NCBI GenBank assembly: GCA_016779565.1 | Contig: JADHNJ010000001.1 | Span: forward strand, 1-64,000 | Direction: 5' to 3' | From: Pseudomonadales bacterium | Lineage (GTDB): Bacteria; Pseudomonadota; Gammaproteobacteria; Pseudomonadales; Azotimanducaceae | Length of the DNA stretch: 64,000 bases | Shown: positions 1 to 64,000 of the stretch, in pieces | How the letters are laid out: each line of letters begins with the position of its first letter | Numbering within the stretch: position 1 is the first letter of the stretch | Notes under the pieces: model-generated | Told to the model about the DNA's origin: nothing | Databases searched by the model: none | What the model saw: only the letters and a program-made list of their open reading frames with translations | Translations under genes and position numbers: made by a program

Positions 1-33
1 TTTACATTCGGCCTTGAGCGGAAGCTTGTAATT

Positions 34-1413
34 ATGAATAAATGTTCAATACTGCTTGGATTGGCGCTACTTCTGACCAGTCTTGTCAGCCGGTCAGAGA
101 CCATCGATCTTTCTGGCGTCTATCAACTGGCAATCGTCAATGACCCACAATTGAGTGCCGCTGAAGCGGCTTTTCAGGCTCAAAGTGAAGTGGTTCCTCA
201 GGCGCTTGCGGGCCTATTGCCCAACTTATCGCTTTCCGGCAGCTACTCCGACACAACCAGTCCATCTCTGAGAGATTTTAATCCAGTAACCGGTGACACC
301 ACTTTTTTAGATACGACCACCACCAGTGAATCCTGGCGAGCAGGGCTGGTTCAGCCGCTTTTCAGAATGGACCGGTGGTATCAGTACCAACAGTCAAAGA
401 ATATTCGTGACCAAGCCGCGGCAGGCTACTCGGCGGAGACTTTGGCCCTCATTGTGCGGGTTGCAGAAACGTATCTAGCAATTTTAGAAGCCCAAGATGG
501 GCTCAATTCGGCTAACGCAGAGCGGGACGCCGTCAAAAGGCAGATGGAACAAGTACAGCAGCGATTTGACGTTGGCTTAGTTGCTATTACAGATGTGCTG
601 GAATCTACAGCCAGTTTCGATCGGGCAACCGTCGGTGTGATCGAAGCTGAAGGGGCACAAGCGAGAAGCTTCGAGCCGTTGATGCGATTAACAGGCCGAT
701 CCTTTAGTGCCATTCATGGACTCGCCGATGACTTCCCGGTGCGTAATCCAGATCCGCTTAGCGAAGAGGCTTGGGTACAGGCTGCACTGACTCGCAATAC
801 CAATATACTGGCTGGCAAAGCCGCCCTAGCCGCTGCCGAAAAGCAAGCGGCTATTAGTAAATCTCGTCACCTGCCCACTCTTGACGCGCAAATCAGCTAC
901 AGCTCTCAAACGAGTAAAAATCCAAGCGCTTTCCAGACCAGTAGCTCTGATACCGAAATTTATGGTCTGCAACTGACGCTGCCACTTTATTCCGGCGGAG
1001 GCACCCGATCTTTGGTCCGGCAGGCTGAATATCGGCTTGTTGAAGCCCGAGACAACCTCGATTACGCCGAGCGACAGGTTAGCGAAAATGTGCGCGCGCT
1101 ATATACGGCGATTAATACTGATGTCGCTCGCGTCAAAGCCAGTCTGCGAGGCATCGAGTCAGCCCGCTCGGCGTTGTCTGCAACGGAAACCGGCTATGAG
1201 GTGGGTACGCGCAATATTGTAGATGTACTGCTAGCCCAACAAAGGCTGTTTCTCTCCGAGTTTCAGTTTGCCAGCGCTCGATATCGGTACATTACCGACA
1301 CATTGCGTTTAAAGCAGACCATCGGTGATCTCACCGCCGAGGATCTTTATGAACTCAATCAATTTATTGATGTCCAACAGGTTGTAGAGCAAGTCTCGCC
1401 CACAACACGTTAA
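34..1413 (+). CDS. TolC family outer membrane efflux protein
   Basis: 459 aa, N-terminal signal peptide, duplicated OEP-type coiled-coil pattern (YxxALxxNPQLSAAEA; RQVSENVRALYTAI). Confidence 0.9.
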   Translation: MNKCSILLGLALLLTSLVSRSETIDLSGVYQLAIVNDPQLSAAEAAFQAQSEVVPQALAGLLPNLSLSGSYSDTTSPSLRDFNPVTGDTTFLDTTTTSESWRAGLVQPLFRMDRWYQYQQSKNIRDQAAAGYSAETLALIVRVAETYLAILEAQDGLNSANAERDAVKRQMEQVQQRFDVGLVAITDVLESTASFDRATVGVIEAEGAQARSFEPLMRLTGRSFSAIHGLADDFPVRNPDPLSEEAWVQAALTRNTNILAGKAALAAAEKQAAISKSRHLPTLDAQISYSSQTSKNPSAFQTSSSDTEIYGLQLTLPLYSGGGTRSLVRQAEYRLVEARDNLDYAERQVSENVRALYTAINTDVARVKASLRGIESARSALSATETGYEVGTRNIVDVLLAQQRLFLSEFQFASARYRYITDTLRLKQTIGDLTAEDLYELNQFIDVQQVVEQVSPTTR

Positions 1414-1426
1414 TCGGTACTACCTC

Positions 1427-2515
1427 ATGAATCGGATTTGGCTGGTAGGTTTACTTGGACTCATTACGGCTGCCGGCACGTTGCTGACCTTAGGTGTGGC
1501 TTCAACTGTCGCAGAGGACTCAGCAGGCAAAGACCTTACGCTGACCCAAGATGAGGCCAACAATATCGAAGTATTTCAGGCGGCCAGTCCTTCGGTTGTC
1601 TTTGTGACTAACACTCAGCTGCGCAGACAAAGGTTCTCGCTCAATGTGCTTGAAATCCCTAGAGGTTCAGGCACCGGATTCGTCTGGGATGCTTCGGGTC
1701 TGATCGTCACCAACTTTCACGTGATTTATGGCGCCAACAAGATCACCATTGCGTTGCAATCTGGCAAGCAATATGACGCTTCGGTCATTGGCACTTCACC
1801 CGAAAAAGACATCGCCCTGCTCAAAATTGAAGCGCCTCCTTCCGAATTAACCCCCTTGCCGCTCGGGGACTCCAACCGCCTTGCTGTTGGTCGGAAAGTG
1901 CTTGCTATAGGAAATCCCTTTGCCCTTGATACAACGCTCACGGTAGGGGTCGTCAGCGCCCTTGGTCGGGAAATTAAATCAATGAATAATCGAACGATTT
2001 CCAATGTTATTCAGACCGATGCGGCAATTAACCCAGGAAACTCAGGCGGCCCGCTTCTAAACTCTCAAGGCGAACTCATTGGCGTCAATACCGCGATTTA
2101 CAGTCCATCAGGAGCGAGTGCTGGCATTGGCTTTGCCATACCCGTTGCCACGCTGAAGACCTTGATTCCACAACTTAAGAAATACGGCAAACTGTATCGT
2201 CCTGTTCTAGGCATTGAATCGCTGTCAGATTCTTGGACTAAGCGCCTGAAGATCAAAGGCGTCGCCGTGTTCGCCGTAAAGCCCGGACTACCCGCTGCTA
2301 AGGCAGGGATGGTGGGTATTCGAGAGGACCGCAGAGGCAACATTCATCTCGGTGACGTCATTATTGCCATTGATCAAGAGCCAGTAACCGATGAAGACTC
2401 CATGCTGTCTCTGCTCGAAACGCACAGCCCTGGTGACATCGTTGAGATTACCACCATGAGAGACGATGCGATCCAAACCTATCGACTTGAGCTCGCAGCG
2501 CCTGTCACCGATTAA
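1427..2515 (+). CDS. HtrA/Deg-like trypsin-family serine protease with one PDZ domain
   Basis: Catalytic triad contexts TNFHVIY, KDIALLKI, GNSGGPLL; C-terminal PDZ (GDVIIAIDQEPV). Confidence 0.92.
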   Translation: MNRIWLVGLLGLITAAGTLLTLGVASTVAEDSAGKDLTLTQDEANNIEVFQAASPSVVFVTNTQLRRQRFSLNVLEIPRGSGTGFVWDASGLIVTNFHVIYGANKITIALQSGKQYDASVIGTSPEKDIALLKIEAPPSELTPLPLGDSNRLAVGRKVLAIGNPFALDTTLTVGVVSALGREIKSMNNRTISNVIQTDAAINPGNSGGPLLNSQGELIGVNTAIYSPSGASAGIGFAIPVATLKTLIPQLKKYGKLYRPVLGIESLSDSWTKRLKIKGVAVFAVKPGLPAAKAGMVGIREDRRGNIHLGDVIIAIDQEPVTDEDSMLSLLETHSPGDIVEITTMRDDAIQTYRLELAAPVTD

Positions 2516-2621
2516 ACATGCGCATCGAAGCCCGCTCAATGCGCTTCGGGTCAATAATGTGCCCATGAGATTTAGCGATGCCAGTGCTCAAGTAACACGC
2601 AAGCCTCTGTGCTCGACGCGC

Positions 2622-3191
2622 ATGATCTCACTCTTTTGGGCATTCTTCGCCATGACTTCGGCTGGCGCTCCGTTACTACATGGTCCAATACCTGAACATT
2701 TTGTTAAAACCTACTCTTACGACCAAAACGGAACCAAAATCGAAGAATATAAGGGGGTGAGCTCGAAACAACCGGAGGCCAATGGCATCCTATCACTCGA
2801 GTTAACGGCACTACCCGAAGGCCTTGAACTCCTCGAGGTGGCGCTTCTTCATCAGCGGTCTCGTAATCGCCATTGTGATCAACCCATCGTTACGCCATTA
2901 CGCCATGACAGAGAATATGGCGATCAGATTGCTTTGGTCATGACTCTTTGTCCAAAGACGGGTGACCCGCACGTGGGCTATCTAAGACTGATCAAGGCGC
3001 TGGTGCGCGATCAGCTTTTTGTCATTTCGGTTGAGGCCAAGGTGCCGGCTTTTGTTGACCATCAGGCCCCCAACAATCTGGCTTTCCTTGCCTACTGGAT
3101 GCCGCTGCTAAAGCAATTTGTAGTGTGCGATAACGCCGCCGACAATAACTGCCGTCGAACCCAGCCAAAACCAGCAAGGCTCACGCCTTAG
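2622..3191 (+). CDS. Hypothetical secreted protein
   Basis: ORF 2466..3191; internal Met at 2622 (MISLFWAFFAMTSAGAPLLHG) gives a signal-peptide-like N-terminus and removes the overlap with the protease gene. Confidence 0.6.
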   Translation: MISLFWAFFAMTSAGAPLLHGPIPEHFVKTYSYDQNGTKIEEYKGVSSKQPEANGILSLELTALPEGLELLEVALLHQRSRNRHCDQPIVTPLRHDREYGDQIALVMTLCPKTGDPHVGYLRLIKALVRDQLFVISVEAKVPAFVDHQAPNNLAFLAYWMPLLKQFVVCDNAADNNCRRTQPKPARLTP

Positions 3192-3260
3192 ACTCACCTT
3201 TCAAAACCCAAGGGTCTCCAAAAATAGCTCGACAGTGATGCGATTGGCTGGTGTTGACTC

Positions 3261-3989
3261 ATGCTAGATTTATTGCGCCAAAGCTTTTGGCAACCCTGCC
3301 TTTTGTGCGAGCAGCCGCAAAAGCAGCTCAGCCTAATTTGTGAGCCTTGCCAATTGGATCTTCCCTGGCTACCTTCCGGTTGCACCCAATGTGCGCTGCC
3401 TTGGCGTTACCACCCCAGCCAATCCCCATGCCGACAACCTGGGTGGCTCATCAACAATTGTAGGGCAACCCTCGCCTATCACTTCCCGGTGCCACAACTT
3501 ATCCATCAATTTAAACAACAGGCATCACTGACAACGGGTCGAGCCCTTGGCCTATGTCTGACTCAAAACACCCATTTTACAGGTACCGCGATTGACGCAC
3601 TGATACCGGTTCCCAGCTCACGCCAAACGCTGCGTTCACGAGGCTTTAATCCAGCAAAAATCCTTGCCGACACCATTGGTCATGCGCTGGGCATACCGGT
3701 CATGACGAACTGGGTGATCAAAACCGGCATCACCAAAGCCCAAAAATACAGATCTAGGGCTGAACGTCTAACGGTGTCCGAAAACCCTTTTCGGGCAAAA
3801 AAGCCTTGTACCGCGAAACGCATTGCCATAATTGATGACGTTATCACCACAATGACAACAGCGATCCAAGTGGCTGAGCCCTTAAAAGCCCAAGGTGTGC
3901 AGCACATCGAGATCTGGGCACCCTGCCGAACCCTGCCAAAGCTGACAACCTTAGTATCGCCATCGCATTCCCCAATTGAGATGCGATGA
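3261..3989 (+). CDS. ComF family protein / phosphoribosyltransferase-like
   Basis: N-terminal Cys pairs (CLLCEQ, CEPC, CTQC) and PRPP-binding-like motif IAIIDDVITTMTT. Confidence 0.9.
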   Translation: MLDLLRQSFWQPCLLCEQPQKQLSLICEPCQLDLPWLPSGCTQCALPWRYHPSQSPCRQPGWLINNCRATLAYHFPVPQLIHQFKQQASLTTGRALGLCLTQNTHFTGTAIDALIPVPSSRQTLRSRGFNPAKILADTIGHALGIPVMTNWVIKTGITKAQKYRSRAERLTVSENPFRAKKPCTAKRIAIIDDVITTMTTAIQVAEPLKAQGVQHIEIWAPCRTLPKLTTLVSPSHSPIEMR

Positions 3990-4043
3990 ATCAAGCGGTT
4001 GTGTTAGAGTCCTTATCCGATGACGACCTTATGAGGAAATGCA

Positions 4044-4895
4044 GTGGACTGGCAGAGCATAGACTTAAAGACAGCATTCCTAGCCGATACCGTGGGACCT
4101 GATGTCGCGAGCGATAGCCACTTTATCGTTGTTTCCGATGGCGACATCTTGGGCTGCGACGAACACGACATCTGGCAGCCCCTCAGTGAGGATGAACTTC
4201 GATGGGCCGGATTGACCATCCGATCACGGCATTTTCTAGGCTGGGTCAATGATTCTGCGATCTTCGCCGTTGAAGTGGATTCAGATTCGGATGAACCGGA
4301 GGGATATTATTTCGAATCCCTTTGGACATTTTTAAACGCTGTTAATATCGACCTGTTCTATCTAATCGGTCGAGCCAAACAAATCGTTGAGTGGTTCCGG
4401 ACGCACCAATTTTGTGGCCAATGTGGTAGCGAGACAACAAGAGAATCCCAGGACAGGTCGCGGAAATGCCAAGACTGCGGCCTGATGTTCTATCCGCGCT
4501 TGTCACCATCGATTATTGTCTGTGTCAATAAAGGCAAACAGGTACTCTTGGCAAAAAATGCCAACGCACGAGCCAATTTTTATTCTGTCTTGGCTGGCTT
4601 TGTAGAACCAGGGGAATCAATCGAGGAAACCGTCCGCAGGGAAGTCATGGAAGAGGTCGGTATAAGAGTAAAAAATATAAAGTATTTTGGCAGTCAATCA
4701 TGGCCTTTCCCGAATTCACTTATGCTCGGATTTCATGCGGAATATGACTCAGGTGACATCAAAATCCAGGAAGCCGAGTTGAGCGATGCACAGTGGTTTG
4801 ATTTTGATCAACTGCCAAATCCGCCCGCCATGATTTCTATCTCGGGTTGGTTGATTCAAGATTTTATTGATAGAGCGCGCGCAGGTGCCCCCTAG
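4044..4895 (+). CDS. nudC: NAD(+) diphosphatase NudC
   Basis: Zn ribbon FCGQCGSET..CQDCG and Nudix box GFVEPGESIEETVRREVMEEVG. Confidence 0.92.
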   Translation: MDWQSIDLKTAFLADTVGPDVASDSHFIVVSDGDILGCDEHDIWQPLSEDELRWAGLTIRSRHFLGWVNDSAIFAVEVDSDSDEPEGYYFESLWTFLNAVNIDLFYLIGRAKQIVEWFRTHQFCGQCGSETTRESQDRSRKCQDCGLMFYPRLSPSIIVCVNKGKQVLLAKNANARANFYSVLAGFVEPGESIEETVRREVMEEVGIRVKNIKYFGSQSWPFPNSLMLGFHAEYDSGDIKIQEAELSDAQWFDFDQLPNPPAMISISGWLIQDFIDRARAGAP

Positions 4896-5643
4896 CCCAA
4901 GGCCTTGCCTTTGTGTCTTGTTGACTCTGGTCTTTTGCTGGATGCCATGCAGTCACGCCGACCCAGCTATCGTTGCGTCCGCCGCCAATTTTAGAAGCAC
5001 CTTGATGGACTTGATCGATGCCTACCAGACACGCCATCCGGAGGCCGATTATGAGGTGATCAGTGGTTCAACGGGCATTTTGTATGCACAAATTCAGGCT
5101 GGAGCACCTTTTGATCTATTTTTTGCCGCTGACGAGGCGAGCACTGAAGAACTTGCTCAAGCTGGACGAAGTATTAAACCGCCAGAAATCTATGCAATCG
5201 GCAGACTGGCACTCTGGGCGCCAAATAATCAGCGCCCTTGGCAGGATTTTCTGCGAAGTTTTAACGGCCGGATCGCACTTGCGAACCCTCTACTTGCTCC
5301 CTATGGCCGCGCGGCCGCTGCGACGCTTAAGGCAGGTTTTTTCAGTCAGACGCTGAAAACTGTTCAGGGCAATAACGTTGTCCAAGCCTTTCAGTTCGTA
5401 GAAACGGGCAATGTAGAAGCTGGCCTTTTATCACTAGCCCAGCTGAGGCTTGCGCAGGTTTCGCCGAATCATTTTTATTTGGTGCCGACAAAGTATCATC
5501 CACCGATTATCCAAAAGCGTGTGCTGCTCACTAACCATGCTGCCGCCATTGGACTAGATCAATTCGTTTCAACCTCGGTTGCGCAACAGATTTTGACCAA
5601 CGCTGGTTATCAAACACAGCGCCCTAACAGACCTCTAAAATGA
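4867..5643 (+). CDS. modA: Molybdate ABC transporter substrate-binding protein
   Basis: SAANFRSTLMDLI..GSTGILYAQIQAGAPFDLFFAADE; followed by ModB and ModC. Confidence 0.9.
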   Translation: MIERAQVPPSPRPCLCVLLTLVFCWMPCSHADPAIVASAANFRSTLMDLIDAYQTRHPEADYEVISGSTGILYAQIQAGAPFDLFFAADEASTEELAQAGRSIKPPEIYAIGRLALWAPNNQRPWQDFLRSFNGRIALANPLLAPYGRAAAATLKAGFFSQTLKTVQGNNVVQAFQFVETGNVEAGLLSLAQLRLAQVSPNHFYLVPTKYHPPIIQKRVLLTNHAAAIGLDQFVSTSVAQQILTNAGYQTQRPNRPLK

Positions 5644-6326
5644 GCGCCGATTTACAAACCCTTTTAATATCGGTTCAACTAGCGGCCCTGACAACGCTCA
5701 CATTGTTAGTCCTTGCCACGCCTTTGGCTTGGTGGTTAGCTCGTAGCACGTCGATACTGGCGAGGTTTTGTATACCGTTCATTGCGCTACCACTGGTTTT
5801 GCCGCCCACTGTCATCGGCTTCTATTTGCTTTTGGCTTTTTCTCCTGATCATTGGTTTGGTGCAGCTTGGTTGCAGTTGTTCGGTCGCCCTTTGGCTTTC
5901 AGTTTTGAGGGTTTACTGATTGGATCTTTGATTTACTCTTTACCATTTTTTGTGCAGCCGATGCTCGTCGCGTTTCGAGATATCCCCGAGAGCTTACTTG
6001 AAGCAGCCAGCACCCTCGGTGCTGATGCTTTTGATCGGTTTCGAACAATCGTTCTACCCTTGTCAAAACAAGGGTTTTTAGTTGCCAGCACGCTGACCTT
6101 CGCCCATACCCTTGGAGAGTTTGGCATTGTCCTCATGATCGGCGGCAACATCCCTGGTGAAACTCGCGTGCTATCAATTGCCTTATTTGACTATGTTGAG
6201 ACCCTCAACTATGCACAAGCGCATAAGCTTGCGCTCGGCCTCATTGGTTTTTCACTGTTTACGCTATTGCTCCTGCAATGGTTATCAAAGCCTGGCCAAG
6301 CCTTACTTGGACGAAGGCCATCATGA
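5640..6326 (+). CDS. modB: Molybdate ABC transporter permease
   Basis: Multi-TM, PLVLPPTVIGFYLL and EAASTLGADAFDRFRTIVLPL motifs; overlaps modA. Confidence 0.92.
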   Translation: MSADLQTLLISVQLAALTTLTLLVLATPLAWWLARSTSILARFCIPFIALPLVLPPTVIGFYLLLAFSPDHWFGAAWLQLFGRPLAFSFEGLLIGSLIYSLPFFVQPMLVAFRDIPESLLEAASTLGADAFDRFRTIVLPLSKQGFLVASTLTFAHTLGEFGIVLMIGGNIPGETRVLSIALFDYVETLNYAQAHKLALGLIGFSLFTLLLLQWLSKPGQALLGRRPS

Positions 6327-7399
6327 CGTTTGTAAATGCTCAATTGAAAGTCGCTCAGAACAATACCTTTATTCTAAATACCGACTTTACCTTGCCCCCT
6401 TACGGCATTACTGCACTGTTTGGCCCATCCGGTGCCGGTAAATCAACCTTGTTAAAATGTTTAGCTGGTCTGATACCCCGGGGCATCTGCGCTGATTCTC
6501 ATCTAACGGTAGGCGGCGAAACTTGGATGTCTGCCAGTGCGTTTGTTCAAGCCAGCGACCGGTCGGTCGGGCTGGTGTTCCAGCAACCGCAGCTATTCCC
6601 ACACCTAAGTGTGCTAGAGAACTTACAATATGCTGATCAAAGACGACGGCAAGCGTCCCTGACAACACTGACCGAGGCGGTCGACCGGTTTGAGCTGAGC
6701 ACTCTGCTCAAGCGCTACCCAAACACCCTTTCAGGCGGCGAAGCCCAACGCGTTGCCCTGGCTCGAGCTGTGGTCAACGCCCCGCGCTTGCTTTTGCTTG
6801 ATGAGCCGCTGACCGCTCTAGATCATCGATCTAGGGCCCAGTTACTGACAGCCATCCATCAATTAAGCCTTGAAAAAAACGTACCCATTGTTTACGTGAG
6901 CCACCAATGGGACGAAATTATCCAGATCGCGGATCGAGTACAAATGATTGCCAAGGGTCATATTTCACGCTCGGAGACGCTCCAGGCGTTGACCACTGAT
7001 ATCGAGTTCTTAACGAAGCAGCAACACCTTGCAAGCGCTATTTTAATGACTCAGGTCAAACGACAAGTCCAAGAAGAACACCTAACAGAGCTCACCTTGG
7101 GCGATCAATCCCTGCTCATACCAAAGATAGGGCTCACGCCTGGCAGCGCACTTAGAGTCTTGGTGAAAATGTCTGATGTCAGCCTGATTGCGAGTCCTTC
7201 GACACAGTCAAGTATCTTAAACACGCTTGCTTGCCGAATCGTGCACATCGAGGAACAAGCAGGCCATGCATTGATTATTCTAAATTGTGAAGGACAATAC
7301 TTAAGTGCCAACATCACAGCACGCTCCAGGCGCTTACTCGATCTAACCGTTGGGCAGGTCACCTATGCGCAAATCAAAGCGACAACACTTGGCCAATAA
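6323..7399 (+). CDS. modC: Molybdate ABC transporter ATP-binding protein
   Basis: Walker A GPSGAGKST, LSGGEAQRVALARA, C-terminal MOP-like domain; start at ATG 6323 (ORF track begins 6278). Confidence 0.92.
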   Translation: MTFVNAQLKVAQNNTFILNTDFTLPPYGITALFGPSGAGKSTLLKCLAGLIPRGICADSHLTVGGETWMSASAFVQASDRSVGLVFQQPQLFPHLSVLENLQYADQRRRQASLTTLTEAVDRFELSTLLKRYPNTLSGGEAQRVALARAVVNAPRLLLLDEPLTALDHRSRAQLLTAIHQLSLEKNVPIVYVSHQWDEIIQIADRVQMIAKGHISRSETLQALTTDIEFLTKQQHLASAILMTQVKRQVQEEHLTELTLGDQSLLIPKIGLTPGSALRVLVKMSDVSLIASPSTQSSILNTLACRIVHIEEQAGHALIILNCEGQYLSANITARSRRLLDLTVGQVTYAQIKATTLGQ

Positions 7400-7410
7400 G
7401 GATACACATC

Positions 7411-8388
7411 GTGGATGACTTTCAAGCGCTGAGTCCCGAGGCCATTCTCAACGCAATTGAATCGCTCGATTATGAAACCGATGCAAGAATCATTGAACTC
7501 AATAGCTATGAGAATCGAGTCTTTCAAATTGGCATCGAAGACCAAGCGCCGCTCATCGCGAAATTCTATCGCCCAAATCGCTGGTCTAATGCGATGATCG
7601 AGGAGGAACACCAGCTGACATTCGCACTTTTTGAGCAAGGTCTCTCCGTTGTGCCGCCTATTACCCACCACAACCGGTCCCTGTTCAATTTTGACGGTTA
7701 CCGATTTAGTCTTTTTGAGCGTCGAGGCGGACGCGCTCCCGCAGTTGATGATTTAAGCTGCCTTGAATCATTGGGCAGACACATCGCTCTCATGCACAAT
7801 GTTGGCGGCGCTGAGTCCTTTGAAAAAAGACCCCACTTATCCATCGACGAATTTGGCCATGCAGCAAGAGCAACCTTGCTCGCTGGCGACTTTATACCCG
7901 CCCCCCTCGTCCCTGCTTATGAAGCAGTCAGTAGCGAGGCTCTGAGGTTACTCCAGGAGATTTTTCAGGAGGTCAATTATCGCGCCATTCGATTACACGG
8001 CGATTGCCACATGGGCAACGTCCTCTGGCGAGAGGACACCCCCCATTTTGTTGATTTTGATGACTCAAGGATGGGCCCTTGCATTCAAGATCTTTGGATG
8101 CTGCTCTCCGGTGATAGACCGACTCAAATTGAGCAGCTCACCGCCATCAAAAAAGGATATCAAGATTTTCGAGACTTCCCAGCCCAGGAACTTAGGCTCG
8201 TCGAACCGCTGAGAACTTTGAGACTGATGCACCAGGCGGCTTGGATTGCGAGAAGATGGCAAGAGACCGCTTTTCAGCGCGCCTTCCCCTTTTTTGAGGA
8301 TGAGCGTTACTGGTCTAATCACATTCTCGCACTTCGAGAACAATGCGGCGCGCTTAGCGAGCCCCCACTCACAGCATCGCCTTACTAG
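7411..8388 (+). CDS. srkA: Stress response kinase A-like (YihE family)
   Basis: LNSYENRVFQIGIED..LIAKFYRPNRW, RLHGDCHMGNVLW, FVDFDDSRMGP. Confidence 0.88.
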   Translation: MDDFQALSPEAILNAIESLDYETDARIIELNSYENRVFQIGIEDQAPLIAKFYRPNRWSNAMIEEEHQLTFALFEQGLSVVPPITHHNRSLFNFDGYRFSLFERRGGRAPAVDDLSCLESLGRHIALMHNVGGAESFEKRPHLSIDEFGHAARATLLAGDFIPAPLVPAYEAVSSEALRLLQEIFQEVNYRAIRLHGDCHMGNVLWREDTPHFVDFDDSRMGPCIQDLWMLLSGDRPTQIEQLTAIKKGYQDFRDFPAQELRLVEPLRTLRLMHQAAWIARRWQETAFQRAFPFFEDERYWSNHILALREQCGALSEPPLTASPY

Positions 8389-9542
8389 ACGCGCTGGGAC
8401 ATCACCCTCGCGACTGGGTTGGCATAGATTTCGAGCCAGAACGATCGATAACTGTCTGGACAAGCCATAAAACGCCGCTGGTATCCGTCAGCCTGTTGAG
8501 TCGAGATTTCTGCTAGCGCTGGGTGCTCAAAGCTCGGATCAACACGTTTCGCAGCCCAGTAATTGATGGGATACAACTGAGTACCGGCCAGAATCTGCTT
8601 GTCAATGGCGGCTGCCAAGGCATCGGTTGAGGCGAAGTCATCGTTGAGGCGCTGACCAAATGTCAATTGCACTCGACCCTTTTCACCGCTAAGGCCTTTG
8701 GCTAGGTTGACCAAGTCCTCGCCTGGCTGCTTTTGATAATGGCCTGCTTTCGCGATTTCACCCAACTCAATGGCTTTACTCACATCGAGTGGATCAAACT
8801 CATAGGAAAGACACAAAGGCACGATGTTTAGCTGCGCGACCTTTTCCGACAAAGGCATCTTACGATCGCTCAGCTGCAACATTTTCAGTACTGACTCATC
8901 GGTTTTATCGATCGCATTCTTAGCCCTTCCTTCACTTTGTGCTAACCAAACCGAATCACCCGCTGCAATACTATCTCTAATGAAAGAAGAGCTACCGGTT
9001 AGATCGCGATAAACCTGCCGCGGATTTTCACTCGTCCGGTTGATAAAAAAGCTCTTATTTAGACGCATAAGATCAGTAGCGAAGGTTTGTTCAATTAAAT
9101 TATCACCGACTGCAATATAAACGGTTGGGAGGCCGGCCCGATGAAGCGCTAAATTGAGCAACATTGAATCACCGGCAATATCGCGATGATTGCTCAGAAA
9201 CAAATAGCCTTGATCGGGGTCCAAGGCTTCAAGTCCGATAACCTCAAACCCGGTGATGGTCTCATCGACCAATTGTTCTACATAATCTCGAACTATGGTC
9301 TGAAACTCAGCGATGGTGCTAATCCCATTAAACCGTTTAGATAGATTGCGCCGAATGAGCCAACTGACAAACCCTGGTAACCAATGGACGAGTCTTGGAA
9401 GGATCCAACCACCCAAAACCTTCAACAAGGCAGGGTCACGAATGAGTTGCCCTAAAACCCTTGCGACATCTTTGTCCGTATAGGGAAGCTTAGCCTCAGA
9501 CCTGTCTTGCGCCATGATGGTTAACTCAGTTATGTTCGTCAC
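8385..9542 (-). CDS. Glycerol-3-phosphate / 1-acylglycerol-3-phosphate acyltransferase family protein
   Basis: PlsC-like block FLSNHRDIAGDSML and WLAQSEGRAKNAID. Confidence 0.8.
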   Translation of the reverse strand: MTNITELTIMAQDRSEAKLPYTDKDVARVLGQLIRDPALLKVLGGWILPRLVHWLPGFVSWLIRRNLSKRFNGISTIAEFQTIVRDYVEQLVDETITGFEVIGLEALDPDQGYLFLSNHRDIAGDSMLLNLALHRAGLPTVYIAVGDNLIEQTFATDLMRLNKSFFINRTSENPRQVYRDLTGSSSFIRDSIAAGDSVWLAQSEGRAKNAIDKTDESVLKMLQLSDRKMPLSEKVAQLNIVPLCLSYEFDPLDVSKAIELGEIAKAGHYQKQPGEDLVNLAKGLSGEKGRVQLTFGQRLNDDFASTDALAAAIDKQILAGTQLYPINYWAAKRVDPSFEHPALAEISTQQADGYQRRFMACPDSYRSFWLEIYANPVARVMSQRV

Positions 9543-9562
9543 TCATAGGGGACATTTTAGTT

Positions 9563-10102
9563 GTGAACACGCATTTTAGAGCCGGTAGGGCCGACGATCT
9601 CGCAGCCATTAATGCGCTTTATAATCATTATATTCTAAATTCCTCGGCGACATTCGATCTTGATCCGCTGTCCATGACAAACCGCCGGGCCTGGTTTGAT
9701 CAATTCGAACCCGAGACAGCCTTACAATTATGGGTCGCCGAAAAAGACGCGACCGTCGTTGGTTTTGCTTGCAGTTCACCCTTTAGGGCCAAGGCGGGGT
9801 ATAAAGATACCGTTGAAACGAGTATTTACCTGTCCCCTTCAGCCCATGGCGAAGGCATTGGACAGAGACTCTACCAAGCCCTTTTTGATGCGCTCGACAG
9901 AACTTCCGCCCATACAGCGATCGCCATGATCACACTACCCAACGTCCCGAGCATTCGGTTGCACGAACGGCTCAATTTCCAAACGAGCGGCAGCCTCGAG
10001 CAGGTTGGGATCAAGTTCGGACAGAGGCTAAGCGTATGCCTCATGCAGCGCTTCAAAAACGCTTCATCGCTCCCTGGCGCACCTATAACACCGGCTGAAT
10101 GA
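9563..10102 (+). CDS. GNAT family N-acetyltransferase
   Basis: N-acyltransferase pattern AINALYNHYILNSSATFDLDPLS..GIGQRLYQALFDAL. Confidence 0.85.
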   Translation: MNTHFRAGRADDLAAINALYNHYILNSSATFDLDPLSMTNRRAWFDQFEPETALQLWVAEKDATVVGFACSSPFRAKAGYKDTVETSIYLSPSAHGEGIGQRLYQALFDALDRTSAHTAIAMITLPNVPSIRLHERLNFQTSGSLEQVGIKFGQRLSVCLMQRFKNASSLPGAPITPAE

Positions 10103-10832
10103 TCAGCCACGCACCCACCCCCTGCAACACCAAAAATACCCATCTTCGCACCCAAACTTCCGGCAGGGCTTGTAAGACGGATTTAAGCGCAACGCTAATC
10201 AGGATCACCAGCGGCAGCGCCATCGCTGTTTGCATCACAACTGGCCCGGTAAAATGTCCGTAGGCCACACCAATGCCGGCACGGAGCGTCGTCGAGAGTA
10301 AAAAAATGGCAAGCAAAGTAGATCGAATCACGGCAATTGCCAAAGGCTGCCGGTAGATTAGGTAGGCAATCGGCGCCCCTGCCGCACTATAAAGCCCACC
10401 AAATAAGCCGCCAAGTAAACCTGTCCCCACGGTGACAAAAGGTCCCGATCGGTTCCGCCAGCGACCCGGTTTTAACATCATGGAGATCCCTGCTGTCATC
10501 ACCATAAAGCCGAGTACCATCTTCAACCCTTGATCCCAGATCATTGCAAACTGATCAAGCCACCAAAATCCAACGACCAAGCTTGGCACAAGTCCCAGAG
10601 CAATCTGCCCAAGGACTTTGACATCAATTCTCGATACGGTGCCTCGAAGCACCAGAATGATATTCACCATGGATATGATCGAAATAATCGCCGTGACTTC
10701 CAAAAGGGGCATAATATCGAGCGCGGTCGACACAGCCACAATAATCAGCCCCATGGCAAAGCCTGTGATCGTTTGCGTAATCGCCGCAAATGCAACAATC
10801 AAGAGAAAAAGACCCACTGTCAGCAAATCCAT
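10083..10832 (-). CDS. TauE/SafE family sulfite exporter-like permease
   Basis: About 8 TM segments; GLLGGLFGGLYSAAGAPIAYLIYR motif. Confidence 0.85.
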   Translation of the reverse strand: MDLLTVGLFLLIVAFAAITQTITGFAMGLIIVAVSTALDIMPLLEVTAIISIISMVNIILVLRGTVSRIDVKVLGQIALGLVPSLVVGFWWLDQFAMIWDQGLKMVLGFMVMTAGISMMLKPGRWRNRSGPFVTVGTGLLGGLFGGLYSAAGAPIAYLIYRQPLAIAVIRSTLLAIFLLSTTLRAGIGVAYGHFTGPVVMQTAMALPLVILISVALKSVLQALPEVWVRRWVFLVLQGVGAWLIIQPVL

Positions 10833-10877
10833 CGCGGTTTTCCGTTACACTAAACGTTTTTCAAGACTGAATTCGCG

Positions 10878-11660
10878 ATGGATTTACAATTAACCGGGCG
10901 AACTGTTTTCGTCACTGGCAGCCACCGAGGCACGGGTTTGACCATCGCCCAAAGATTCCACGAGGCTGGCGCTAGCGTGATTGTACATGGTCACGACGAA
11001 GCGGCGCTATCGAACTTTGATGAGCGCTTTTCGTCACGGGTTGTCGGTGAACTTTGGACCGAATCGGGTTGTTCCGCCGTGATTGAGCAAGTTTTAACGC
11101 TAACTAAGCATTTAGACATCCTCATCAACAACTATGGCACAGCGAGTCGTGGCGATTGGCTGACCGCCGATTCCGATGCCTGGCGAGAGGCGTATGAGCA
11201 TAACGTACTCTCGGTGAGCCGACTGAGCCAAGGGTTATTAAGCAGACTCAAAGCTTCTGACCAAGGCAGGATCGTTAATCTAGGAACGTTGGGTTCGACC
11301 CGCCCCAATGCTCGAATGCCACACTATTACGCGGCCAAGGGGGCTTTAGCCAATTTAACCGTCAGCCTTGCCAAGGCGCTCGCTGGTACTGGCGTGACCG
11401 TCAATTTAGTCTCACCAGGATTGATTCGCACCCCAGAGGTCGAAGCCAGCTACACAACTATCGCCCAAGCCAAAGGTTGGGGAAACACCTTTGCCGAAGC
11501 CGAAGCTAATATTGCCGAGCACTATTTCGACAACCCGCTCGGTCGACTGGCAACTCGTGAAGAGGTAGCAGATCTGGTCGTGTTTCTTGCCTCAGCGCGA
11601 GCGGGCTTTATCAATGGTCAAAATATCGGCATCGATGGCGGCGCCCTCGGAATCGTTTAA
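10878..11660 (+). CDS. SDR family oxidoreductase
   Basis: Rossmann start VFVTGSHRGTGLTIA, NNYG, YYAAKGAL, C-terminal INGQNIGIDGG. Confidence 0.9.
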   Translation: MDLQLTGRTVFVTGSHRGTGLTIAQRFHEAGASVIVHGHDEAALSNFDERFSSRVVGELWTESGCSAVIEQVLTLTKHLDILINNYGTASRGDWLTADSDAWREAYEHNVLSVSRLSQGLLSRLKASDQGRIVNLGTLGSTRPNARMPHYYAAKGALANLTVSLAKALAGTGVTVNLVSPGLIRTPEVEASYTTIAQAKGWGNTFAEAEANIAEHYFDNPLGRLATREEVADLVVFLASARAGFINGQNIGIDGGALGIV

Positions 11661-11671
11661 GGAGTTTCTCT

Positions 11672-12088
11672 GTGCTATGGATTAAGGTCTTTCATCTGCT
11701 ATTTGTGATTGCCTGGATGGCGGGCGTTTTTTATCTGCCAAGAATTCTGGTGCACGCAGTTGAAGGTATGGCAGCCCAGGAGGATATTCGACGCCTAGTC
11801 ATTATGGCCTCGAAACTCTTGAAATTTTCTACCGTCATGATGGTGCTCGCGATAATTCCAGGACTGATCTTGTGGTTACACTTCGGTATTACAGGCGCTT
11901 GGTTGCATTGGAAACTCGTCTTTGTTGCTGCCCTGGGTTTATATCAATATCAATCTTATCGCTATGTCGTTTCACTTAGGGCGCAGCGAGTTATTCGGAC
12001 CTCGCTATTTTACAGAATCTACAATGAAGCCGCACTCATTGTGCTGGTGCCCATCCTCATCTTAGTCGTCTTTAAACCTGCCCTGTGA
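11672..12088 (+). CDS. hemJ: Protoporphyrinogen oxidase HemJ
   Basis: LWIKVFHLLFVIAWMAGVFYLPRILVH; 138 aa, multi-TM. Confidence 0.88.
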   Translation: MLWIKVFHLLFVIAWMAGVFYLPRILVHAVEGMAAQEDIRRLVIMASKLLKFSTVMMVLAIIPGLILWLHFGITGAWLHWKLVFVAALGLYQYQSYRYVVSLRAQRVIRTSLFYRIYNEAALIVLVPILILVVFKPAL

Positions 12089-12092
12089 CCGT

Positions 12093-12107
12093 CGCCGGCG
12101 TTCGGCG
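12093..12107 (+). terminator. Short hairpin after hemJ, followed by T-rich repeat DNA
   Basis: CGCCG-GCGTT-CGGCG stem-loop 5 bp after the hemJ stop, followed by TTTAGGGTTTT. Confidence 0.35.
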
Positions 12108-12116
12108 GATTTAGGG

Positions 12117-12200
12117 TTTTGGGTTTTGGGTTTTGGGTTTTAGGTTTTAGGTTTTAGGTTTTAGGTTTTAGGTTTTAGGTTTTAGGTTTTAGGTTTTAGG
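12117..12200 (+). repeat. Heptanucleotide tandem array (TTTTGGG)3(TTTTAGG)9, flanked on both sides by a TTTAGGG unit
   Basis: Twelve exact 7-bp units counted; flanking TTTAGGG at 12110-12116 and 12209-12215. Confidence 0.99.
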
Positions 12201-12277
12201 TTTTAATGTTTAGGGTTCTGAAGTTTTTCGATTCTAAATCTGTTTAGGCGAGCCAATACGATTCCCCGCACCTAGGC

Positions 12278-12286
12278 TGTTATAAT
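12278..12286 (+). promoter_or_regulatory. Candidate extended -10 promoter for syd-aroA
   Basis: TGTTATAAT = TGnTATAAT, 19 bp before the syd start; no good -35. Confidence 0.5.
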
Positions 12287-12304
12287 GCCTTACTCACTCT
12301 AGGA

Positions 12305-12874
12305 TTGAAGCAACTGCCTTTGATTGATCAGCATCTTACTCGCCTGACCGAACCCTTGTTTGCCGGCCTTGATAATCCTGTTTTCGCAACACCTTTGGAC
12401 GACTGGCGATCGCCGTGCGAAATCCGTACTGACGAAACCTTCAGCTATTGGCGCCCAATCGTACAGACACCTCGCATGAGTTTTGGACACTTCGAATCTG
12501 CCATTGATGTCGCCATTCATCCGGATCTTAAAGCATTCTACGGTAGCTTCTGGTCAGGTTCGCTTCCCTGCAGCTTTCAGCAGCAGCCTTTAGCCTTGAT
12601 ACAAATCTGGAACCCCGAGGATTTTGATCGGCTCATCAGCAATCTGATCGGACACTTTCTGAGTCAGCAACGTGCCGCAAGCGATCGGCTCACCTGGTTT
12701 ATCGGTACTTTTGAGGACGATTCAGAAGCGATGGTCAGTCTCGATAATACAACTGGCGAGATAGTTCAGGAGCTCCCTGGCCAAGGTTTTCAACAGCGCC
12801 TTGCCCCCGCTTTATCGGATTTCCTGAGGCTAATTTCGCTAGATCGCGCTAAACTCAATCCCGGAGAGCTCTAG
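12305..12874 (+). CDS. syd: SecY-interacting protein Syd
   Basis: RSPCEIRTDETFSYWRPIVQ, IDVAIHPDLKAFYGSFWSG, LIQIWNPEDFDRLISNLIGHFL, VSLDNTTGEI. Confidence 0.88.
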   Translation: MKQLPLIDQHLTRLTEPLFAGLDNPVFATPLDDWRSPCEIRTDETFSYWRPIVQTPRMSFGHFESAIDVAIHPDLKAFYGSFWSGSLPCSFQQQPLALIQIWNPEDFDRLISNLIGHFLSQQRAASDRLTWFIGTFEDDSEAMVSLDNTTGEIVQELPGQGFQQRLAPALSDFLRLISLDRAKLNPGEL

Positions 12875-12877
12875 CAC

Positions 12878-14170
12878 ATGACCAGCCTACTCACATTATC
12901 CCCCATTGCAAAAATCGGTGGCCAAATCGATCTGCCGGGTTCTAAGAGCCTAACCAACCGTGCGCTGCTACTCGCAGCAGTTGCTCACGGGAAAACCACC
13001 CTCAGCAATATTTTATTCAGCGACGACACCGATCGCATGATCCAAGCATTGAAAGCGCTCGGCACTGACCTCACCATCGACGCCCAAAACCATTCCTGCG
13101 AGGTAATCGGTCGCGCCGGCCCTTTCGACGCTCAAGCGACCGACCTCCATCTCGATCTGGGTAACGCCGGCACAGCATTGCGACCCCTCGTTGCAATGCT
13201 CTCCTTGTCAGAGGGCCGCTTTGTCATTGACGGCGATGAATATATGCGGGTTCGACCCATAAAGCACTTAACCGATGCGTTATCAAATTTGGGCGTCCCA
13301 ATCGAGTTCCTCGGTCAACCGGGATACCCACCTTTACAAATCAAAGGTGGTTACCCACAGGGTGGGGCCATCGAATTAAACGGGGATCTTTCAAGCCAAT
13401 ATCTTACAGCACTACTGATGGCGCTACCGCTGGCCCCAAACGATAGCACCATAAACATCGTTGGCGAGCTGGTTTCTAAGCCTTATGTCGATATGACGCT
13501 GGCGATCATGGCTAAGTTTGGTGTTAAGGCCGCGCATACTCGTTATCATCGCTTTGACGTTCCTGGCGCCCAGACATACCAGTCGCCAGGCCATCTGATG
13601 GTAGAGGGCGATGCGAGTACCGCAAGCTATTTTCTCGCCGCGGCGGCCATCCAAGGCGAGATTACCGTCACGGGCGTTGGTAGCGATTCTCTTCAAGGAG
13701 ATATTGCTTTTGCGGATGTACTCTCGGCGATGGGCGCTGCGGTCACAATAAAAGCGGACCGAGTTTCGGTGAGATCTACGGGCGTTTTAAACGCCATCAA
13801 CGCAGATCTAAACCACATCCCCGATGCGGCAATGACTGTCGCGATTCTCGCGCTATTCGCAAAAGGCACCACGACCATACGCAATGTTTACAATTGGCGA
13901 ATTAAGGAAACCGATCGCATGACGGCGATGGCCAACGAACTTCGCAAAGTGGGTGCCGCCGTCTCGACCACCGATGATAGTATTACCATCACACCCCCAG
14001 ACGAACTACTCCCAGCGTCGATCAGCACCTATGGCGACCATCGAATGGCCATGTGCTTTTCCCTACTCGCGTTGGCGCCTAAAGGCATCACGATTTGCGA
14101 CCCTGAGGTTACGAAAAAAACCTTTCCCGATTACTTTAATATTTTCAACGCCGTAACGACCCGCATCTAA
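12878..14170 (+). CDS. aroA: 3-phosphoshikimate 1-carboxyvinyltransferase
   Basis: LPGSKSLTNRALLLAA, LGNAGTALRPL, YGDHRMAMCFSLLAL. Confidence 0.97.
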   Translation: MTSLLTLSPIAKIGGQIDLPGSKSLTNRALLLAAVAHGKTTLSNILFSDDTDRMIQALKALGTDLTIDAQNHSCEVIGRAGPFDAQATDLHLDLGNAGTALRPLVAMLSLSEGRFVIDGDEYMRVRPIKHLTDALSNLGVPIEFLGQPGYPPLQIKGGYPQGGAIELNGDLSSQYLTALLMALPLAPNDSTINIVGELVSKPYVDMTLAIMAKFGVKAAHTRYHRFDVPGAQTYQSPGHLMVEGDASTASYFLAAAAIQGEITVTGVGSDSLQGDIAFADVLSAMGAAVTIKADRVSVRSTGVLNAINADLNHIPDAAMTVAILALFAKGTTTIRNVYNWRIKETDRMTAMANELRKVGAAVSTTDDSITITPPDELLPASISTYGDHRMAMCFSLLALAPKGITICDPEVTKKTFPDYFNIFNAVTTRI

Positions 14171-14226
14171 GCAGTCGTCCGCCGTCTCTCAGGCTGACAC
14201 TGCCTAAAAACCACCGTCTCTGGCCC

Positions 14227-15207
14227 TTAAGGTAGCAGATGTGCTACCGCGTCTCGCTCTTCGATGAGTTCTTGTTCGGTTAGCGTCATACGATTTTGAG
14301 AGTACTCGTTGACCGCCAGGCCCTGGACAATTGCCCAGTCACCGCCTTGGCAACGACAGGGAAAACTGTAAATGAGGCCTTCGGCAATGCCATAACTGCC
14401 ATCTGAATACACCGCCATCGAAACCACATCGTCGCTGCCCAACGCCCAATCTCGCATGTGCTCGGTAGCTGCGTTCGCTGCACTGGCGGCGCTTGATAGA
14501 CCTCTGGCCTGAATGATCGCAGCACCTCTTTGCTGCACGGTTGGAATAAACGTTTCGCTAATCCAAGCCTCATCGACCAATTCAGCCGCGGCATCGCCGC
14601 TAACAGTGGCGTGAAAAAGATCAGGATACTGAGTGGCAGAATGGTTGCCCCAAATCGCCAGGCCTTTGATATCACTAACATGAGCACTGGCCTTCTGAGC
14701 CAACTGTGTTTTCGCGCGATTGTGGTCTAACCTCGTCATCGCCGTAAACTGCCTAGGGTCTAAACTAGGTGCGTTACGCTGGGCAATTAAGCAATTCGTA
14801 TTGGCAGGATTCCCCACCACCAACACCTTAACGGCACGATCGGCAACGGCATCTAGCGCGGCCCCTTGCACCGAGAAAATCTGGGCGTTGGCCTCTAGTA
14901 AATCTTTTCGCTCCATGCCTGGACCCCGTGGTCGAGACCCAACCAGGAGTGCGTAATGTACACCGGCGAAGGCTTCATTGGGATCATCGGTTGCGACAAT
15001 CCCCGAGACAAGGGGAAAGGCACAATCTTCCAACTCCATTACGACCCCTTTGAGCGCATCCATAGCAGGCGGAATCTCAAGTAGCTGCAACACAACCGGC
15101 TGATCTGGACCCAACATTTGGCCTGACGCGATTCGAAACAACAGCGAGTAACTGATCTGACCTGCTGCTCCTGTGACAGCAACTTTTACGGCGGGTTTCA
15201 TCCACAC
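14227..15207 (-). CDS. mdh: Malate dehydrogenase
   Basis: [57 protein letters not shown]. Confidence 0.96.
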
Positions 15208-15825
15208 AACTCCTAAATTTCATGTCTTGACGGAACGCGGTTTGACCGCGGCGCAAAGTATAGCATCGTTTTTGGGGTGAAATCGGCTCGTTTGTTGGCC
15301 CGTTAGCGAACGCAAATTCAAAGCAAAGTCAGTTCCATCAAAAATCAATACGAGACAAATCAAGGGGCAGCGGCACCGGCCCTGAACGAGGGTGCGGCGT
15401 AAATGCTCATCCATCATATTTCCATTCTTTAACCTCAAACACATTTGTTAATAAAAACATCGGTTTATGTAGAAGTTTCAGGGGACGAAAGGGGCAATGG
15501 CTTGACTTTGGGACCCCTAATGCTATCGTTTGCGGCCCTTCAGTTGATCCTTAACTGGCGCGCCCGCTGGCGTGTTTAGATTGATTGGGGTATTGGGTAA
15601 ATCAGCAGCGGCCATCGTTTGATACTCACTTGGCGCAGCGCCACCTATCGCTGCGGCAACAAAGGTATAGTACGTCCTACCGGACATCACCCGGTGCGCG
15701 TCAACCAGAGCTTATCATCCGTCTCGCCAGAGATTGTCGATCTTAACGATCGGGCTTTAGTCCTTGATTTGCATCTCAGCGACTGAATATCACGTACTTG
15801 CAACTATAACTTCGCAATAAGATGA

Positions 15826-18800
15826 ATGAGTAACACCATGGCAAAGAGACTCGACGGCAGAATCGGCTTCCCGAAAGCGACCGGCTTATATGATCCCTCG
15901 CAGGAGAGGGATGCCTGTGGGGTTGGCTTCGTCGCCAATATTAAAGGGGTTCCTAGTCACCAGATTCTTGCCGATGCGTATCACGTCAATAGCCGAATGG
16001 ATCATCGAGGCGGTTGCGGATTTGAGGAAAACACAGGCGATGGCGCCGGTGTTCTGACGGCAATGCCCGATACCTTCTTTCGAGGCCTCGCTCAAGACAT
16101 GGGCTTTGAGTTGCCTGAACCCGGGCTTTATTCCGTTGGCAATCTGTTTCTGCCAAACGATCCCGCTAAACGCAGGCAAGTCCAAGAGCTCATTGAAGGC
16201 CTAATAGGCCAAGAGGGTCTTAATTTTCTAACCTGGCGAGCGGTTCCTATTGCCCCTGAGACCGCCGACATTGGGCCAGCAGCAAAAGCTGCCATGCCAC
16301 ACATTAGTCAGCTGATGATCGGTGCTAAGAAAGGTTCAGAAGAGGCACATTTTAATCGTCAGCTTTACAGTCTTCGCAAGCAATTCTCTGCTGCTGTTAA
16401 AGACATCATCGATGACAACGAGTTGGCGTTCGCTTGCAGCCTATCGCCTAGAGTCATCGTTTATAAGGGTATGCTAACGCCTTCGCAGTTGTTTCCGTTT
16501 TATCCAGACCTCATCGATCCAAAATTCGAAACACACCTGGCCATGGTGCATTCAAGATTTAGCACCAACACCTTCCCATCTTGGGATAGAGCCCAACCGA
16601 ATCGATATATGAGCCACAACGGTGAAATCAACACCCTACGTGGCAACAAAAACTGGATGACCGCTCGACAGGGCACGGTAGCCTCGCCGCTTTTCGGCGA
16701 CGACATTCAAAAACTCTTTCCCATTGTTGAACCCGACTGCTCGGATTCAGGTACTTTTGATAACGTCCTAGAATTTTTGCTGATGACCGGTCGTAGTTTG
16801 CAAGAGTCGGTCATGATGATGATTCCTGAGGCTTGGCAGGCAGATCAGAATATGAGCCCGGACAAGCGTGCGTTTTACGAATATCACTCCGCACTGATGG
16901 AGCCCTGGGATGGCCCTGCATCGATCGTCTTCACCGATGGTCACGCGATTGGCGCCGTACTAGACCGCAATGGCCTGCGGCCTTCGCGTTATTATGTGAC
17001 CCGAGACGATCGGGTCATTATGGCGTCAGAGGTTGGCGTGCTCCCCGTTGAACCAGAAGATATCCTAGTGAAAGGTCGACTGCAGCCTGGCAAAATGTTT
17101 TTGCTCGACTTTGACGAAGGTCGCTTGGTTCCAGATGAGGAGCTCAAAAATACTTTTGCTCGGCAGCGGCCCTATGGACAATGGTTGGCAGCGCAACGGC
17201 TCGAGCTTCATGATTTCAAAGACGCTGAACCCCCGGCCGCGCTTATCGATCATGACCTCACAGCGCGTCTACGCGCCTTTGGCTACACCACTGAAACCAT
17301 GCAATTCATGTTGCGCCCGATGATCACTGATCTTCGAGATCCGCTGGGGTCAATGGGTAATGATTCTGCTTTAGCTTGCTTATCAGACAAGTCGCGAATC
17401 ATCTATGACTACTTCAAGCAGCTTTTCGCGCAGGTGACGAATCCCGCTATCGATTCAATTCGTGAGGAAGTTGTGATGTCGCTCGCCTCTTTTATTGGAC
17501 CTGAGGGCAATCTGCTCGAAACCACCGAGGCTCAAGCAAGACGGTTATATTTACCCCATCCAATCTTATCGAACGCTGAGATGGCCAAGCTCACGAAAAG
17601 TACCGACAGCGCGCTCAAGACTAAGACCCTCGACATTACCTATGACCTTTCAAGCGGCTTTCAAGGGATGCTCGCGGCGTTAGACAGGATTTGTCTTGAA
17701 GCCAGTCAAGCGATCGATCATGGCTATGAGCTGGTGCTGCTCTCAGATCGGTTGGTCAGCCGAGAGCGGATCGCGCTCAGCGCTCTGCTCGCTTGTGGCG
17801 CTGTACATCACCACTTGGTCGCCAGCCACCAACGCACTCAAATTGGCCTGCTGATCGAAACTGCAGAGGCTAGAGAGGTTCACCATTTTTGTCTGCTAAC
17901 CAGCTACGGTGCCGATGCGATCAATCCATACCTTGCGCTCGATGCGCTTTGGCAGGCCCGGTTGGAAGGCCTTCTCGATGCCGACATCGTTCCAGACCAA
18001 CATGCGCTAGTAGACCGGTATAGAAAAGCCGTCGGAAAAGGCATGCTCAAAGTTATGGGCAAAATGGGTATTTCAACCCTTCAATCCTATAAGGGCGCCC
18101 AAATCTTTGAGGCAGTCGGATTGGCAGATGACATTATTGATCGTTGTTTTTTGGGCACAACGTCTCGGGTCAGTGGCATTAATTTTGAAACGCTTTTTGA
18201 GGAATCGCGACAGCGGCATCAGCTTGGGTTTCCCCTTCGCACTCACGAAGCCAGTGATCAGCTTACGAATCCCGGTGACTTTCATTGGCGAAGCGGTGGC
18301 GACACCCATATGTGGGACCCAATCAGCATTTCAAATTTGCAAGTCGCTGCCAAAACCAACAACCAAGATGCCTACTGGGCCTTTGCCAAGCATGCAAACG
18401 AGGTAGCCACCAAGCAAGCGACGCTGCGGGGCTTATTAAACTTCAAAGAAGGTGTCTTCCCAGCGGTTGCAATTGATGAGGTTGAGCCCGCCAGTGAGAT
18501 TGTCAAACGTTTTTGTACCGGGGCCATGAGTCTAGGTTCTATTTCAACAGAAAGTCATGAAGCCTTGGCCATTGCCATGAACCGCATCGACGGCAAATCC
18601 AACACCGGCGAGGGCGGAGAAGATCCAGTGCGTTTCAAGCCTATGGACAATGGTGACTCAAAACGCTCAGCCATCAAACAAGTGGCCTCAGGACGGTTTG
18701 GCGTAACCACCTGGTATCTCGCGAATGCTGACGAAATCCAAATCAAAATTGTGCAGGGTGCAAAACCCGGCGAAGGCGGCGAATTGCCTGGCGGCAAAGT

Positions 18801-20397
18801 TGATGAATACATCGCCAAGATTCGACATTCTACCCCAGGCGTTGGTCTAATCAGCCCACCCCCGCACCACGACATCTATTCAATCGAAGACATGGCGCAG
18901 CTCATCCACGATCTAAAAAACGCCAATCGCCACGCCAGGATCAGCGTCAAATTAGGCTCAGAGATCGGTGTCGGCACCATTGCCGCCGGCGTCACCAAGG
19001 CCAAAGCCGATCATTTGGTCATCGCAGGGCATGACGGCGGTACAGGCGCCTCGCCCCTCACTTCTATTAAGCATGCAGGACTGCCCTGGGAATTGGGCCT
19101 TGCAGAGACGCATCAGACCTTAGTGATGAACAATCTTAGGTCGCGAGTCGTGCTACAAACCGATGGTCAGATTAAAACTGGCCGGGATGTCGTCATTGCA
19201 GCCCTCCTGGGTGCGGAAGAATTCGGTTTTGCAACCGCACCCCTTGTGACTTTGGGTTGCATCATGATGCGAAAATGCCACCTCAATACCTGCCCAGTTG
19301 GTATCGCTACTCAAGACCCAGAGCTACGAGCAAAATTCTCAGGCCAGCCCGAGAGCGTCGTCAATTACTTCTTTATGCTCGCCGAAGAAGTGCGACTCAT
19401 TATGAGCAAATTAGGGTTTAAGCGCTTAACGGATATGGTTGGTCAGAGCCAGTGCCTTGATAGCGACAGTGCGGTCGCTCACTGGAAAGCCAAAGGCCTT
19501 GATTTGTCATCGATCCTCGAGAAAGCGCCCATTATTTACGAGGGCACCGAGATCCATTGTACTCAGAGCCAGAACCATGGGCTCGAGCTAGCGCTTGATA
19601 ATAAGCTTATCGAGCTCGCAGCGCCTGCGCTCGAGTCGGGTAAAGCCGTCACAATTCGAGAGACCATTGGCAATACAAATCGCGTCGTCGGGACCATGCT
19701 GTCTCATGAACTGGCGAAGGCCACTGAGGGCGCTATGCTGCCTGATGATACCATTCACATTGCCTTGAATGGCTCAGCTGGCCAAAGCCTCGGTGCATGG
19801 CTTGCCAAGGGTATCACCCTTGAAGTCGAAGGTGATGCCAATGATTTTGTCGGCAAAGGTTTATCCGGTGGCAAAATCGTGGTCTATCCACCCAAGCAAA
19901 GCACATTTATCGCGGAGGACAATATACTCTTAGGCAACGTTGCCCTGTACGGCGCGACCTCCGGTGAGGCCTATTTTAGAGGTATCGCTGCCGAACGCTT
20001 CTGCGTCCGCAATAGTGGAGCAACGGCTGTAGTCGAAGGCGTCGGCGACCATGGCTGCGAATACATGACGGGCGGTACTGTTGTCATTCTTGGCACCACC
20101 GGCAGAAACTTTGGGGCTGGTATGAGTGGAGGTATTGCCTATGTTTATGATCCTGCTCAAGATTTTCACACCCGATGCAATCTCGAGACCTTCGAGTTGG
20201 AACCCTTAAGCCAAGATGATCAAGATACCCTTCAAGGTCTCATAGAGCAGCATCGACAATATACCGATTCAAGCATTGCCACGAAACTATTAGCTGACTG
20301 GCATACCGCTAAATCTGCTTTTATTAAAGTCATGCCAACGGACTATAAGCGCGTCTTGGAGGCAAGGCGTGAGCTCTTAAAAACTGGGTCTGACTAA
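15826..20397 (+). CDS. gltB: Glutamate synthase large subunit
   Basis: 1523 aa; N-terminal Ntn domain ([14 protein letters not shown]), FMN/GOGAT and GXGXG C-terminal domains. Confidence 0.98.
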
Positions 20398-20417
20398 GAT
20401 TATTAAGGAAATGCGAC

Positions 20418-21857
20418 ATGGGTAAAGCTACCGGATTTAAGGAATTCAGTCGTGAGACGGTACCGTATCGCGATGCCTCGGCCCGAATGCTGGATTTTAA
20501 AGAAATCTACACTGAACCTGAGCCCGAGCATCTGGCTACCCAAGGTGCAAGGTGCATGGATTGCGGCGTACCATTCTGCCAGAGCAATCATGGATGCCCC
20601 ATTTCTAACCTGATTCCCGAGTGGAACGACCTTGTTTACCGAAATCAATGGCAGGAAGCGTTAACACGCCTACACAAAACCAACAATTTTCCAGAATTCA
20701 CAGGTCGCGTCTGTCCAGCACCTTGTGAAGGCGCCTGCGTACTCGGCATTACCAATCCAGCGGTTACCATCAAAAATATCGAGGCTGCCATTATCGATCG
20801 AGGCTTTGCCGAAGGTTGGGTGGTACCCGAGCCTCCAACCCATCGAACCGGAAAAAAGGTTGCTGTCATAGGTTCAGGCCCATGCGGCTTATCAGCGGCT
20901 GCCCAACTGAACAAGGCAGGTCACGCTGTGACGGTTTATGAGCGAGCGGATCGCATCGGCGGTTTATTGATGTACGGCATCCCAAATATGAAACTGGAAA
21001 AGGGTTTCATCGATCGCCGCGTAGCACTGATGAAAGATGAGGGCATCGAATTTTTGGTCAATCAAGATGTTGGCCGAAATGTCGACCCGCAAACCTTGAT
21101 TCAAAACTATGATGCCGTGCTCTTAGCCACCGGCGCAACCGTTGCCAGAGATCTGCCTATCGAAGGCAGAGAGGGACCAGGTGTACATCTGGCGATGGAG
21201 TTTCTAACCGCAAACACCAAAAGCTTACTTGACTCCAATCTTGAGGACGGCGCCTATATTTCTGCCAAGGATAAGCACGTAATTGTCATCGGTGGCGGCG
21301 ATACTGGGACCGACTGTATTGGGACTTCACTGCGACATGGTTGCAAAAGCCTCGTCAATTTTGAGCTATTACCCCAACCTCCAGAATCTCGCGCAGCAGA
21401 TAATCCTTGGCCGTTGTGGCCCAAGATTTTTCGGGTCGACTATGGCCATGCAGAAAGTGCGGAGCACTTTGGTGAGGACCCCAGGCAATATTCGGTATTG
21501 AGTAAAGCCTTTTTACGAGATGAGGCTGGCAACTTAACTGGCGTGGTCACCGTTGATGTTGACGACAAGCTACAGGAAATTTCAGGCTCAGAGCGAACTT
21601 GGAAAGCAGACCTTGTGCTTTTATCTATGGGCTTTTTACAACCCGAACACTACATCAATGATGCCCTTCAACTGGACATCGATCCTAGGGGTAACTTTGT
21701 CGCTAGCAAAGACGACTATCGAACCAGTGTCGATAAGGTTTATGCCGCGGCCGATTGTCGCCGAGGCCAAGACTTGGTGGTCAGAGCTATTAATGAGGGC
21801 CGTGAGGCCGCTCGTGAAATCGATCGTGATCTGATGGGCGATACCGAATTACCCTAG
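20418..21857 (+). CDS. gltD: Glutamate synthase small subunit
   Basis: [42 protein letters not shown] and [12 protein letters not shown] nucleotide-binding motifs. Confidence 0.97.
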
Positions 21858-21870
21858 CGTTGCCCGGTCC

Positions 21871-21930
21871 AGACGCTCTGACATGTTAGCTTGGCCGACC
21901 ACCTTATTTATAGCCAGCTTGTCAGAGTCT
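21871..21930. terminator. Imperfect long inverted repeat at the convergent gltD/aroB junction; candidate bidirectional terminator
   Basis: AGACgcTCTGACAtgttAGCTtGGC versus GCCAGCTTGTCAGAGTCT (reverse complement AGACTCTGACAAGCTGGC); the 3' arm lies in the end of aroB. Confidence 0.4.
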
Positions 21931-22996
21931 GATCCAAGACGTCATCATCAACTTGATCGATGATCTCGGCTTGCCCTAGGGCTTTTAAGACAATAAGTCG
22001 CAGTCCTGATTGCGTTGCTTTTTTATCTCTTGCCATCGCGGTCTTGAAATCGCCCCTTGTTAATGCTGCTGGGAGCAGAAGCGGCAAACCAAAAGCCGCG
22101 AGCAAGCTTCGCAGCCTTGCACTGATTCGTTCAGAAATAAAACCTGCTCTATGCGAATACTCGGCAGCCATTAAAAGACCAATTGCAACAGCTTCTCCAT
22201 GGAGTACGACACCATAGCCAGATAAGGTTTCGATCGCGTGTCCAAAGGTATGGCCCAAATTGAGCAAGCCACGCCGCCCTTGCTCTTTTTCGTCCTCAGC
22301 AACAATGGTCGCTTTAATCCGACAACTTCGTTCGATCATCTCGTTTAAGCAATCGATATCCCGGGCGACAATCTGCTCGCAATGATCTTCCAGCCAATCA
22401 AAATAATCTGCATCTCCTAAGGCAGCATGCTTAACAATTTCAGCGACTCCTGCAGCGAACTCTCGATCGCTTAAGGTCGTCAACGTGCCGACATCAATGG
22501 CCACTAACGCCGGTTGGTGGAAGGCGCCGACCATGTTCTTTCCCAATGGATGATTGACGGCGGTTTTCCCACCTACCGATGAATCTACCTGCGAGAGCAA
22601 GGTCGTCGGTATCTGTATCACCGGCACGCCTCGTTGAAATATTGCCGCAGCAAAGCCAGCAACATCCCCAACCACACCACCGCCCAGCGCAATCACAGTG
22701 GAGTCACGGGTAAACCCCTCAGAAATCAGTTTCCCCATGATGGTCTCGACCTGCGACAATGTCTTAAAAGCTTCTCCATCAGGCAGGCAGTGATAGCCAA
22801 CCCGCTTGCCCGCAAAGAGGGCCATCAGGCGGGGCAAATAGAGCGCCGCCACTTGGTCATTAGAGACAATAAAAACTGAGCGGCCCGCGGTTTCGAGTAA
22901 CACCTCAGCCCCCAGGGCACTCTCCTTTGAAATTAACCCATGGCAAAAGATAATCGGATAGGCCCGCTCGCCTAACTCAACCGTCAACGTTTTCAT
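21908..22996 (-). CDS. aroB: 3-dehydroquinate synthase
   Basis: ALGGGVVGDVAGFAAA, QIPTTLLSQVDSSVGGKTAVNHPLGKN, LLNLGHTFGHAIE. Confidence 0.97.
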   Translation of the reverse strand: MKTLTVELGERAYPIIFCHGLISKESALGAEVLLETAGRSVFIVSNDQVAALYLPRLMALFAGKRVGYHCLPDGEAFKTLSQVETIMGKLISEGFTRDSTVIALGGGVVGDVAGFAAAIFQRGVPVIQIPTTLLSQVDSSVGGKTAVNHPLGKNMVGAFHQPALVAIDVGTLTTLSDREFAAGVAEIVKHAALGDADYFDWLEDHCEQIVARDIDCLNEMIERSCRIKATIVAEDEKEQGRRGLLNLGHTFGHAIETLSGYGVVLHGEAVAIGLLMAAEYSHRAGFISERISARLRSLLAAFGLPLLLPAALTRGDFKTAMARDKKATQSGLRLIVLKALGQAEIIDQVDDDVLDQTLTSWL

Positions 22997-23535
22997 ATCT
23001 CAGCTACCCAAGCATTTTTGACAAGTCTGTTCAGAATGGATTCAACCATCTTTTTCCCCGGCCGGTTATCCACCGAAATCACGACATCGGCAACGTCTCG
23101 GTAAAGAGGGTCCCTAGCTAAATTGAGTTCGGTTAAAAACTGTCTTCGATCGACATTCTGCAGCAGCGGCCGTTTACGATCACCAGAGGTTCGTTTTAAT
23201 TGCGTTTCTATATCTGGCTTTAAATAGAGCACAAGGCCAGCCTCTTTTAATCGGGCACGATTCTGCTCAAGTAACACCACGCCACCTCCTGTGGCAAGAA
23301 CACACCCTGATTGGCTGATCAAAGTGGCGAGCACTTTTGACTCGCGATCTCGAAACGCAACTTCCCCTTCAACCTCGAAAATGGTCCGAATACTGACCCC
23401 GGAGCGTTGTTCGATTTCTTGATCAGAGTCGACGAACGTCAACCCTAGGCGCTTGGCCAATAATTTGCCTAGCGTCGTCTTGCCGGATGCCATCGGCCCA
23501 ACCAGGATAACCCCGCTATGTTCTTGAAGCCGCAT
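22993..23535 (-). CDS. aroK: Shikimate kinase
   Basis: GPMASGKTTLGKLLA, VDSDQEIEQRSG, LATGGGVV. Confidence 0.96.
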   Translation of the reverse strand: MRLQEHSGVILVGPMASGKTTLGKLLAKRLGLTFVDSDQEIEQRSGVSIRTIFEVEGEVAFRDRESKVLATLISQSGCVLATGGGVVLLEQNRARLKEAGLVLYLKPDIETQLKRTSGDRKRPLLQNVDRRQFLTELNLARDPLYRDVADVVISVDNRPGKKMVESILNRLVKNAWVAEI

Positions 23536-23549
23536 ACTCGTCTGGCGGG

Positions 23550-25697
23550 CTAACGCACGCGATTACCTGACTCTCGAATAATCTTGGGCGTGATAAATAT
23601 CAACAACTCATCTTTGTCGTTGGTTCGAGCAGAGTTTCGAAACAATCGCCCCAAAAGGGGTAAATCACCCAACACCGGCGTCTTCAATTGAATCATATCT
23701 GTTCGGGTCTGATACAAGCCGCCCAAGACAACTGTTTCGCCATCATCTACGATCACCTGGGTCTGGATACTCTCGGTATCGATTGCCGGGGGACCATCTG
23801 CGGTGGGGTCGCCTCGAGAGTTATTGGTCACATTTAACTCCAGAATGACTCGGTCGTCTGGCGTAATTTGCGGCGTAACCGTAAGGCCTACGGTTGCATT
23901 AATAAATTGCGTTGCAGTGGCGCCGCCACCCGTGTCGGATTGGTAAGGTATTTGACTACCCGAATTGACGCTCGCGGTGCTCTTATCTGAGGTAATGATG
24001 GTCGGCCTCGAGACCGTCTCTCCAATGCCCTCGCTTTCGAACAACTGAAGCTCTAAATCCAACAATAAATCGTTATTCACTAAACCAAAGGCAATCCCGC
24101 CGGTCTTTCCAGAACTCGTGCCTAAATCAACGATTAAATTATCTGCCGCCGCAGCGCCGCCTCTTAGCGATGTCACACTTTCTAGATTGGGTCCATATAA
24201 GACGCTGTTACTGCTATCTCCCCAGGTGATCTCTCCTGCGGTACCCCAGCGGATGCCAGCTTCACGCTTAAAACTATCACTGGCTTTTACGATTCTCGCT
24301 TCGATCATCACTTGTCTGACGGGTATATCTAATTGGTCGAGCAAGGTCCTGAGCGCCGCAATTCGATTGGGCGTTTCTGTGACGATAATCGCGTTGGTTC
24401 GGTCATCTACGATGATCGAACCCCGGTCGGAAACAATACCTCCCGACCCGCCTTGGTCTGCACCGCCGCCATTACCCCCGCCACCACTGTTTTGGCTGGA
24501 AAACAGCGCCACAATTTCAGACGCATTGGCATACTTAACTTTGATTAATTCAGTAATCAAGGGGGCTAATTCCGAGATCTCTTGCTGATTCTCGAGCGCC
24601 GTGCGCTCCTGATCTGCTAAATCGACGGCAGGCGCAACAATCAACACATTTCCTTGAATTCGCTTATCCAAGCCTTTAGTTTTCAGCACAATGTCTAATG
24701 CTTGATCCCAGGGCACATCCTGAAGCCGCAAGGTGATAGCGCCACTCACCGCATCACTGGCAACCAAATTTAGGTCCGCGAAATCCGCGACTATTTGCAG
24801 GATGGCTCTAACTTCAATGTTTTGAAAATTTAGAGACAATTTATCGCCCGAGTACAAGAATTCGTCTCTCACCCCCACACTCAGCGCCTGTTTGGCTATA
24901 GGTTTAACCTCAAGGATAAAATCTCTATCGGTTTGATAGGCCAAGTAATCGAAGGCTTCATTGGGCGCGACCGCCACAATTGCAGCGTTGCCTGATTGGT
25001 AGGCGTCGATCATCGCAACAGGCGTTGCAAAATCGGTGACATCTAGTTGTTGTTGCAACGCCTCTGGAAGGCGGGTTTCAGGCATCGTTAACACAATACT
25101 TCCGCTGACTTGGTCAAGGTCCACCGTCATGTCTGGCCGACTCATGGCAATCACTACCCGCCCAGAACCTTGATCTCCTCGCCTGAAATCAATGGCTTCG
25201 ACGCTCGGGCCATTTGTCTCAGTAACCCTTGCTGACGCTTGTCTAATCACACCTTCTGAACCGGCAGCGCCTCCGACCGAGATTGTCAAAGTCTGTCCTC
25301 GCACGCTGGTTGAGTAGCCAACCAACTCAGACAAAGCAACGATAATTCGGGTTCGATCATCCGTCTCGAGCACTGTGACGTTTTTAGCAGTCCCTGAACC
25401 TAAAGGGTGGTACTTTGTTGTAAGGCCATTGGTAACACCCATTAAATCCAGAGAAATACGAGCGGGTTCCGCTATTGCAAAACCTTTTGGCTCTGGTGGC
25501 CGCTCATCGAAAGACAGCAAAATATCGGTGCGATCCCCGGCTGCTGACGAGAATTCGATGTCAATCAGCTCGACCGCCTGAGCACTCAGCGACAACACCA
25601 AGAGTGTGCCCCATAGGACTAGGCGAGAAATTGTATTGTGAATTGTCGCGTGCTTATCGTTCATAACCTTTCCTGAAACGTTAGCCTTCTGATGCAC
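23550..25697 (-). CDS. pilQ: Type IV pilus secretin PilQ
   Basis: AMIN-like N-terminus, secretin domain (VNSGSQIPYQS..LTVTPQITPDDRVILELNV), C-terminal PVLGDLPLLGRLFR. Confidence 0.96.
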   Translation of the reverse strand: MHQKANVSGKVMNDKHATIHNTISRLVLWGTLLVLSLSAQAVELIDIEFSSAAGDRTDILLSFDERPPEPKGFAIAEPARISLDLMGVTNGLTTKYHPLGSGTAKNVTVLETDDRTRIIVALSELVGYSTSVRGQTLTISVGGAAGSEGVIRQASARVTETNGPSVEAIDFRRGDQGSGRVVIAMSRPDMTVDLDQVSGSIVLTMPETRLPEALQQQLDVTDFATPVAMIDAYQSGNAAIVAVAPNEAFDYLAYQTDRDFILEVKPIAKQALSVGVRDEFLYSGDKLSLNFQNIEVRAILQIVADFADLNLVASDAVSGAITLRLQDVPWDQALDIVLKTKGLDKRIQGNVLIVAPAVDLADQERTALENQQEISELAPLITELIKVKYANASEIVALFSSQNSGGGGNGGGADQGGSGGIVSDRGSIIVDDRTNAIIVTETPNRIAALRTLLDQLDIPVRQVMIEARIVKASDSFKREAGIRWGTAGEITWGDSSNSVLYGPNLESVTSLRGGAAAADNLIVDLGTSSGKTGGIAFGLVNNDLLLDLELQLFESEGIGETVSRPTIITSDKSTASVNSGSQIPYQSDTGGGATATQFINATVGLTVTPQITPDDRVILELNVTNNSRGDPTADGPPAIDTESIQTQVIVDDGETVVLGGLYQTRTDMIQLKTPVLGDLPLLGRLFRNSARTNDKDELLIFITPKIIRESGNRVR

Positions 25698-26232
25698 CGT
25701 TGAGTTCTATGGTTCTCGGGCGAAGCAACCAACCACCGCCTCCATTGCTTACAACCTCAACTAGGTCGAGTTGATTTTCTGATATGTTTTCGATTCTGCC
25801 CCACTGGGTTCCCAAATAAGCGCCCACGCCCACCTGGTGTACCAACCCATCAGCATCTCGAATCAACCCGTAATAGGCTCCTCGAATTTTAAGGGATCCA
25901 ACCAACTGCAATGCAGAGAGATTAAAACCTTCTAAATAGCTCTTAACATGATTCTGAGGCGGTCGAATTTGCGACGGCGGCACCGCTTCATTTCGCTGGG
26001 GCATCTCAAGAGGCGCTTGGAACGGACTACGTAAATTAGCCGCACCGTATTTGAACGGCTCATAAGGTTGGAATTCCGGCAAGGGTTGAATCCTACCTTG
26101 TGGTTTAGCTGCTACCTCTGCCATAAAATCGCGAAGATCTCGCGTGTTGCCATCGCTACCGCAGGCAGATAGGAGGCCTAACAAGATCGCAGCCACTCCT
26201 AGCCGCTGCCAAAATTTTATCGCGGCAATCAC
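25681..26232 (-). CDS. pilP: Type IV pilus lipoprotein PilP
   Basis: Lipobox LLSACGSD; PFQAP..GFNLSALQLVGSL motif; position between pilO and pilQ. Confidence 0.94.
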   Translation of the reverse strand: MIAAIKFWQRLGVAAILLGLLSACGSDGNTRDLRDFMAEVAAKPQGRIQPLPEFQPYEPFKYGAANLRSPFQAPLEMPQRNEAVPPSQIRPPQNHVKSYLEGFNLSALQLVGSLKIRGAYYGLIRDADGLVHQVGVGAYLGTQWGRIENISENQLDLVEVVSNGGGGWLLRPRTIELNGASEG

Positions 26233-26870
26233 CTTGAGGCTCCGTCTTTATAACGGTAGGTCTTAGCGGTGATGCCCATCCGCAGCATTCTACCGGCCTC
26301 ACCCTGTCCGCCGATCGGACTGATATCAAAATCATGCAAGGTCACAATCCTCGATAGATCGGCAACGTCGCTCACAAAAGCACCAAGATCATGATAGCCG
26401 CCAACAACTTCGATTCGAATGGGCTTTTCCACATAGAATTCAAGAATGACTTCCGGCAACAAATCTATTTTGTTGAATACCAACCCGTTGCTTGTGCCAA
26501 CATTTGAGATGTCGTCTATCAAACCGGGAATTTCGGTATCGGACGGCAGTTGGCTCAGAATCATCTGGAAATTGGCTTCCATATCTTTTGCTTGCTGACG
26601 ATACCCTTCTAGAAGCGACGCTTGACGAAATTTGTCTTCGTAATCAGTTTTCAGCGCATTTTCTTCTCGGGCAACCTTGCCAAGCTCATTTTGCAAATCA
26701 GTCACTAAAAATACGTAACCCACCCCAAGCAAGACAATCGCCAATACCAGGCCACACAACACCTTTACCGGTCCGGGCCACAGCCCCGCACTACTCAGGT
26801 CGAGCTCGTTGAGGTCAAGCTCGCTTAGGTTGATGTTATTAAGCTTCTCAATCGTATCTTTAAGAGCCAT
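26229..26870 (-). CDS. pilO: Type IV pilus inner-membrane protein PilO
   Basis: Single TM plus coiled coil; LPSDTEIPGLIDDISNVGTSNGL; likely start ATG at 26870 (ORF track begins 26888). Confidence 0.93.
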   Translation of the reverse strand: MALKDTIEKLNNINLSELDLNELDLSSAGLWPGPVKVLCGLVLAIVLLGVGYVFLVTDLQNELGKVAREENALKTDYEDKFRQASLLEGYRQQAKDMEANFQMILSQLPSDTEIPGLIDDISNVGTSNGLVFNKIDLLPEVILEFYVEKPIRIEVVGGYHDLGAFVSDVADLSRIVTLHDFDISPIGGQGEAGRMLRMGITAKTYRYKDGASR

Positions 26871-27426
26871 CACCCCCCCCTGGCGCACTGATCTCTACCG
26901 ACAATGAGAACCGGCTGGCCTCGGGGCCAGCTTGGGGTAAGGCACTAATACTGGTGACGTTGGGTGACGCAAACCATACAGAATTCTCGAAATTTCTTAG
27001 CTGGTTTGAAATACGGCTATTATCTTTCGCGACCCCAGTAACTGAAATACCCTCGCCCTTAAGGCTGAGTTTTTCAAAGAACACATTGTCGGTTAATTGT
27101 CTCGCCAATTCGTCAAACAAGCGCACGCTCACCGGGCGATTACCCTGCAGCTCCTGAATTACCCGCATTCGATCGAGTAGTTCTTTGCGTTTTTTTTGCA
27201 ATCCTCTGATTTCTCGAATTTTGCCATCAAGCACCTCGATTTCAGCACTCAAAAACTGATTACGCGCAACCTGGTTGTCTATCTCGGACTGATAAAACTG
27301 CCAGGCAACGACCAACATTAAGATCGCAACCAGCGCACTGACACCTAGCCCTTTGAGGAACTCAGCCTGCAACCGATCTCGCCGCTTTTGCCGCCAAGGC
27401 AGCAGATTAATGGCTAACTTCACCAT
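26860..27426 (-). CDS. pilN: Type IV pilus inner-membrane protein PilN
   Basis: INLLPWRQKRRDRLQ N-terminus, single TM; position in pilMNOPQ. Confidence 0.94.
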   Translation of the reverse strand: MVKLAINLLPWRQKRRDRLQAEFLKGLGVSALVAILMLVVAWQFYQSEIDNQVARNQFLSAEIEVLDGKIREIRGLQKKRKELLDRMRVIQELQGNRPVSVRLFDELARQLTDNVFFEKLSLKGEGISVTGVAKDNSRISNQLRNFENSVWFASPNVTSISALPQAGPEASRFSLSVEISAPGGGDGS

Positions 27427-27459
27427 AGGATTATCCGATCCTGTTCATTAGCACGCTGT

Positions 27460-28536
27460 TCATCGATCAAGCTGTCGCATGGCCAATCCACAAGCAATCA
27501 TCATGGCGGGTGCATCAGCCATGAGCCTTTCTTGATCGACAGAGGCAGCGATACGCATATTGTCAAAAGGATTCGCCACGCTACAAGGCGTACCCAATCG
27601 CGTTGCGATTAACGCTGCCAGTCCGTCAATATTTGCGGTCCCACCTGCCAACACGATTCGATCTACATCGTTATAAGCGGTGGCTGAATAAAAGAACTGC
27701 AGCGACCGCATAACCTGTTGCAGGAGCGATTCTTTAAAGGGTGTCAAAACGTCTGAATCGTAATCTGCGGGCAAACCACCAAATTTCTTGGCATAGCCCG
27801 CTTCTTGAGCTGATAAGCCATATTTCGCTTGGATGTCGTCGGTTAACTGCTTGCCCCCAAACATTTGCTCTCGGGTATAAAGCACTTCTGAGCCTTGCAC
27901 CACCGAAAGCGTCGTTAATTGTGCGCCAATATCGAAGATCGCTAAGACGTCGGGACTTTCCCCTTCTGCTTTCTCGGAAAACAAGTCCAAATCTAGAGCG
28001 ATGGCACGTTGAACACAGTGGGCTTCTATGTCGATCACTTCGGGGGTTAAGCCGGCGCCTTCAATAGCTGCCTCACGTGACTCAATATGTTCGCGGCGGC
28101 AAGCGGCAAGAAGCACATCAACAAGATCCTCTGACCGAGCGCTTGACCCTAGTACCTGGAAGTCTAAAGCCACTTCATCGAGGGGATAGGGAATATACTG
28201 ATCTGCCTCAAGCAGCAGCTGTTCTTCAATTTGGGATTCATTTAAGGTCGCTGGTACTTCAATCATTTTGGTAATCACAGCCGACCCAGACACTGCAACT
28301 GAGGCAAACTTTGCCTTGGATTCGGTTTTCGACTGAAGCCGTTTAATCGCTTCAGAGACGACCTCTAACTCAACAATATTTTGATCAACTAGGGTGTTTT
28401 CTGGCAGCGGCTCAACACCATAGCTCTCGACCATGTAGCCTTCGTCATCTCGACTTAATTCCAAGAGCTTGATCGCAGTCGCACTAATGTCTAGCCCGAC
28501 TAGGCTTTGCGCGCGACTTTTGAACCATTTCATCAT
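27460..28536 (-). CDS. pilM: Type IV pilus actin-like protein PilM
   Basis: LVGLDISATAIKLLEL, ATPase fold motifs (AIFDIGAQLTTLSV, VLAGGTANIDGL). Confidence 0.95.
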   Translation of the reverse strand: MMKWFKSRAQSLVGLDISATAIKLLELSRDDEGYMVESYGVEPLPENTLVDQNIVELEVVSEAIKRLQSKTESKAKFASVAVSGSAVITKMIEVPATLNESQIEEQLLLEADQYIPYPLDEVALDFQVLGSSARSEDLVDVLLAACRREHIESREAAIEGAGLTPEVIDIEAHCVQRAIALDLDLFSEKAEGESPDVLAIFDIGAQLTTLSVVQGSEVLYTREQMFGGKQLTDDIQAKYGLSAQEAGYAKKFGGLPADYDSDVLTPFKESLLQQVMRSLQFFYSATAYNDVDRIVLAGGTANIDGLAALIATRLGTPCSVANPFDNMRIAASVDQERLMADAPAMMIACGLAMRQLDR

Positions 28537-28742
28537 AGCTACCTTTGACCTAAATGAGCGCCGCTTATATCCGCTCCTACTTGTCTAACAACCAGTATCA
28601 CCCAAAATAGGCAAATAAACTATACTAAGGCCCCCTTCAGCGTCATAATCCCTTCTGCATTTAAACGACTAACGCTCTGATTCATCAACGATTGTGAGCG
28701 GGTTTCATGCCATTGGAGACGATGCGATAAGATCCTCAACCT

Positions 28743-31109
28743 ATGAAACGCACGCTGTTACTGCTTACACAACTTTTTGCTCTTTTTGCCAGCGCCGGCG
28801 TCATGGGATTAGCGTCGGCCTATCTCTATCTCAATCCTCAAATTCCAGCGATTTCTGAGTTCACTGAGGTTGCCCTCAAAGCGCCCCTGAAAATTGTGAG
28901 TCGCGATGGCAAGCTCATTCAAGAGTATGGTGAGCGCTTGATCCCCATTGAATACCAAGACATACCCCAAGACTTCATCAATGCTTTGCTCAATACCGAA
29001 GACAAGCGCTTTTTTGAGCACAGCGGTATCGACCTGATTACCGTCGCAAACGCCACTTTTCAGCTGCTAGTCAACGCAGGTGACATAAAGACCGGTGCCT
29101 CTACCATCACAATGCAATTAGTGAAAAATGTCTCCGGTGCATCGGAAATTCGGTTTATTCGAAAGTTTAAAGAGATGCTTTTGGCTATTAAGCTAGAAAG
29201 AGAGCTTACTAAGCCCGAAATTCTAACCCTCTATCTCAACATCATCCCCTTTGGTAAGCATGCTTATGGGATCCAGGCGGCGGCTCAAACCTATTATGAC
29301 AAACCCGTAGCGGCGCTAACCCTCGCTCAAATGGCAATGCTGGCAGGGGTTCCAAAGGCACCGGAAGCTGGCAATCCCATCAATGGCCCTCAGCGAGCGC
29401 TGGACCGACGGAATTTGATCTTAACTCGGATGCTCGAACAAGGATCCATAACCCGCGCGCAGCACGACCAGGCTCGGCAAGCGCCTATTACCGCTCAGGT
29501 TTTTGGTCGAAATATCGAACTACCAGCACTCTATGCCGCCGAAATGATTCGCAGTGAAATCATCCGAGGCTATGGAAATAAGGCCTACTCACTGGGGCTA
29601 TTGGTAGAGTCTACGATCGACAGCACCATGCAAACTGCTGCCGAAGCCAGCGTCATCCAAAAACTCAACGAATACGATCGCAGGCACGGCTACCGTGGCC
29701 CTGAAGCCACACAAATTGCCGGAACTAAAACCTTTCTCGCCGGCGACCGAACGTCCCTACCGGCCTATTGGATGAAAACCCTAGAGGATACCCCCGTCAT
29801 CGGTGATCAAGTCCCCGCTATCGTGACTGAAATTGATGGAAAAATGCTGAAGGCACAAACTAAATTCGGCGAATCTATCGAGATTGATTGGTCTGGCCTG
29901 CGCTGGGCAAGGCCCTATTTGACCGTAGACCGGCGGGGTCCCGTTCCAAAGGGCGCCAATGATATCGTGAGTATCGGCGATCTCATACGGGTTGAAAGAT
30001 CCTCCTCGGATCTTGCCTGGAATCTCGGTCAAGTGCCGCATTTGCAGGGTGCGTTTGTCGCCATTGATCCAGAGACAGGCGGCGTCAGAGCTATGGTCGG
30101 CGGCTACGATTTTTCGCTCAATCAATTTAATCACGCGACCCAAGCGAGACGACAGCCAGGGTCGACCTTTAAACCTTTTTTCTATGCCGGTGCGATGGAG
30201 GCAGGCGTCACAGCGGCATCGATCTACAATGACGCGCCAGTGGTTCTGCCCGGAGGTGCGCTCGAAGAAAAATATCGACCAAAAAACTCAGGGAGTGGCT
30301 TTCAGGGCAACATCCGATTGCGTGAAGCCCTTTACCGCAGCATTAACTTGGTCTCCCTCAGGGTTTTGCTTGATTATGGTGCCGACAATGCGATCGACTA
30401 TGTAAAACGATTTGGGTTTGCGACCGACGACTTCCCGCGCGATGTACAACTCGCCTTCGGGGGTGGCACCATCGCATTAACCCCTTTGGAGGTCGCGACG
30501 GGTTATGCCATTTTAGCCAATGGTGGCCGCGCCATTACCCCTTTTATGATTCAAGAAGTACGCTCCATCAATACCGATGAAAACATTCCTTTCGAGCAAG
30601 CCAGTTGCGGCTATCAGTGCGGCACACCCGGTCCTCAGGTTGTTGAGCCGCGGGTGGCGTTTATTCTAAATAGCATTCTCAAAGACACGATCCAGCGAGG
30701 CACCGGCAGAAAAGTCTTTAAAGCACTCAATCGCTCAGATGTCATGGGTAAAACCGGCACCACCAATGATGCCGATATCTGGTTTTCTGGTTATACCGAG
30801 GCGGTTGCGGCCACCGCATGGGCAGGGTTTTCGAGCAACGCGCCGGTCGGTAATCGTGAATGGGGCTCGACCGTGCCGACAGAAACCTGGATAGAATTTG
30901 CCAAACGTGCCTTGCCACCCATATCCGCCCGCCCCAAACCGCTTCCCCAAGGCATTGTTTCCGTAAAAATAGACCCCGATACAGGCGAGCGCACCAGCTC
31001 ATCTGACGAGCGAGGGGTTTTCGAGTACTTTAGACAAGAGTTCGCGCCGGCGCCGTTAACGAAAAAAGACGTTAATCAGCAAGCGACTGACTATCAGGAC
31101 ATTTTTTAG
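28743..31109 (+). CDS. mrcA: Penicillin-binding protein 1A
   Basis: Transglycosylase motifs EDKRFFEHSGID, GASTITMQLVKN; transpeptidase motifs RQPGSTFKPF, SINLVSL, KTGTTND. Confidence 0.96.
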   Translation: MKRTLLLLTQLFALFASAGVMGLASAYLYLNPQIPAISEFTEVALKAPLKIVSRDGKLIQEYGERLIPIEYQDIPQDFINALLNTEDKRFFEHSGIDLITVANATFQLLVNAGDIKTGASTITMQLVKNVSGASEIRFIRKFKEMLLAIKLERELTKPEILTLYLNIIPFGKHAYGIQAAAQTYYDKPVAALTLAQMAMLAGVPKAPEAGNPINGPQRALDRRNLILTRMLEQGSITRAQHDQARQAPITAQVFGRNIELPALYAAEMIRSEIIRGYGNKAYSLGLLVESTIDSTMQTAAEASVIQKLNEYDRRHGYRGPEATQIAGTKTFLAGDRTSLPAYWMKTLEDTPVIGDQVPAIVTEIDGKMLKAQTKFGESIEIDWSGLRWARPYLTVDRRGPVPKGANDIVSIGDLIRVERSSSDLAWNLGQVPHLQGAFVAIDPETGGVRAMVGGYDFSLNQFNHATQARRQPGSTFKPFFYAGAMEAGVTAASIYNDAPVVLPGGALEEKYRPKNSGSGFQGNIRLREALYRSINLVSLRVLLDYGADNAIDYVKRFGFATDDFPRDVQLAFGGGTIALTPLEVATGYAILANGGRAITPFMIQEVRSINTDENIPFEQASCGYQCGTPGPQVVEPRVAFILNSILKDTIQRGTGRKVFKALNRSDVMGKTGTTNDADIWFSGYTEAVAATAWAGFSSNAPVGNREWGSTVPTETWIEFAKRALPPISARPKPLPQGIVSVKIDPDTGERTSSSDERGVFEYFRQEFAPAPLTKKDVNQQATDYQDIF

Positions 31110-31186
31110 GCGCGATTGTGAGTGCTGGAACCCTTGCGTCACCAGCTTGAAGACAGCAACGCAAAACGCCGGCCTCTGGACTATCG

Positions 31187-31399
31187 CTAGCTGCTTGCGC
31201 CGCGACGGAATCGCTTGTTAAAGCGATCGATTCGACCCGCTGAATCGATGGTTTTTTGCTTACCCGTGTAAAAAGGGTGGCACTGGGAGCACACTTCGAT
31301 TGAAATGTCTTCGCATATTGTTGATTTTGTCTCGATAACATTCCCGCAGCTGCAGGTTGCTTTTATCGCGTCATATTGGGGGTGCGTATCGGCTTTCAT
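31187..31399 (-). CDS. rpmE: 50S ribosomal protein L31
   Basis: 70 aa; [55 protein letters not shown]. Confidence 0.97.
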
Positions 31400-31538
31400 G
31401 AACTTTACCTAGCGTGCTATTCGCAAAAAGGCGCCAATAATAGCAGAGAAATTGAGAGAAGCAAGCCATGTTACATTGACCCGAGCCTTGTTTAATTACG
31501 AATGCTGATACGCCAAGTCAACTAAGCGACAGGACTGC

Positions 31539-33716
31539 ATGAGCAATTCCACCATCTATAACATCGCGATTCCGGTACCCTTGCCCGGCACTTTCGAGTA
31601 TGCGAGCCCTTTACCCCTAAAACCTGGGATTCGCGTCTCGGTTACGTTCGCTCGCCGAAGATTAACAGGCGTCGTCATTAGTCTTTGCGATGACCCAGTG
31701 ACACCTGCAGCAAAGCTTAAACCCATCGATGCCATCCTTGATGCCGAGCCAGTCTTCGATCAAGCGCTATTGAACCTGCTGATCTGGGCATCAAATTATT
31801 ATTTTCATCCAATTGGCGAGGTTTTTTCTGCGGCCTTACCCAGCAAAATCAAGCACGGCGGTGCACTCGAGGCTGCCACCGAACGGCTGACCCTAACCGA
31901 GCTGGGTATTCAAATGGCTAAAGTTGGGAATTTGCCTCGGGCCCCTAAACAGGCTCAGTTGCTCACCAGACTCCAATCATCTGAGCCGATGTCTCGAGCT
32001 GACCTAACTCAAGCCGGCTATTCAGCCGCGGTTATCCGAGGACTGATCCAAAAAAACTGGGCTTGCTGGCGCTCAGTAAAAGACGTACCAGCCAATGACG
32101 CTCCTCATCATTTCAAAGCAGCAATTTCTTTAACTGAAGCCCAAAGACAAGCGATCGCGGCAGTCGAGCTCGACCAACCTATGACCTACCTGCTCTACGG
32201 CGTCACCGGTAGTGGCAAAACCGAAGTCTATCTAAGGCTCATTGATCAAGTCCTAAGGACCGGGAAGCAGGCTCTGATTTTGGTGCCAGAAATTGCTTTA
32301 ACGCCCCAGACAGTTGACCGTTTTCAGGACAGGTTTGACTGTCGGGTTGGCGCGCTTCATTCTGGGATGACGGCCGCTGAACGTAACCGGCAATGGCAAG
32401 CTGCTCGATCCGGCGGCACCAAAATTATCATCGGCACAAGATCAGCCATATTTACGCCAATGGCCAGCATCGGCATCATCATTGTGGACGAAGAGCACGA
32501 TACCTCCTACAAACAACAGGACGGCTTTCATTACTCTGCTCGAGATCTAGCGACGGTGCGCGCCGCTAATGAGGGCATTCCTGTGGTGCTGGGATCGGCA
32601 ACCCCGTCGCTCGAATCGATTGCCAACGCTGAAGCAGGAAAATACCAGTTACTTAAGCTTCTGGATCGAGCCAACGGGGCTAAACGCGAGCGGTACCAAA
32701 TGCTACCGATGCCGCCCAACCAGTCAGACCCTCTGCCCAATCAAGCCCTGTTCACAGAAATCCGAGAGACTCTTGAACGGGGGGAGCAAGTCCTTGTGAT
32801 GCGCAATCGACGAGGCTATGCACCTGTCCTGTTTTGCACCGAATGTCGCTGGATTGCCGAATGCCAGGCTTGCGATGCTCGTCTGACCGTTCATCGCCAA
32901 CAAACCGGTTTAAAGTGCCATCACTGTGGCGCATCACACCCCATACCGACACACTGTCCTAATTGCTCACACGTTACCTTGACGCCAGTTGGTGATGGCA
33001 CCCAACGACTTGAAACCACTTTTCAAACGGCTTTCCCGGATTTCCCAATCGTGCGCATTGATAGCGACAACATTAAAGACCGGTTGAGCTTAGATAGGGC
33101 TTTAGCAAAGCTTCAAGGGGGTGAACCCTGCATTCTCATTGGGACTCAGCTCATCGCCAAAGGCCATCATTTCCCGCTTGTAACACTGGCAGTCGTGTTG
33201 GATATCGATCAAGGGTTTCTCAGTGCTGACTTTAAAGCCGTCGAGCGCACCGCCCAATTAATCATTCAAACCGGAGGTCGCAGCGGCCGCGATGAGCTGG
33301 CGGGCAAGGTTTACCTAAGTAGTCGTATGCCGGACTTACCCGGACTGAACGCGCTCATCGATCAAGACTACCTAACCTATGCCAAACAAATGCTTGCGGA
33401 TCGATCTCGCTATGAACTACCACCCTTCGCGCACCATGGTCTCATCCGAGCTGATGCCAAAACGCCTGGGTTAGCTGATCAGCTTTTGCAACGTGTACAA
33501 CGTCTAGTGAGGGCAGAGCGCCAAACAGAAATCCTCGGGCCTACCAGTCCAGCAATGGCCAAACGAGCGGGCTGGCATCGGTCGCAGTTGTTAATCAGCG
33601 CTTCGTCCCGGCAAGCCCGTCATAAAGTTCTCCAACAGCTACAAGTCGCCTTAACCCAAGCGGCACCAAGGACTATTCGATGGTCGATTGATGTCGACCC
33701 TGCAGATTTTTTCTGA
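31539..33716 (+). CDS. priA: Primosomal replication protein N' (PriA helicase)
   Basis: YGVTGSGKTEVYLRLI, DEEHDTSYKQQDGFHYSARDLA, Zn-binding Cys clusters CTECRWIAECQAC, CHHCGASHPIPTHCPNC. Confidence 0.97.
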   Translation: MSNSTIYNIAIPVPLPGTFEYASPLPLKPGIRVSVTFARRRLTGVVISLCDDPVTPAAKLKPIDAILDAEPVFDQALLNLLIWASNYYFHPIGEVFSAALPSKIKHGGALEAATERLTLTELGIQMAKVGNLPRAPKQAQLLTRLQSSEPMSRADLTQAGYSAAVIRGLIQKNWACWRSVKDVPANDAPHHFKAAISLTEAQRQAIAAVELDQPMTYLLYGVTGSGKTEVYLRLIDQVLRTGKQALILVPEIALTPQTVDRFQDRFDCRVGALHSGMTAAERNRQWQAARSGGTKIIIGTRSAIFTPMASIGIIIVDEEHDTSYKQQDGFHYSARDLATVRAANEGIPVVLGSATPSLESIANAEAGKYQLLKLLDRANGAKRERYQMLPMPPNQSDPLPNQALFTEIRETLERGEQVLVMRNRRGYAPVLFCTECRWIAECQACDARLTVHRQQTGLKCHHCGASHPIPTHCPNCSHVTLTPVGDGTQRLETTFQTAFPDFPIVRIDSDNIKDRLSLDRALAKLQGGEPCILIGTQLIAKGHHFPLVTLAVVLDIDQGFLSADFKAVERTAQLIIQTGGRSGRDELAGKVYLSSRMPDLPGLNALIDQDYLTYAKQMLADRSRYELPPFAHHGLIRADAKTPGLADQLLQRVQRLVRAERQTEILGPTSPAMAKRAGWHRSQLLISASSRQARHKVLQQLQVALTQAAPRTIRWSIDVDPADFF

Positions 33717-33866
33717 TGCTTGTTGCTTTCAAAACGCAACGACAACCTACCAAAGCGCAACGTCAACCTACAGACCTTTTTCTTGGTCCCCTTAAGGCCC
33801 AGAGGATCCGGGCGGGAGCCGCAAGTAACTTGTGCAAACCGGCTTTGCTTCTTTTACACTAGCGCC

Positions 33867-34376
33867 ATGGCACCCGCTCAAAAAAAACGACGTCTACCGA
33901 GCAGTTTTGCTTCTGGCTTCCTACTCGGGCTCCTATCTGGCGTGACCTTGGTTGGATTGTTGGTTTGGTTGCCCGATCAGGAGGCCGCGACACCTACCGT
34001 TAATGCGGTTATCTCTCCAGATCCCGGAGTCAGCGAACCTGACCTCGACACCATCGATTGGTCCTTTTACGATCTGTTTCCTAAGGCTGAGGTGGCAACC
34101 GTGAGCGGCTACCAAAGCGCGAGGGATCCAGAGGCAGCGCCATCGATATATCATCTGCAGACCGGCTCTTTTGGCTCACCCCGAGATGCTGACGAACGCC
34201 GAGCTGCTTTGCTATTACTCGGACTGCCAGCATTTGTTGAACCAAAGATCATTGACGAGAAAACCTGGTACCGCGTCTTGGTGGGCCCAGTTTCCTCTGA
34301 GACTGACCTGAATCGCGTTCAAATGCTACTGGCGACCAATGATTTTGAGTCAATTCCGATTGCGAATCAGCCCTAA
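33867..34376 (+). CDS. SPOR domain-containing membrane protein
   Basis: KKRR..FLLGLLSGVTLVGLLVWLP TM anchor and C-terminal SPOR repeat (YHLQTGSFGSPRDADERRAALLLLG); start from ATG 33867. Confidence 0.85.
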   Translation: MAPAQKKRRLPSSFASGFLLGLLSGVTLVGLLVWLPDQEAATPTVNAVISPDPGVSEPDLDTIDWSFYDLFPKAEVATVSGYQSARDPEAAPSIYHLQTGSFGSPRDADERRAALLLLGLPAFVEPKIIDEKTWYRVLVGPVSSETDLNRVQMLLATNDFESIPIANQP

Positions 34377-34466
34377 CTGGTAAGCTCGGTCTATAATATC
34401 AGCCAGCGCGTATCTACTTCTACCGTCGAAGAACGGCTGATTCATTCATTAGAGGGGGACCATCTT

Positions 34467-35009
34467 TTGCAGCAATTAAGGGGTACGACCATATTGTGCG
34501 TTCGACGTGGCGATCAAGTTGTCATCGGTGGCGACGGGCAAGTCACGCAAGGCGATACCGTGATGAAAGGCAACGCCAAGAAGGTTCGACGTCTTCACAA
34601 TGGTCAAGTCATCGCTGGCTTTGCCGGGGGTACGGCCGATGCCTTCACCTTATTCGAAAGGTTCGAATCACAATTACAGAAACATCAAGGGCATTTGGTT
34701 CGCGCGGCGGTAGAGCTCGCTAAAGACTGGCGAAGTGATCGCGCCTTGAGGCGGTTAGAAGCGCTCCTGTTAGTTGCTGATCTAGAAAATTCCTTAACCA
34801 TTACCGGTACAGGAGACGTCATCGAACCCAGCGACGGTATCATGGCGATCGGCTCTGGTGGACAATACGCCAAAGCGGCAGCTACTGGACTGCTGCAATA
34901 CTCCGAGTTAGGGGCAGAGGAGATCGTACGAAAAAGTCTCATAATAGCCGCTGACATTTGCATCTACACTAATGCAAACCTCACCATAGAATCTCTTCCT
35001 CGTACCTAA
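34467..35009 (+). CDS. hslV: ATP-dependent protease peptidase subunit HslV
   Basis: [46 protein letters not shown] start. Confidence 0.97.
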
Positions 35010-35025
35010 ACCATCGGATCCATTT

Positions 35026-36360
35026 ATGACCGCCATGACCCCTCGAGAAATCGTTCACGAACTTGGTAAGCACATTATTGGGCAAGAGGACGCCAAACGT
35101 GCTGTCGCCATAGCCCTACGCAATCGTTGGCGGCGGCAACAACTCCCTCAGGACGTGATGCAAGAAATCTCTCCGAAAAATATTCTGATGATTGGGCCGA
35201 CCGGTGTTGGTAAAACTGAAATTGCTCGGCGCCTAGCACGTCTGGCCAATGCGCCATTTATCAAAGTTGAAGCAACCAAGTTCACCGAAGTTGGCTATGT
35301 CGGTCGAGACGTAGAATCGATTATTCGAGATTTGACTGAGTCTGCTTATAAAATGCTTAGGGATCGCCAAATCAATGCTGCTAAACCTCGAGCATTAGAT
35401 GCCGCTGAATCACGGGTGCTTGATGCGCTTCTGCCAGTGGCCAGGGATAGCGACGACGCTGAGCATAGCGAATCCTCGACCCGGCAGCTGCTTCGAAAAA
35501 AACTACGCGAAGGCAGCCTGGACGATCGAGACATCGAGATTGAGGTACAACCGCCAAAGGTGGGCGTCGAGATTATGGCGCCACCCGGCATGGAAGATAT
35601 GACGAGCCAGATTCAAAACATGTTCTCGAATTTAGCAGCTGATCAAAAAAAGCGCCAAAGAATGTCGGTCAAAGCAGCACTCAAAGCGCTTCAAGACGAG
35701 GAGGCTAGCCGTCTAGTCGATGATGACGAGCTTAAGAGCCAAACCGTCGAGGCAGTGGAACAAACAGGCATCGTGTTCATTGACGAGATCGATAAAATCG
35801 CCAAAAGCGCCGCCCACACCGGCGGCGACGTCTCCCGCGAAGGCGTGCAGCGAGACCTGTTACCTTTGATCGAGGGCTCCAATGTTTCGACGAAATTCGG
35901 CATCGTACGTACCGACCACATTTTGTTTATTGCCTCAGGCGCCTTCCATTTGAGCCAACCCTCGGACTTGATTCCAGAGATGCAAGGCCGACTGCCGATA
36001 CGAGTCGAGTTAAACGCGCTCACCGTCCACGACTTTGAACGCATTCTTCGCGAACCGGATTATTGCATCATTGAGCAGTACCAGCACTTATTACGAACTG
36101 AATCCGTCAACTTAACATTTACCGATGACAGCATTCACGAAATCGCTACCATTGCCTGGCAGGTCAACGAGCGCATTGAAAATATCGGCGCTAGAAGACT
36201 GCATACCGTCATGGAGCGACTGCTCGAGGACATTTCTTTCGAGGGCGGCGAATATCATGGGTGCGCCGAAGGTGGCGCCATCACCATTGATGCCGAATTT
36301 GTGAAAACCCGATTAGCCGATCTTGCGGCTGACAGCGACCTCAGCCGTTATATCCTGTAG
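35026..36360 (+). CDS. hslU: HslU ATPase subunit
   Basis: [53 protein letters not shown]-like C-terminus. Confidence 0.98.
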
Positions 36361-36377
36361 CTCAAGGCAAGTAGACC

Positions 36378-36743
36378 GTGCAGCCCATAGAAATCAAAGT
36401 CCATCGTCAATCAGCGCTGCTCGAACTGCTATACCCGGAAGAGGCTTTTGTCCTGAGCGCTGAGTTTTTACGCGTTCATTCACCTTCTGCGGAAGTTCAG
36501 GGACATGGACCAGGGCAGGCCACGCTCCAGGTTGGTAAGCGATTGGTCTCCTTCCGAAACATCATTCCCCAAGGGCATTATGCCATTCGAATAGAATTCT
36601 CCGATGATCATAATTCGGGCATTTATAGTTGGGACTATCTCCGGGAGCTTGCAATCAACCGCGACACGTATTGGCAAACGTATTTAGCCGCACTCGCACA
36701 AAGTGGCGGTTCTCGAGACCCAGTCGTGCTGGCACTGTCTTAA
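36378..36743 (+). CDS. DUF971 / gamma-butyrobetaine hydroxylase-like N-terminal domain protein
   Basis: LLELLYPEEAFVLSAEFLRVHSPSAEVQGHG..GHYAIRIEFSDDHNSGIYSWDYLREL. Confidence 0.9.
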   Translation: MQPIEIKVHRQSALLELLYPEEAFVLSAEFLRVHSPSAEVQGHGPGQATLQVGKRLVSFRNIIPQGHYAIRIEFSDDHNSGIYSWDYLRELAINRDTYWQTYLAALAQSGGSRDPVVLALS

Positions 36744-36798
36744 CCCCCGGATGGATTTAAAGGTGTACAATCTCACCACTACGCTTGGGTAATTCGGT

Positions 36799-37578
36799 AT
36801 GTCTGAAGAACACACACACTTTGGCTTTCAAGAGGTGCCTCTATCGGAGAAAGCTGATCGCGTTGCGGATGTGTTTAGGAAGGTTGCCAATCAATATGAC
36901 ACCATGAACGACCTGATGTCTCTTGGTAGTCATCGCCTCATGAAACGCATGGCAGTAGAGCTGACTCGGGCGAAGAAAGGCCATACCGTGCTGGATCTTG
37001 CAGGCGGCACTGGGGATCTGTCCCGGCTACTTGCTGACCGGGTTGGCCGCGAGGGCACGGTGATACTTTGCGATATCAACCCTGAGATGATCCGCGTCGG
37101 TCGCGACCGACTGCTTGACCGAGGTTATCAATCCGTAAGTTTCACCATCGGAGACGCCGAGCAGCTGCCGCTCGCAGACCAAAGCCTTGATGCCATCATC
37201 ATTGGTTTCGGACTTCGCAATGTGACGCGTAAAGAGGTTGCGCTCAAAGCCATGCGCAAAGCCCTAAAACCTGGCTGCAGGGCCGTAATCCTGGAATTTT
37301 CAACTCTGGCCCATCCCGCCCTAGTGCCGGCGTATCAGAAATTTTCCACAATCTGGCCAAAGCTCGGTCAATGGATCACGGGCGATGCCGCGCCTTATCA
37401 ATATTTGGTCGAATCCATCGCCATGCACCCAGATCAAGAAACCCTCGCTGGAATGATGCGGGAAGCGGGTTTCGTTGGCGTGGGTTTTGATAATCTACTC
37501 GGCGGCGTCGCCGCCTTGCATTACGGTGAAGCGCCGCTGCCCAATTCCCCGGAGCCGGCAACAAAGAGTATGGAATGA
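36799..37578 (+). CDS. ubiE: Ubiquinone/menaquinone methyltransferase UbiE
   Basis: FGFQEVPLSEKADRVADVFRKVANQYDTMNDLMSLGSHR; LDLAGGTGDL. Confidence 0.97.
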   Translation: MSEEHTHFGFQEVPLSEKADRVADVFRKVANQYDTMNDLMSLGSHRLMKRMAVELTRAKKGHTVLDLAGGTGDLSRLLADRVGREGTVILCDINPEMIRVGRDRLLDRGYQSVSFTIGDAEQLPLADQSLDAIIIGFGLRNVTRKEVALKAMRKALKPGCRAVILEFSTLAHPALVPAYQKFSTIWPKLGQWITGDAAPYQYLVESIAMHPDQETLAGMMREAGFVGVGFDNLLGGVAALHYGEAPLPNSPEPATKSME

Positions 37579-39245
37579 ACCCTCTGCGGTTATCGTATCG
37601 ACGTCTGCTACGGCTCCTGAAGATTTTCATGAAGTATCGCCTGGATCGCCTCGCTGATTTAGGACTTACATCACCATTTTGGCTTAAATTTATCCGTTTG
37701 CCGCTTCTTCTTAAACCGCCACCGAGCCAAAATCTTGGTACCGATCTCGTCTCAGCCCTTACCGAACTCGGTCCAGCCTTTATCAAATTAGGGCAGTTGT
37801 TATCGACTCGGCGAGACCTGCTTCCCGAGCGCGTTGCGGATGCGCTAGCAACATTACAAGATCAGGTTGGCGCATTTGATACCGACCTAGCCATGAGCCT
37901 TCTCGAACAGGCCCTCGGCGCTCCTATCAAAGACCACTTTAGCCACGTTAACCAAACCCCTATTGCCTCTGCATCGATTGCGCAGGTTCACAGTGCGCAA
38001 TTACTCGATGGCCAAGCGGTTGTCATCAAACTCAAACGGCCCAACATAGAGCAAGATGTACTCGCTGATTTAGCGATGCTAGAGAGCATCGCCAGCCTCA
38101 TCGAGCGGACCTTTCAGGCATCTCGGCGACTACACCTTTTTGAAGTCTTGAGAGATTATCGCGCCATCATTCTTGGAGAACTCGATTTTATCCAAGAGGC
38201 CGACAACGCAAAAAAATTGCGTGAGTATTGGCTACCTAGAGGAAAACTTTATGTGCCGAAAATTCACCCGCAATATACCCGCGAAAACGTCATCGTCATG
38301 GAACAGGTGTTTGGCATCGGAATTGGCAATCGCCACGAACTGATCGAGGCTAATGTTGACCTTGAGCGTCTCGCGAATCTTGGCGTTGAGATTTTTTTCA
38401 CACAGGTCTTTATCGACAATTTCTTTCACGCGGATATGCACCCAGGCAATATTTTAATCGATGCCAGTGATCCCAAAGACCCCACTTACATCGCTCTAGA
38501 TTGCGCCATTATTGGCAGCCTGACGCGCCAAGACCGAAATTACCTCGGTCGCAATCTGATCAGCTTTTTTAACGAGGACTACCGAGATATCGCCGAAGCG
38601 CATGTTGAAAGCGGCTGGGTACCTGCCTACACCGATATCAATGCCTTTGAACGGGTAATTCGAGATACCTGCGCGCCGCTCTTTGGCAAAACCATGTCAG
38701 ATATTGCCTTTGGGAAACTGCTCGTCGAGCTATTCAGTGCTGCTCGACAGTTCAATATGGAGGTTCAACCGCAGCTCGTGCTTCTTCAAAAGACATTATT
38801 AAACATCGAAGGTATTGGCAGACATTTATATGGCGATCTCGATTTGTGGCAAACCGCCGCGCCTTTCATGCAAACTTGGCGGAAAGATCGCCTTTCCCCT
38901 AAGAGAGTCGTTCAAGACCTTTTGCTGTTAGGACCCGAGCTGCTACATGAACTTCCGGATTTACCCAAGAACCTTTTATTAGCCTCTAGACGCATTGAGC
39001 AATTAAGCAAAGCCCAAGTCACCCAGAGTAAAGCCCTCAATACGCTCGAGAACGCGTTGACCAAGCAGCTTGCCCGCCAGCGACGGCGAGATGGCTTTAT
39101 GATCATGGCCTTACCTCTAATTACAGGCTACGCCCTTAAGCTCATGGACGTGACGATCTCCATTGGCATGTTAATCCTAGGGTTGGGTATCATAGGCGTT
39201 GGTGTTTTTCTCGTTGCACGTAGCAAGGAAACCAACAATGATTAA
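37575..39245 (+). CDS. ubiB: Ubiquinone biosynthesis kinase-like UbiB
   Basis: GPAFIKLGQLLSTRRDLLP, ASIAQVHSAQL, FFHADMHPGNIL; two C-terminal TM helices; ATGA overlap with ubiE. Confidence 0.96.
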   Translation: MNPLRLSYRRLLRLLKIFMKYRLDRLADLGLTSPFWLKFIRLPLLLKPPPSQNLGTDLVSALTELGPAFIKLGQLLSTRRDLLPERVADALATLQDQVGAFDTDLAMSLLEQALGAPIKDHFSHVNQTPIASASIAQVHSAQLLDGQAVVIKLKRPNIEQDVLADLAMLESIASLIERTFQASRRLHLFEVLRDYRAIILGELDFIQEADNAKKLREYWLPRGKLYVPKIHPQYTRENVIVMEQVFGIGIGNRHELIEANVDLERLANLGVEIFFTQVFIDNFFHADMHPGNILIDASDPKDPTYIALDCAIIGSLTRQDRNYLGRNLISFFNEDYRDIAEAHVESGWVPAYTDINAFERVIRDTCAPLFGKTMSDIAFGKLLVELFSAARQFNMEVQPQLVLLQKTLLNIEGIGRHLYGDLDLWQTAAPFMQTWRKDRLSPKRVVQDLLLLGPELLHELPDLPKNLLLASRRIEQLSKAQVTQSKALNTLENALTKQLARQRRRDGFMIMALPLITGYALKLMDVTISIGMLILGLGIIGVGVFLVARSKETNND

Positions 39246-39627
39246 TGCAGCACTCGATGAACTTAATTTTAATGATGAGGGCTTAATGCCAGCCATTGCT
39301 ATTAACGATCTTAATGATGCAGTGCTGATGGTCGCTTGGATCAACGAGGAAGCCTTTGTTCAAAGCCTGAAAACTGGGTTTGCGCATTATTTCTCGCGGT
39401 CTCGGCAACGGCTTTGGCAAAAAGGAGAATCCTCAGGGCATAACCAAACCATTAAAAGCATTCACCTTGACTGTGATGGCGACGTATTAACTTGGCGAGT
39501 CGTCCAGTCCGGCGGCATCGCTTGCCACACAGGCCGGGCAACCTGTTTTTATCGGCAACTGATTGATGGTGCCTGGGTTGATACCGCCCCTGTCCTTAAA
39601 GATCCAGCGGAGATGTACCCCGAATGA
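39238..39627 (+). CDS. hisI: Phosphoribosyl-AMP cyclohydrolase
   Basis: FSRSRQRLWQKGESSGHNQTIKSIHLDCDGD..CHTGRATCFY. Confidence 0.96.
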   Translation: MINAALDELNFNDEGLMPAIAINDLNDAVLMVAWINEEAFVQSLKTGFAHYFSRSRQRLWQKGESSGHNQTIKSIHLDCDGDVLTWRVVQSGGIACHTGRATCFYRQLIDGAWVDTAPVLKDPAEMYPE

Positions 39628-39968
39628 CTGATACGATTGTCAGCAGGCTTTTTACAACGATCCAAGATCGAAAAGATGCCGATCCGACGACTTCCTATGT
39701 TGCCAGCTTGCATCATGCAGGGTTGGATAAGATTCTCGAAAAAATTGGAGAAGAATCTCTTGAGCTGATTCTTGCGGCCAAGAATTACCAAGCTGACGGC
39801 CTCCCTGAGGCTATTGTCTCTGAGATGGCTGATCTTTGGTTTCACTCCTTGGTTTTGTTGGCGCATAATGACTTAACGCCACAGGCTGTGTTTGAAGAAT
39901 TAAACCGCAGAGAAGGTATCTCTGGGATTGAAGAGAAGCAGGCTAGATCCTTAACCCATTCGGAGTAA
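39624..39968 (+). CDS. hisE: Phosphoribosyl-ATP pyrophosphatase
   Basis: ATSYVASLHHAGLDKILEKIGEESLELILAAK..EMADLWFHSLVLL-type HisE sequence. Confidence 0.95.
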   Translation: MTDTIVSRLFTTIQDRKDADPTTSYVASLHHAGLDKILEKIGEESLELILAAKNYQADGLPEAIVSEMADLWFHSLVLLAHNDLTPQAVFEELNRREGISGIEEKQARSLTHSE

Positions 39969-39971
39969 ACC

Positions 39972-40169
39972 ATGCCCGGTCCAACTGAACTCATTATCCT
40001 GCTGGCCATTGTGCTACTGGTATTTGGCAGTAAAAAACTGAAAAATTTCGGCAGCGACCTTGGCTCCGCTATTCGGGGTTTCCGCAGCGCAGTTACAGAA
40101 GAAGACAAACAAAACGCCGTTGAGACTAAAGAGGCAAAACCTGAGACGTCCGAAAAAGACGCTTCCTAA
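39972..40169 (+). CDS. tatA: Twin-arginine translocase subunit TatA
   Basis: [35 protein letters not shown]. Confidence 0.95.
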
Positions 40170-40172
40170 CCT

Positions 40173-40517
40173 ATGATCGACATCGGTTTCCCTGAGCTAG
40201 TGATCATCGCCATCGTTAGCCTCATTGTCATTGGCCCGGAGCAACTTCCTTCGACTTTGCGCACCCTAGCCCTTTGGTTTGGTCGATTAAAACGCGGCTT
40301 TAATGAACTGCGGCGTGAAATAGAGCACGGTATTGGCGCTGACGAGATCAAACAACAATTGCACAATGAAGCGATCTTAAAAGAAATTGAAAAATCCAAA
40401 GCCGCGATTGCTGATACCGCTCGAGAGGCTAGCAGCCTTGTGAAAGCGCAAGACCAGGCCTTTCAATCAACAGGGCAGGAAAACACCTCAGAAAGACCTC
40501 CTCATGACCGCAACTAG
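40173..40517 (+). CDS. tatB: Twin-arginine translocase subunit TatB
   Basis: [30 protein letters not shown]. Confidence 0.94.
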
Positions 40518-41265
40518 TCATCATGAAGACGACGAGCAAGGCCAACCACTCGTCGAACATTTGATCGAATTAAGGAGCCGGTTACTCAAAAGTGTGGCCG
40601 CCGTTGCCGTCATATTTATCCCAATGTTTTTCTTCGCCAATGAGATCTATGGCTACGTTGCCGCACCGCTTAAGGCCTTTTTACCTGAGGGTTCGAGCAT
40701 GATTGCAACTGAGGTCGCGTCACCTTTCTTAACACCATTTAAACTCTCTCTCGTTTTATCGATCTTTTTGGCAATCCCAGTGATTCTCCATCAGCTCTGG
40801 GCCTTTGTAGCCCCTGGCCTCTACGCTAATGAAAAACGGATTGCAGGTCCTTTGTTAATTTCGAGCATTCTTCTGTTCTACTTAGGGATGGCTTTTGCGT
40901 ATTTTGTGGTGTTCCCTCTCATCTTTGCCTTCTTTACCAGTATCGCGCCCGAGGGCGTGACGATCATGACTGACATCAATCGATATTTAGATTTCGTGCT
41001 CAAGCTCTTTTTTGCCTTTGGCATTGCCTTTGAAATTCCGATCGCGACAGTCTTATTAATATGGACTGGCGCGACCAGCACCGAGGCGCTTAAGGCAAAG
41101 CGCGCATTCGTTATTGTGGGCTGCTTCTTTGTCGGTATGTTACTGACGCCGCCGGATGTGGTATCTCAGATACTACTTGCGATTCCAATGTGGTTACTCT
41201 TTGAGGCAGGGATACTATTTAGTGCATTGATCCCCAGCTCAGAGGCTGATGAGGATGGAAGCTAA
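40504..41265 (+). CDS. tatC: Twin-arginine translocase subunit TatC
   Basis: [38 protein letters not shown]. Confidence 0.97.
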
Positions 41266-41298
41266 ATGATATTGCTCGTTACGGGATATCAGCCCTCA

Positions 41299-41736
41299 TC
41301 ACGACACCGCTAACAAAAATGTGACGGGCCCATCATTAATCAAACTCACCGCCATGTCGGCACCAAATTTGCCCTGCTGAACCGGAACGTATTGCGCTGT
41401 CTCTCGAACGAAGTAATCGTACAAAGGTTCAGCTTCTGCTGGCGACATTGCTGCTGAAAAAGATGGGCGGAGCCCCTTTTGAGTATCTGCTGCCAAGGTA
41501 AATTGAGAGACTACCAACAAGCTGCCCTCGATATCTAGGACGTTCAAATTCATATGCCCGTCATCATCGGAAAATACCCGATAACGGACGACCCGTTGCA
41601 AGAGTCGATCTGCTATGGCTTCGTTGTCGTCACGCTCCACCCCTAAAAACACCAGCAATCCTGGGCCAATGCTCCCTTGAATAGCGCCGTCTATGCGAAC
41701 CTCTGCTTGTAGGACTCTTTGAATCAGCGCTTTCAT
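41299..41736 (-). CDS. dtd: D-aminoacyl-tRNA deacylase
   Basis: [48 protein letters not shown]. Confidence 0.97.
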
Positions 41737-42704
41737 GAGCGAATACCAAGCCGGGGCTCCAAGCGCTCTGCAAACGTTGTCGTCGCCCGAATCAGCGCGT
41801 CAATCATTGCACTGTCATTTGCGCCGTGACCCGCTTCTCGAACCACCATCAATTCACTATTGGGCCAGCGCTCCGACAGCAACTGGGCGTTGACCATCGG
41901 CGTCAACACATCAAAACGTCCTTGCACAAGGATCCCAGGGATCTCCTTCAGGGCATGAATATTTAGAAGCAATTCATTGGGTGATAAGAAGCAACCATTG
42001 ACCATGTAGTGGGTGCCGATAATACACTTTAAGAGGGCTCGCTGAGGTGCGCTGTAATAGTCGATCAGTCGTTGATGCGTTCGAAGATTACTGCAGCGAG
42101 CCTCCCATAAAGACCAAGCCTTGGCAGCAGCCGTGCGCTCCAGCTCGTTACTCGAGCGCATGAGTTGGCTATAACCTAAACAAGGGTCCTCCTTAAAGCC
42201 ATCCGGAAGCGGCGCGATAAAATCTCGCCAAGCATCGGGGAAAAATTGCGAAGCGCCCAACCGATAGATCCAATCGATATCCGTTTGGCGGCCTAGAAAA
42301 ATTCCCTTCAATATGAGCCCCAGCAAGCGCTCAGGGAATTTGATGGCAAAAGCCAGCGCCACTGTGCTGCCGAAACCGCCAGCGAACACCAGCGATTTCT
42401 CTATCCCTAGGAATCTTTGCAGTTTCAGAAGATCTTCAACCAAATCCGGCAACGTATTATTTTGCAGACTGCCAGAAGGCGTGGAGCGGCCTGCCCCCCG
42501 CTGATCGATTAGGACGATTCGGTAACGCGCCGGATTAAAATAACGTCGACTATCAAAGTCACAACCAGTGCCTGGCCCTCCGTGAACAAAGATTACCGGT
42601 ATGCCATCCTTGTTGCCGCTTTCATCAACGTACAGTTCATGGATGGCATCCACGGGCATCTTGTATCGAGCATACGGCTTTATTTCCGGATAAAGCGTTA
42701 GCAC
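41733..42704 (-). CDS. pip: Proline iminopeptidase
   Basis: [47 protein letters not shown]. Confidence 0.93.
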
Positions 42705-42707
42705 ACA

Positions 42708-44528
42708 CTAGACCTCGCGTACCCGAGAGGCACGTTTTCGTTCGTTTTCGGTGAGCAGCTTTTTTCGAATCCGGATGTGGTTTGGCGTAATTTCAACCAA
42801 CTCATCCTCGTCTATAAATTCAACCGCTTGCTCTAAGGTAAACTGCACTGGCGGCGTTAACACAATATTCTCATCAGTACCGGCAGCTCGAATGTTGGTC
42901 AATTGTTTACCTTTAATCGGATTCACGGGCAGGTCATTACCCCGAGAATGCAGGCCTATAATCATCCCCTCATAGATTTCTTCATTAGGGTGGATGAACA
43001 AACGACCACGAGGCTGCAAATTGAACAAACTGAAACCCAAGCTCTTGCCACTGACCATAGACACTAATACGCCATTACGCCGACGGTTGAGATCAACTCC
43101 GAGATGCTCGCCATAATGCGAGAACACACTGCTCATGATGCCGCCACCAGACGTCAACGTCATAAACTCTGATCGAAATCCGATGAGACCCCGAGTTGGA
43201 ATAACGAAATCGAGCCGCACTCGACCTTTGGGATCTGGCACCATGTTAGCGAGTGTGCCCTTACGTTGGCCAATCACTTCCATTACCGCGCCTTGATGCT
43301 GCTGATCAACATCGATGCTTAGATTTTCGTAGGGCTCCTGAATAACGCCCTCGATTTCTTTCAAGATTACCTCAGGTCTAGACACCCCTAGCTCATAACC
43401 TTCCCGACGCATCGTTTCGATTAACACACCAAGATGTAATTCGCCTCGACCAGATACAACAAATTTGTCCGCGCTATCGCCCGGTTCAACTCGAAGCGCG
43501 ACATTATATTGGAGCTCTAGCTCGAGACGATCCTTCAGGTTTCGGCTGGTGACATATTTACCATCTCGACCGGCAAAAGGCGACGTATTGACTTGAAAAG
43601 TCATCGAGATTGTTGGCTCATCTACGACAAGCGCTGGCAGCGCTTCAGGCTGATCGACATCACATATTGTGTCTGAAATCTTAAGATCGTCGATTCCACA
43701 GACACAAACAATATCTCCGGCCGAGGCAGAAGGTACCTCTACACGATTTAAACCTGAGAAACCCATGACCTGAAGGATCTTAGCTTTCTTGATGCGTCCC
43801 TCTGAATCTACGACAGCGACACTTTGACCACGCTTAACCGAACCCCTTGAGATTCGGCCTAAACCAATGAGTCCGACATAACTGTTATAATCTAGAGCAC
43901 TGATTTGCATCTGAAGCCCGCCACCTGTGACCACTTTTGGCGGCGGCACGTGATCAACAATCAGGTCTAGAAGATAGTCCAAATTGTCACCCAAGGCATC
44001 AGCGCTAGGCCCTGCTACGCCTTGAATCGCTGACCCCACAACAACCGGAAAATCCAACTGGGTATCATTCGCGCCTAACCGATCAAACAGTTCGAACACT
44101 TCATCAACCACCCAATCAGGGCGGGCGCCCTCTCGATCCACTTTGTTTACCATCAAGATAGGGTTGAGATGATTACTGAAAGCTTTTTGCGTAACAAACC
44201 GAGTTTGCGGCATGGGCCCATCAACGGCATCTACCAGCAACAGCACAGAATCTACCATGGACAAAATGCGTTCAACCTCACCACCAAAATCGGCGTGCCC
44301 TGGGGTATCAACGATATTGATCCTCGTGCCGCGCCAATCTAGAGCCGTGTTCTTGGCCAAAATTGTAATGCCCCGTTCTTTTTCAAGGTCATTTGAGTCC
44401 ATCAGCCGTTCACCGCTCTCGTCGCCCCGAGCTAATGCACCAGCCTGAGACAGTAACTTATCGATCAGGGTGGTTTTGCCATGGTCTACGTGCGCAATAA
44501 TCGCTATGTTTCGCATTTTTTCTGACAT
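42708..44528 (-). CDS. typA: Translational GTPase TypA/BipA
   Basis: [52 protein letters not shown]. Confidence 0.98.
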
Positions 44529-44685
44529 TGAGGGGTGCGTCCAACTTGGGGCCTAAGCCGAAGGAGCGGGATTATACTCAAATACTCGATCCTTGCGACT
44601 TTTCTTCATCGTTCTGAGCGGTTTCCGAGGAGAAACCGCCCGGCAGAAGATGTGCGCACCAAAATTGATCAAAATCGCTAAATTT

Positions 44686-44702
44686 TGCTCTATATTAGTG
44701 CA
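44686..44702 (+). promoter_or_regulatory. Candidate NtrC binding site upstream of glutamine synthetase
   Basis: TGCTCT-ATATT-AGTGCA: palindrome with one mismatch to TGCACY-N5-RGTGCA, 73 bp upstream of the sigma54 -24 element. Confidence 0.55.
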
Positions 44703-44774
44703 AATACCGTTACCCGCGTCGCCAAAATGCCCGTAATTATGAGGGTATTCAATGAGTTACTATTCGTTGGCTTA

Positions 44775-44790
44775 TGGCATGCTCTTTGCT
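44775..44790 (+). promoter_or_regulatory. Candidate sigma54 (RpoN) -24/-12 promoter of glutamine synthetase
   Basis: TGGCATG-CTCT-TTGCT versus consensus TGGCACG-N4-TTGCW; GG to GC spacing 12 bp. Confidence 0.78.
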
Positions 44791-44909
44791 CTCTACTAGC
44801 GTTGCAGGGTTCTCCGGACAACTTGACCGTCTCCTCGACCCGATTCTGACGGCGGACCGTAATCTCAACTCGACCTTTGTATTGTCAAAAAGAAGGAGCA
44901 GCACTACTT

Positions 44910-45920
44910 ATGAAGTCAAAACTCGAATACATCTGGCTAGATGGTTATCAGCCAACCCAAAGCCTACGCAGTAAAACAATGGTTAGAACCGATTTCTCTG
45001 GCAAGCTCGAAGATTGTCCCATGTGGGTATTTGACGGGAGCTCAACTCAACAGGCCGAAGGCGGGAGCTCCGACTGCTTGCTAAAGCCCGTCGCAATTAT
45101 TCCAGATCCTGACCGTAACAATGGCTATCTGGTCATGACTGAGGTCCTCAACCCAGATGGCAGTCCTCATGAGTCAAATGGACGGGCCACCATCGATGAC
45201 GATGATGCAGATTTTTGGTTCGGGTTCGAGCAAGAATACTTCCTGTGGGATATCACCACCGATCTACCTCCCGGTTTTCCAATGGGAGGCTTCCCTGCGC
45301 CGCAAGGGCCCTACTACTGCAGTGTAGGTGGTAAAAACACCTATGGTAGGGATTGCGTAGAAGAGCACTTAGACCTGTGTCTCGAGGCGGGCTTAAATGT
45401 GGAAGGCATTAACGCCGAGGTTGCCGCAGGGCAATGGGAATTCCAGATCTTCGCCAAAGGCGCTCATGAAGCAGGTGATCAGATTTGGCTTGCACGCTAC
45501 TTGCTCGAAAGAACCGGCGAAAAGTACGGCTACGCCATCAATTATCATCCCAAACCTCTCGGGGATACTGACTGGAACGGGTCTGGCATGCACGCGAACT
45601 TCTCTAACGGCGCAATGCGCGACAACGGTGATGAAGCAGTCTTCACCAAAATCTGCGAGAACTTCGGCCGCAATATCGAGCGTCATATGAGCGTTTACGG
45701 CGCGGAGAATGATCAGCGATTAACAGGTAAGCATGAGACTCAGTCCATCGATCAGTTCAGTTACGGCGTGTCTGATCGAGGTGCCAGCATCCGGATTCCT
45801 GTCAGCACCGTGACGGACGGTTGGAAAGGCCGTCTCGAAGATCGAAGAACAGCCTCTAATGCAGATCCTTACAAGGTCGCGGCGGCTATCATCAAGACAA
45901 CCAAGGAAGCGTTAAGCTAA
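44910..45920 (+). CDS. glnII: Type II (eukaryote-like) glutamine synthetase, GSII
   Basis: 336 aa from ATG 44910; MKSKLEYIWLDGYQPTQSLRSKT, CPMWVFDGSSTQQAEGGSSDCLLKPVA, EQEYFLWD, NYHPKPLGDTDWNGSGMHANFS, GKHETQSIDQFSYGVSDRGASIRIP. Confidence 0.92.
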   Translation: MKSKLEYIWLDGYQPTQSLRSKTMVRTDFSGKLEDCPMWVFDGSSTQQAEGGSSDCLLKPVAIIPDPDRNNGYLVMTEVLNPDGSPHESNGRATIDDDDADFWFGFEQEYFLWDITTDLPPGFPMGGFPAPQGPYYCSVGGKNTYGRDCVEEHLDLCLEAGLNVEGINAEVAAGQWEFQIFAKGAHEAGDQIWLARYLLERTGEKYGYAINYHPKPLGDTDWNGSGMHANFSNGAMRDNGDEAVFTKICENFGRNIERHMSVYGAENDQRLTGKHETQSIDQFSYGVSDRGASIRIPVSTVTDGWKGRLEDRRTASNADPYKVAAAIIKTTKEALS

Positions 45921-45926
45921 CCTTTA

Positions 45927-45963
45927 ATGCCAATAGCGAGCGCCAACAAGGCGCTCGCGGCAT
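45927..45963 (+). terminator. Strong hairpin downstream of glutamine synthetase
   Basis: ATGCC-aata-GCGAGCGCC-aacaa-GGCGCTCGC-GGCAT, 9-bp perfect inner stem plus 5-bp outer stem; no U-tract. Confidence 0.5.
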
Positions 45964-46053
45964 CCTACCCCACTGCATGCCTTTGCAGGAAAGCACTTTC
46001 CTTGAGGCGATAATTTTTATAACGTTTACTGACGCTATCTCGGGAATAGGCCT

Positions 46054-46428
46054 ATGCGGTTTTACGCGGTGCTGTGTCTTTTCATGCTTATGCTTGCGCC
46101 TACTGGGCTGCCCCTGGCGGAAGATAGCGCACCTAACTACCGGTTATCCTTGCAGAGCCTAAAAGGCAGTGAAAGGGTTCAGGCGACCGGGGGACAACTC
46201 ACTTTTATCGCTCAAGTTGAGCCGCGGTTATTTCCTCGACACCAATTAAAAATCCAATCTGCTGATCAAACCATCGATGCCTTAGCGACGCCGGGACAAA
46301 CCGTAGTTCAAGGGGTCGAGCGAGGTGTCCAGACGTTTAGATTGGTGGTGATCGACCAAGATAGCGGAGCAATTCTTAGTGAGTCTCCGGCACTGAAATT
46401 AGACGTCCGACGATTTATCCCTCGATAG
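46054..46428 (+). CDS. Hypothetical secreted protein between glutamine synthetase and ntrB
   Basis: 124 aa, signal peptide MRFYAVLCLFMLMLAPTGLPLAE. Confidence 0.65.
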   Translation: MRFYAVLCLFMLMLAPTGLPLAEDSAPNYRLSLQSLKGSERVQATGGQLTFIAQVEPRLFPRHQLKIQSADQTIDALATPGQTVVQGVERGVQTFRLVVIDQDSGAILSESPALKLDVRRFIPR

Positions 46429-46446
46429 GCAGGGTAAACTCTAGAT

Positions 46447-46463
46447 CGCACCATTATGGTGCG
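46447..46463. promoter_or_regulatory. Candidate NtrC operator upstream of ntrB
   Basis: CGCACCATTATGGTGCG perfect 8+1+8 palindrome; core GCACC-N5-GGTGC matches the NtrC consensus GCACY-N5-RGTGC exactly. Confidence 0.75.
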
Positions 46464-46551
46464 GTATCATTGCGCTTAAACCAGAAGACCCTCGCAAACT
46501 GGAACTCCCAGCCCTTCGAATACTGGTGCGGATTTTGCAAATGCACTGGCT

Positions 46552-47649
46552 ATGAACCAGACCTATCAATCTCAGAACGTCATTGAACGAACGCTCATGT
46601 CAGATACCGCCTTCGATAATCTCACAACTTCCGTGCTGATCCTCGATCAGGATCTCAATCTGCTGCAACTCAATCAGTCTGCTGAAAGCCTTTTTGAACT
46701 TTCAGAGAAACGCGCCCTTCAGAAACGACTTTCTTCCTTGGTGCCAGGATGGCGCCTCTTAGAACCCCTGTTAGTCGACGCTCTCGCCGATAGCCGCCCA
46801 TACACTCAAAGGCAAGCCCAGATCGAACTCTTAAGTGGCGATTTCGTCACGGTTGATCTTACAGTGTCGCCTATTTCAGAGGCTTCCGATGCGGCCCTGA
46901 TTGTTGAAGTTATCGCCCTCGACCGCTACTTGAGAATCGATCGCGATAACGTACATCGAGAGCATCAAGAGGGCACTCAACAGATGATTCGCGGCCTAGC
47001 CCATGAAATTAAGAATCCCCTTGGCGGCATCCGAGGCTCCGCACAACTCTTGCACGAGGAGCTTGAGTCTCCGGAACTCAAAGAATATACCTCGATTATT
47101 ATTGAAGAAACCGACCGATTAAAAACCCTTGTTGATAGGCTCTTGGGGCCGAACCAACCGTCTGAGCTTAGGGCTGGAAACATTCATGAAATTCTTGAGC
47201 GAGCTCGCAAGCTAATCGAGCTAGAGGCGCCTTTCACCATCGGCATGAACCGAGACTATGATCCTTCGATCCCAGACGTTTGGATCGACACCGATCTTAT
47301 GTTTCAGGCACTGCTAAACATTCTTAGAAACGCTATGCAGTCTCTGAGCAAATCTACCAACCCCACCATCAAGCTGGTAACCCGAACCGAACGGAGATTT
47401 ACCATTGCATCGGTGCTTCATCGTAACGTCCTTAAAATCGACATCATCGACAATGGTCCAGGCATTCCTTTGGAACTCCGAGATAATCTTTTCTTACCCA
47501 TGATTACCGGTAGGCCAGACGGCACCGGCCTTGGGCTCAGTGTCGCCCATGCCATTGTCCATCGACATGGTGGCATTATTGAGTTCAATTCGGAGCCTGG
47601 CAGAACACAATTCAGCATTATCATTCCTCTGGAGATTGCACCGTCATGA
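46552..47649 (+). CDS. ntrB: Nitrogen regulation sensor histidine kinase NtrB (GlnL)
   Basis: PAS domain; RGLAHEIKNPLGGIRGSAQLL H-box; GRPDGTGLGLSVAHAIVHRHGG; alternative start at 46588. Confidence 0.95.
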   Translation: MNQTYQSQNVIERTLMSDTAFDNLTTSVLILDQDLNLLQLNQSAESLFELSEKRALQKRLSSLVPGWRLLEPLLVDALADSRPYTQRQAQIELLSGDFVTVDLTVSPISEASDAALIVEVIALDRYLRIDRDNVHREHQEGTQQMIRGLAHEIKNPLGGIRGSAQLLHEELESPELKEYTSIIIEETDRLKTLVDRLLGPNQPSELRAGNIHEILERARKLIELEAPFTIGMNRDYDPSIPDVWIDTDLMFQALLNILRNAMQSLSKSTNPTIKLVTRTERRFTIASVLHRNVLKIDIIDNGPGIPLELRDNLFLPMITGRPDGTGLGLSVAHAIVHRHGGIIEFNSEPGRTQFSIIIPLEIAPS

Positions 47650-49076
47650 GCATTGGAAACACCATCTGGGTGGCCGATGATGAGAAGTCCATCCGCTGGG
47701 TACTGGACAAAGCCTTGTCAAAGGAAGGGCTGCAGGTAACATGCTTTGAGTCCGCTGAATCACTATTAGCGCGTTTCCAGGACGAAAAACCCGAAGTCAT
47801 CGTCAGTGACATCCGTATGCATGGCATGGATGGATTAGCGATGCTGGCTGAAATCAAACAGACCTGTCCTGACCTACCGGTCATTATCATGACTGCCCAC
47901 TCAGACCTCGATAGTGCCGTATCATCAATTCAAGGCGGCGCGTTTGAGTATATCCCTAAGCCTTTTGAAGTTGATGAAGCCGTCTCAGTGGTCAAGCGGG
48001 CGTTAGCCAATCTTTCTGAAAGTAAAGATCCCCAGTCAACCGTCGATTATGATCCCCCGAATGAGATCATCGGAAAAGCCCCTGCCATGCAGGAGGTATT
48101 TCGCGCTATCGGACGTCTCTCCCGCTCTCATGTCACAGTGCTGATCAATGGACAATCTGGCACGGGCAAAGAACTCGTTGCCCATGCGTTACACCGGCAC
48201 AGTCCAAGAAAGGACAATCCCTTTGTCGCGCTTAACATGGCGGCGATTCCTCAAGACCTGATTGAATCAGAACTCTTTGGCCACGAGAAAGGCGCATTCA
48301 CGGGCGCCAATCAGGCTAGAGTCGGCCGATTTGAGCAAGCCGACGGGGGCACTTTATTTCTGGACGAAATTGGTGACATGCCAGCGGAAACCCAAACCCG
48401 GTTGCTACGAGTTTTATCAGACGGTCGGTTTTACCGCGTCGGCGGCCACGAACCAAGAAGCGCCAATGTTCGCGTCATTGCCGCAACGCATCAAAACCTA
48501 GAAACGCTCGTAGCGGAGAACCGATTTAGAGAAGACTTGTTTCATCGTTTAAACGTTATTCGTCTCCACTTACCGAATCTCGCCGATCGACGAGAAGACA
48601 TTCCGCTCCTGCTCGACCATTTTCTGCAGACAGCGGCGCAAGAGCTTGAGGACGAGCCGAAAGTTTTATTACCAGACACGCTGCGTTACCTTGCCGAGTT
48701 ACCCTGGCCCGGTAACGTGAGACAGCTTGAGAACTTTTGCCGTTGGATCACTGTAATGGCAACTGGTCGGGACGTGCATCTTACCGATCTGCCCCCGGAG
48801 TTGGTGCCTGTTAATACCAGCTCCGCACGCCAAGAAAGCGATTGGGCCGCACAACTTAGTCATTGGGCAGAGGCGCAATTGATGGCCCAAGGGTTACCCG
48901 AAACCGGATTGCTGGGAGAAGCGCTTCCCAAATTTGAGCGAGCCCTGATTGAGGTCACGCTCGCGCACACCCAGGGTCGCAAGCGGGATGCTTCAATTCT
49001 CTTGGGTTGGGGGCGCAATACGCTGACGAGAAAGATGCAAGAACTGGACATGGAGCACGATTCCTCGGAGGATTAA
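47646..49076 (+). CDS. ntrC: Nitrogen regulation response regulator NtrC (GlnG)
   Basis: Receiver domain (VSDIRMHGMDGLAML), sigma54 AAA+ motif ELFGHEKGAFTGA, C-terminal Fis-type HTH. Confidence 0.96.
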   Translation: MSIGNTIWVADDEKSIRWVLDKALSKEGLQVTCFESAESLLARFQDEKPEVIVSDIRMHGMDGLAMLAEIKQTCPDLPVIIMTAHSDLDSAVSSIQGGAFEYIPKPFEVDEAVSVVKRALANLSESKDPQSTVDYDPPNEIIGKAPAMQEVFRAIGRLSRSHVTVLINGQSGTGKELVAHALHRHSPRKDNPFVALNMAAIPQDLIESELFGHEKGAFTGANQARVGRFEQADGGTLFLDEIGDMPAETQTRLLRVLSDGRFYRVGGHEPRSANVRVIAATHQNLETLVAENRFREDLFHRLNVIRLHLPNLADRREDIPLLLDHFLQTAAQELEDEPKVLLPDTLRYLAELPWPGNVRQLENFCRWITVMATGRDVHLTDLPPELVPVNTSSARQESDWAAQLSHWAEAQLMAQGLPETGLLGEALPKFERALIEVTLAHTQGRKRDASILLGWGRNTLTRKMQELDMEHDSSED

Positions 49077-49102
49077 GCGCCTCGCTAAAGAGATTACGTG
49101 AC

Positions 49103-49564
49103 ATGTTCAATGTTGTTTTGTTCGAGCCCGAAATTCCGCCTAACACCGGCAACATCATGCGCTTATGCGCTAACACTGGCGCTCGACTGCATCTAGTCGA
49201 ACCTTTAGGTTTCTCTCTGGACGAAAAACTTCTCAGACGTGCGGCGCTCGACTATCGAGACTATGCATCGGTGGCGCTACACCCCAATTTACAGTCCTTG
49301 ATGTCGAAAAATCCTGACGCACGTTTGCTCGCTGCAAGCACCAAGGGCAGTCATCGCTACGACCAATTTTGTTTTGAAGCTAATGACTTTATTGTATTTG
49401 GACCTGAAACTCGCGGTTTACCAGAAGACCTACTCTTCTCTGATATTTTCACTGCTACCCTGACGATTCCCATGCAACCTGATAGCCGCTCCATCAATCT
49501 CTCAAATGCCACGGCCATTGTTTTATTCGAGGCATTACGACAATTCAATTTCGAATATTACTGA
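49103..49564 (+). CDS. trmL: tRNA (cytidine(34)-2'-O)-methyltransferase
   Basis: MFNVVLFEPEIPPNTGNIMRLCANTGARLHLVEPLGF; FGPETRGLP; start at ATG 49103. Confidence 0.95.
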   Translation: MFNVVLFEPEIPPNTGNIMRLCANTGARLHLVEPLGFSLDEKLLRRAALDYRDYASVALHPNLQSLMSKNPDARLLAASTKGSHRYDQFCFEANDFIVFGPETRGLPEDLLFSDIFTATLTIPMQPDSRSINLSNATAIVLFEALRQFNFEYY

Positions 49565-50022
49565 ACTGAGGCGTCCTGGCGTTCTTTGGCTAATTTAGCT
49601 TGCTCGTAAAGCGCATCAAAATTAACCGGCGCTAACATGAGCGGAGGGAAACTGCCCTTAACGATCAGTGAATCGATATTCTCTCGGGCGTAGGGAAACA
49701 ATATACTCGGACAGAAGCTAGCCAACATATGATCCTTTCCTGCTTCATCCAATCCATCAATTACAAAAATACCGGCTTGTTGAACTTCTGCTAGATACAA
49801 CGTTTTATCGTTGTCGTCTTTGGCTGTTAGCGTCAACGACAAAATGACCTCATAAATACCCGACTCAACCAAAACATGTCTGGCATTTAAGTCTAAATTT
49901 ACTGAGGGTTTTGGCGACTGCCTGAAACTCTCTGGTGAACTTGGCGATTCAAAGGATACGTCTTTTAAATACACACGCTGAATCGCAAATTTGGGCTCTT
50001 GCCCCTGGTTCGACTCACTCAT
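49558..50022 (-). CDS. secB: Protein-export chaperone SecB
   Basis: FAIQRVYLKDVSFESP; FPYARENIDSLIVKGSFPPLMLAPVNFDALY. Confidence 0.97.
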   Translation of the reverse strand: MSESNQGQEPKFAIQRVYLKDVSFESPSSPESFRQSPKPSVNLDLNARHVLVESGIYEVILSLTLTAKDDNDKTLYLAEVQQAGIFVIDGLDEAGKDHMLASFCPSILFPYARENIDSLIVKGSFPPLMLAPVNFDALYEQAKLAKERQDASVQ

Positions 50023-50278
50023 TGTCTGCTCCTAATTTTTGATTCAGCTGCCCCATTTGCTCTAAGGCAAACAGTTCGTCACAACCGCCTATATGTTCAT
50101 CCCCGATCCAAATTTGCGGCACCGTATGCCGACCAGAACGTTGCATCATAACCTGTCGCGCCGCGGGGTCATGATCGACGGCAACTTCGGTAAAAGGCAC
50201 TTGCTTGGCCTCTAACAACATCTTGGCGCGCACACAAAAAGGACAATACCGAGTTGTGTATAGGGTGACCTCAACCAT
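50015..50278 (-). CDS. grxC: Glutaredoxin 3
   Basis: VTLYTTRYCPFCVRAKMLLEAK; TVPQIWIGDEHIGGCDEL; start at 50278 (ORF track begins 50314). Confidence 0.95.
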   Translation of the reverse strand: MVEVTLYTTRYCPFCVRAKMLLEAKQVPFTEVAVDHDPAARQVMMQRSGRHTVPQIWIGDEHIGGCDELFALEQMGQLNQKLGADNE

Positions 50279-50280
50279 CG

Positions 50281-50700
50281 CTACTTGACCACCGGCAGAT
50301 TCGCGCCTAGCCATTCTGTCATGCCGCCCGAGAGTCTTTTAACATCTGAAAAGCCTGCCGCCATTAGCTTGCTGCCGATGGCACTCGAGTGCTGTCCGAT
50401 CTTGCAGACCAAGACCACAGGCCGATTCTTAAAATTGTTGAGTTCATCGCTACGAGTCGCAAAACTTGCATAAGGCAAACTGATCGCACCAGCAATATGG
50501 CCCGCTGAAAACTCATTTTTATCGCGCAAATCGACCACAACGGCATTATCTTTATTGACCAAGCGAACGAGCACCTGGGCCGTCACGGATTCGCCGCCTT
50601 TCTTTCGCTCGGTTATGATCAGCGCTACGAGTAACGCGAAAAATAGCCCTACCAGAATCGGATGATTCCCGACAAATTCAAACACCTGCTGCAATGTCAT
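50281..50700 (-). CDS. Rhodanese-like domain membrane-anchored protein
   Basis: N-terminal TM; VVDLRDKNEFSAGHIAGAISLPY; active loop VCKIGQHS. Confidence 0.9.
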   Translation of the reverse strand: MTLQQVFEFVGNHPILVGLFFALLVALIITERKKGGESVTAQVLVRLVNKDNAVVVDLRDKNEFSAGHIAGAISLPYASFATRSDELNNFKNRPVVLVCKIGQHSSAIGSKLMAAGFSDVKRLSGGMTEWLGANLPVVK

Positions 50701-50823
50701 CGTACCTTTTCACATTCTGCCGGCGATTATACACGCTGGATGGCAGGTCTCACTAACACCGGCTGATATTTATCCCATGATCGATTACCGCTAAACTTAA
50801 CTCTTTGTTAGGAATCTGCCCTC

Positions 50824-52383
50824 GTGAGCGACGCACCAACAACCTTGATCATTCTCGACGGCTTTGGTCATCGCCTCGATACTGATGCCAATGCCATCGC
50901 CCTTGCATCAACGCCCTTTTTGGATTCACTTTATAGCTCTGTGCCGCACGAACTAATTTCTGGCTCGGGCACAGATGTTGGGTTGCCTGAGGGACAAATG
51001 GGTAACTCTGAAGTCGGCCATATGAATTTGGGTGCTGGTCGAGTCGTTTATCAAGACTTCACCCGGATCAATGCAGCCATCAAGGATGGCAGTTTTTTTA
51101 CCAATCCAAACCTAAATGCACGCTTTAAAGCCGTGGCGCAGTCGGGAAGCTGCCTGCATATCCTCGGGCTTTTGTCACCGGGCGGCGTTCATAGCCATGA
51201 GCAGCAGATTCATGCCGCCATTAAGTCTGCGGTTCGCCAGGGTGTGAGTAACCTTAAAGTTCACGCATTTTTGGATGGCCGAGATGTGCCACCCCAATCG
51301 GCTACCGATTCACTCAATAAGCTACTCGCGGTTTTGGAGGAGCTGGGCGTTGGCCAAATAGCGTCCATTTGCGGCCGCTACTACGCCATGGATCGAGATC
51401 ACCGATGGGAGCGAACTCAGGCAGCCTATGATGTCATTTGCACGGGGCAATCCGACTATGTGTTCACTGACCCGGTCGCGGCTCTGACCGCTGCCTATGC
51501 TCGGGGCGAAACCGATGAGTTCGTGCAACCCACAGTCATTGCTGCCGATGCCGGTGCAACGGCCATTGAACCTGGGGATGAACTGCTTTTCATGAATTTT
51601 AGGGCAGATCGAGCTCGACAATTAACTGAAGCTTTCGTCAGCACTTCCTTTGATCGCTTCGAGCAATCCGCCATTGAGATTTCTGGCTTCACGACGCTCA
51701 CCCAATATGCGGAAAACCTATCGACAATTTTAGCCTTTCCGCCGGAGACGATCGACAACGGTCTAGGTGAGCACCTATCGAATTTAGGCTTGCCACAACT
51801 ACGAATCGCAGAAACCGAAAAGTATGCCCACGTGACGTTCTTTTTTTCCTGCGGCCAGGAGCAACCTTTTGCCCTCGAGGAGCGTATCTTGGTGCCGTCG
51901 CCGGACGTTAGCACCTACGACCTACAACCTGAGATGAGCGCTGGCGTGCTAACAGACGAACTCTGCCAAGCTATCAGCGCGCAGCGTCATCGGCTCATTG
52001 TGTGCAACTATGCGAATGGCGATATGGTTGGCCACACTGGCAATTTAACTGCCGCCATCAAAGCAGTGGAGACACTTGATCAGTGTTTGCAGCGCGTTGT
52101 CGATGCCTCTAGAGCAGTGGGTGGCGACATATTAATCACTGCTGACCACGGTAATTGTGAAAAAATGCTCGATACCACCACCGGTCAACCCCACACTGCA
52201 CACACCTCTGAGCTGGTGCCATTAATTTACGTCGGCAACAAACCCGTCGGTCTTCGAGGCGGGGGTAAGCTCAGCGATATCGCGCCGACCCTATTGGCGA
52301 TGATGGAACTACCAACCCCAAGCGAGATGACCGGCCAGTCGTTACTCGTCGGCCATCAAGAGCAAACGGTAATCGCCTCTTGA
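50824..52383 (+). CDS. gpmI: 2,3-bisphosphoglycerate-independent phosphoglycerate mutase
   Basis: LIILDGFGHR, GQMGNSEVGHMNLGAGRVVYQD, TADHGNCEKM; GTG start. Confidence 0.97.
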   Translation: MSDAPTTLIILDGFGHRLDTDANAIALASTPFLDSLYSSVPHELISGSGTDVGLPEGQMGNSEVGHMNLGAGRVVYQDFTRINAAIKDGSFFTNPNLNARFKAVAQSGSCLHILGLLSPGGVHSHEQQIHAAIKSAVRQGVSNLKVHAFLDGRDVPPQSATDSLNKLLAVLEELGVGQIASICGRYYAMDRDHRWERTQAAYDVICTGQSDYVFTDPVAALTAAYARGETDEFVQPTVIAADAGATAIEPGDELLFMNFRADRARQLTEAFVSTSFDRFEQSAIEISGFTTLTQYAENLSTILAFPPETIDNGLGEHLSNLGLPQLRIAETEKYAHVTFFFSCGQEQPFALEERILVPSPDVSTYDLQPEMSAGVLTDELCQAISAQRHRLIVCNYANGDMVGHTGNLTAAIKAVETLDQCLQRVVDASRAVGGDILITADHGNCEKMLDTTTGQPHTAHTSELVPLIYVGNKPVGLRGGGKLSDIAPTLLAMMELPTPSEMTGQSLLVGHQEQTVIAS

Positions 52384-53561
52384 GAGTCATCTTTTGGGTC
52401 TGTTTTCAAGCCCTAACCAACAGCATCCTTGGACTTTTGCTCATTTGTACCGCACTCGCCGATGAAGAAGCCGATCTTGAGGACAAGCTCGATACCGTCC
52501 AGCAAAATTTGACCGCCATTGAACAAAGCCAGTCCGCGATTCGTGCTGATCAAGCCCTACAACAGACGGCTATTCAAACCTTGGATACCGATATAGCGGC
52601 AACGCTGAAGCGACTCCGGGCGGCCGAGACCCAGGCTATCGCCGCCAAAACTCAAATCAGTATGCTCAAAGACCACCGTCTTGAGCTCGAGGCTCGCAAA
52701 ACTGAAAAAGCAGAGCGGGTTAAAGAACATCTTCGTGCAGCCAGCCGACTAGGTGATCGGGGGCTGCTACGGGTGCTGCTAAACCAGGAAGATCCCAATC
52801 AAATGGCTCGACTATCGCAAAACTATAAATACTTAAGCGAAGCAAAGCTCCGCGAGATCAATGCTTTTGAGGTCATCTTGCTCGACTTATCGAATAATGA
52901 GCAGGCCCTCAACCGGGAAATTGAAATCGCCAAAAACGCGGCGCGCTCAATCAGTGAATCTCAGGATGACTTAAAGCGTCAGCGGATTGCACTCGCTCAG
53001 CAAGCGCAAATCCTAAAAGAAGCCTTTGATTCAACAGAAAGCCAAAGACGAGTCCTCGAAGAAGATAAAAACAATTTGTTGGCCCTGCTTGATCGTCTAA
53101 GACGCAATAGTTTTGGGTTGCCTCAATCAGTCGATTTTGCAACGATGGCAAGTCGAAAGGGCTCCCTTGATCTCCCCACGAGCGGCGTAATTCGGCATCG
53201 TTTCGGAGAAAAACGACTGGATGGCCGCATCCGTTGGGACGGTCTATTCATCGATGCTGCGTCCGGAGAAAAAGTCAGCGCAGTGCATTATGGTCGGGTG
53301 GTATTCGCAGATTGGTTGCGCGGGTTTGGCCTGCTCATCATACTGAGACACAGCGACGGTTTTATGAGCCTATATGGTCACAATCAAGTGATATTCCCTG
53401 AGGTCGGTGATTGGGTTGTTGGCGGGCAAACCATTGCCGAGGTGGGACGCAGCGGAGGTCAAGCAATGAGTGGCAGCTATTTTGAAATCCGTGATCAAGG
53501 TAACCCCGTTGATCCCCTCGCCTGGTGCAAGCCAGTCACGCGGCAATCTCGTACACTGTAA
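52380..53561 (+). CDS. envC: Murein hydrolase activator EnvC-like (coiled coil + M23/LytM domain)
   Basis: Long coiled coil; LPTSGVIRHRFGEKRLDGRIRWDGLFIDA...YGRVVFADWLRGFGLLIILRHSDGFMSLYGHN. Confidence 0.9.
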   Translation: MRVIFWVCFQALTNSILGLLLICTALADEEADLEDKLDTVQQNLTAIEQSQSAIRADQALQQTAIQTLDTDIAATLKRLRAAETQAIAAKTQISMLKDHRLELEARKTEKAERVKEHLRAASRLGDRGLLRVLLNQEDPNQMARLSQNYKYLSEAKLREINAFEVILLDLSNNEQALNREIEIAKNAARSISESQDDLKRQRIALAQQAQILKEAFDSTESQRRVLEEDKNNLLALLDRLRRNSFGLPQSVDFATMASRKGSLDLPTSGVIRHRFGEKRLDGRIRWDGLFIDAASGEKVSAVHYGRVVFADWLRGFGLLIILRHSDGFMSLYGHNQVIFPEVGDWVVGGQTIAEVGRSGGQAMSGSYFEIRDQGNPVDPLAWCKPVTRQSRTL

Positions 53562-53600
53562 GCGGTTGTCGCCGGCACCATTATTTAAAAAGGAACCTCT

Positions 53601-54911
53601 ATGTTACGACTTGTCTGCTTGGTAATGCTGACCATGGGATGCTCGCTCTCAGCATCGAGTGAGACCGACACGCCGCCGGAAGTAACCCGTCAAGAGACCC
53701 GGCTACCGCTCGAGGAACTCAGAATTTTCGCAGAGGCCTTTGATCGAATCTCCAAAGCTTACGTCGAGGACGTTGACGATAAAGTCCTACTGGAAAACGC
53801 CATCAGGGGTCTACTTGATCAACTAGATCCCCATTCGGCCTTTTTGGACTCAGAGTCCTTCGAACAACTGCAGGAGACGACGACCGGCAATTATGGCGGC
53901 TTGGGGATCGAGATTGGTACCGAAGATGGTGTCATTAAAGTGGTGTCACCCATCGACGGCACGCCCGCCGCCGAAGCAGGTATCCAGGCCGGTGACTTGA
54001 TCGTCGAAATTGGCGGACAATCTATTCGTAGTTTGGGCATCAACGAGGCGGTCGACATCATGCGGGGCGAGCCTGGCAGCAGTGTCAAGCTGAGCGTGGT
54101 CCGACCTGGTGAGTCTGCCCCCATCGAATTTGATCTCACCAGAGAAGTCATCAACGTTGCTAGCGTCAGAGAGCAATTTCTCGAGCCTAATTTTGGCTAT
54201 GTTCGCGTCGCACAATTTCAGGCAGACACAGGGCAAGAGGTTGCCGACGCCATCGCCAAGCTGTCCGAGATCATGCCCATTGAAGGGCTCATCATCGATT
54301 TGCGAAATAATCCAGGCGGGGTATTGCAAGCGGCGGTGACGATGTCAGATCTTTTCTTGACTGGCGGCCTCATCGTTTACACCGAAGGTCGACTGGAAAA
54401 CGCGGCAATGGAATATCGGGCAACCCAAGCCCAGCTTCTTGCTGACATTCCGCTCGTCGTGCTTGTCAATGAAGGCTCAGCCTCAGCTTCTGAAATTGTT
54501 GCCGGGGCTTTGCAGGATCAGGGCCGGGCTATTGTGATGGGCACCAGAACCTTTGGCAAAGGTTCTGTCCAAACCATATTGCAGTTAACCAGCGACAAAG
54601 CCATCAAACTCACAACCGCTTTATACTTCACGCCTGCAGGGCGCTCCATTCAGGCAGAGGGCATCCTGCCTGACTTGTGGGTTGACCGGTCAACAGTTAC
54701 CAAGATCAAAAGCAATCCCTTCAGGCTTCAGGAGCGCGACTTGCGAGGCCATCTCAATGCGCCGAGTACCGATGACGCAACTGCAACTGCGGTTGCTCCT
54801 TCGGCAGCAGTAGAAAATGATTTCCAACTGGGCCAGGCCCTGACCCTTCTGAAAGGTATCGCGCTGCTCAACGATAAGACTGAGTCACCGCTATCGCCTC
54901 CGACAAACTGA
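53601..54911 (+). CDS. ctpA: C-terminal processing peptidase (S41)
   Basis: LLDQLDPHSAFLD, PDZ domain, NEGSASASEIVAGALQDQGRAIVMGTRTFGKGSVQT. Confidence 0.96.
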   Translation: MLRLVCLVMLTMGCSLSASSETDTPPEVTRQETRLPLEELRIFAEAFDRISKAYVEDVDDKVLLENAIRGLLDQLDPHSAFLDSESFEQLQETTTGNYGGLGIEIGTEDGVIKVVSPIDGTPAAEAGIQAGDLIVEIGGQSIRSLGINEAVDIMRGEPGSSVKLSVVRPGESAPIEFDLTREVINVASVREQFLEPNFGYVRVAQFQADTGQEVADAIAKLSEIMPIEGLIIDLRNNPGGVLQAAVTMSDLFLTGGLIVYTEGRLENAAMEYRATQAQLLADIPLVVLVNEGSASASEIVAGALQDQGRAIVMGTRTFGKGSVQTILQLTSDKAIKLTTALYFTPAGRSIQAEGILPDLWVDRSTVTKIKSNPFRLQERDLRGHLNAPSTDDATATAVAPSAAVENDFQLGQALTLLKGIALLNDKTESPLSPPTN

Positions 54912-55614
54912 GCGTACCCTCATAGATGGCTCTGCCTGTAATAACCCCCTGAATCCCGCCGGTTTCAGATCGGGGTAGCGCCGCTAACGTTTCGATATCA
55001 GCAAGTTGATTGATACCACCAGAAGCGATGACAGGTACATTAATGGCTTCAGCAAGATGCACGGTTGCCTCAAGATTGATACCCGACATCATGCCATCGC
55101 GCTCAATATCGGTGTAGACGATGCCTTCGATGCCCGCTTGCTCAAATCGGCGGGCAAGGTCGAGCACCCCAAACTCTGTGACGGTCTTCCAGCCATGGAT
55201 CGCGACCCGTCCTTTCACACCATCAAGTCCGACAATGATATGTCCAGGAAAGGCCTCGGCCGCTTCATCCACAAAGCTCGGACGCTCAACCGCTTGGGTG
55301 CCAAGCACCAAGTCTTTAACGCCCGCGTCGATATAGCGCTCAATGATTGTCAGTGAGCGAATACCACCGCCTAACTGGATCACCAGTTTTGGAAAGCTCG
55401 ACGCAATCGCTTTGACAACTTCGTAACTAACGCTTTTACCTGCCAAGGCGCCATCTAAGTCAACAATGTGAAGCCGACGACACCCTTCTGCCACCCAGCG
55501 TCCTGCCGTCTCCACAGGATCGGTACTGTAGATCGTCGATTGGTCAAATTTGCCCTGGCGCAGGTTGACCACCGCACCATCTTTAAGATCGATGGCAGGG
55601 ATCACCTCAAGCAC
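54868..55614 (-). CDS. hisA: Phosphoribosylformimino-5-aminoimidazole carboxamide ribotide isomerase
   Basis: MLEVIPAIDLKDGAVVNLRQGKFDQSTIYS; QLGGGIRS; YTDIERDGMMSG. Confidence 0.97.
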   Translation of the reverse strand: MLEVIPAIDLKDGAVVNLRQGKFDQSTIYSTDPVETAGRWVAEGCRRLHIVDLDGALAGKSVSYEVVKAIASSFPKLVIQLGGGIRSLTIIERYIDAGVKDLVLGTQAVERPSFVDEAAEAFPGHIIVGLDGVKGRVAIHGWKTVTEFGVLDLARRFEQAGIEGIVYTDIERDGMMSGINLEATVHLAEAINVPVIASGGINQLADIETLAALPRSETGGIQGVITGRAIYEGTLSLSEAIAVTQSYR

Positions 55615-56202
55615 TTATAAAGCCCCTTTGGTGGAGGGTAATTGATTCTGCATCCGTTCATCTGGCGCGAGCGCCATTCGAAGGGCACGTCCAAAGGCCT
55701 TGAACACCGTTTCTATTTGGTGATGGGCATTTTCGCCACAGAGATTATCTACATGTAGCGTTACCAACGCGTGGTTCACAAACCCTTGAAAGAATTCGTG
55801 AAAGAGGTCCACATCAAAATCGCCAACATGAGAACGTTTGAAAGGCACCCGAAAACATAGGCCCGGCCTACCCGACAAATCGATCACCACTCTCGATAAC
55901 GCCTCATCCAGCGGCACATAGGCATGCCCGTAACGACAGATACCGGTTTTATCGCCTACAGCTCGGTGGAAAGCCTGACCTAAAGCAATACCGATATCTT
56001 CGACAGTGTGATGCGCATCGATTTCTAAATCGCCCGTGGCCTTAACCGCCAAGTCAATCAGGCCATGACGCGCGATCTGATCGAGCATGTGTTCTAAAAA
56101 GGGCAATCCAGTTACCAGGTCGCGCTGACCAGTCCCGTCAAGATTAATCGAGACCTTTATCTGGGTTTCGAGCGTATTGCGCTCTATGTCTGCCTTTCTC
56201 AT
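55615..56202 (-). CDS. hisB: Imidazoleglycerol-phosphate dehydratase
   Basis: [67 protein letters not shown]. Confidence 0.97.
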
Positions 56203-56230
56203 AAGGGCCTCTATGTTTAGGAGAAATTGA

Positions 56231-56617
56231 TTATATCACCGCACCATTTGGTAAATATCGATTGTCTGTATGACTCTTAATCCATCGGCGGAAATCCGCG
56301 TCGAACTGCTGACGGGCTTTTAAAGCAGCTACTAAGGGAATCACGGGGCTTGATTTACCGGCCTCCCAGCCTGGCCAATCTCGCTCTGCCAGGGTGAAAA
56401 ATCGAATCAACTGCTCAAGCGCCGACACCTTTAGTTCCGCTGCAAAACGCCACTGATCATGGGCTGTCGTCATCCAGAGTCGATAATCACCAAAATTCGA
56501 GGGTTCTATCGAGCCAAGGTCATCAATCGGTGCATCCGGGAGCGCGTCGAGCAGCCCCATGACGGCTTCGAGGGCTAACGGCTGATTTCGATTTGGTGTC
56601 CATACCCCTATGGCCAT
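56231..56617 (-). CDS. Conserved hypothetical protein
   Basis: 128 aa intact ORF directly upstream of hisB on the same strand, compositionally plausible. Confidence 0.65.
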
Positions 56618-56659
56618 ATTTCATCCTAATTGTTAGTGAGGGTACCGCTAAATGAAAAT

Positions 56660-56735
56660 TGGAGCGGGCGACGAGATTCGAACTCGCGACAACCAGCTTG
56701 GGAAGCTGGGACTCTACCAACTGAGCTACACCCGC
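56660..56735 (-). tRNA. tRNA-Gly(CCC)
   Basis: Reverse complement GCGGGTGTAGCTCAGTTGGTAGAGTCCCAGCTTCCCAAGCTGGTTGTCGCGAGTTCGAATCTCGTCGCCCGCTCCA; cloverleaf by eye, anticodon loop TTCCCAA, CCA encoded. Confidence 0.95.
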
Positions 56736-57044
56736 AAAGCCCCTATTTTGCCAGTTACTGCTAGACGATGCGAAACCTTTTGGAGGCGTCTCTAAAAAAT
56801 TACTACGGCGTTTTATCAATCGCTTTGATCGCCAGGGCTCGACTGATCGCCAATGCTCAGGTTCAAAGAAAAAGCTCAGCCGAAGCCCGGGAGGTTTCCG
56901 GCCAAGCAACCTTTGAACCTAAGACCGATAGCTCGACAGCCGCTTAGATTTGCGCTGCGGCGCCTCGCTAGCAGGCAATATCCATTCAGCGGGCAGCGCT
57001 GGGATTGCGCCAAATACTAATGCTTTCTGAACGTTAACCGAGGT

Positions 57045-57347
57045 TCAGTCAGCTTGCCGAGTACCCTCGAAAGTGGCTTGGCCAAAAGCGCCCAATTTAG
57101 CCGTGCCGCTGATGCTATCACCCGAGACAACTGCCTGACACTCGATCGTCATCGGCATGGGTTGGGTCATCTCAATGTTAAAAGTCAGAGAATCGCCATC
57201 AACTGCGCCACCACTAAAAGCCTGCTCTCCCTGCGGCCCTGCCATCGAACCCGACAACATGCCACCCTCTTCGAGAAGCGATAACGTGGCCGCTTGCGCG
57301 CCCATTGGCGATTTCATTGTAACCGCCCAATTTCCGCTAACAGACAT
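57045..57347 (-). CDS. Small hypothetical protein
   Basis: 100 aa, beta-repeat-like pattern (GNWAVTMKSPMGAQAATLSLLEEGGMLSGSMAG...). Confidence 0.7.
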   Translation of the reverse strand: MSVSGNWAVTMKSPMGAQAATLSLLEEGGMLSGSMAGPQGEQAFSGGAVDGDSLTFNIEMTQPMPMTIECQAVVSGDSISGTAKLGAFGQATFEGTRQAD

Positions 57348-57498
57348 ACCCTTACCCCTGAAATTTTTCTAAGAGCCCTGACCTTACCCCAGAGCAATGC
57401 CGGTATACACCCTTAATCTTATCAGTACCGATCAAGATGCTGCTGGGCTGCCTTTATATACGCGCCGCCAATCAACTCTCAAGGGCTCGAATCCTAAC

Positions 57499-58386
57499 TT
57501 AGAACGAGCCTAAAACCATTAAAACCCCTAATAGCACCGCAGCCATACCTTGCCACTCGGTAAGCGTTGGACGTTCTCTAAAAAGACCATAAGAAATCAC
57601 GAGCGCAATCAACAATTCAATTTGACCTAGGGTCTTGACCACAGCAGCCGGCTCTAAGGTAAATGCTGTAAACCAACCCACCGAGCCGAGCACACCCGTG
57701 ACCCCAACGAAGGTCGACAAACGCCACTGCTCTATTAGCACTTTGAAATCTTCGGACGCCCGGGCACCAACCAGAACCAACGTAATCAAAGTTTGCAAAA
57801 CCACCATCGCCACAAGGGTCGTTGCACCAGCCTGGATGTGAGAAGGCAAATTCAGCGACAGACTCGCGTCACGTACCAGAAGCGACGTTAATGAGAAAGC
57901 CAATGCCGAGGTCAAACCCATTATCGCATCGGGGCCAATGAACCGGCCTCGAAGACTGCCCTGATGACCATTTAAACGGATCAATCCCAGAGTACATACG
58001 ATCATGCCAAACACGGCGACTACGGTTAGCTCATCACCAAATAGGCTAAAGCCTAGTAATGCGGTCATTACGATTTCTAGCCGAATGTAAGTGCTGCCCA
58101 CGGCGAAATTACGCAAACGAAACAATCGCACCAGCAAGATTGTTGCAATAATCTGTAATACTGAAGCCGCAACAACTTTTACCCAAAACAGCCCTGTTGC
58201 TGCGACCAAAACGGCAGGTTCGCCTACCAAGCCAAAGTAACCCAATACAAAAGGCAAACCAAAAACATACCTTGCCAAGGTCGCACTTTCTGCTGACACG
58301 GTTTGATTCAGTCGTTTTTGTCCTGCAGTTCGGACCGCCTGCATCACAGCAGCGAGCAGTGTCCAAAAAATCCAAGACTCGAGCAT
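57499..58386 (-). CDS. EamA/DMT family permease
   Basis: About 10 hydrophobic segments; LGQIELLIALVISYGLFRERPTLTEWQGMAAVLLGVLMV. Confidence 0.85.
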   Translation of the reverse strand: MLESWIFWTLLAAVMQAVRTAGQKRLNQTVSAESATLARYVFGLPFVLGYFGLVGEPAVLVAATGLFWVKVVAASVLQIIATILLVRLFRLRNFAVGSTYIRLEIVMTALLGFSLFGDELTVVAVFGMIVCTLGLIRLNGHQGSLRGRFIGPDAIMGLTSALAFSLTSLLVRDASLSLNLPSHIQAGATTLVAMVVLQTLITLVLVGARASEDFKVLIEQWRLSTFVGVTGVLGSVGWFTAFTLEPAAVVKTLGQIELLIALVISYGLFRERPTLTEWQGMAAVLLGVLMVLGSF

Positions 58387-58506
58387 TTAAATTCCTCGAC
58401 CCTACGGCAGGGTCCGCTTTGCTATCCCTGCATTAACGCCTCGAGCGCAGCTTTGCACAGGACTGATGCCAAAAGATGCGGCCTGAAAGCGAATTAACGC
58501 TGCCGC

Positions 58507-59688
58507 TCAGGAAGACAAGCTAAACAGCCGCTGAGCGTTACCACCTAGCACGAGGTTACGTCGAGACGCTTGCATGGGGGCTAAAGCCGCATGCACTTCG
58601 CTGACAGCGTTGCTATGGGCATCGATGTGCGGGTAATCGCTACCCCAAAGAAACTGCGACTCGCCAACAAGATCACATTGAGCATCTATTGATCGCTCAC
58701 TGGGGTCCATGACAAACCAAATGTTTTCCTTAATATACTCACTGGGTCTTCGTTTTAAGTTCACCACACTGTTAAAACGGTCAAATTTTTCGTCAAGCCG
58801 ATCCATCAGGTAGCTTGCGTAACCGGCGCCAGATTCAACCACCGCCATTTTCAGCGCCGGAAACCGATCAAATAAGCCATCGCAAACGAGGGCTGCCGTT
58901 GCTGGCAACAGTTGCATGGTGCCACCCAATCCGAAGGAAAAAACCGTATTCATGGGCTCTTGAGCCCCATTCCACCACTGGCTTGCCGCTGCATTAACAA
59001 TCCGATCAAAACGGACGATCAAATGCATACAGACGGGTAAATTGGCCTCGACCATCAGTTGCCAGATAGGATCGAAGTCGGGATGCGACGGCCTCTTGCC
59101 GCATATGGGTTCTGGCGCTAAGAACATACCTTTGAACCCCAGTTTTAAACAACGACGAAGCTCTACCAGGGCAAGATCGATGTCATAAAGCGGGATGTGC
59201 GCGATCGGAATAATTCGATCCAGCGCTGGCGAGGCAAAATCCCACTGCCAATTGTTGTAGGCCCTGGCATAGGCCATCGCAAGATCAGGATCTTCTTCTT
59301 TGTCCCATAAGATACCGATCGTTGGAAAGACGACACCCGCATCAACGCCCCAGTCGTCCAGCAATTGCACCCTTGCTGCGGTGTCATAACTGGCGGCGGG
59401 ACAGCCCTCTAGGTAAGGGATTTCGGGCTGCATAAAAAGCTCAGGCGCATTGTGCTCGATACCGCCCAGTACAGCTAACCGCCCTTTTAGCAGGACGCGA
59501 TTATCTACCACTAGCTCTTCTAAGCCATCGGCAGCCTGCCGAACAAAAATACCCCGTTCTTGGTATCGTGATTCAAGATAGTTCTGCCAAAGATCGGGGG
59601 GCTCAAGGACGTGAGAGTCCATGTCAACTACAAACGGTTTCATGCGGTCGTCCGACATCTTGCCCCCTCGTTGCATTCCGAGACTCAC
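58507..59688 (-). CDS. Amidohydrolase family protein (amidohydrolase 2)
   Basis: VVDMDSHVLEPPDLW metal-binding start; WGSDYPHIDA near C-terminus. Confidence 0.9.
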   Translation of the reverse strand: MSLGMQRGGKMSDDRMKPFVVDMDSHVLEPPDLWQNYLESRYQERGIFVRQAADGLEELVVDNRVLLKGRLAVLGGIEHNAPELFMQPEIPYLEGCPAASYDTAARVQLLDDWGVDAGVVFPTIGILWDKEEDPDLAMAYARAYNNWQWDFASPALDRIIPIAHIPLYDIDLALVELRRCLKLGFKGMFLAPEPICGKRPSHPDFDPIWQLMVEANLPVCMHLIVRFDRIVNAAASQWWNGAQEPMNTVFSFGLGGTMQLLPATAALVCDGLFDRFPALKMAVVESGAGYASYLMDRLDEKFDRFNSVVNLKRRPSEYIKENIWFVMDPSERSIDAQCDLVGESQFLWGSDYPHIDAHSNAVSEVHAALAPMQASRRNLVLGGNAQRLFSLSS

Positions 59689-59763
59689 CTAGAAACAAAA
59701 CCCCAGGGCGAGCATCCGGCAATCGCTTAGCACGCTTGCCGGTACATTACTCAGGCTATTGGG

Positions 59764-60255
59764 CTACAGGGCTTCAAGAATTTTTTCAGCAGAGCTCACT
59801 TCAAACGCGCCGCCTTGCTCTGCGTTGAGCGCGGTAATTTTGCCATCCTCAGCAATCAAGGCGTACCGAGAAGACCGCTGCCCCAAGCCAAAGCCTGAAC
59901 CATCGAGGGTCAAACCCATCGCTGCGCTAAATTCGCCATTGCCATCGGCTGCCATAACTAACGCTTCGGCGTTTTGAGCAGCGCCCCAAGCAGCCATCAC
60001 GAATGCGTCATTGACACTCAAACAAACGATCGCATCGACGCCTTTAGCAAGAATCTTATCTGCATTAGCGACAAAGCCTGGCAAATGCGCCGCGCTACAG
60101 GTTGGTGTGAACGCGCCTGGTACCGCAAACAAAACTACTTTCTTGCCGGCAAAGAACTCTCCTGTGTTGAGGTCCTCAGGGCCATTTGCGCCCATCGTTT
60201 TGATTGTCACATTTGGGATTTGATCTCCGACTGATACCGCCATTTTGCACTCCAA
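59764..60255 (-). CDS. Peroxiredoxin (Prx5-like)
   Basis: VVLFAVPGAFTPTCSAAHLPGFVANADKILAKGVDAIVCLSVNDAFVM. Confidence 0.94.
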   Translation of the reverse strand: MECKMAVSVGDQIPNVTIKTMGANGPEDLNTGEFFAGKKVVLFAVPGAFTPTCSAAHLPGFVANADKILAKGVDAIVCLSVNDAFVMAAWGAAQNAEALVMAADGNGEFSAAMGLTLDGSGFGLGQRSSRYALIAEDGKITALNAEQGGAFEVSSAEKILEAL

Positions 60256-60335
60256 TGATTACTGTAAAAACGAACCCCAGTCTGAATCGAAGACCGGGAG
60301 AGTGCAAGCCTGTTACCCTAAATATCGAGCACGGC

Positions 60336-61172
60336 TCACCGAATCACGTTAGGACAAGGTGCCGGCTGACCCTCCACACAAACTGGGAAATGGCGATCTG
60401 GGTCAATCTGAAATAAGGCCTGATCGGTTTGTCGTGGATACATCACAGCACCATCGGGTGCATACTGCACAATATAAGCTTTGCGGATGTTATCAGTGAG
60501 ATTTGGGCCAGTGCGGTGGGGCGTTAGAGAGGAAAACACGACCACATCGCCAATATCGGCTTCGATCGGCACAGACCCCAGATTCGCTTCATCGGCTTCC
60601 GTCAAACACTGATACCCTAAATCCGTTACCCAGTGTTCAAGCGTGCCCTTTTGATGGATACCTGATACCACCCAAGGGCAGCCATTATCGATCGTCGCGG
60701 GCGATAAGGGCACCCAGCACGTCAAGTAATTCTCGGGCCGTACATAGGTATAACCATTGTCTTGGTGCCAAGGAAATTCCACCGGCGTCTCAGGCTTTTT
60801 GTAAACCAACTGATCCCAATAAAGACGCACATCACCGCCAATGAGATCCAAGCATAGATCAACCAGCGCTGGCTCAAAGACGAAGCGCTGAGCCGCTAAC
60901 GAGGTCTTAACAATGTGAATGGTGAAGGTGATTTCACCAGCCCGATTGATCAAAAAATGACCATCGTGATCCTGCCTTAACTGCGCCTCTCGAGCCGCCT
61001 CGAGACGGTCTGCGTCTTCTAGCAACGCATCAATGGCGTTCTTGGGAATCGCGTTTTTTAACAGAAAATAACCATCACGATGCCATTGAGCCGCTTGCGC
61101 CTCGGTGATTCTTCGATAGGGCCCTTTTGGAGATGACCACACAAAATTCTGACTGCGAGCATCAATTTTCAT
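60336..61172 (-). CDS. Phytanoyl-CoA dioxygenase family protein
   Basis: [14 protein letters not shown], Fe-binding PWHQDNGY and LTPHRTGPN. Confidence 0.92.
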
Positions 61173-61432
61173 CGCGATTCGACCTGTGCTTGTTGAATGC
61201 TTTGTAATTTCTCAATCGCTGTAGCAAGCGCATAATCTTTGTCGGTAATCTGATCACCCGCATCGTGGGTGGTCAATCTTATTTCCACCAGATTGTAGAC
61301 GTTACGCCACTCAGGATGGTGTTCTAACGCCTCAGCTAAGACCGCCACCTCCTGCATAAAGCCAAACGCTGCTTTAAAATCGGAGAACCGCAACCGCAGT
61401 TCGAGACCATTATCGACCGCTTGAAATAGCAT
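61169..61432 (-). CDS. 4a-hydroxytetrahydrobiopterin dehydratase (pterin-4a-carbinolamine dehydratase)
   Basis: [55 protein letters not shown]. Confidence 0.92.
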
Positions 61433-61532
61433 TGAAAGCTCCTAAGATTCAGCGTACCTCCACCAATCACCCATGAAAACAGAATCCGCATCTTAGGTAA
61501 ATGCACACCGAAAATACTGATACACTCGGGGT

Positions 61533-63353
61533 ATGCAAAACTTCACGTTATCGAGCAACGAGCAACCTGAGCTGCCTCGTTGCGAGTACCCGCGTCCACG
61601 CCTTGTGCGATCGACTTGGCACAATCTCAATGGCGTCTGGCGGTTTAAACTTGATCCTCGTAACAACGGTGTCGATCAATCTTGGCCTCTTGGCTTACCC
61701 GACCCACAAGACATCATCGTACCGTTTGCGCCGGGAAGCCCCGCCAGTGGTGTGGATTGCCCTCAGGACTGCTTAACAGTCTGGTATGAATGCACCCTAC
61801 CGGAGCTGAATTGGGACAGCGAGGAAATTTTATTACATTTAGGCGCCTCTGATTACCAAACAACCCTGTGGATAAACGGCCAGCACGTGCTCAGCCATTC
61901 AGGCGGCTACACGCCCATCCAGGCAGCCGTTGGCTCGCATCTTATGGAACCGAGCAACCGTCTTGTCGTTAGGGTTAGCGACACCACTTCCTGGCAACAA
62001 CCCAGAGGCAAACAAGCCGGCGATACGCGCTGGCCAATCGACTATGACAGCGTCATTGGCATCTGGCAAACCGTCTGGCTCGAACCTGTGCCTCGTCTCC
62101 GGATCGAGCAAGTCCACTATCATTTCGACCTTTTGCAGTCGACTTTACAACTACGCGTCTTTTTGTCTGAGCACACCGATGCGGAAGTCGAAGTTGATGT
62201 CTTGGGCAATGAGCAACCGACGCACGTTCAATTGGCCAACCGACGTAATGAAGTTCGACTATCAATACCTATGACAGCACCAAGGTTGTGGCAACCGAGT
62301 GATCCTTACCTGTACCCTATCGAAATTCGGATAACTCAAGATCAAACAACAGTTGATTTGGCCAAGAGTTATGTAGGGCTTCGGCAAATCGATGTCAAAG
62401 ATCGAAAGCTCTTACTCAACGGAGAGCCCATCTACCTCCGCGGTATTCTTGATCAAGGTTATTTCCCAGACGGCTGGTATACCGCGACTACCGATGAGGC
62501 TCTAAAGGCCGATGTAGAGCTAACCTTGGCACTCGGCTTTAACCTCGCACGAAAGCATCAAAAAATTGAAGACCCTCGCTATATGTACTGGGCTGACAAG
62601 CTCGGTCTCATGATATGGGCAGAAATGCCCTCGGGTAGAATTTTTTCTAACACGCTCATCACAGATCTTACCGACCAATGGCGCGCCGTGATTCATCGTG
62701 ACCAGGGACACCCTAGCATCATCACTTGGGTGCCCTTTAACGAGTCATGGGGGGTATGGCATCAAGCAGAGCGGCCTGAGCAGCGCGCGTTCGTTGACGC
62801 TATCTATTATCTCACCCGAGCCCTAGATCCAAGCCGGCCAGTGGTCGCCAATGATGGCTGGGAGTACTCAACCGGTGATCTTTGGACACTACATCTTTAC
62901 GACACGACGGCCCAAACCCTCAGCGACCGACTTGCTCAGCTTAATCAAGCGCCCCAAAGCCCGGTGCACGAAAGTGAGCGCCCCCGAGTAGGCGCCTTGC
63001 CTGGCTCAGATCCTCGAGCGCTACCGCTATTGCTTACCGAGTGCGGGGGCATTGGCCTGATCCAACCTGATAGCGCCTATGCCAATACCAACCAAAATGG
63101 TTCTCAACAGTCAGATGTACCTTTCGCTTATGGCGAATTACCCGAGGACGACGCGGCCTTTCTGGTGCGCATTGCCGACCTATTGTCTGCCATCGACGCC
63201 AATCCCCAATTGCGTGGGTTTGTCTGGACTCAGCTGACGGATGTTCAGCAAGAAATTAACGGCCTTGTTACCTTCGACCGTCGCCCAAAGGTCGCCATTG
63301 AAACCCTTAACAGGCTGTTTTCTGTCGTTGGCGAACGGCAACCTTCACCATGA
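61533..63353 (+). CDS. Glycoside hydrolase family 2 protein
   Basis: WHNLNGVWRFKLDP; sugar-binding domain; acid/base motif VPFNESWG and nucleophile context LLLTECGG. Confidence 0.9.
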   Translation: MQNFTLSSNEQPELPRCEYPRPRLVRSTWHNLNGVWRFKLDPRNNGVDQSWPLGLPDPQDIIVPFAPGSPASGVDCPQDCLTVWYECTLPELNWDSEEILLHLGASDYQTTLWINGQHVLSHSGGYTPIQAAVGSHLMEPSNRLVVRVSDTTSWQQPRGKQAGDTRWPIDYDSVIGIWQTVWLEPVPRLRIEQVHYHFDLLQSTLQLRVFLSEHTDAEVEVDVLGNEQPTHVQLANRRNEVRLSIPMTAPRLWQPSDPYLYPIEIRITQDQTTVDLAKSYVGLRQIDVKDRKLLLNGEPIYLRGILDQGYFPDGWYTATTDEALKADVELTLALGFNLARKHQKIEDPRYMYWADKLGLMIWAEMPSGRIFSNTLITDLTDQWRAVIHRDQGHPSIITWVPFNESWGVWHQAERPEQRAFVDAIYYLTRALDPSRPVVANDGWEYSTGDLWTLHLYDTTAQTLSDRLAQLNQAPQSPVHESERPRVGALPGSDPRALPLLLTECGGIGLIQPDSAYANTNQNGSQQSDVPFAYGELPEDDAAFLVRIADLLSAIDANPQLRGFVWTQLTDVQQEINGLVTFDRRPKVAIETLNRLFSVVGERQPSP

Positions 63354-64000
63354 ACAATGTGAGCGAAGCATTCACGGCGCATTGCCAAGCAAGCGGCACT
63401 GCGCAAATTTCTATCAGCAAACACGGGCACCTGTGTTTTGAGCTTCAACTTACAAACGATCCTGTTGATGTCTATGCGGTTCAAAAAGGTATCTTAGCGG
63501 TTCTTATCGGCATAGCCGAAAACCGCTTCTTTCTTGAACGTTACGACGCGATGAACCACATTCTTGAACCTGAATGGACCCAACTCGAAAAACCCGATGA
63601 GGCCAGCTTGTCTGTGGAAACCTTGCTCAACATGACCACTGGCATGGATGACCACCTATGCTTAAACGGCAGAATTGGCCATGACTGGCGTTACAACAAT
63701 GTCGCCTTTCAGTTCCTTAAGCAGGCCCTTGAGATCCAAACAGGGGAAAAGCTCAACGAATTAACTAGGGCATGGTTACTAGAGCCGCTGGGTATCGAAG
63801 ATACCTACTGGCAAGACCGGTCCCCGGATACCGAGGGCCGTGTATTTTCAGCGCTTTATTCAACCGCTTCTTCTCTACGGGTAATCGGTGAGGCCTTGCT
63901 GAATGATGCGTTAATCGACACGGAGTTTAAACAAACACTTTCAACCCCCAGCGCGAGTACCAACCCTGCCTGGCATTTAGGCTGGTGGAACAATGCCGCT
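63350..64000 (+). CDS. Beta-lactamase-fold (serine hydrolase family) protein, truncated by the window end
   Basis: ATG 63350 overlaps the GH2 stop; open to 64000; VYAVQKGILAVLIGIAENRFFLER, LLNMTTGMDD, DWRYNNVAFQFL. Absent from the ORF track because there is no in-window stop. Confidence 0.8.
   Translation, partial: MNNVSEAFTAHCQASGTAQISISKHGHLCFELQLTNDPVDVYAVQKGILAVLIGIAENRFFLERYDAMNHILEPEWTQLEKPDEASLSVETLLNMTTGMDDHLCLNGRIGHDWRYNNVAFQFLKQALEIQTGEKLNELTRAWLLEPLGIEDTYWQDRSPDTEGRVFSALYSTASSLRVIGEALLNDALIDTEFKQTLSTPSASTNPAWHLGWWNNAA

Follow-up and report, generated by a model that had tools for sequence, protein, structure and literature searches.

In most prokaryotic genomes, long simple sequence repeats are most often heptanucleotides, according to Mrazek et al. 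(2007) as relayed in two later papers (PMC4679880, PMC4692102), in which polymerase slippage is given as the proposed reason and 7 nt is suggested to be the length contacted by DNA polymerase. Among intergenic heptamers, the G-rich GGGNATC and GGGGA(T/C)T repeats of Xanthomonas and Nostoc, which are G-quadruplex (G4)-forming and fold in vitro, consist of one unit used genome-wide (Rehm et al. 2015, PMC4692102). The TAACTGA direct repeats of marine Beggiatoaceae also share one unit, with 169 sets located mostly just upstream of start codons (MacGregor 2015, PMC4679880). The plant-type telomere is likewise a heptamer array, (TTTAGGG)n, and our literature search for bacterial TTTAGGG arrays returned plant and telomere papers.

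Here, we analyzed a heptamer array between hemJ and syd-aroA in the window, that is, the whole 64,000-nucleotide stretch of Pseudomonadales DNA under study. Direct reading of the 96 intergenic bases revealed a word repeated approximately 13 times (Table 1). Tandem Repeats Finder reported 96% matches and a score of 162, by far the highest of any tandem repeat in the window, where the runner-up scored 70. Within the array, 87 of the 89 lag-7 comparisons matched, and a run of 63 consecutive lag-7 matches is expected only ~1e-33 times per 64 kb. The length of the array is thus far beyond chance, and its 7-bp copies are head-to-tail and near-perfect, as in prokaryotic heptanucleotide simple sequence repeats. 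The first-pass annotation had described (TTTTGGG)3(TTTTAGG)9 with TTTAGGG at both ends in a 216-bp gap; the sequence and Tandem Repeats Finder both confirmed this structure, and the gap was correct, with hemJ and syd confirmed by Pfam. The array occupies nearly half of this gap. All three G-type units precede all nine A-type units, a perfect separation into two blocks that would arise by chance in 0.9% of cases if unit changes were independent. It had also been stated that the array closes all six reading frames. This holds for TTTTAGG and TTTAGGG repeats and for the array as a whole, which contains stops in all six frames, but (TTTTGGG)n is stop-free in every frame.

Table 1. Features of the hemJ-syd-aroA locus (positions in the window) and arrays at contig ends of the same genome.
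Feature	Position	Strand	Remark
hemJ, upstream gene	11672-12088	+	Pfam PF03653 (UPF0093)
Short GC stem-loop CGCCG-GCGTT-CGGCG, after hemJ and before the array	12093-12107	+	not flagged as terminator
Whole heptamer array	12110-12205	+	period 7, 13.6 copies
Left edge unit TTTAGGG	12110-12116	+	sequence reading
Putative G-quadruplex motif GGGTTTTGGGTTTTGGGTTTTGGG	12114-12137	+	sole such motif in the window
TTTTGGG x3 block	12117-12137	+	sequence reading
TTTTAGG x9 block	12138-12200	+	sequence reading
Partial unit TTTTA, array end	12201-12205	+	sequence reading
Decayed right edge, second TTTAGGG, out of register by one base	12209-12215	+	sequence reading
Extended -10 element TGTTATAAT, likely syd-aroA promoter	12278-12286	+	conserved in 7 genus relatives
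syd, downstream gene	12305-12874	+	Pfam PF07348
aroA	12878-14170	+	Pfam PF00275
Arrays near contig ends of this genome (G000)	L214, L269, L302, L304, L344		within 150 bp of end

Next, we compared the locus with those of relatives. The gene order hemJ-syd-aroA was common to this genome and nine genus relatives, whose hemJ-syd spacers span roughly 80-180 bp. We read all nine spacers and found no array of any kind in them, a scattered, lineage-specific occurrence as is typical of prokaryotic heptanucleotide repeats. The extended -10 element TGTTATAAT, in consensus form, was intact 72 bp downstream of the array, and the seven short-spacer relatives carried TGNTATNAT or a closely similar sequence at a near-constant distance from syd. 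Because the orthologous spacers lack the array and the extended -10 element is retained, the array does not belong to a conserved regulatory region; it is an insertion or expansion specific to this lineage, and the promoter element downstream of it is intact. Like the TAACTGA sets of Beggiatoaceae, it is an intergenic heptamer direct repeat; unlike them, it has no unit shared with other sites, and 100 bp separate its end from the start codon downstream.

The same comparison bears on whether the array could stem from misassembly or from contamination with eukaryotic (plant telomere) DNA, an explanation to which we give next to no credence. The assembly is fragmented (85 contigs, 81% complete), and repeat copy numbers can be wrong in such a case. 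However, the array is internal, lying 12 kb inside a 91-kb contig, and the contig join at the array is right because the gene order across it is conserved in all nine relatives, so that the artefactual join raised by the first-pass annotation found no backing. As for contamination, the plant telomere unit TTTAGGG is present as the edge unit only, and comparable arrays were found in the genomes of named isolates.

The resemblance to telomeres was then examined in 147 genomes, comprising this genome and its relatives. Three or more tandem TTTWRGG units, with one mismatch allowed, were found in 11 of the 147, and two scrambled heptamers of identical composition, used as the control, formed arrays in 9 and 2. 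Exact three-unit arrays of the telomere-like unit were present in ~8 places, compared with 4 and 1 for the scrambled units. A reversed-pattern control was uninformative, since TTTTGGG-type arrays are identical backwards. The telomere-like unit may therefore be modestly favoured at most, and the sequence of the unit may be somewhat relevant. A telomere was rejected as an explanation: the array is internal to a bacterial contig, its flanking genes are conserved, it has ~13 units of which the main ones differ from the plant unit, and other heptamers, including the composition-matched scrambled ones, also form arrays. Of the telomere-like character noted at first, only the resemblance of the edge units thus stands.

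Across the genus, the units varied by locus and genome and included TTTTGGG, TTTAGGG, TTTGAGG, TTTCTGG, GGGCTTT, and GGTGTTT. Among named genomes, runs of at least four TTTWRGG units numbered at least 117, and the matches listed came from Bacteroidota, cyanobacteria, proteobacteria, Patescibacteria, planctomycetes, and one archaeon. Kordia jejudonensis, which belongs to another phylum, carried a nearly identical and independent array, (TTTTGGG)2(TTTTAGG)8. In this species (L102), (TTTTGGG)74 and (TTTTGGG)2(TTTTAGG)8 were located at 2112-2629 and 3845-3914.

Long arrays were also observed in one relative (G013). Its contig C2 (L369) began, from the first bases on, with at least 220 perfect GGTGTTT copies that filled the 1.5 kb read, and whole-genome pattern counts of 467-494 suggested a total of ~3.3 kb of heptamer array in this genome. 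On contig C45 (L237, 3233-3963), ~57 copies of GCTGTGGC were directly followed by ~40 of TTTTGGG, among them a few TGTTGGG variants. On contig C38 (L265, 1166-1547), arrays with periods of 8, 6, 7, 7, and 8 adjoined one another in a single spacer within 400 bp, and their units were related (AAACCAGC, AAACCG, CCAAACG, CCAAACC, and CCAAAACC), indicating that the period itself drifts.

We further surveyed ~1.67 Mb of the 2.41-Mb assembly, read in stretches, for other short-period arrays. There were 25 separate arrays with periods of 5-10, among which 7 and 8 were the commonest, and most of them fell outside open reading frames. A second-order Markov simulated control yielded no arrays of periods 5-10, and no arrays of period 2-4 with at least 18 bases were present in the surveyed part. 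The units were mutually unrelated (TTTTAGG, CTGATCA, AGATAAG, CTGCTTA, AAAGCGGT, GCACCAGA, and TTTGTCCG, among others), and therefore it is the process that recurs rather than any particular sequence. The sole look-alike of the present array in the surveyed part was a TTTTTGG array on contig C39. A dispersed repeat family of the REP or MITE type, which consists of many copies of the same element, was accordingly rejected, and the genome search for such a family proposed by the first-pass annotation ended with this one similar array. Five of the 25 arrays lay no more than 150 bp from a contig end, whereas 0.3 were expected (P ~1e-5, ~17 times the expectation), indicating that such arrays tend to break assemblies, as expected if they are long or variable. 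The arrays showed no preference for a replication strand (11 vs 11), and no particular slippage step was indicated.

With respect to function, we considered the array as a G-quadruplex regulatory element, in which the four G3 tracts would fold in the DNA or in the 3' part of the hemJ transcript and would modulate transcription or RNA stability. The motif is canonical, is on the sense strand shortly past the hemJ stop, and has a precedent in the role proposed for the GGGNATC heptamers of Xanthomonas and Nostoc, with which the array shares a G-rich intergenic heptamer and four consecutive tracts of at least three G in this one part. However, TTTTAGG, which has no more than two G, accounts for nine of the 13 units; of 23 short-period arrays from this genome that we checked, just 2 carried the motif; and it was absent from the orthologous spacers. 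In addition, the unit is essentially confined to a single locus, in contrast to the one unit at many intergenic sites that characterizes the Xanthomonas and Nostoc family. We thus consider such an element unlikely.

A role as a protein-binding array, an insulator, or a terminator between hemJ and syd-aroA would suit a position between two transcription units, and a short GC stem precedes the array. Nevertheless, a terminator scan of the hemJ-syd spacer found no terminator-like site, as no GC-rich stem leading straight into a run of T was found; the terminator that had been suggested for this spacer was not borne out in spite of the stem. With a z of +1.96, the spacer RNA folded worse than almost every shuffled version of it, and an Rfam search of the spacer matched no family. 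The units of the other arrays in the genome are unrelated to this one, and the orthologous locus of the relatives carries no array, so that the proposed insulator or protein-binding array gained no support and we regard these roles as very unlikely. Nothing that we found supports a function specific to the array, and the evidence best supports a neutral spacer.

Therefore, we propose, with a probability of about 85%, that the array is a lineage-specific intergenic simple sequence repeat (a heptanucleotide microsatellite) that was expanded by slippage and most likely lacks a dedicated function. The seed would have been a T/G-rich stretch present by chance in the hemJ-syd spacer; once duplicated, it would have grown through replication slippage, 7 bp at a time, and a single A/G change would have divided the array into two blocks. 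The edges would subsequently have decayed, as edge units are presumably homogenised least, and the site between the end of hemJ and the intact syd-aroA promoter would tolerate insertions. The sorted blocks, the decayed edges, the restriction to one lineage, and the drift of the period in a related spacer are predictions of such stepwise slippage. The slippage mechanism, the neutrality, and a variation of length between strains are what we infer from these patterns. The initial suggestion of a non-coding, length-variable spacer is accordingly supported in part, by the orthologous spacers without the array and by the homogeneous, slippage-like blocks of units. As far as the findings of Mrazek et al. 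(2007) are relayed, the array agrees with the prokaryotic heptanucleotide repeats in its 7-bp period, its intergenic and non-coding location, its scattered occurrence, and the slippage origin proposed for them; no essential difference was seen, the present unit simply being telomere-like.

A broader explanation would be that replication or repair is prone to slippage throughout the genus, with a bias toward units of a T run and a G run, which would give rise to arrays of up to several kilobases, such as (GGTGTTT)n in one relative, and that some arrays, including the present one, have been recruited as spacers of variable length in front of core-gene promoters. We consider this improbable as well.

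Returning to the slippage-expanded microsatellite without a dedicated function, the array is most likely ordinary and belongs to the known prokaryotic heptamer repeats, with its resemblance to telomeres being coincidental. The single locus is of small importance, although its length may be useful for typing strains. The wider pattern of many short-period arrays with unrelated units, most often with periods of 7 and 8, and an excess near contig ends is in line with heptamer slippage as a general mutational tendency of bacteria, as described in the literature, and it provides one reason for the fragmented assembly of such genomes.
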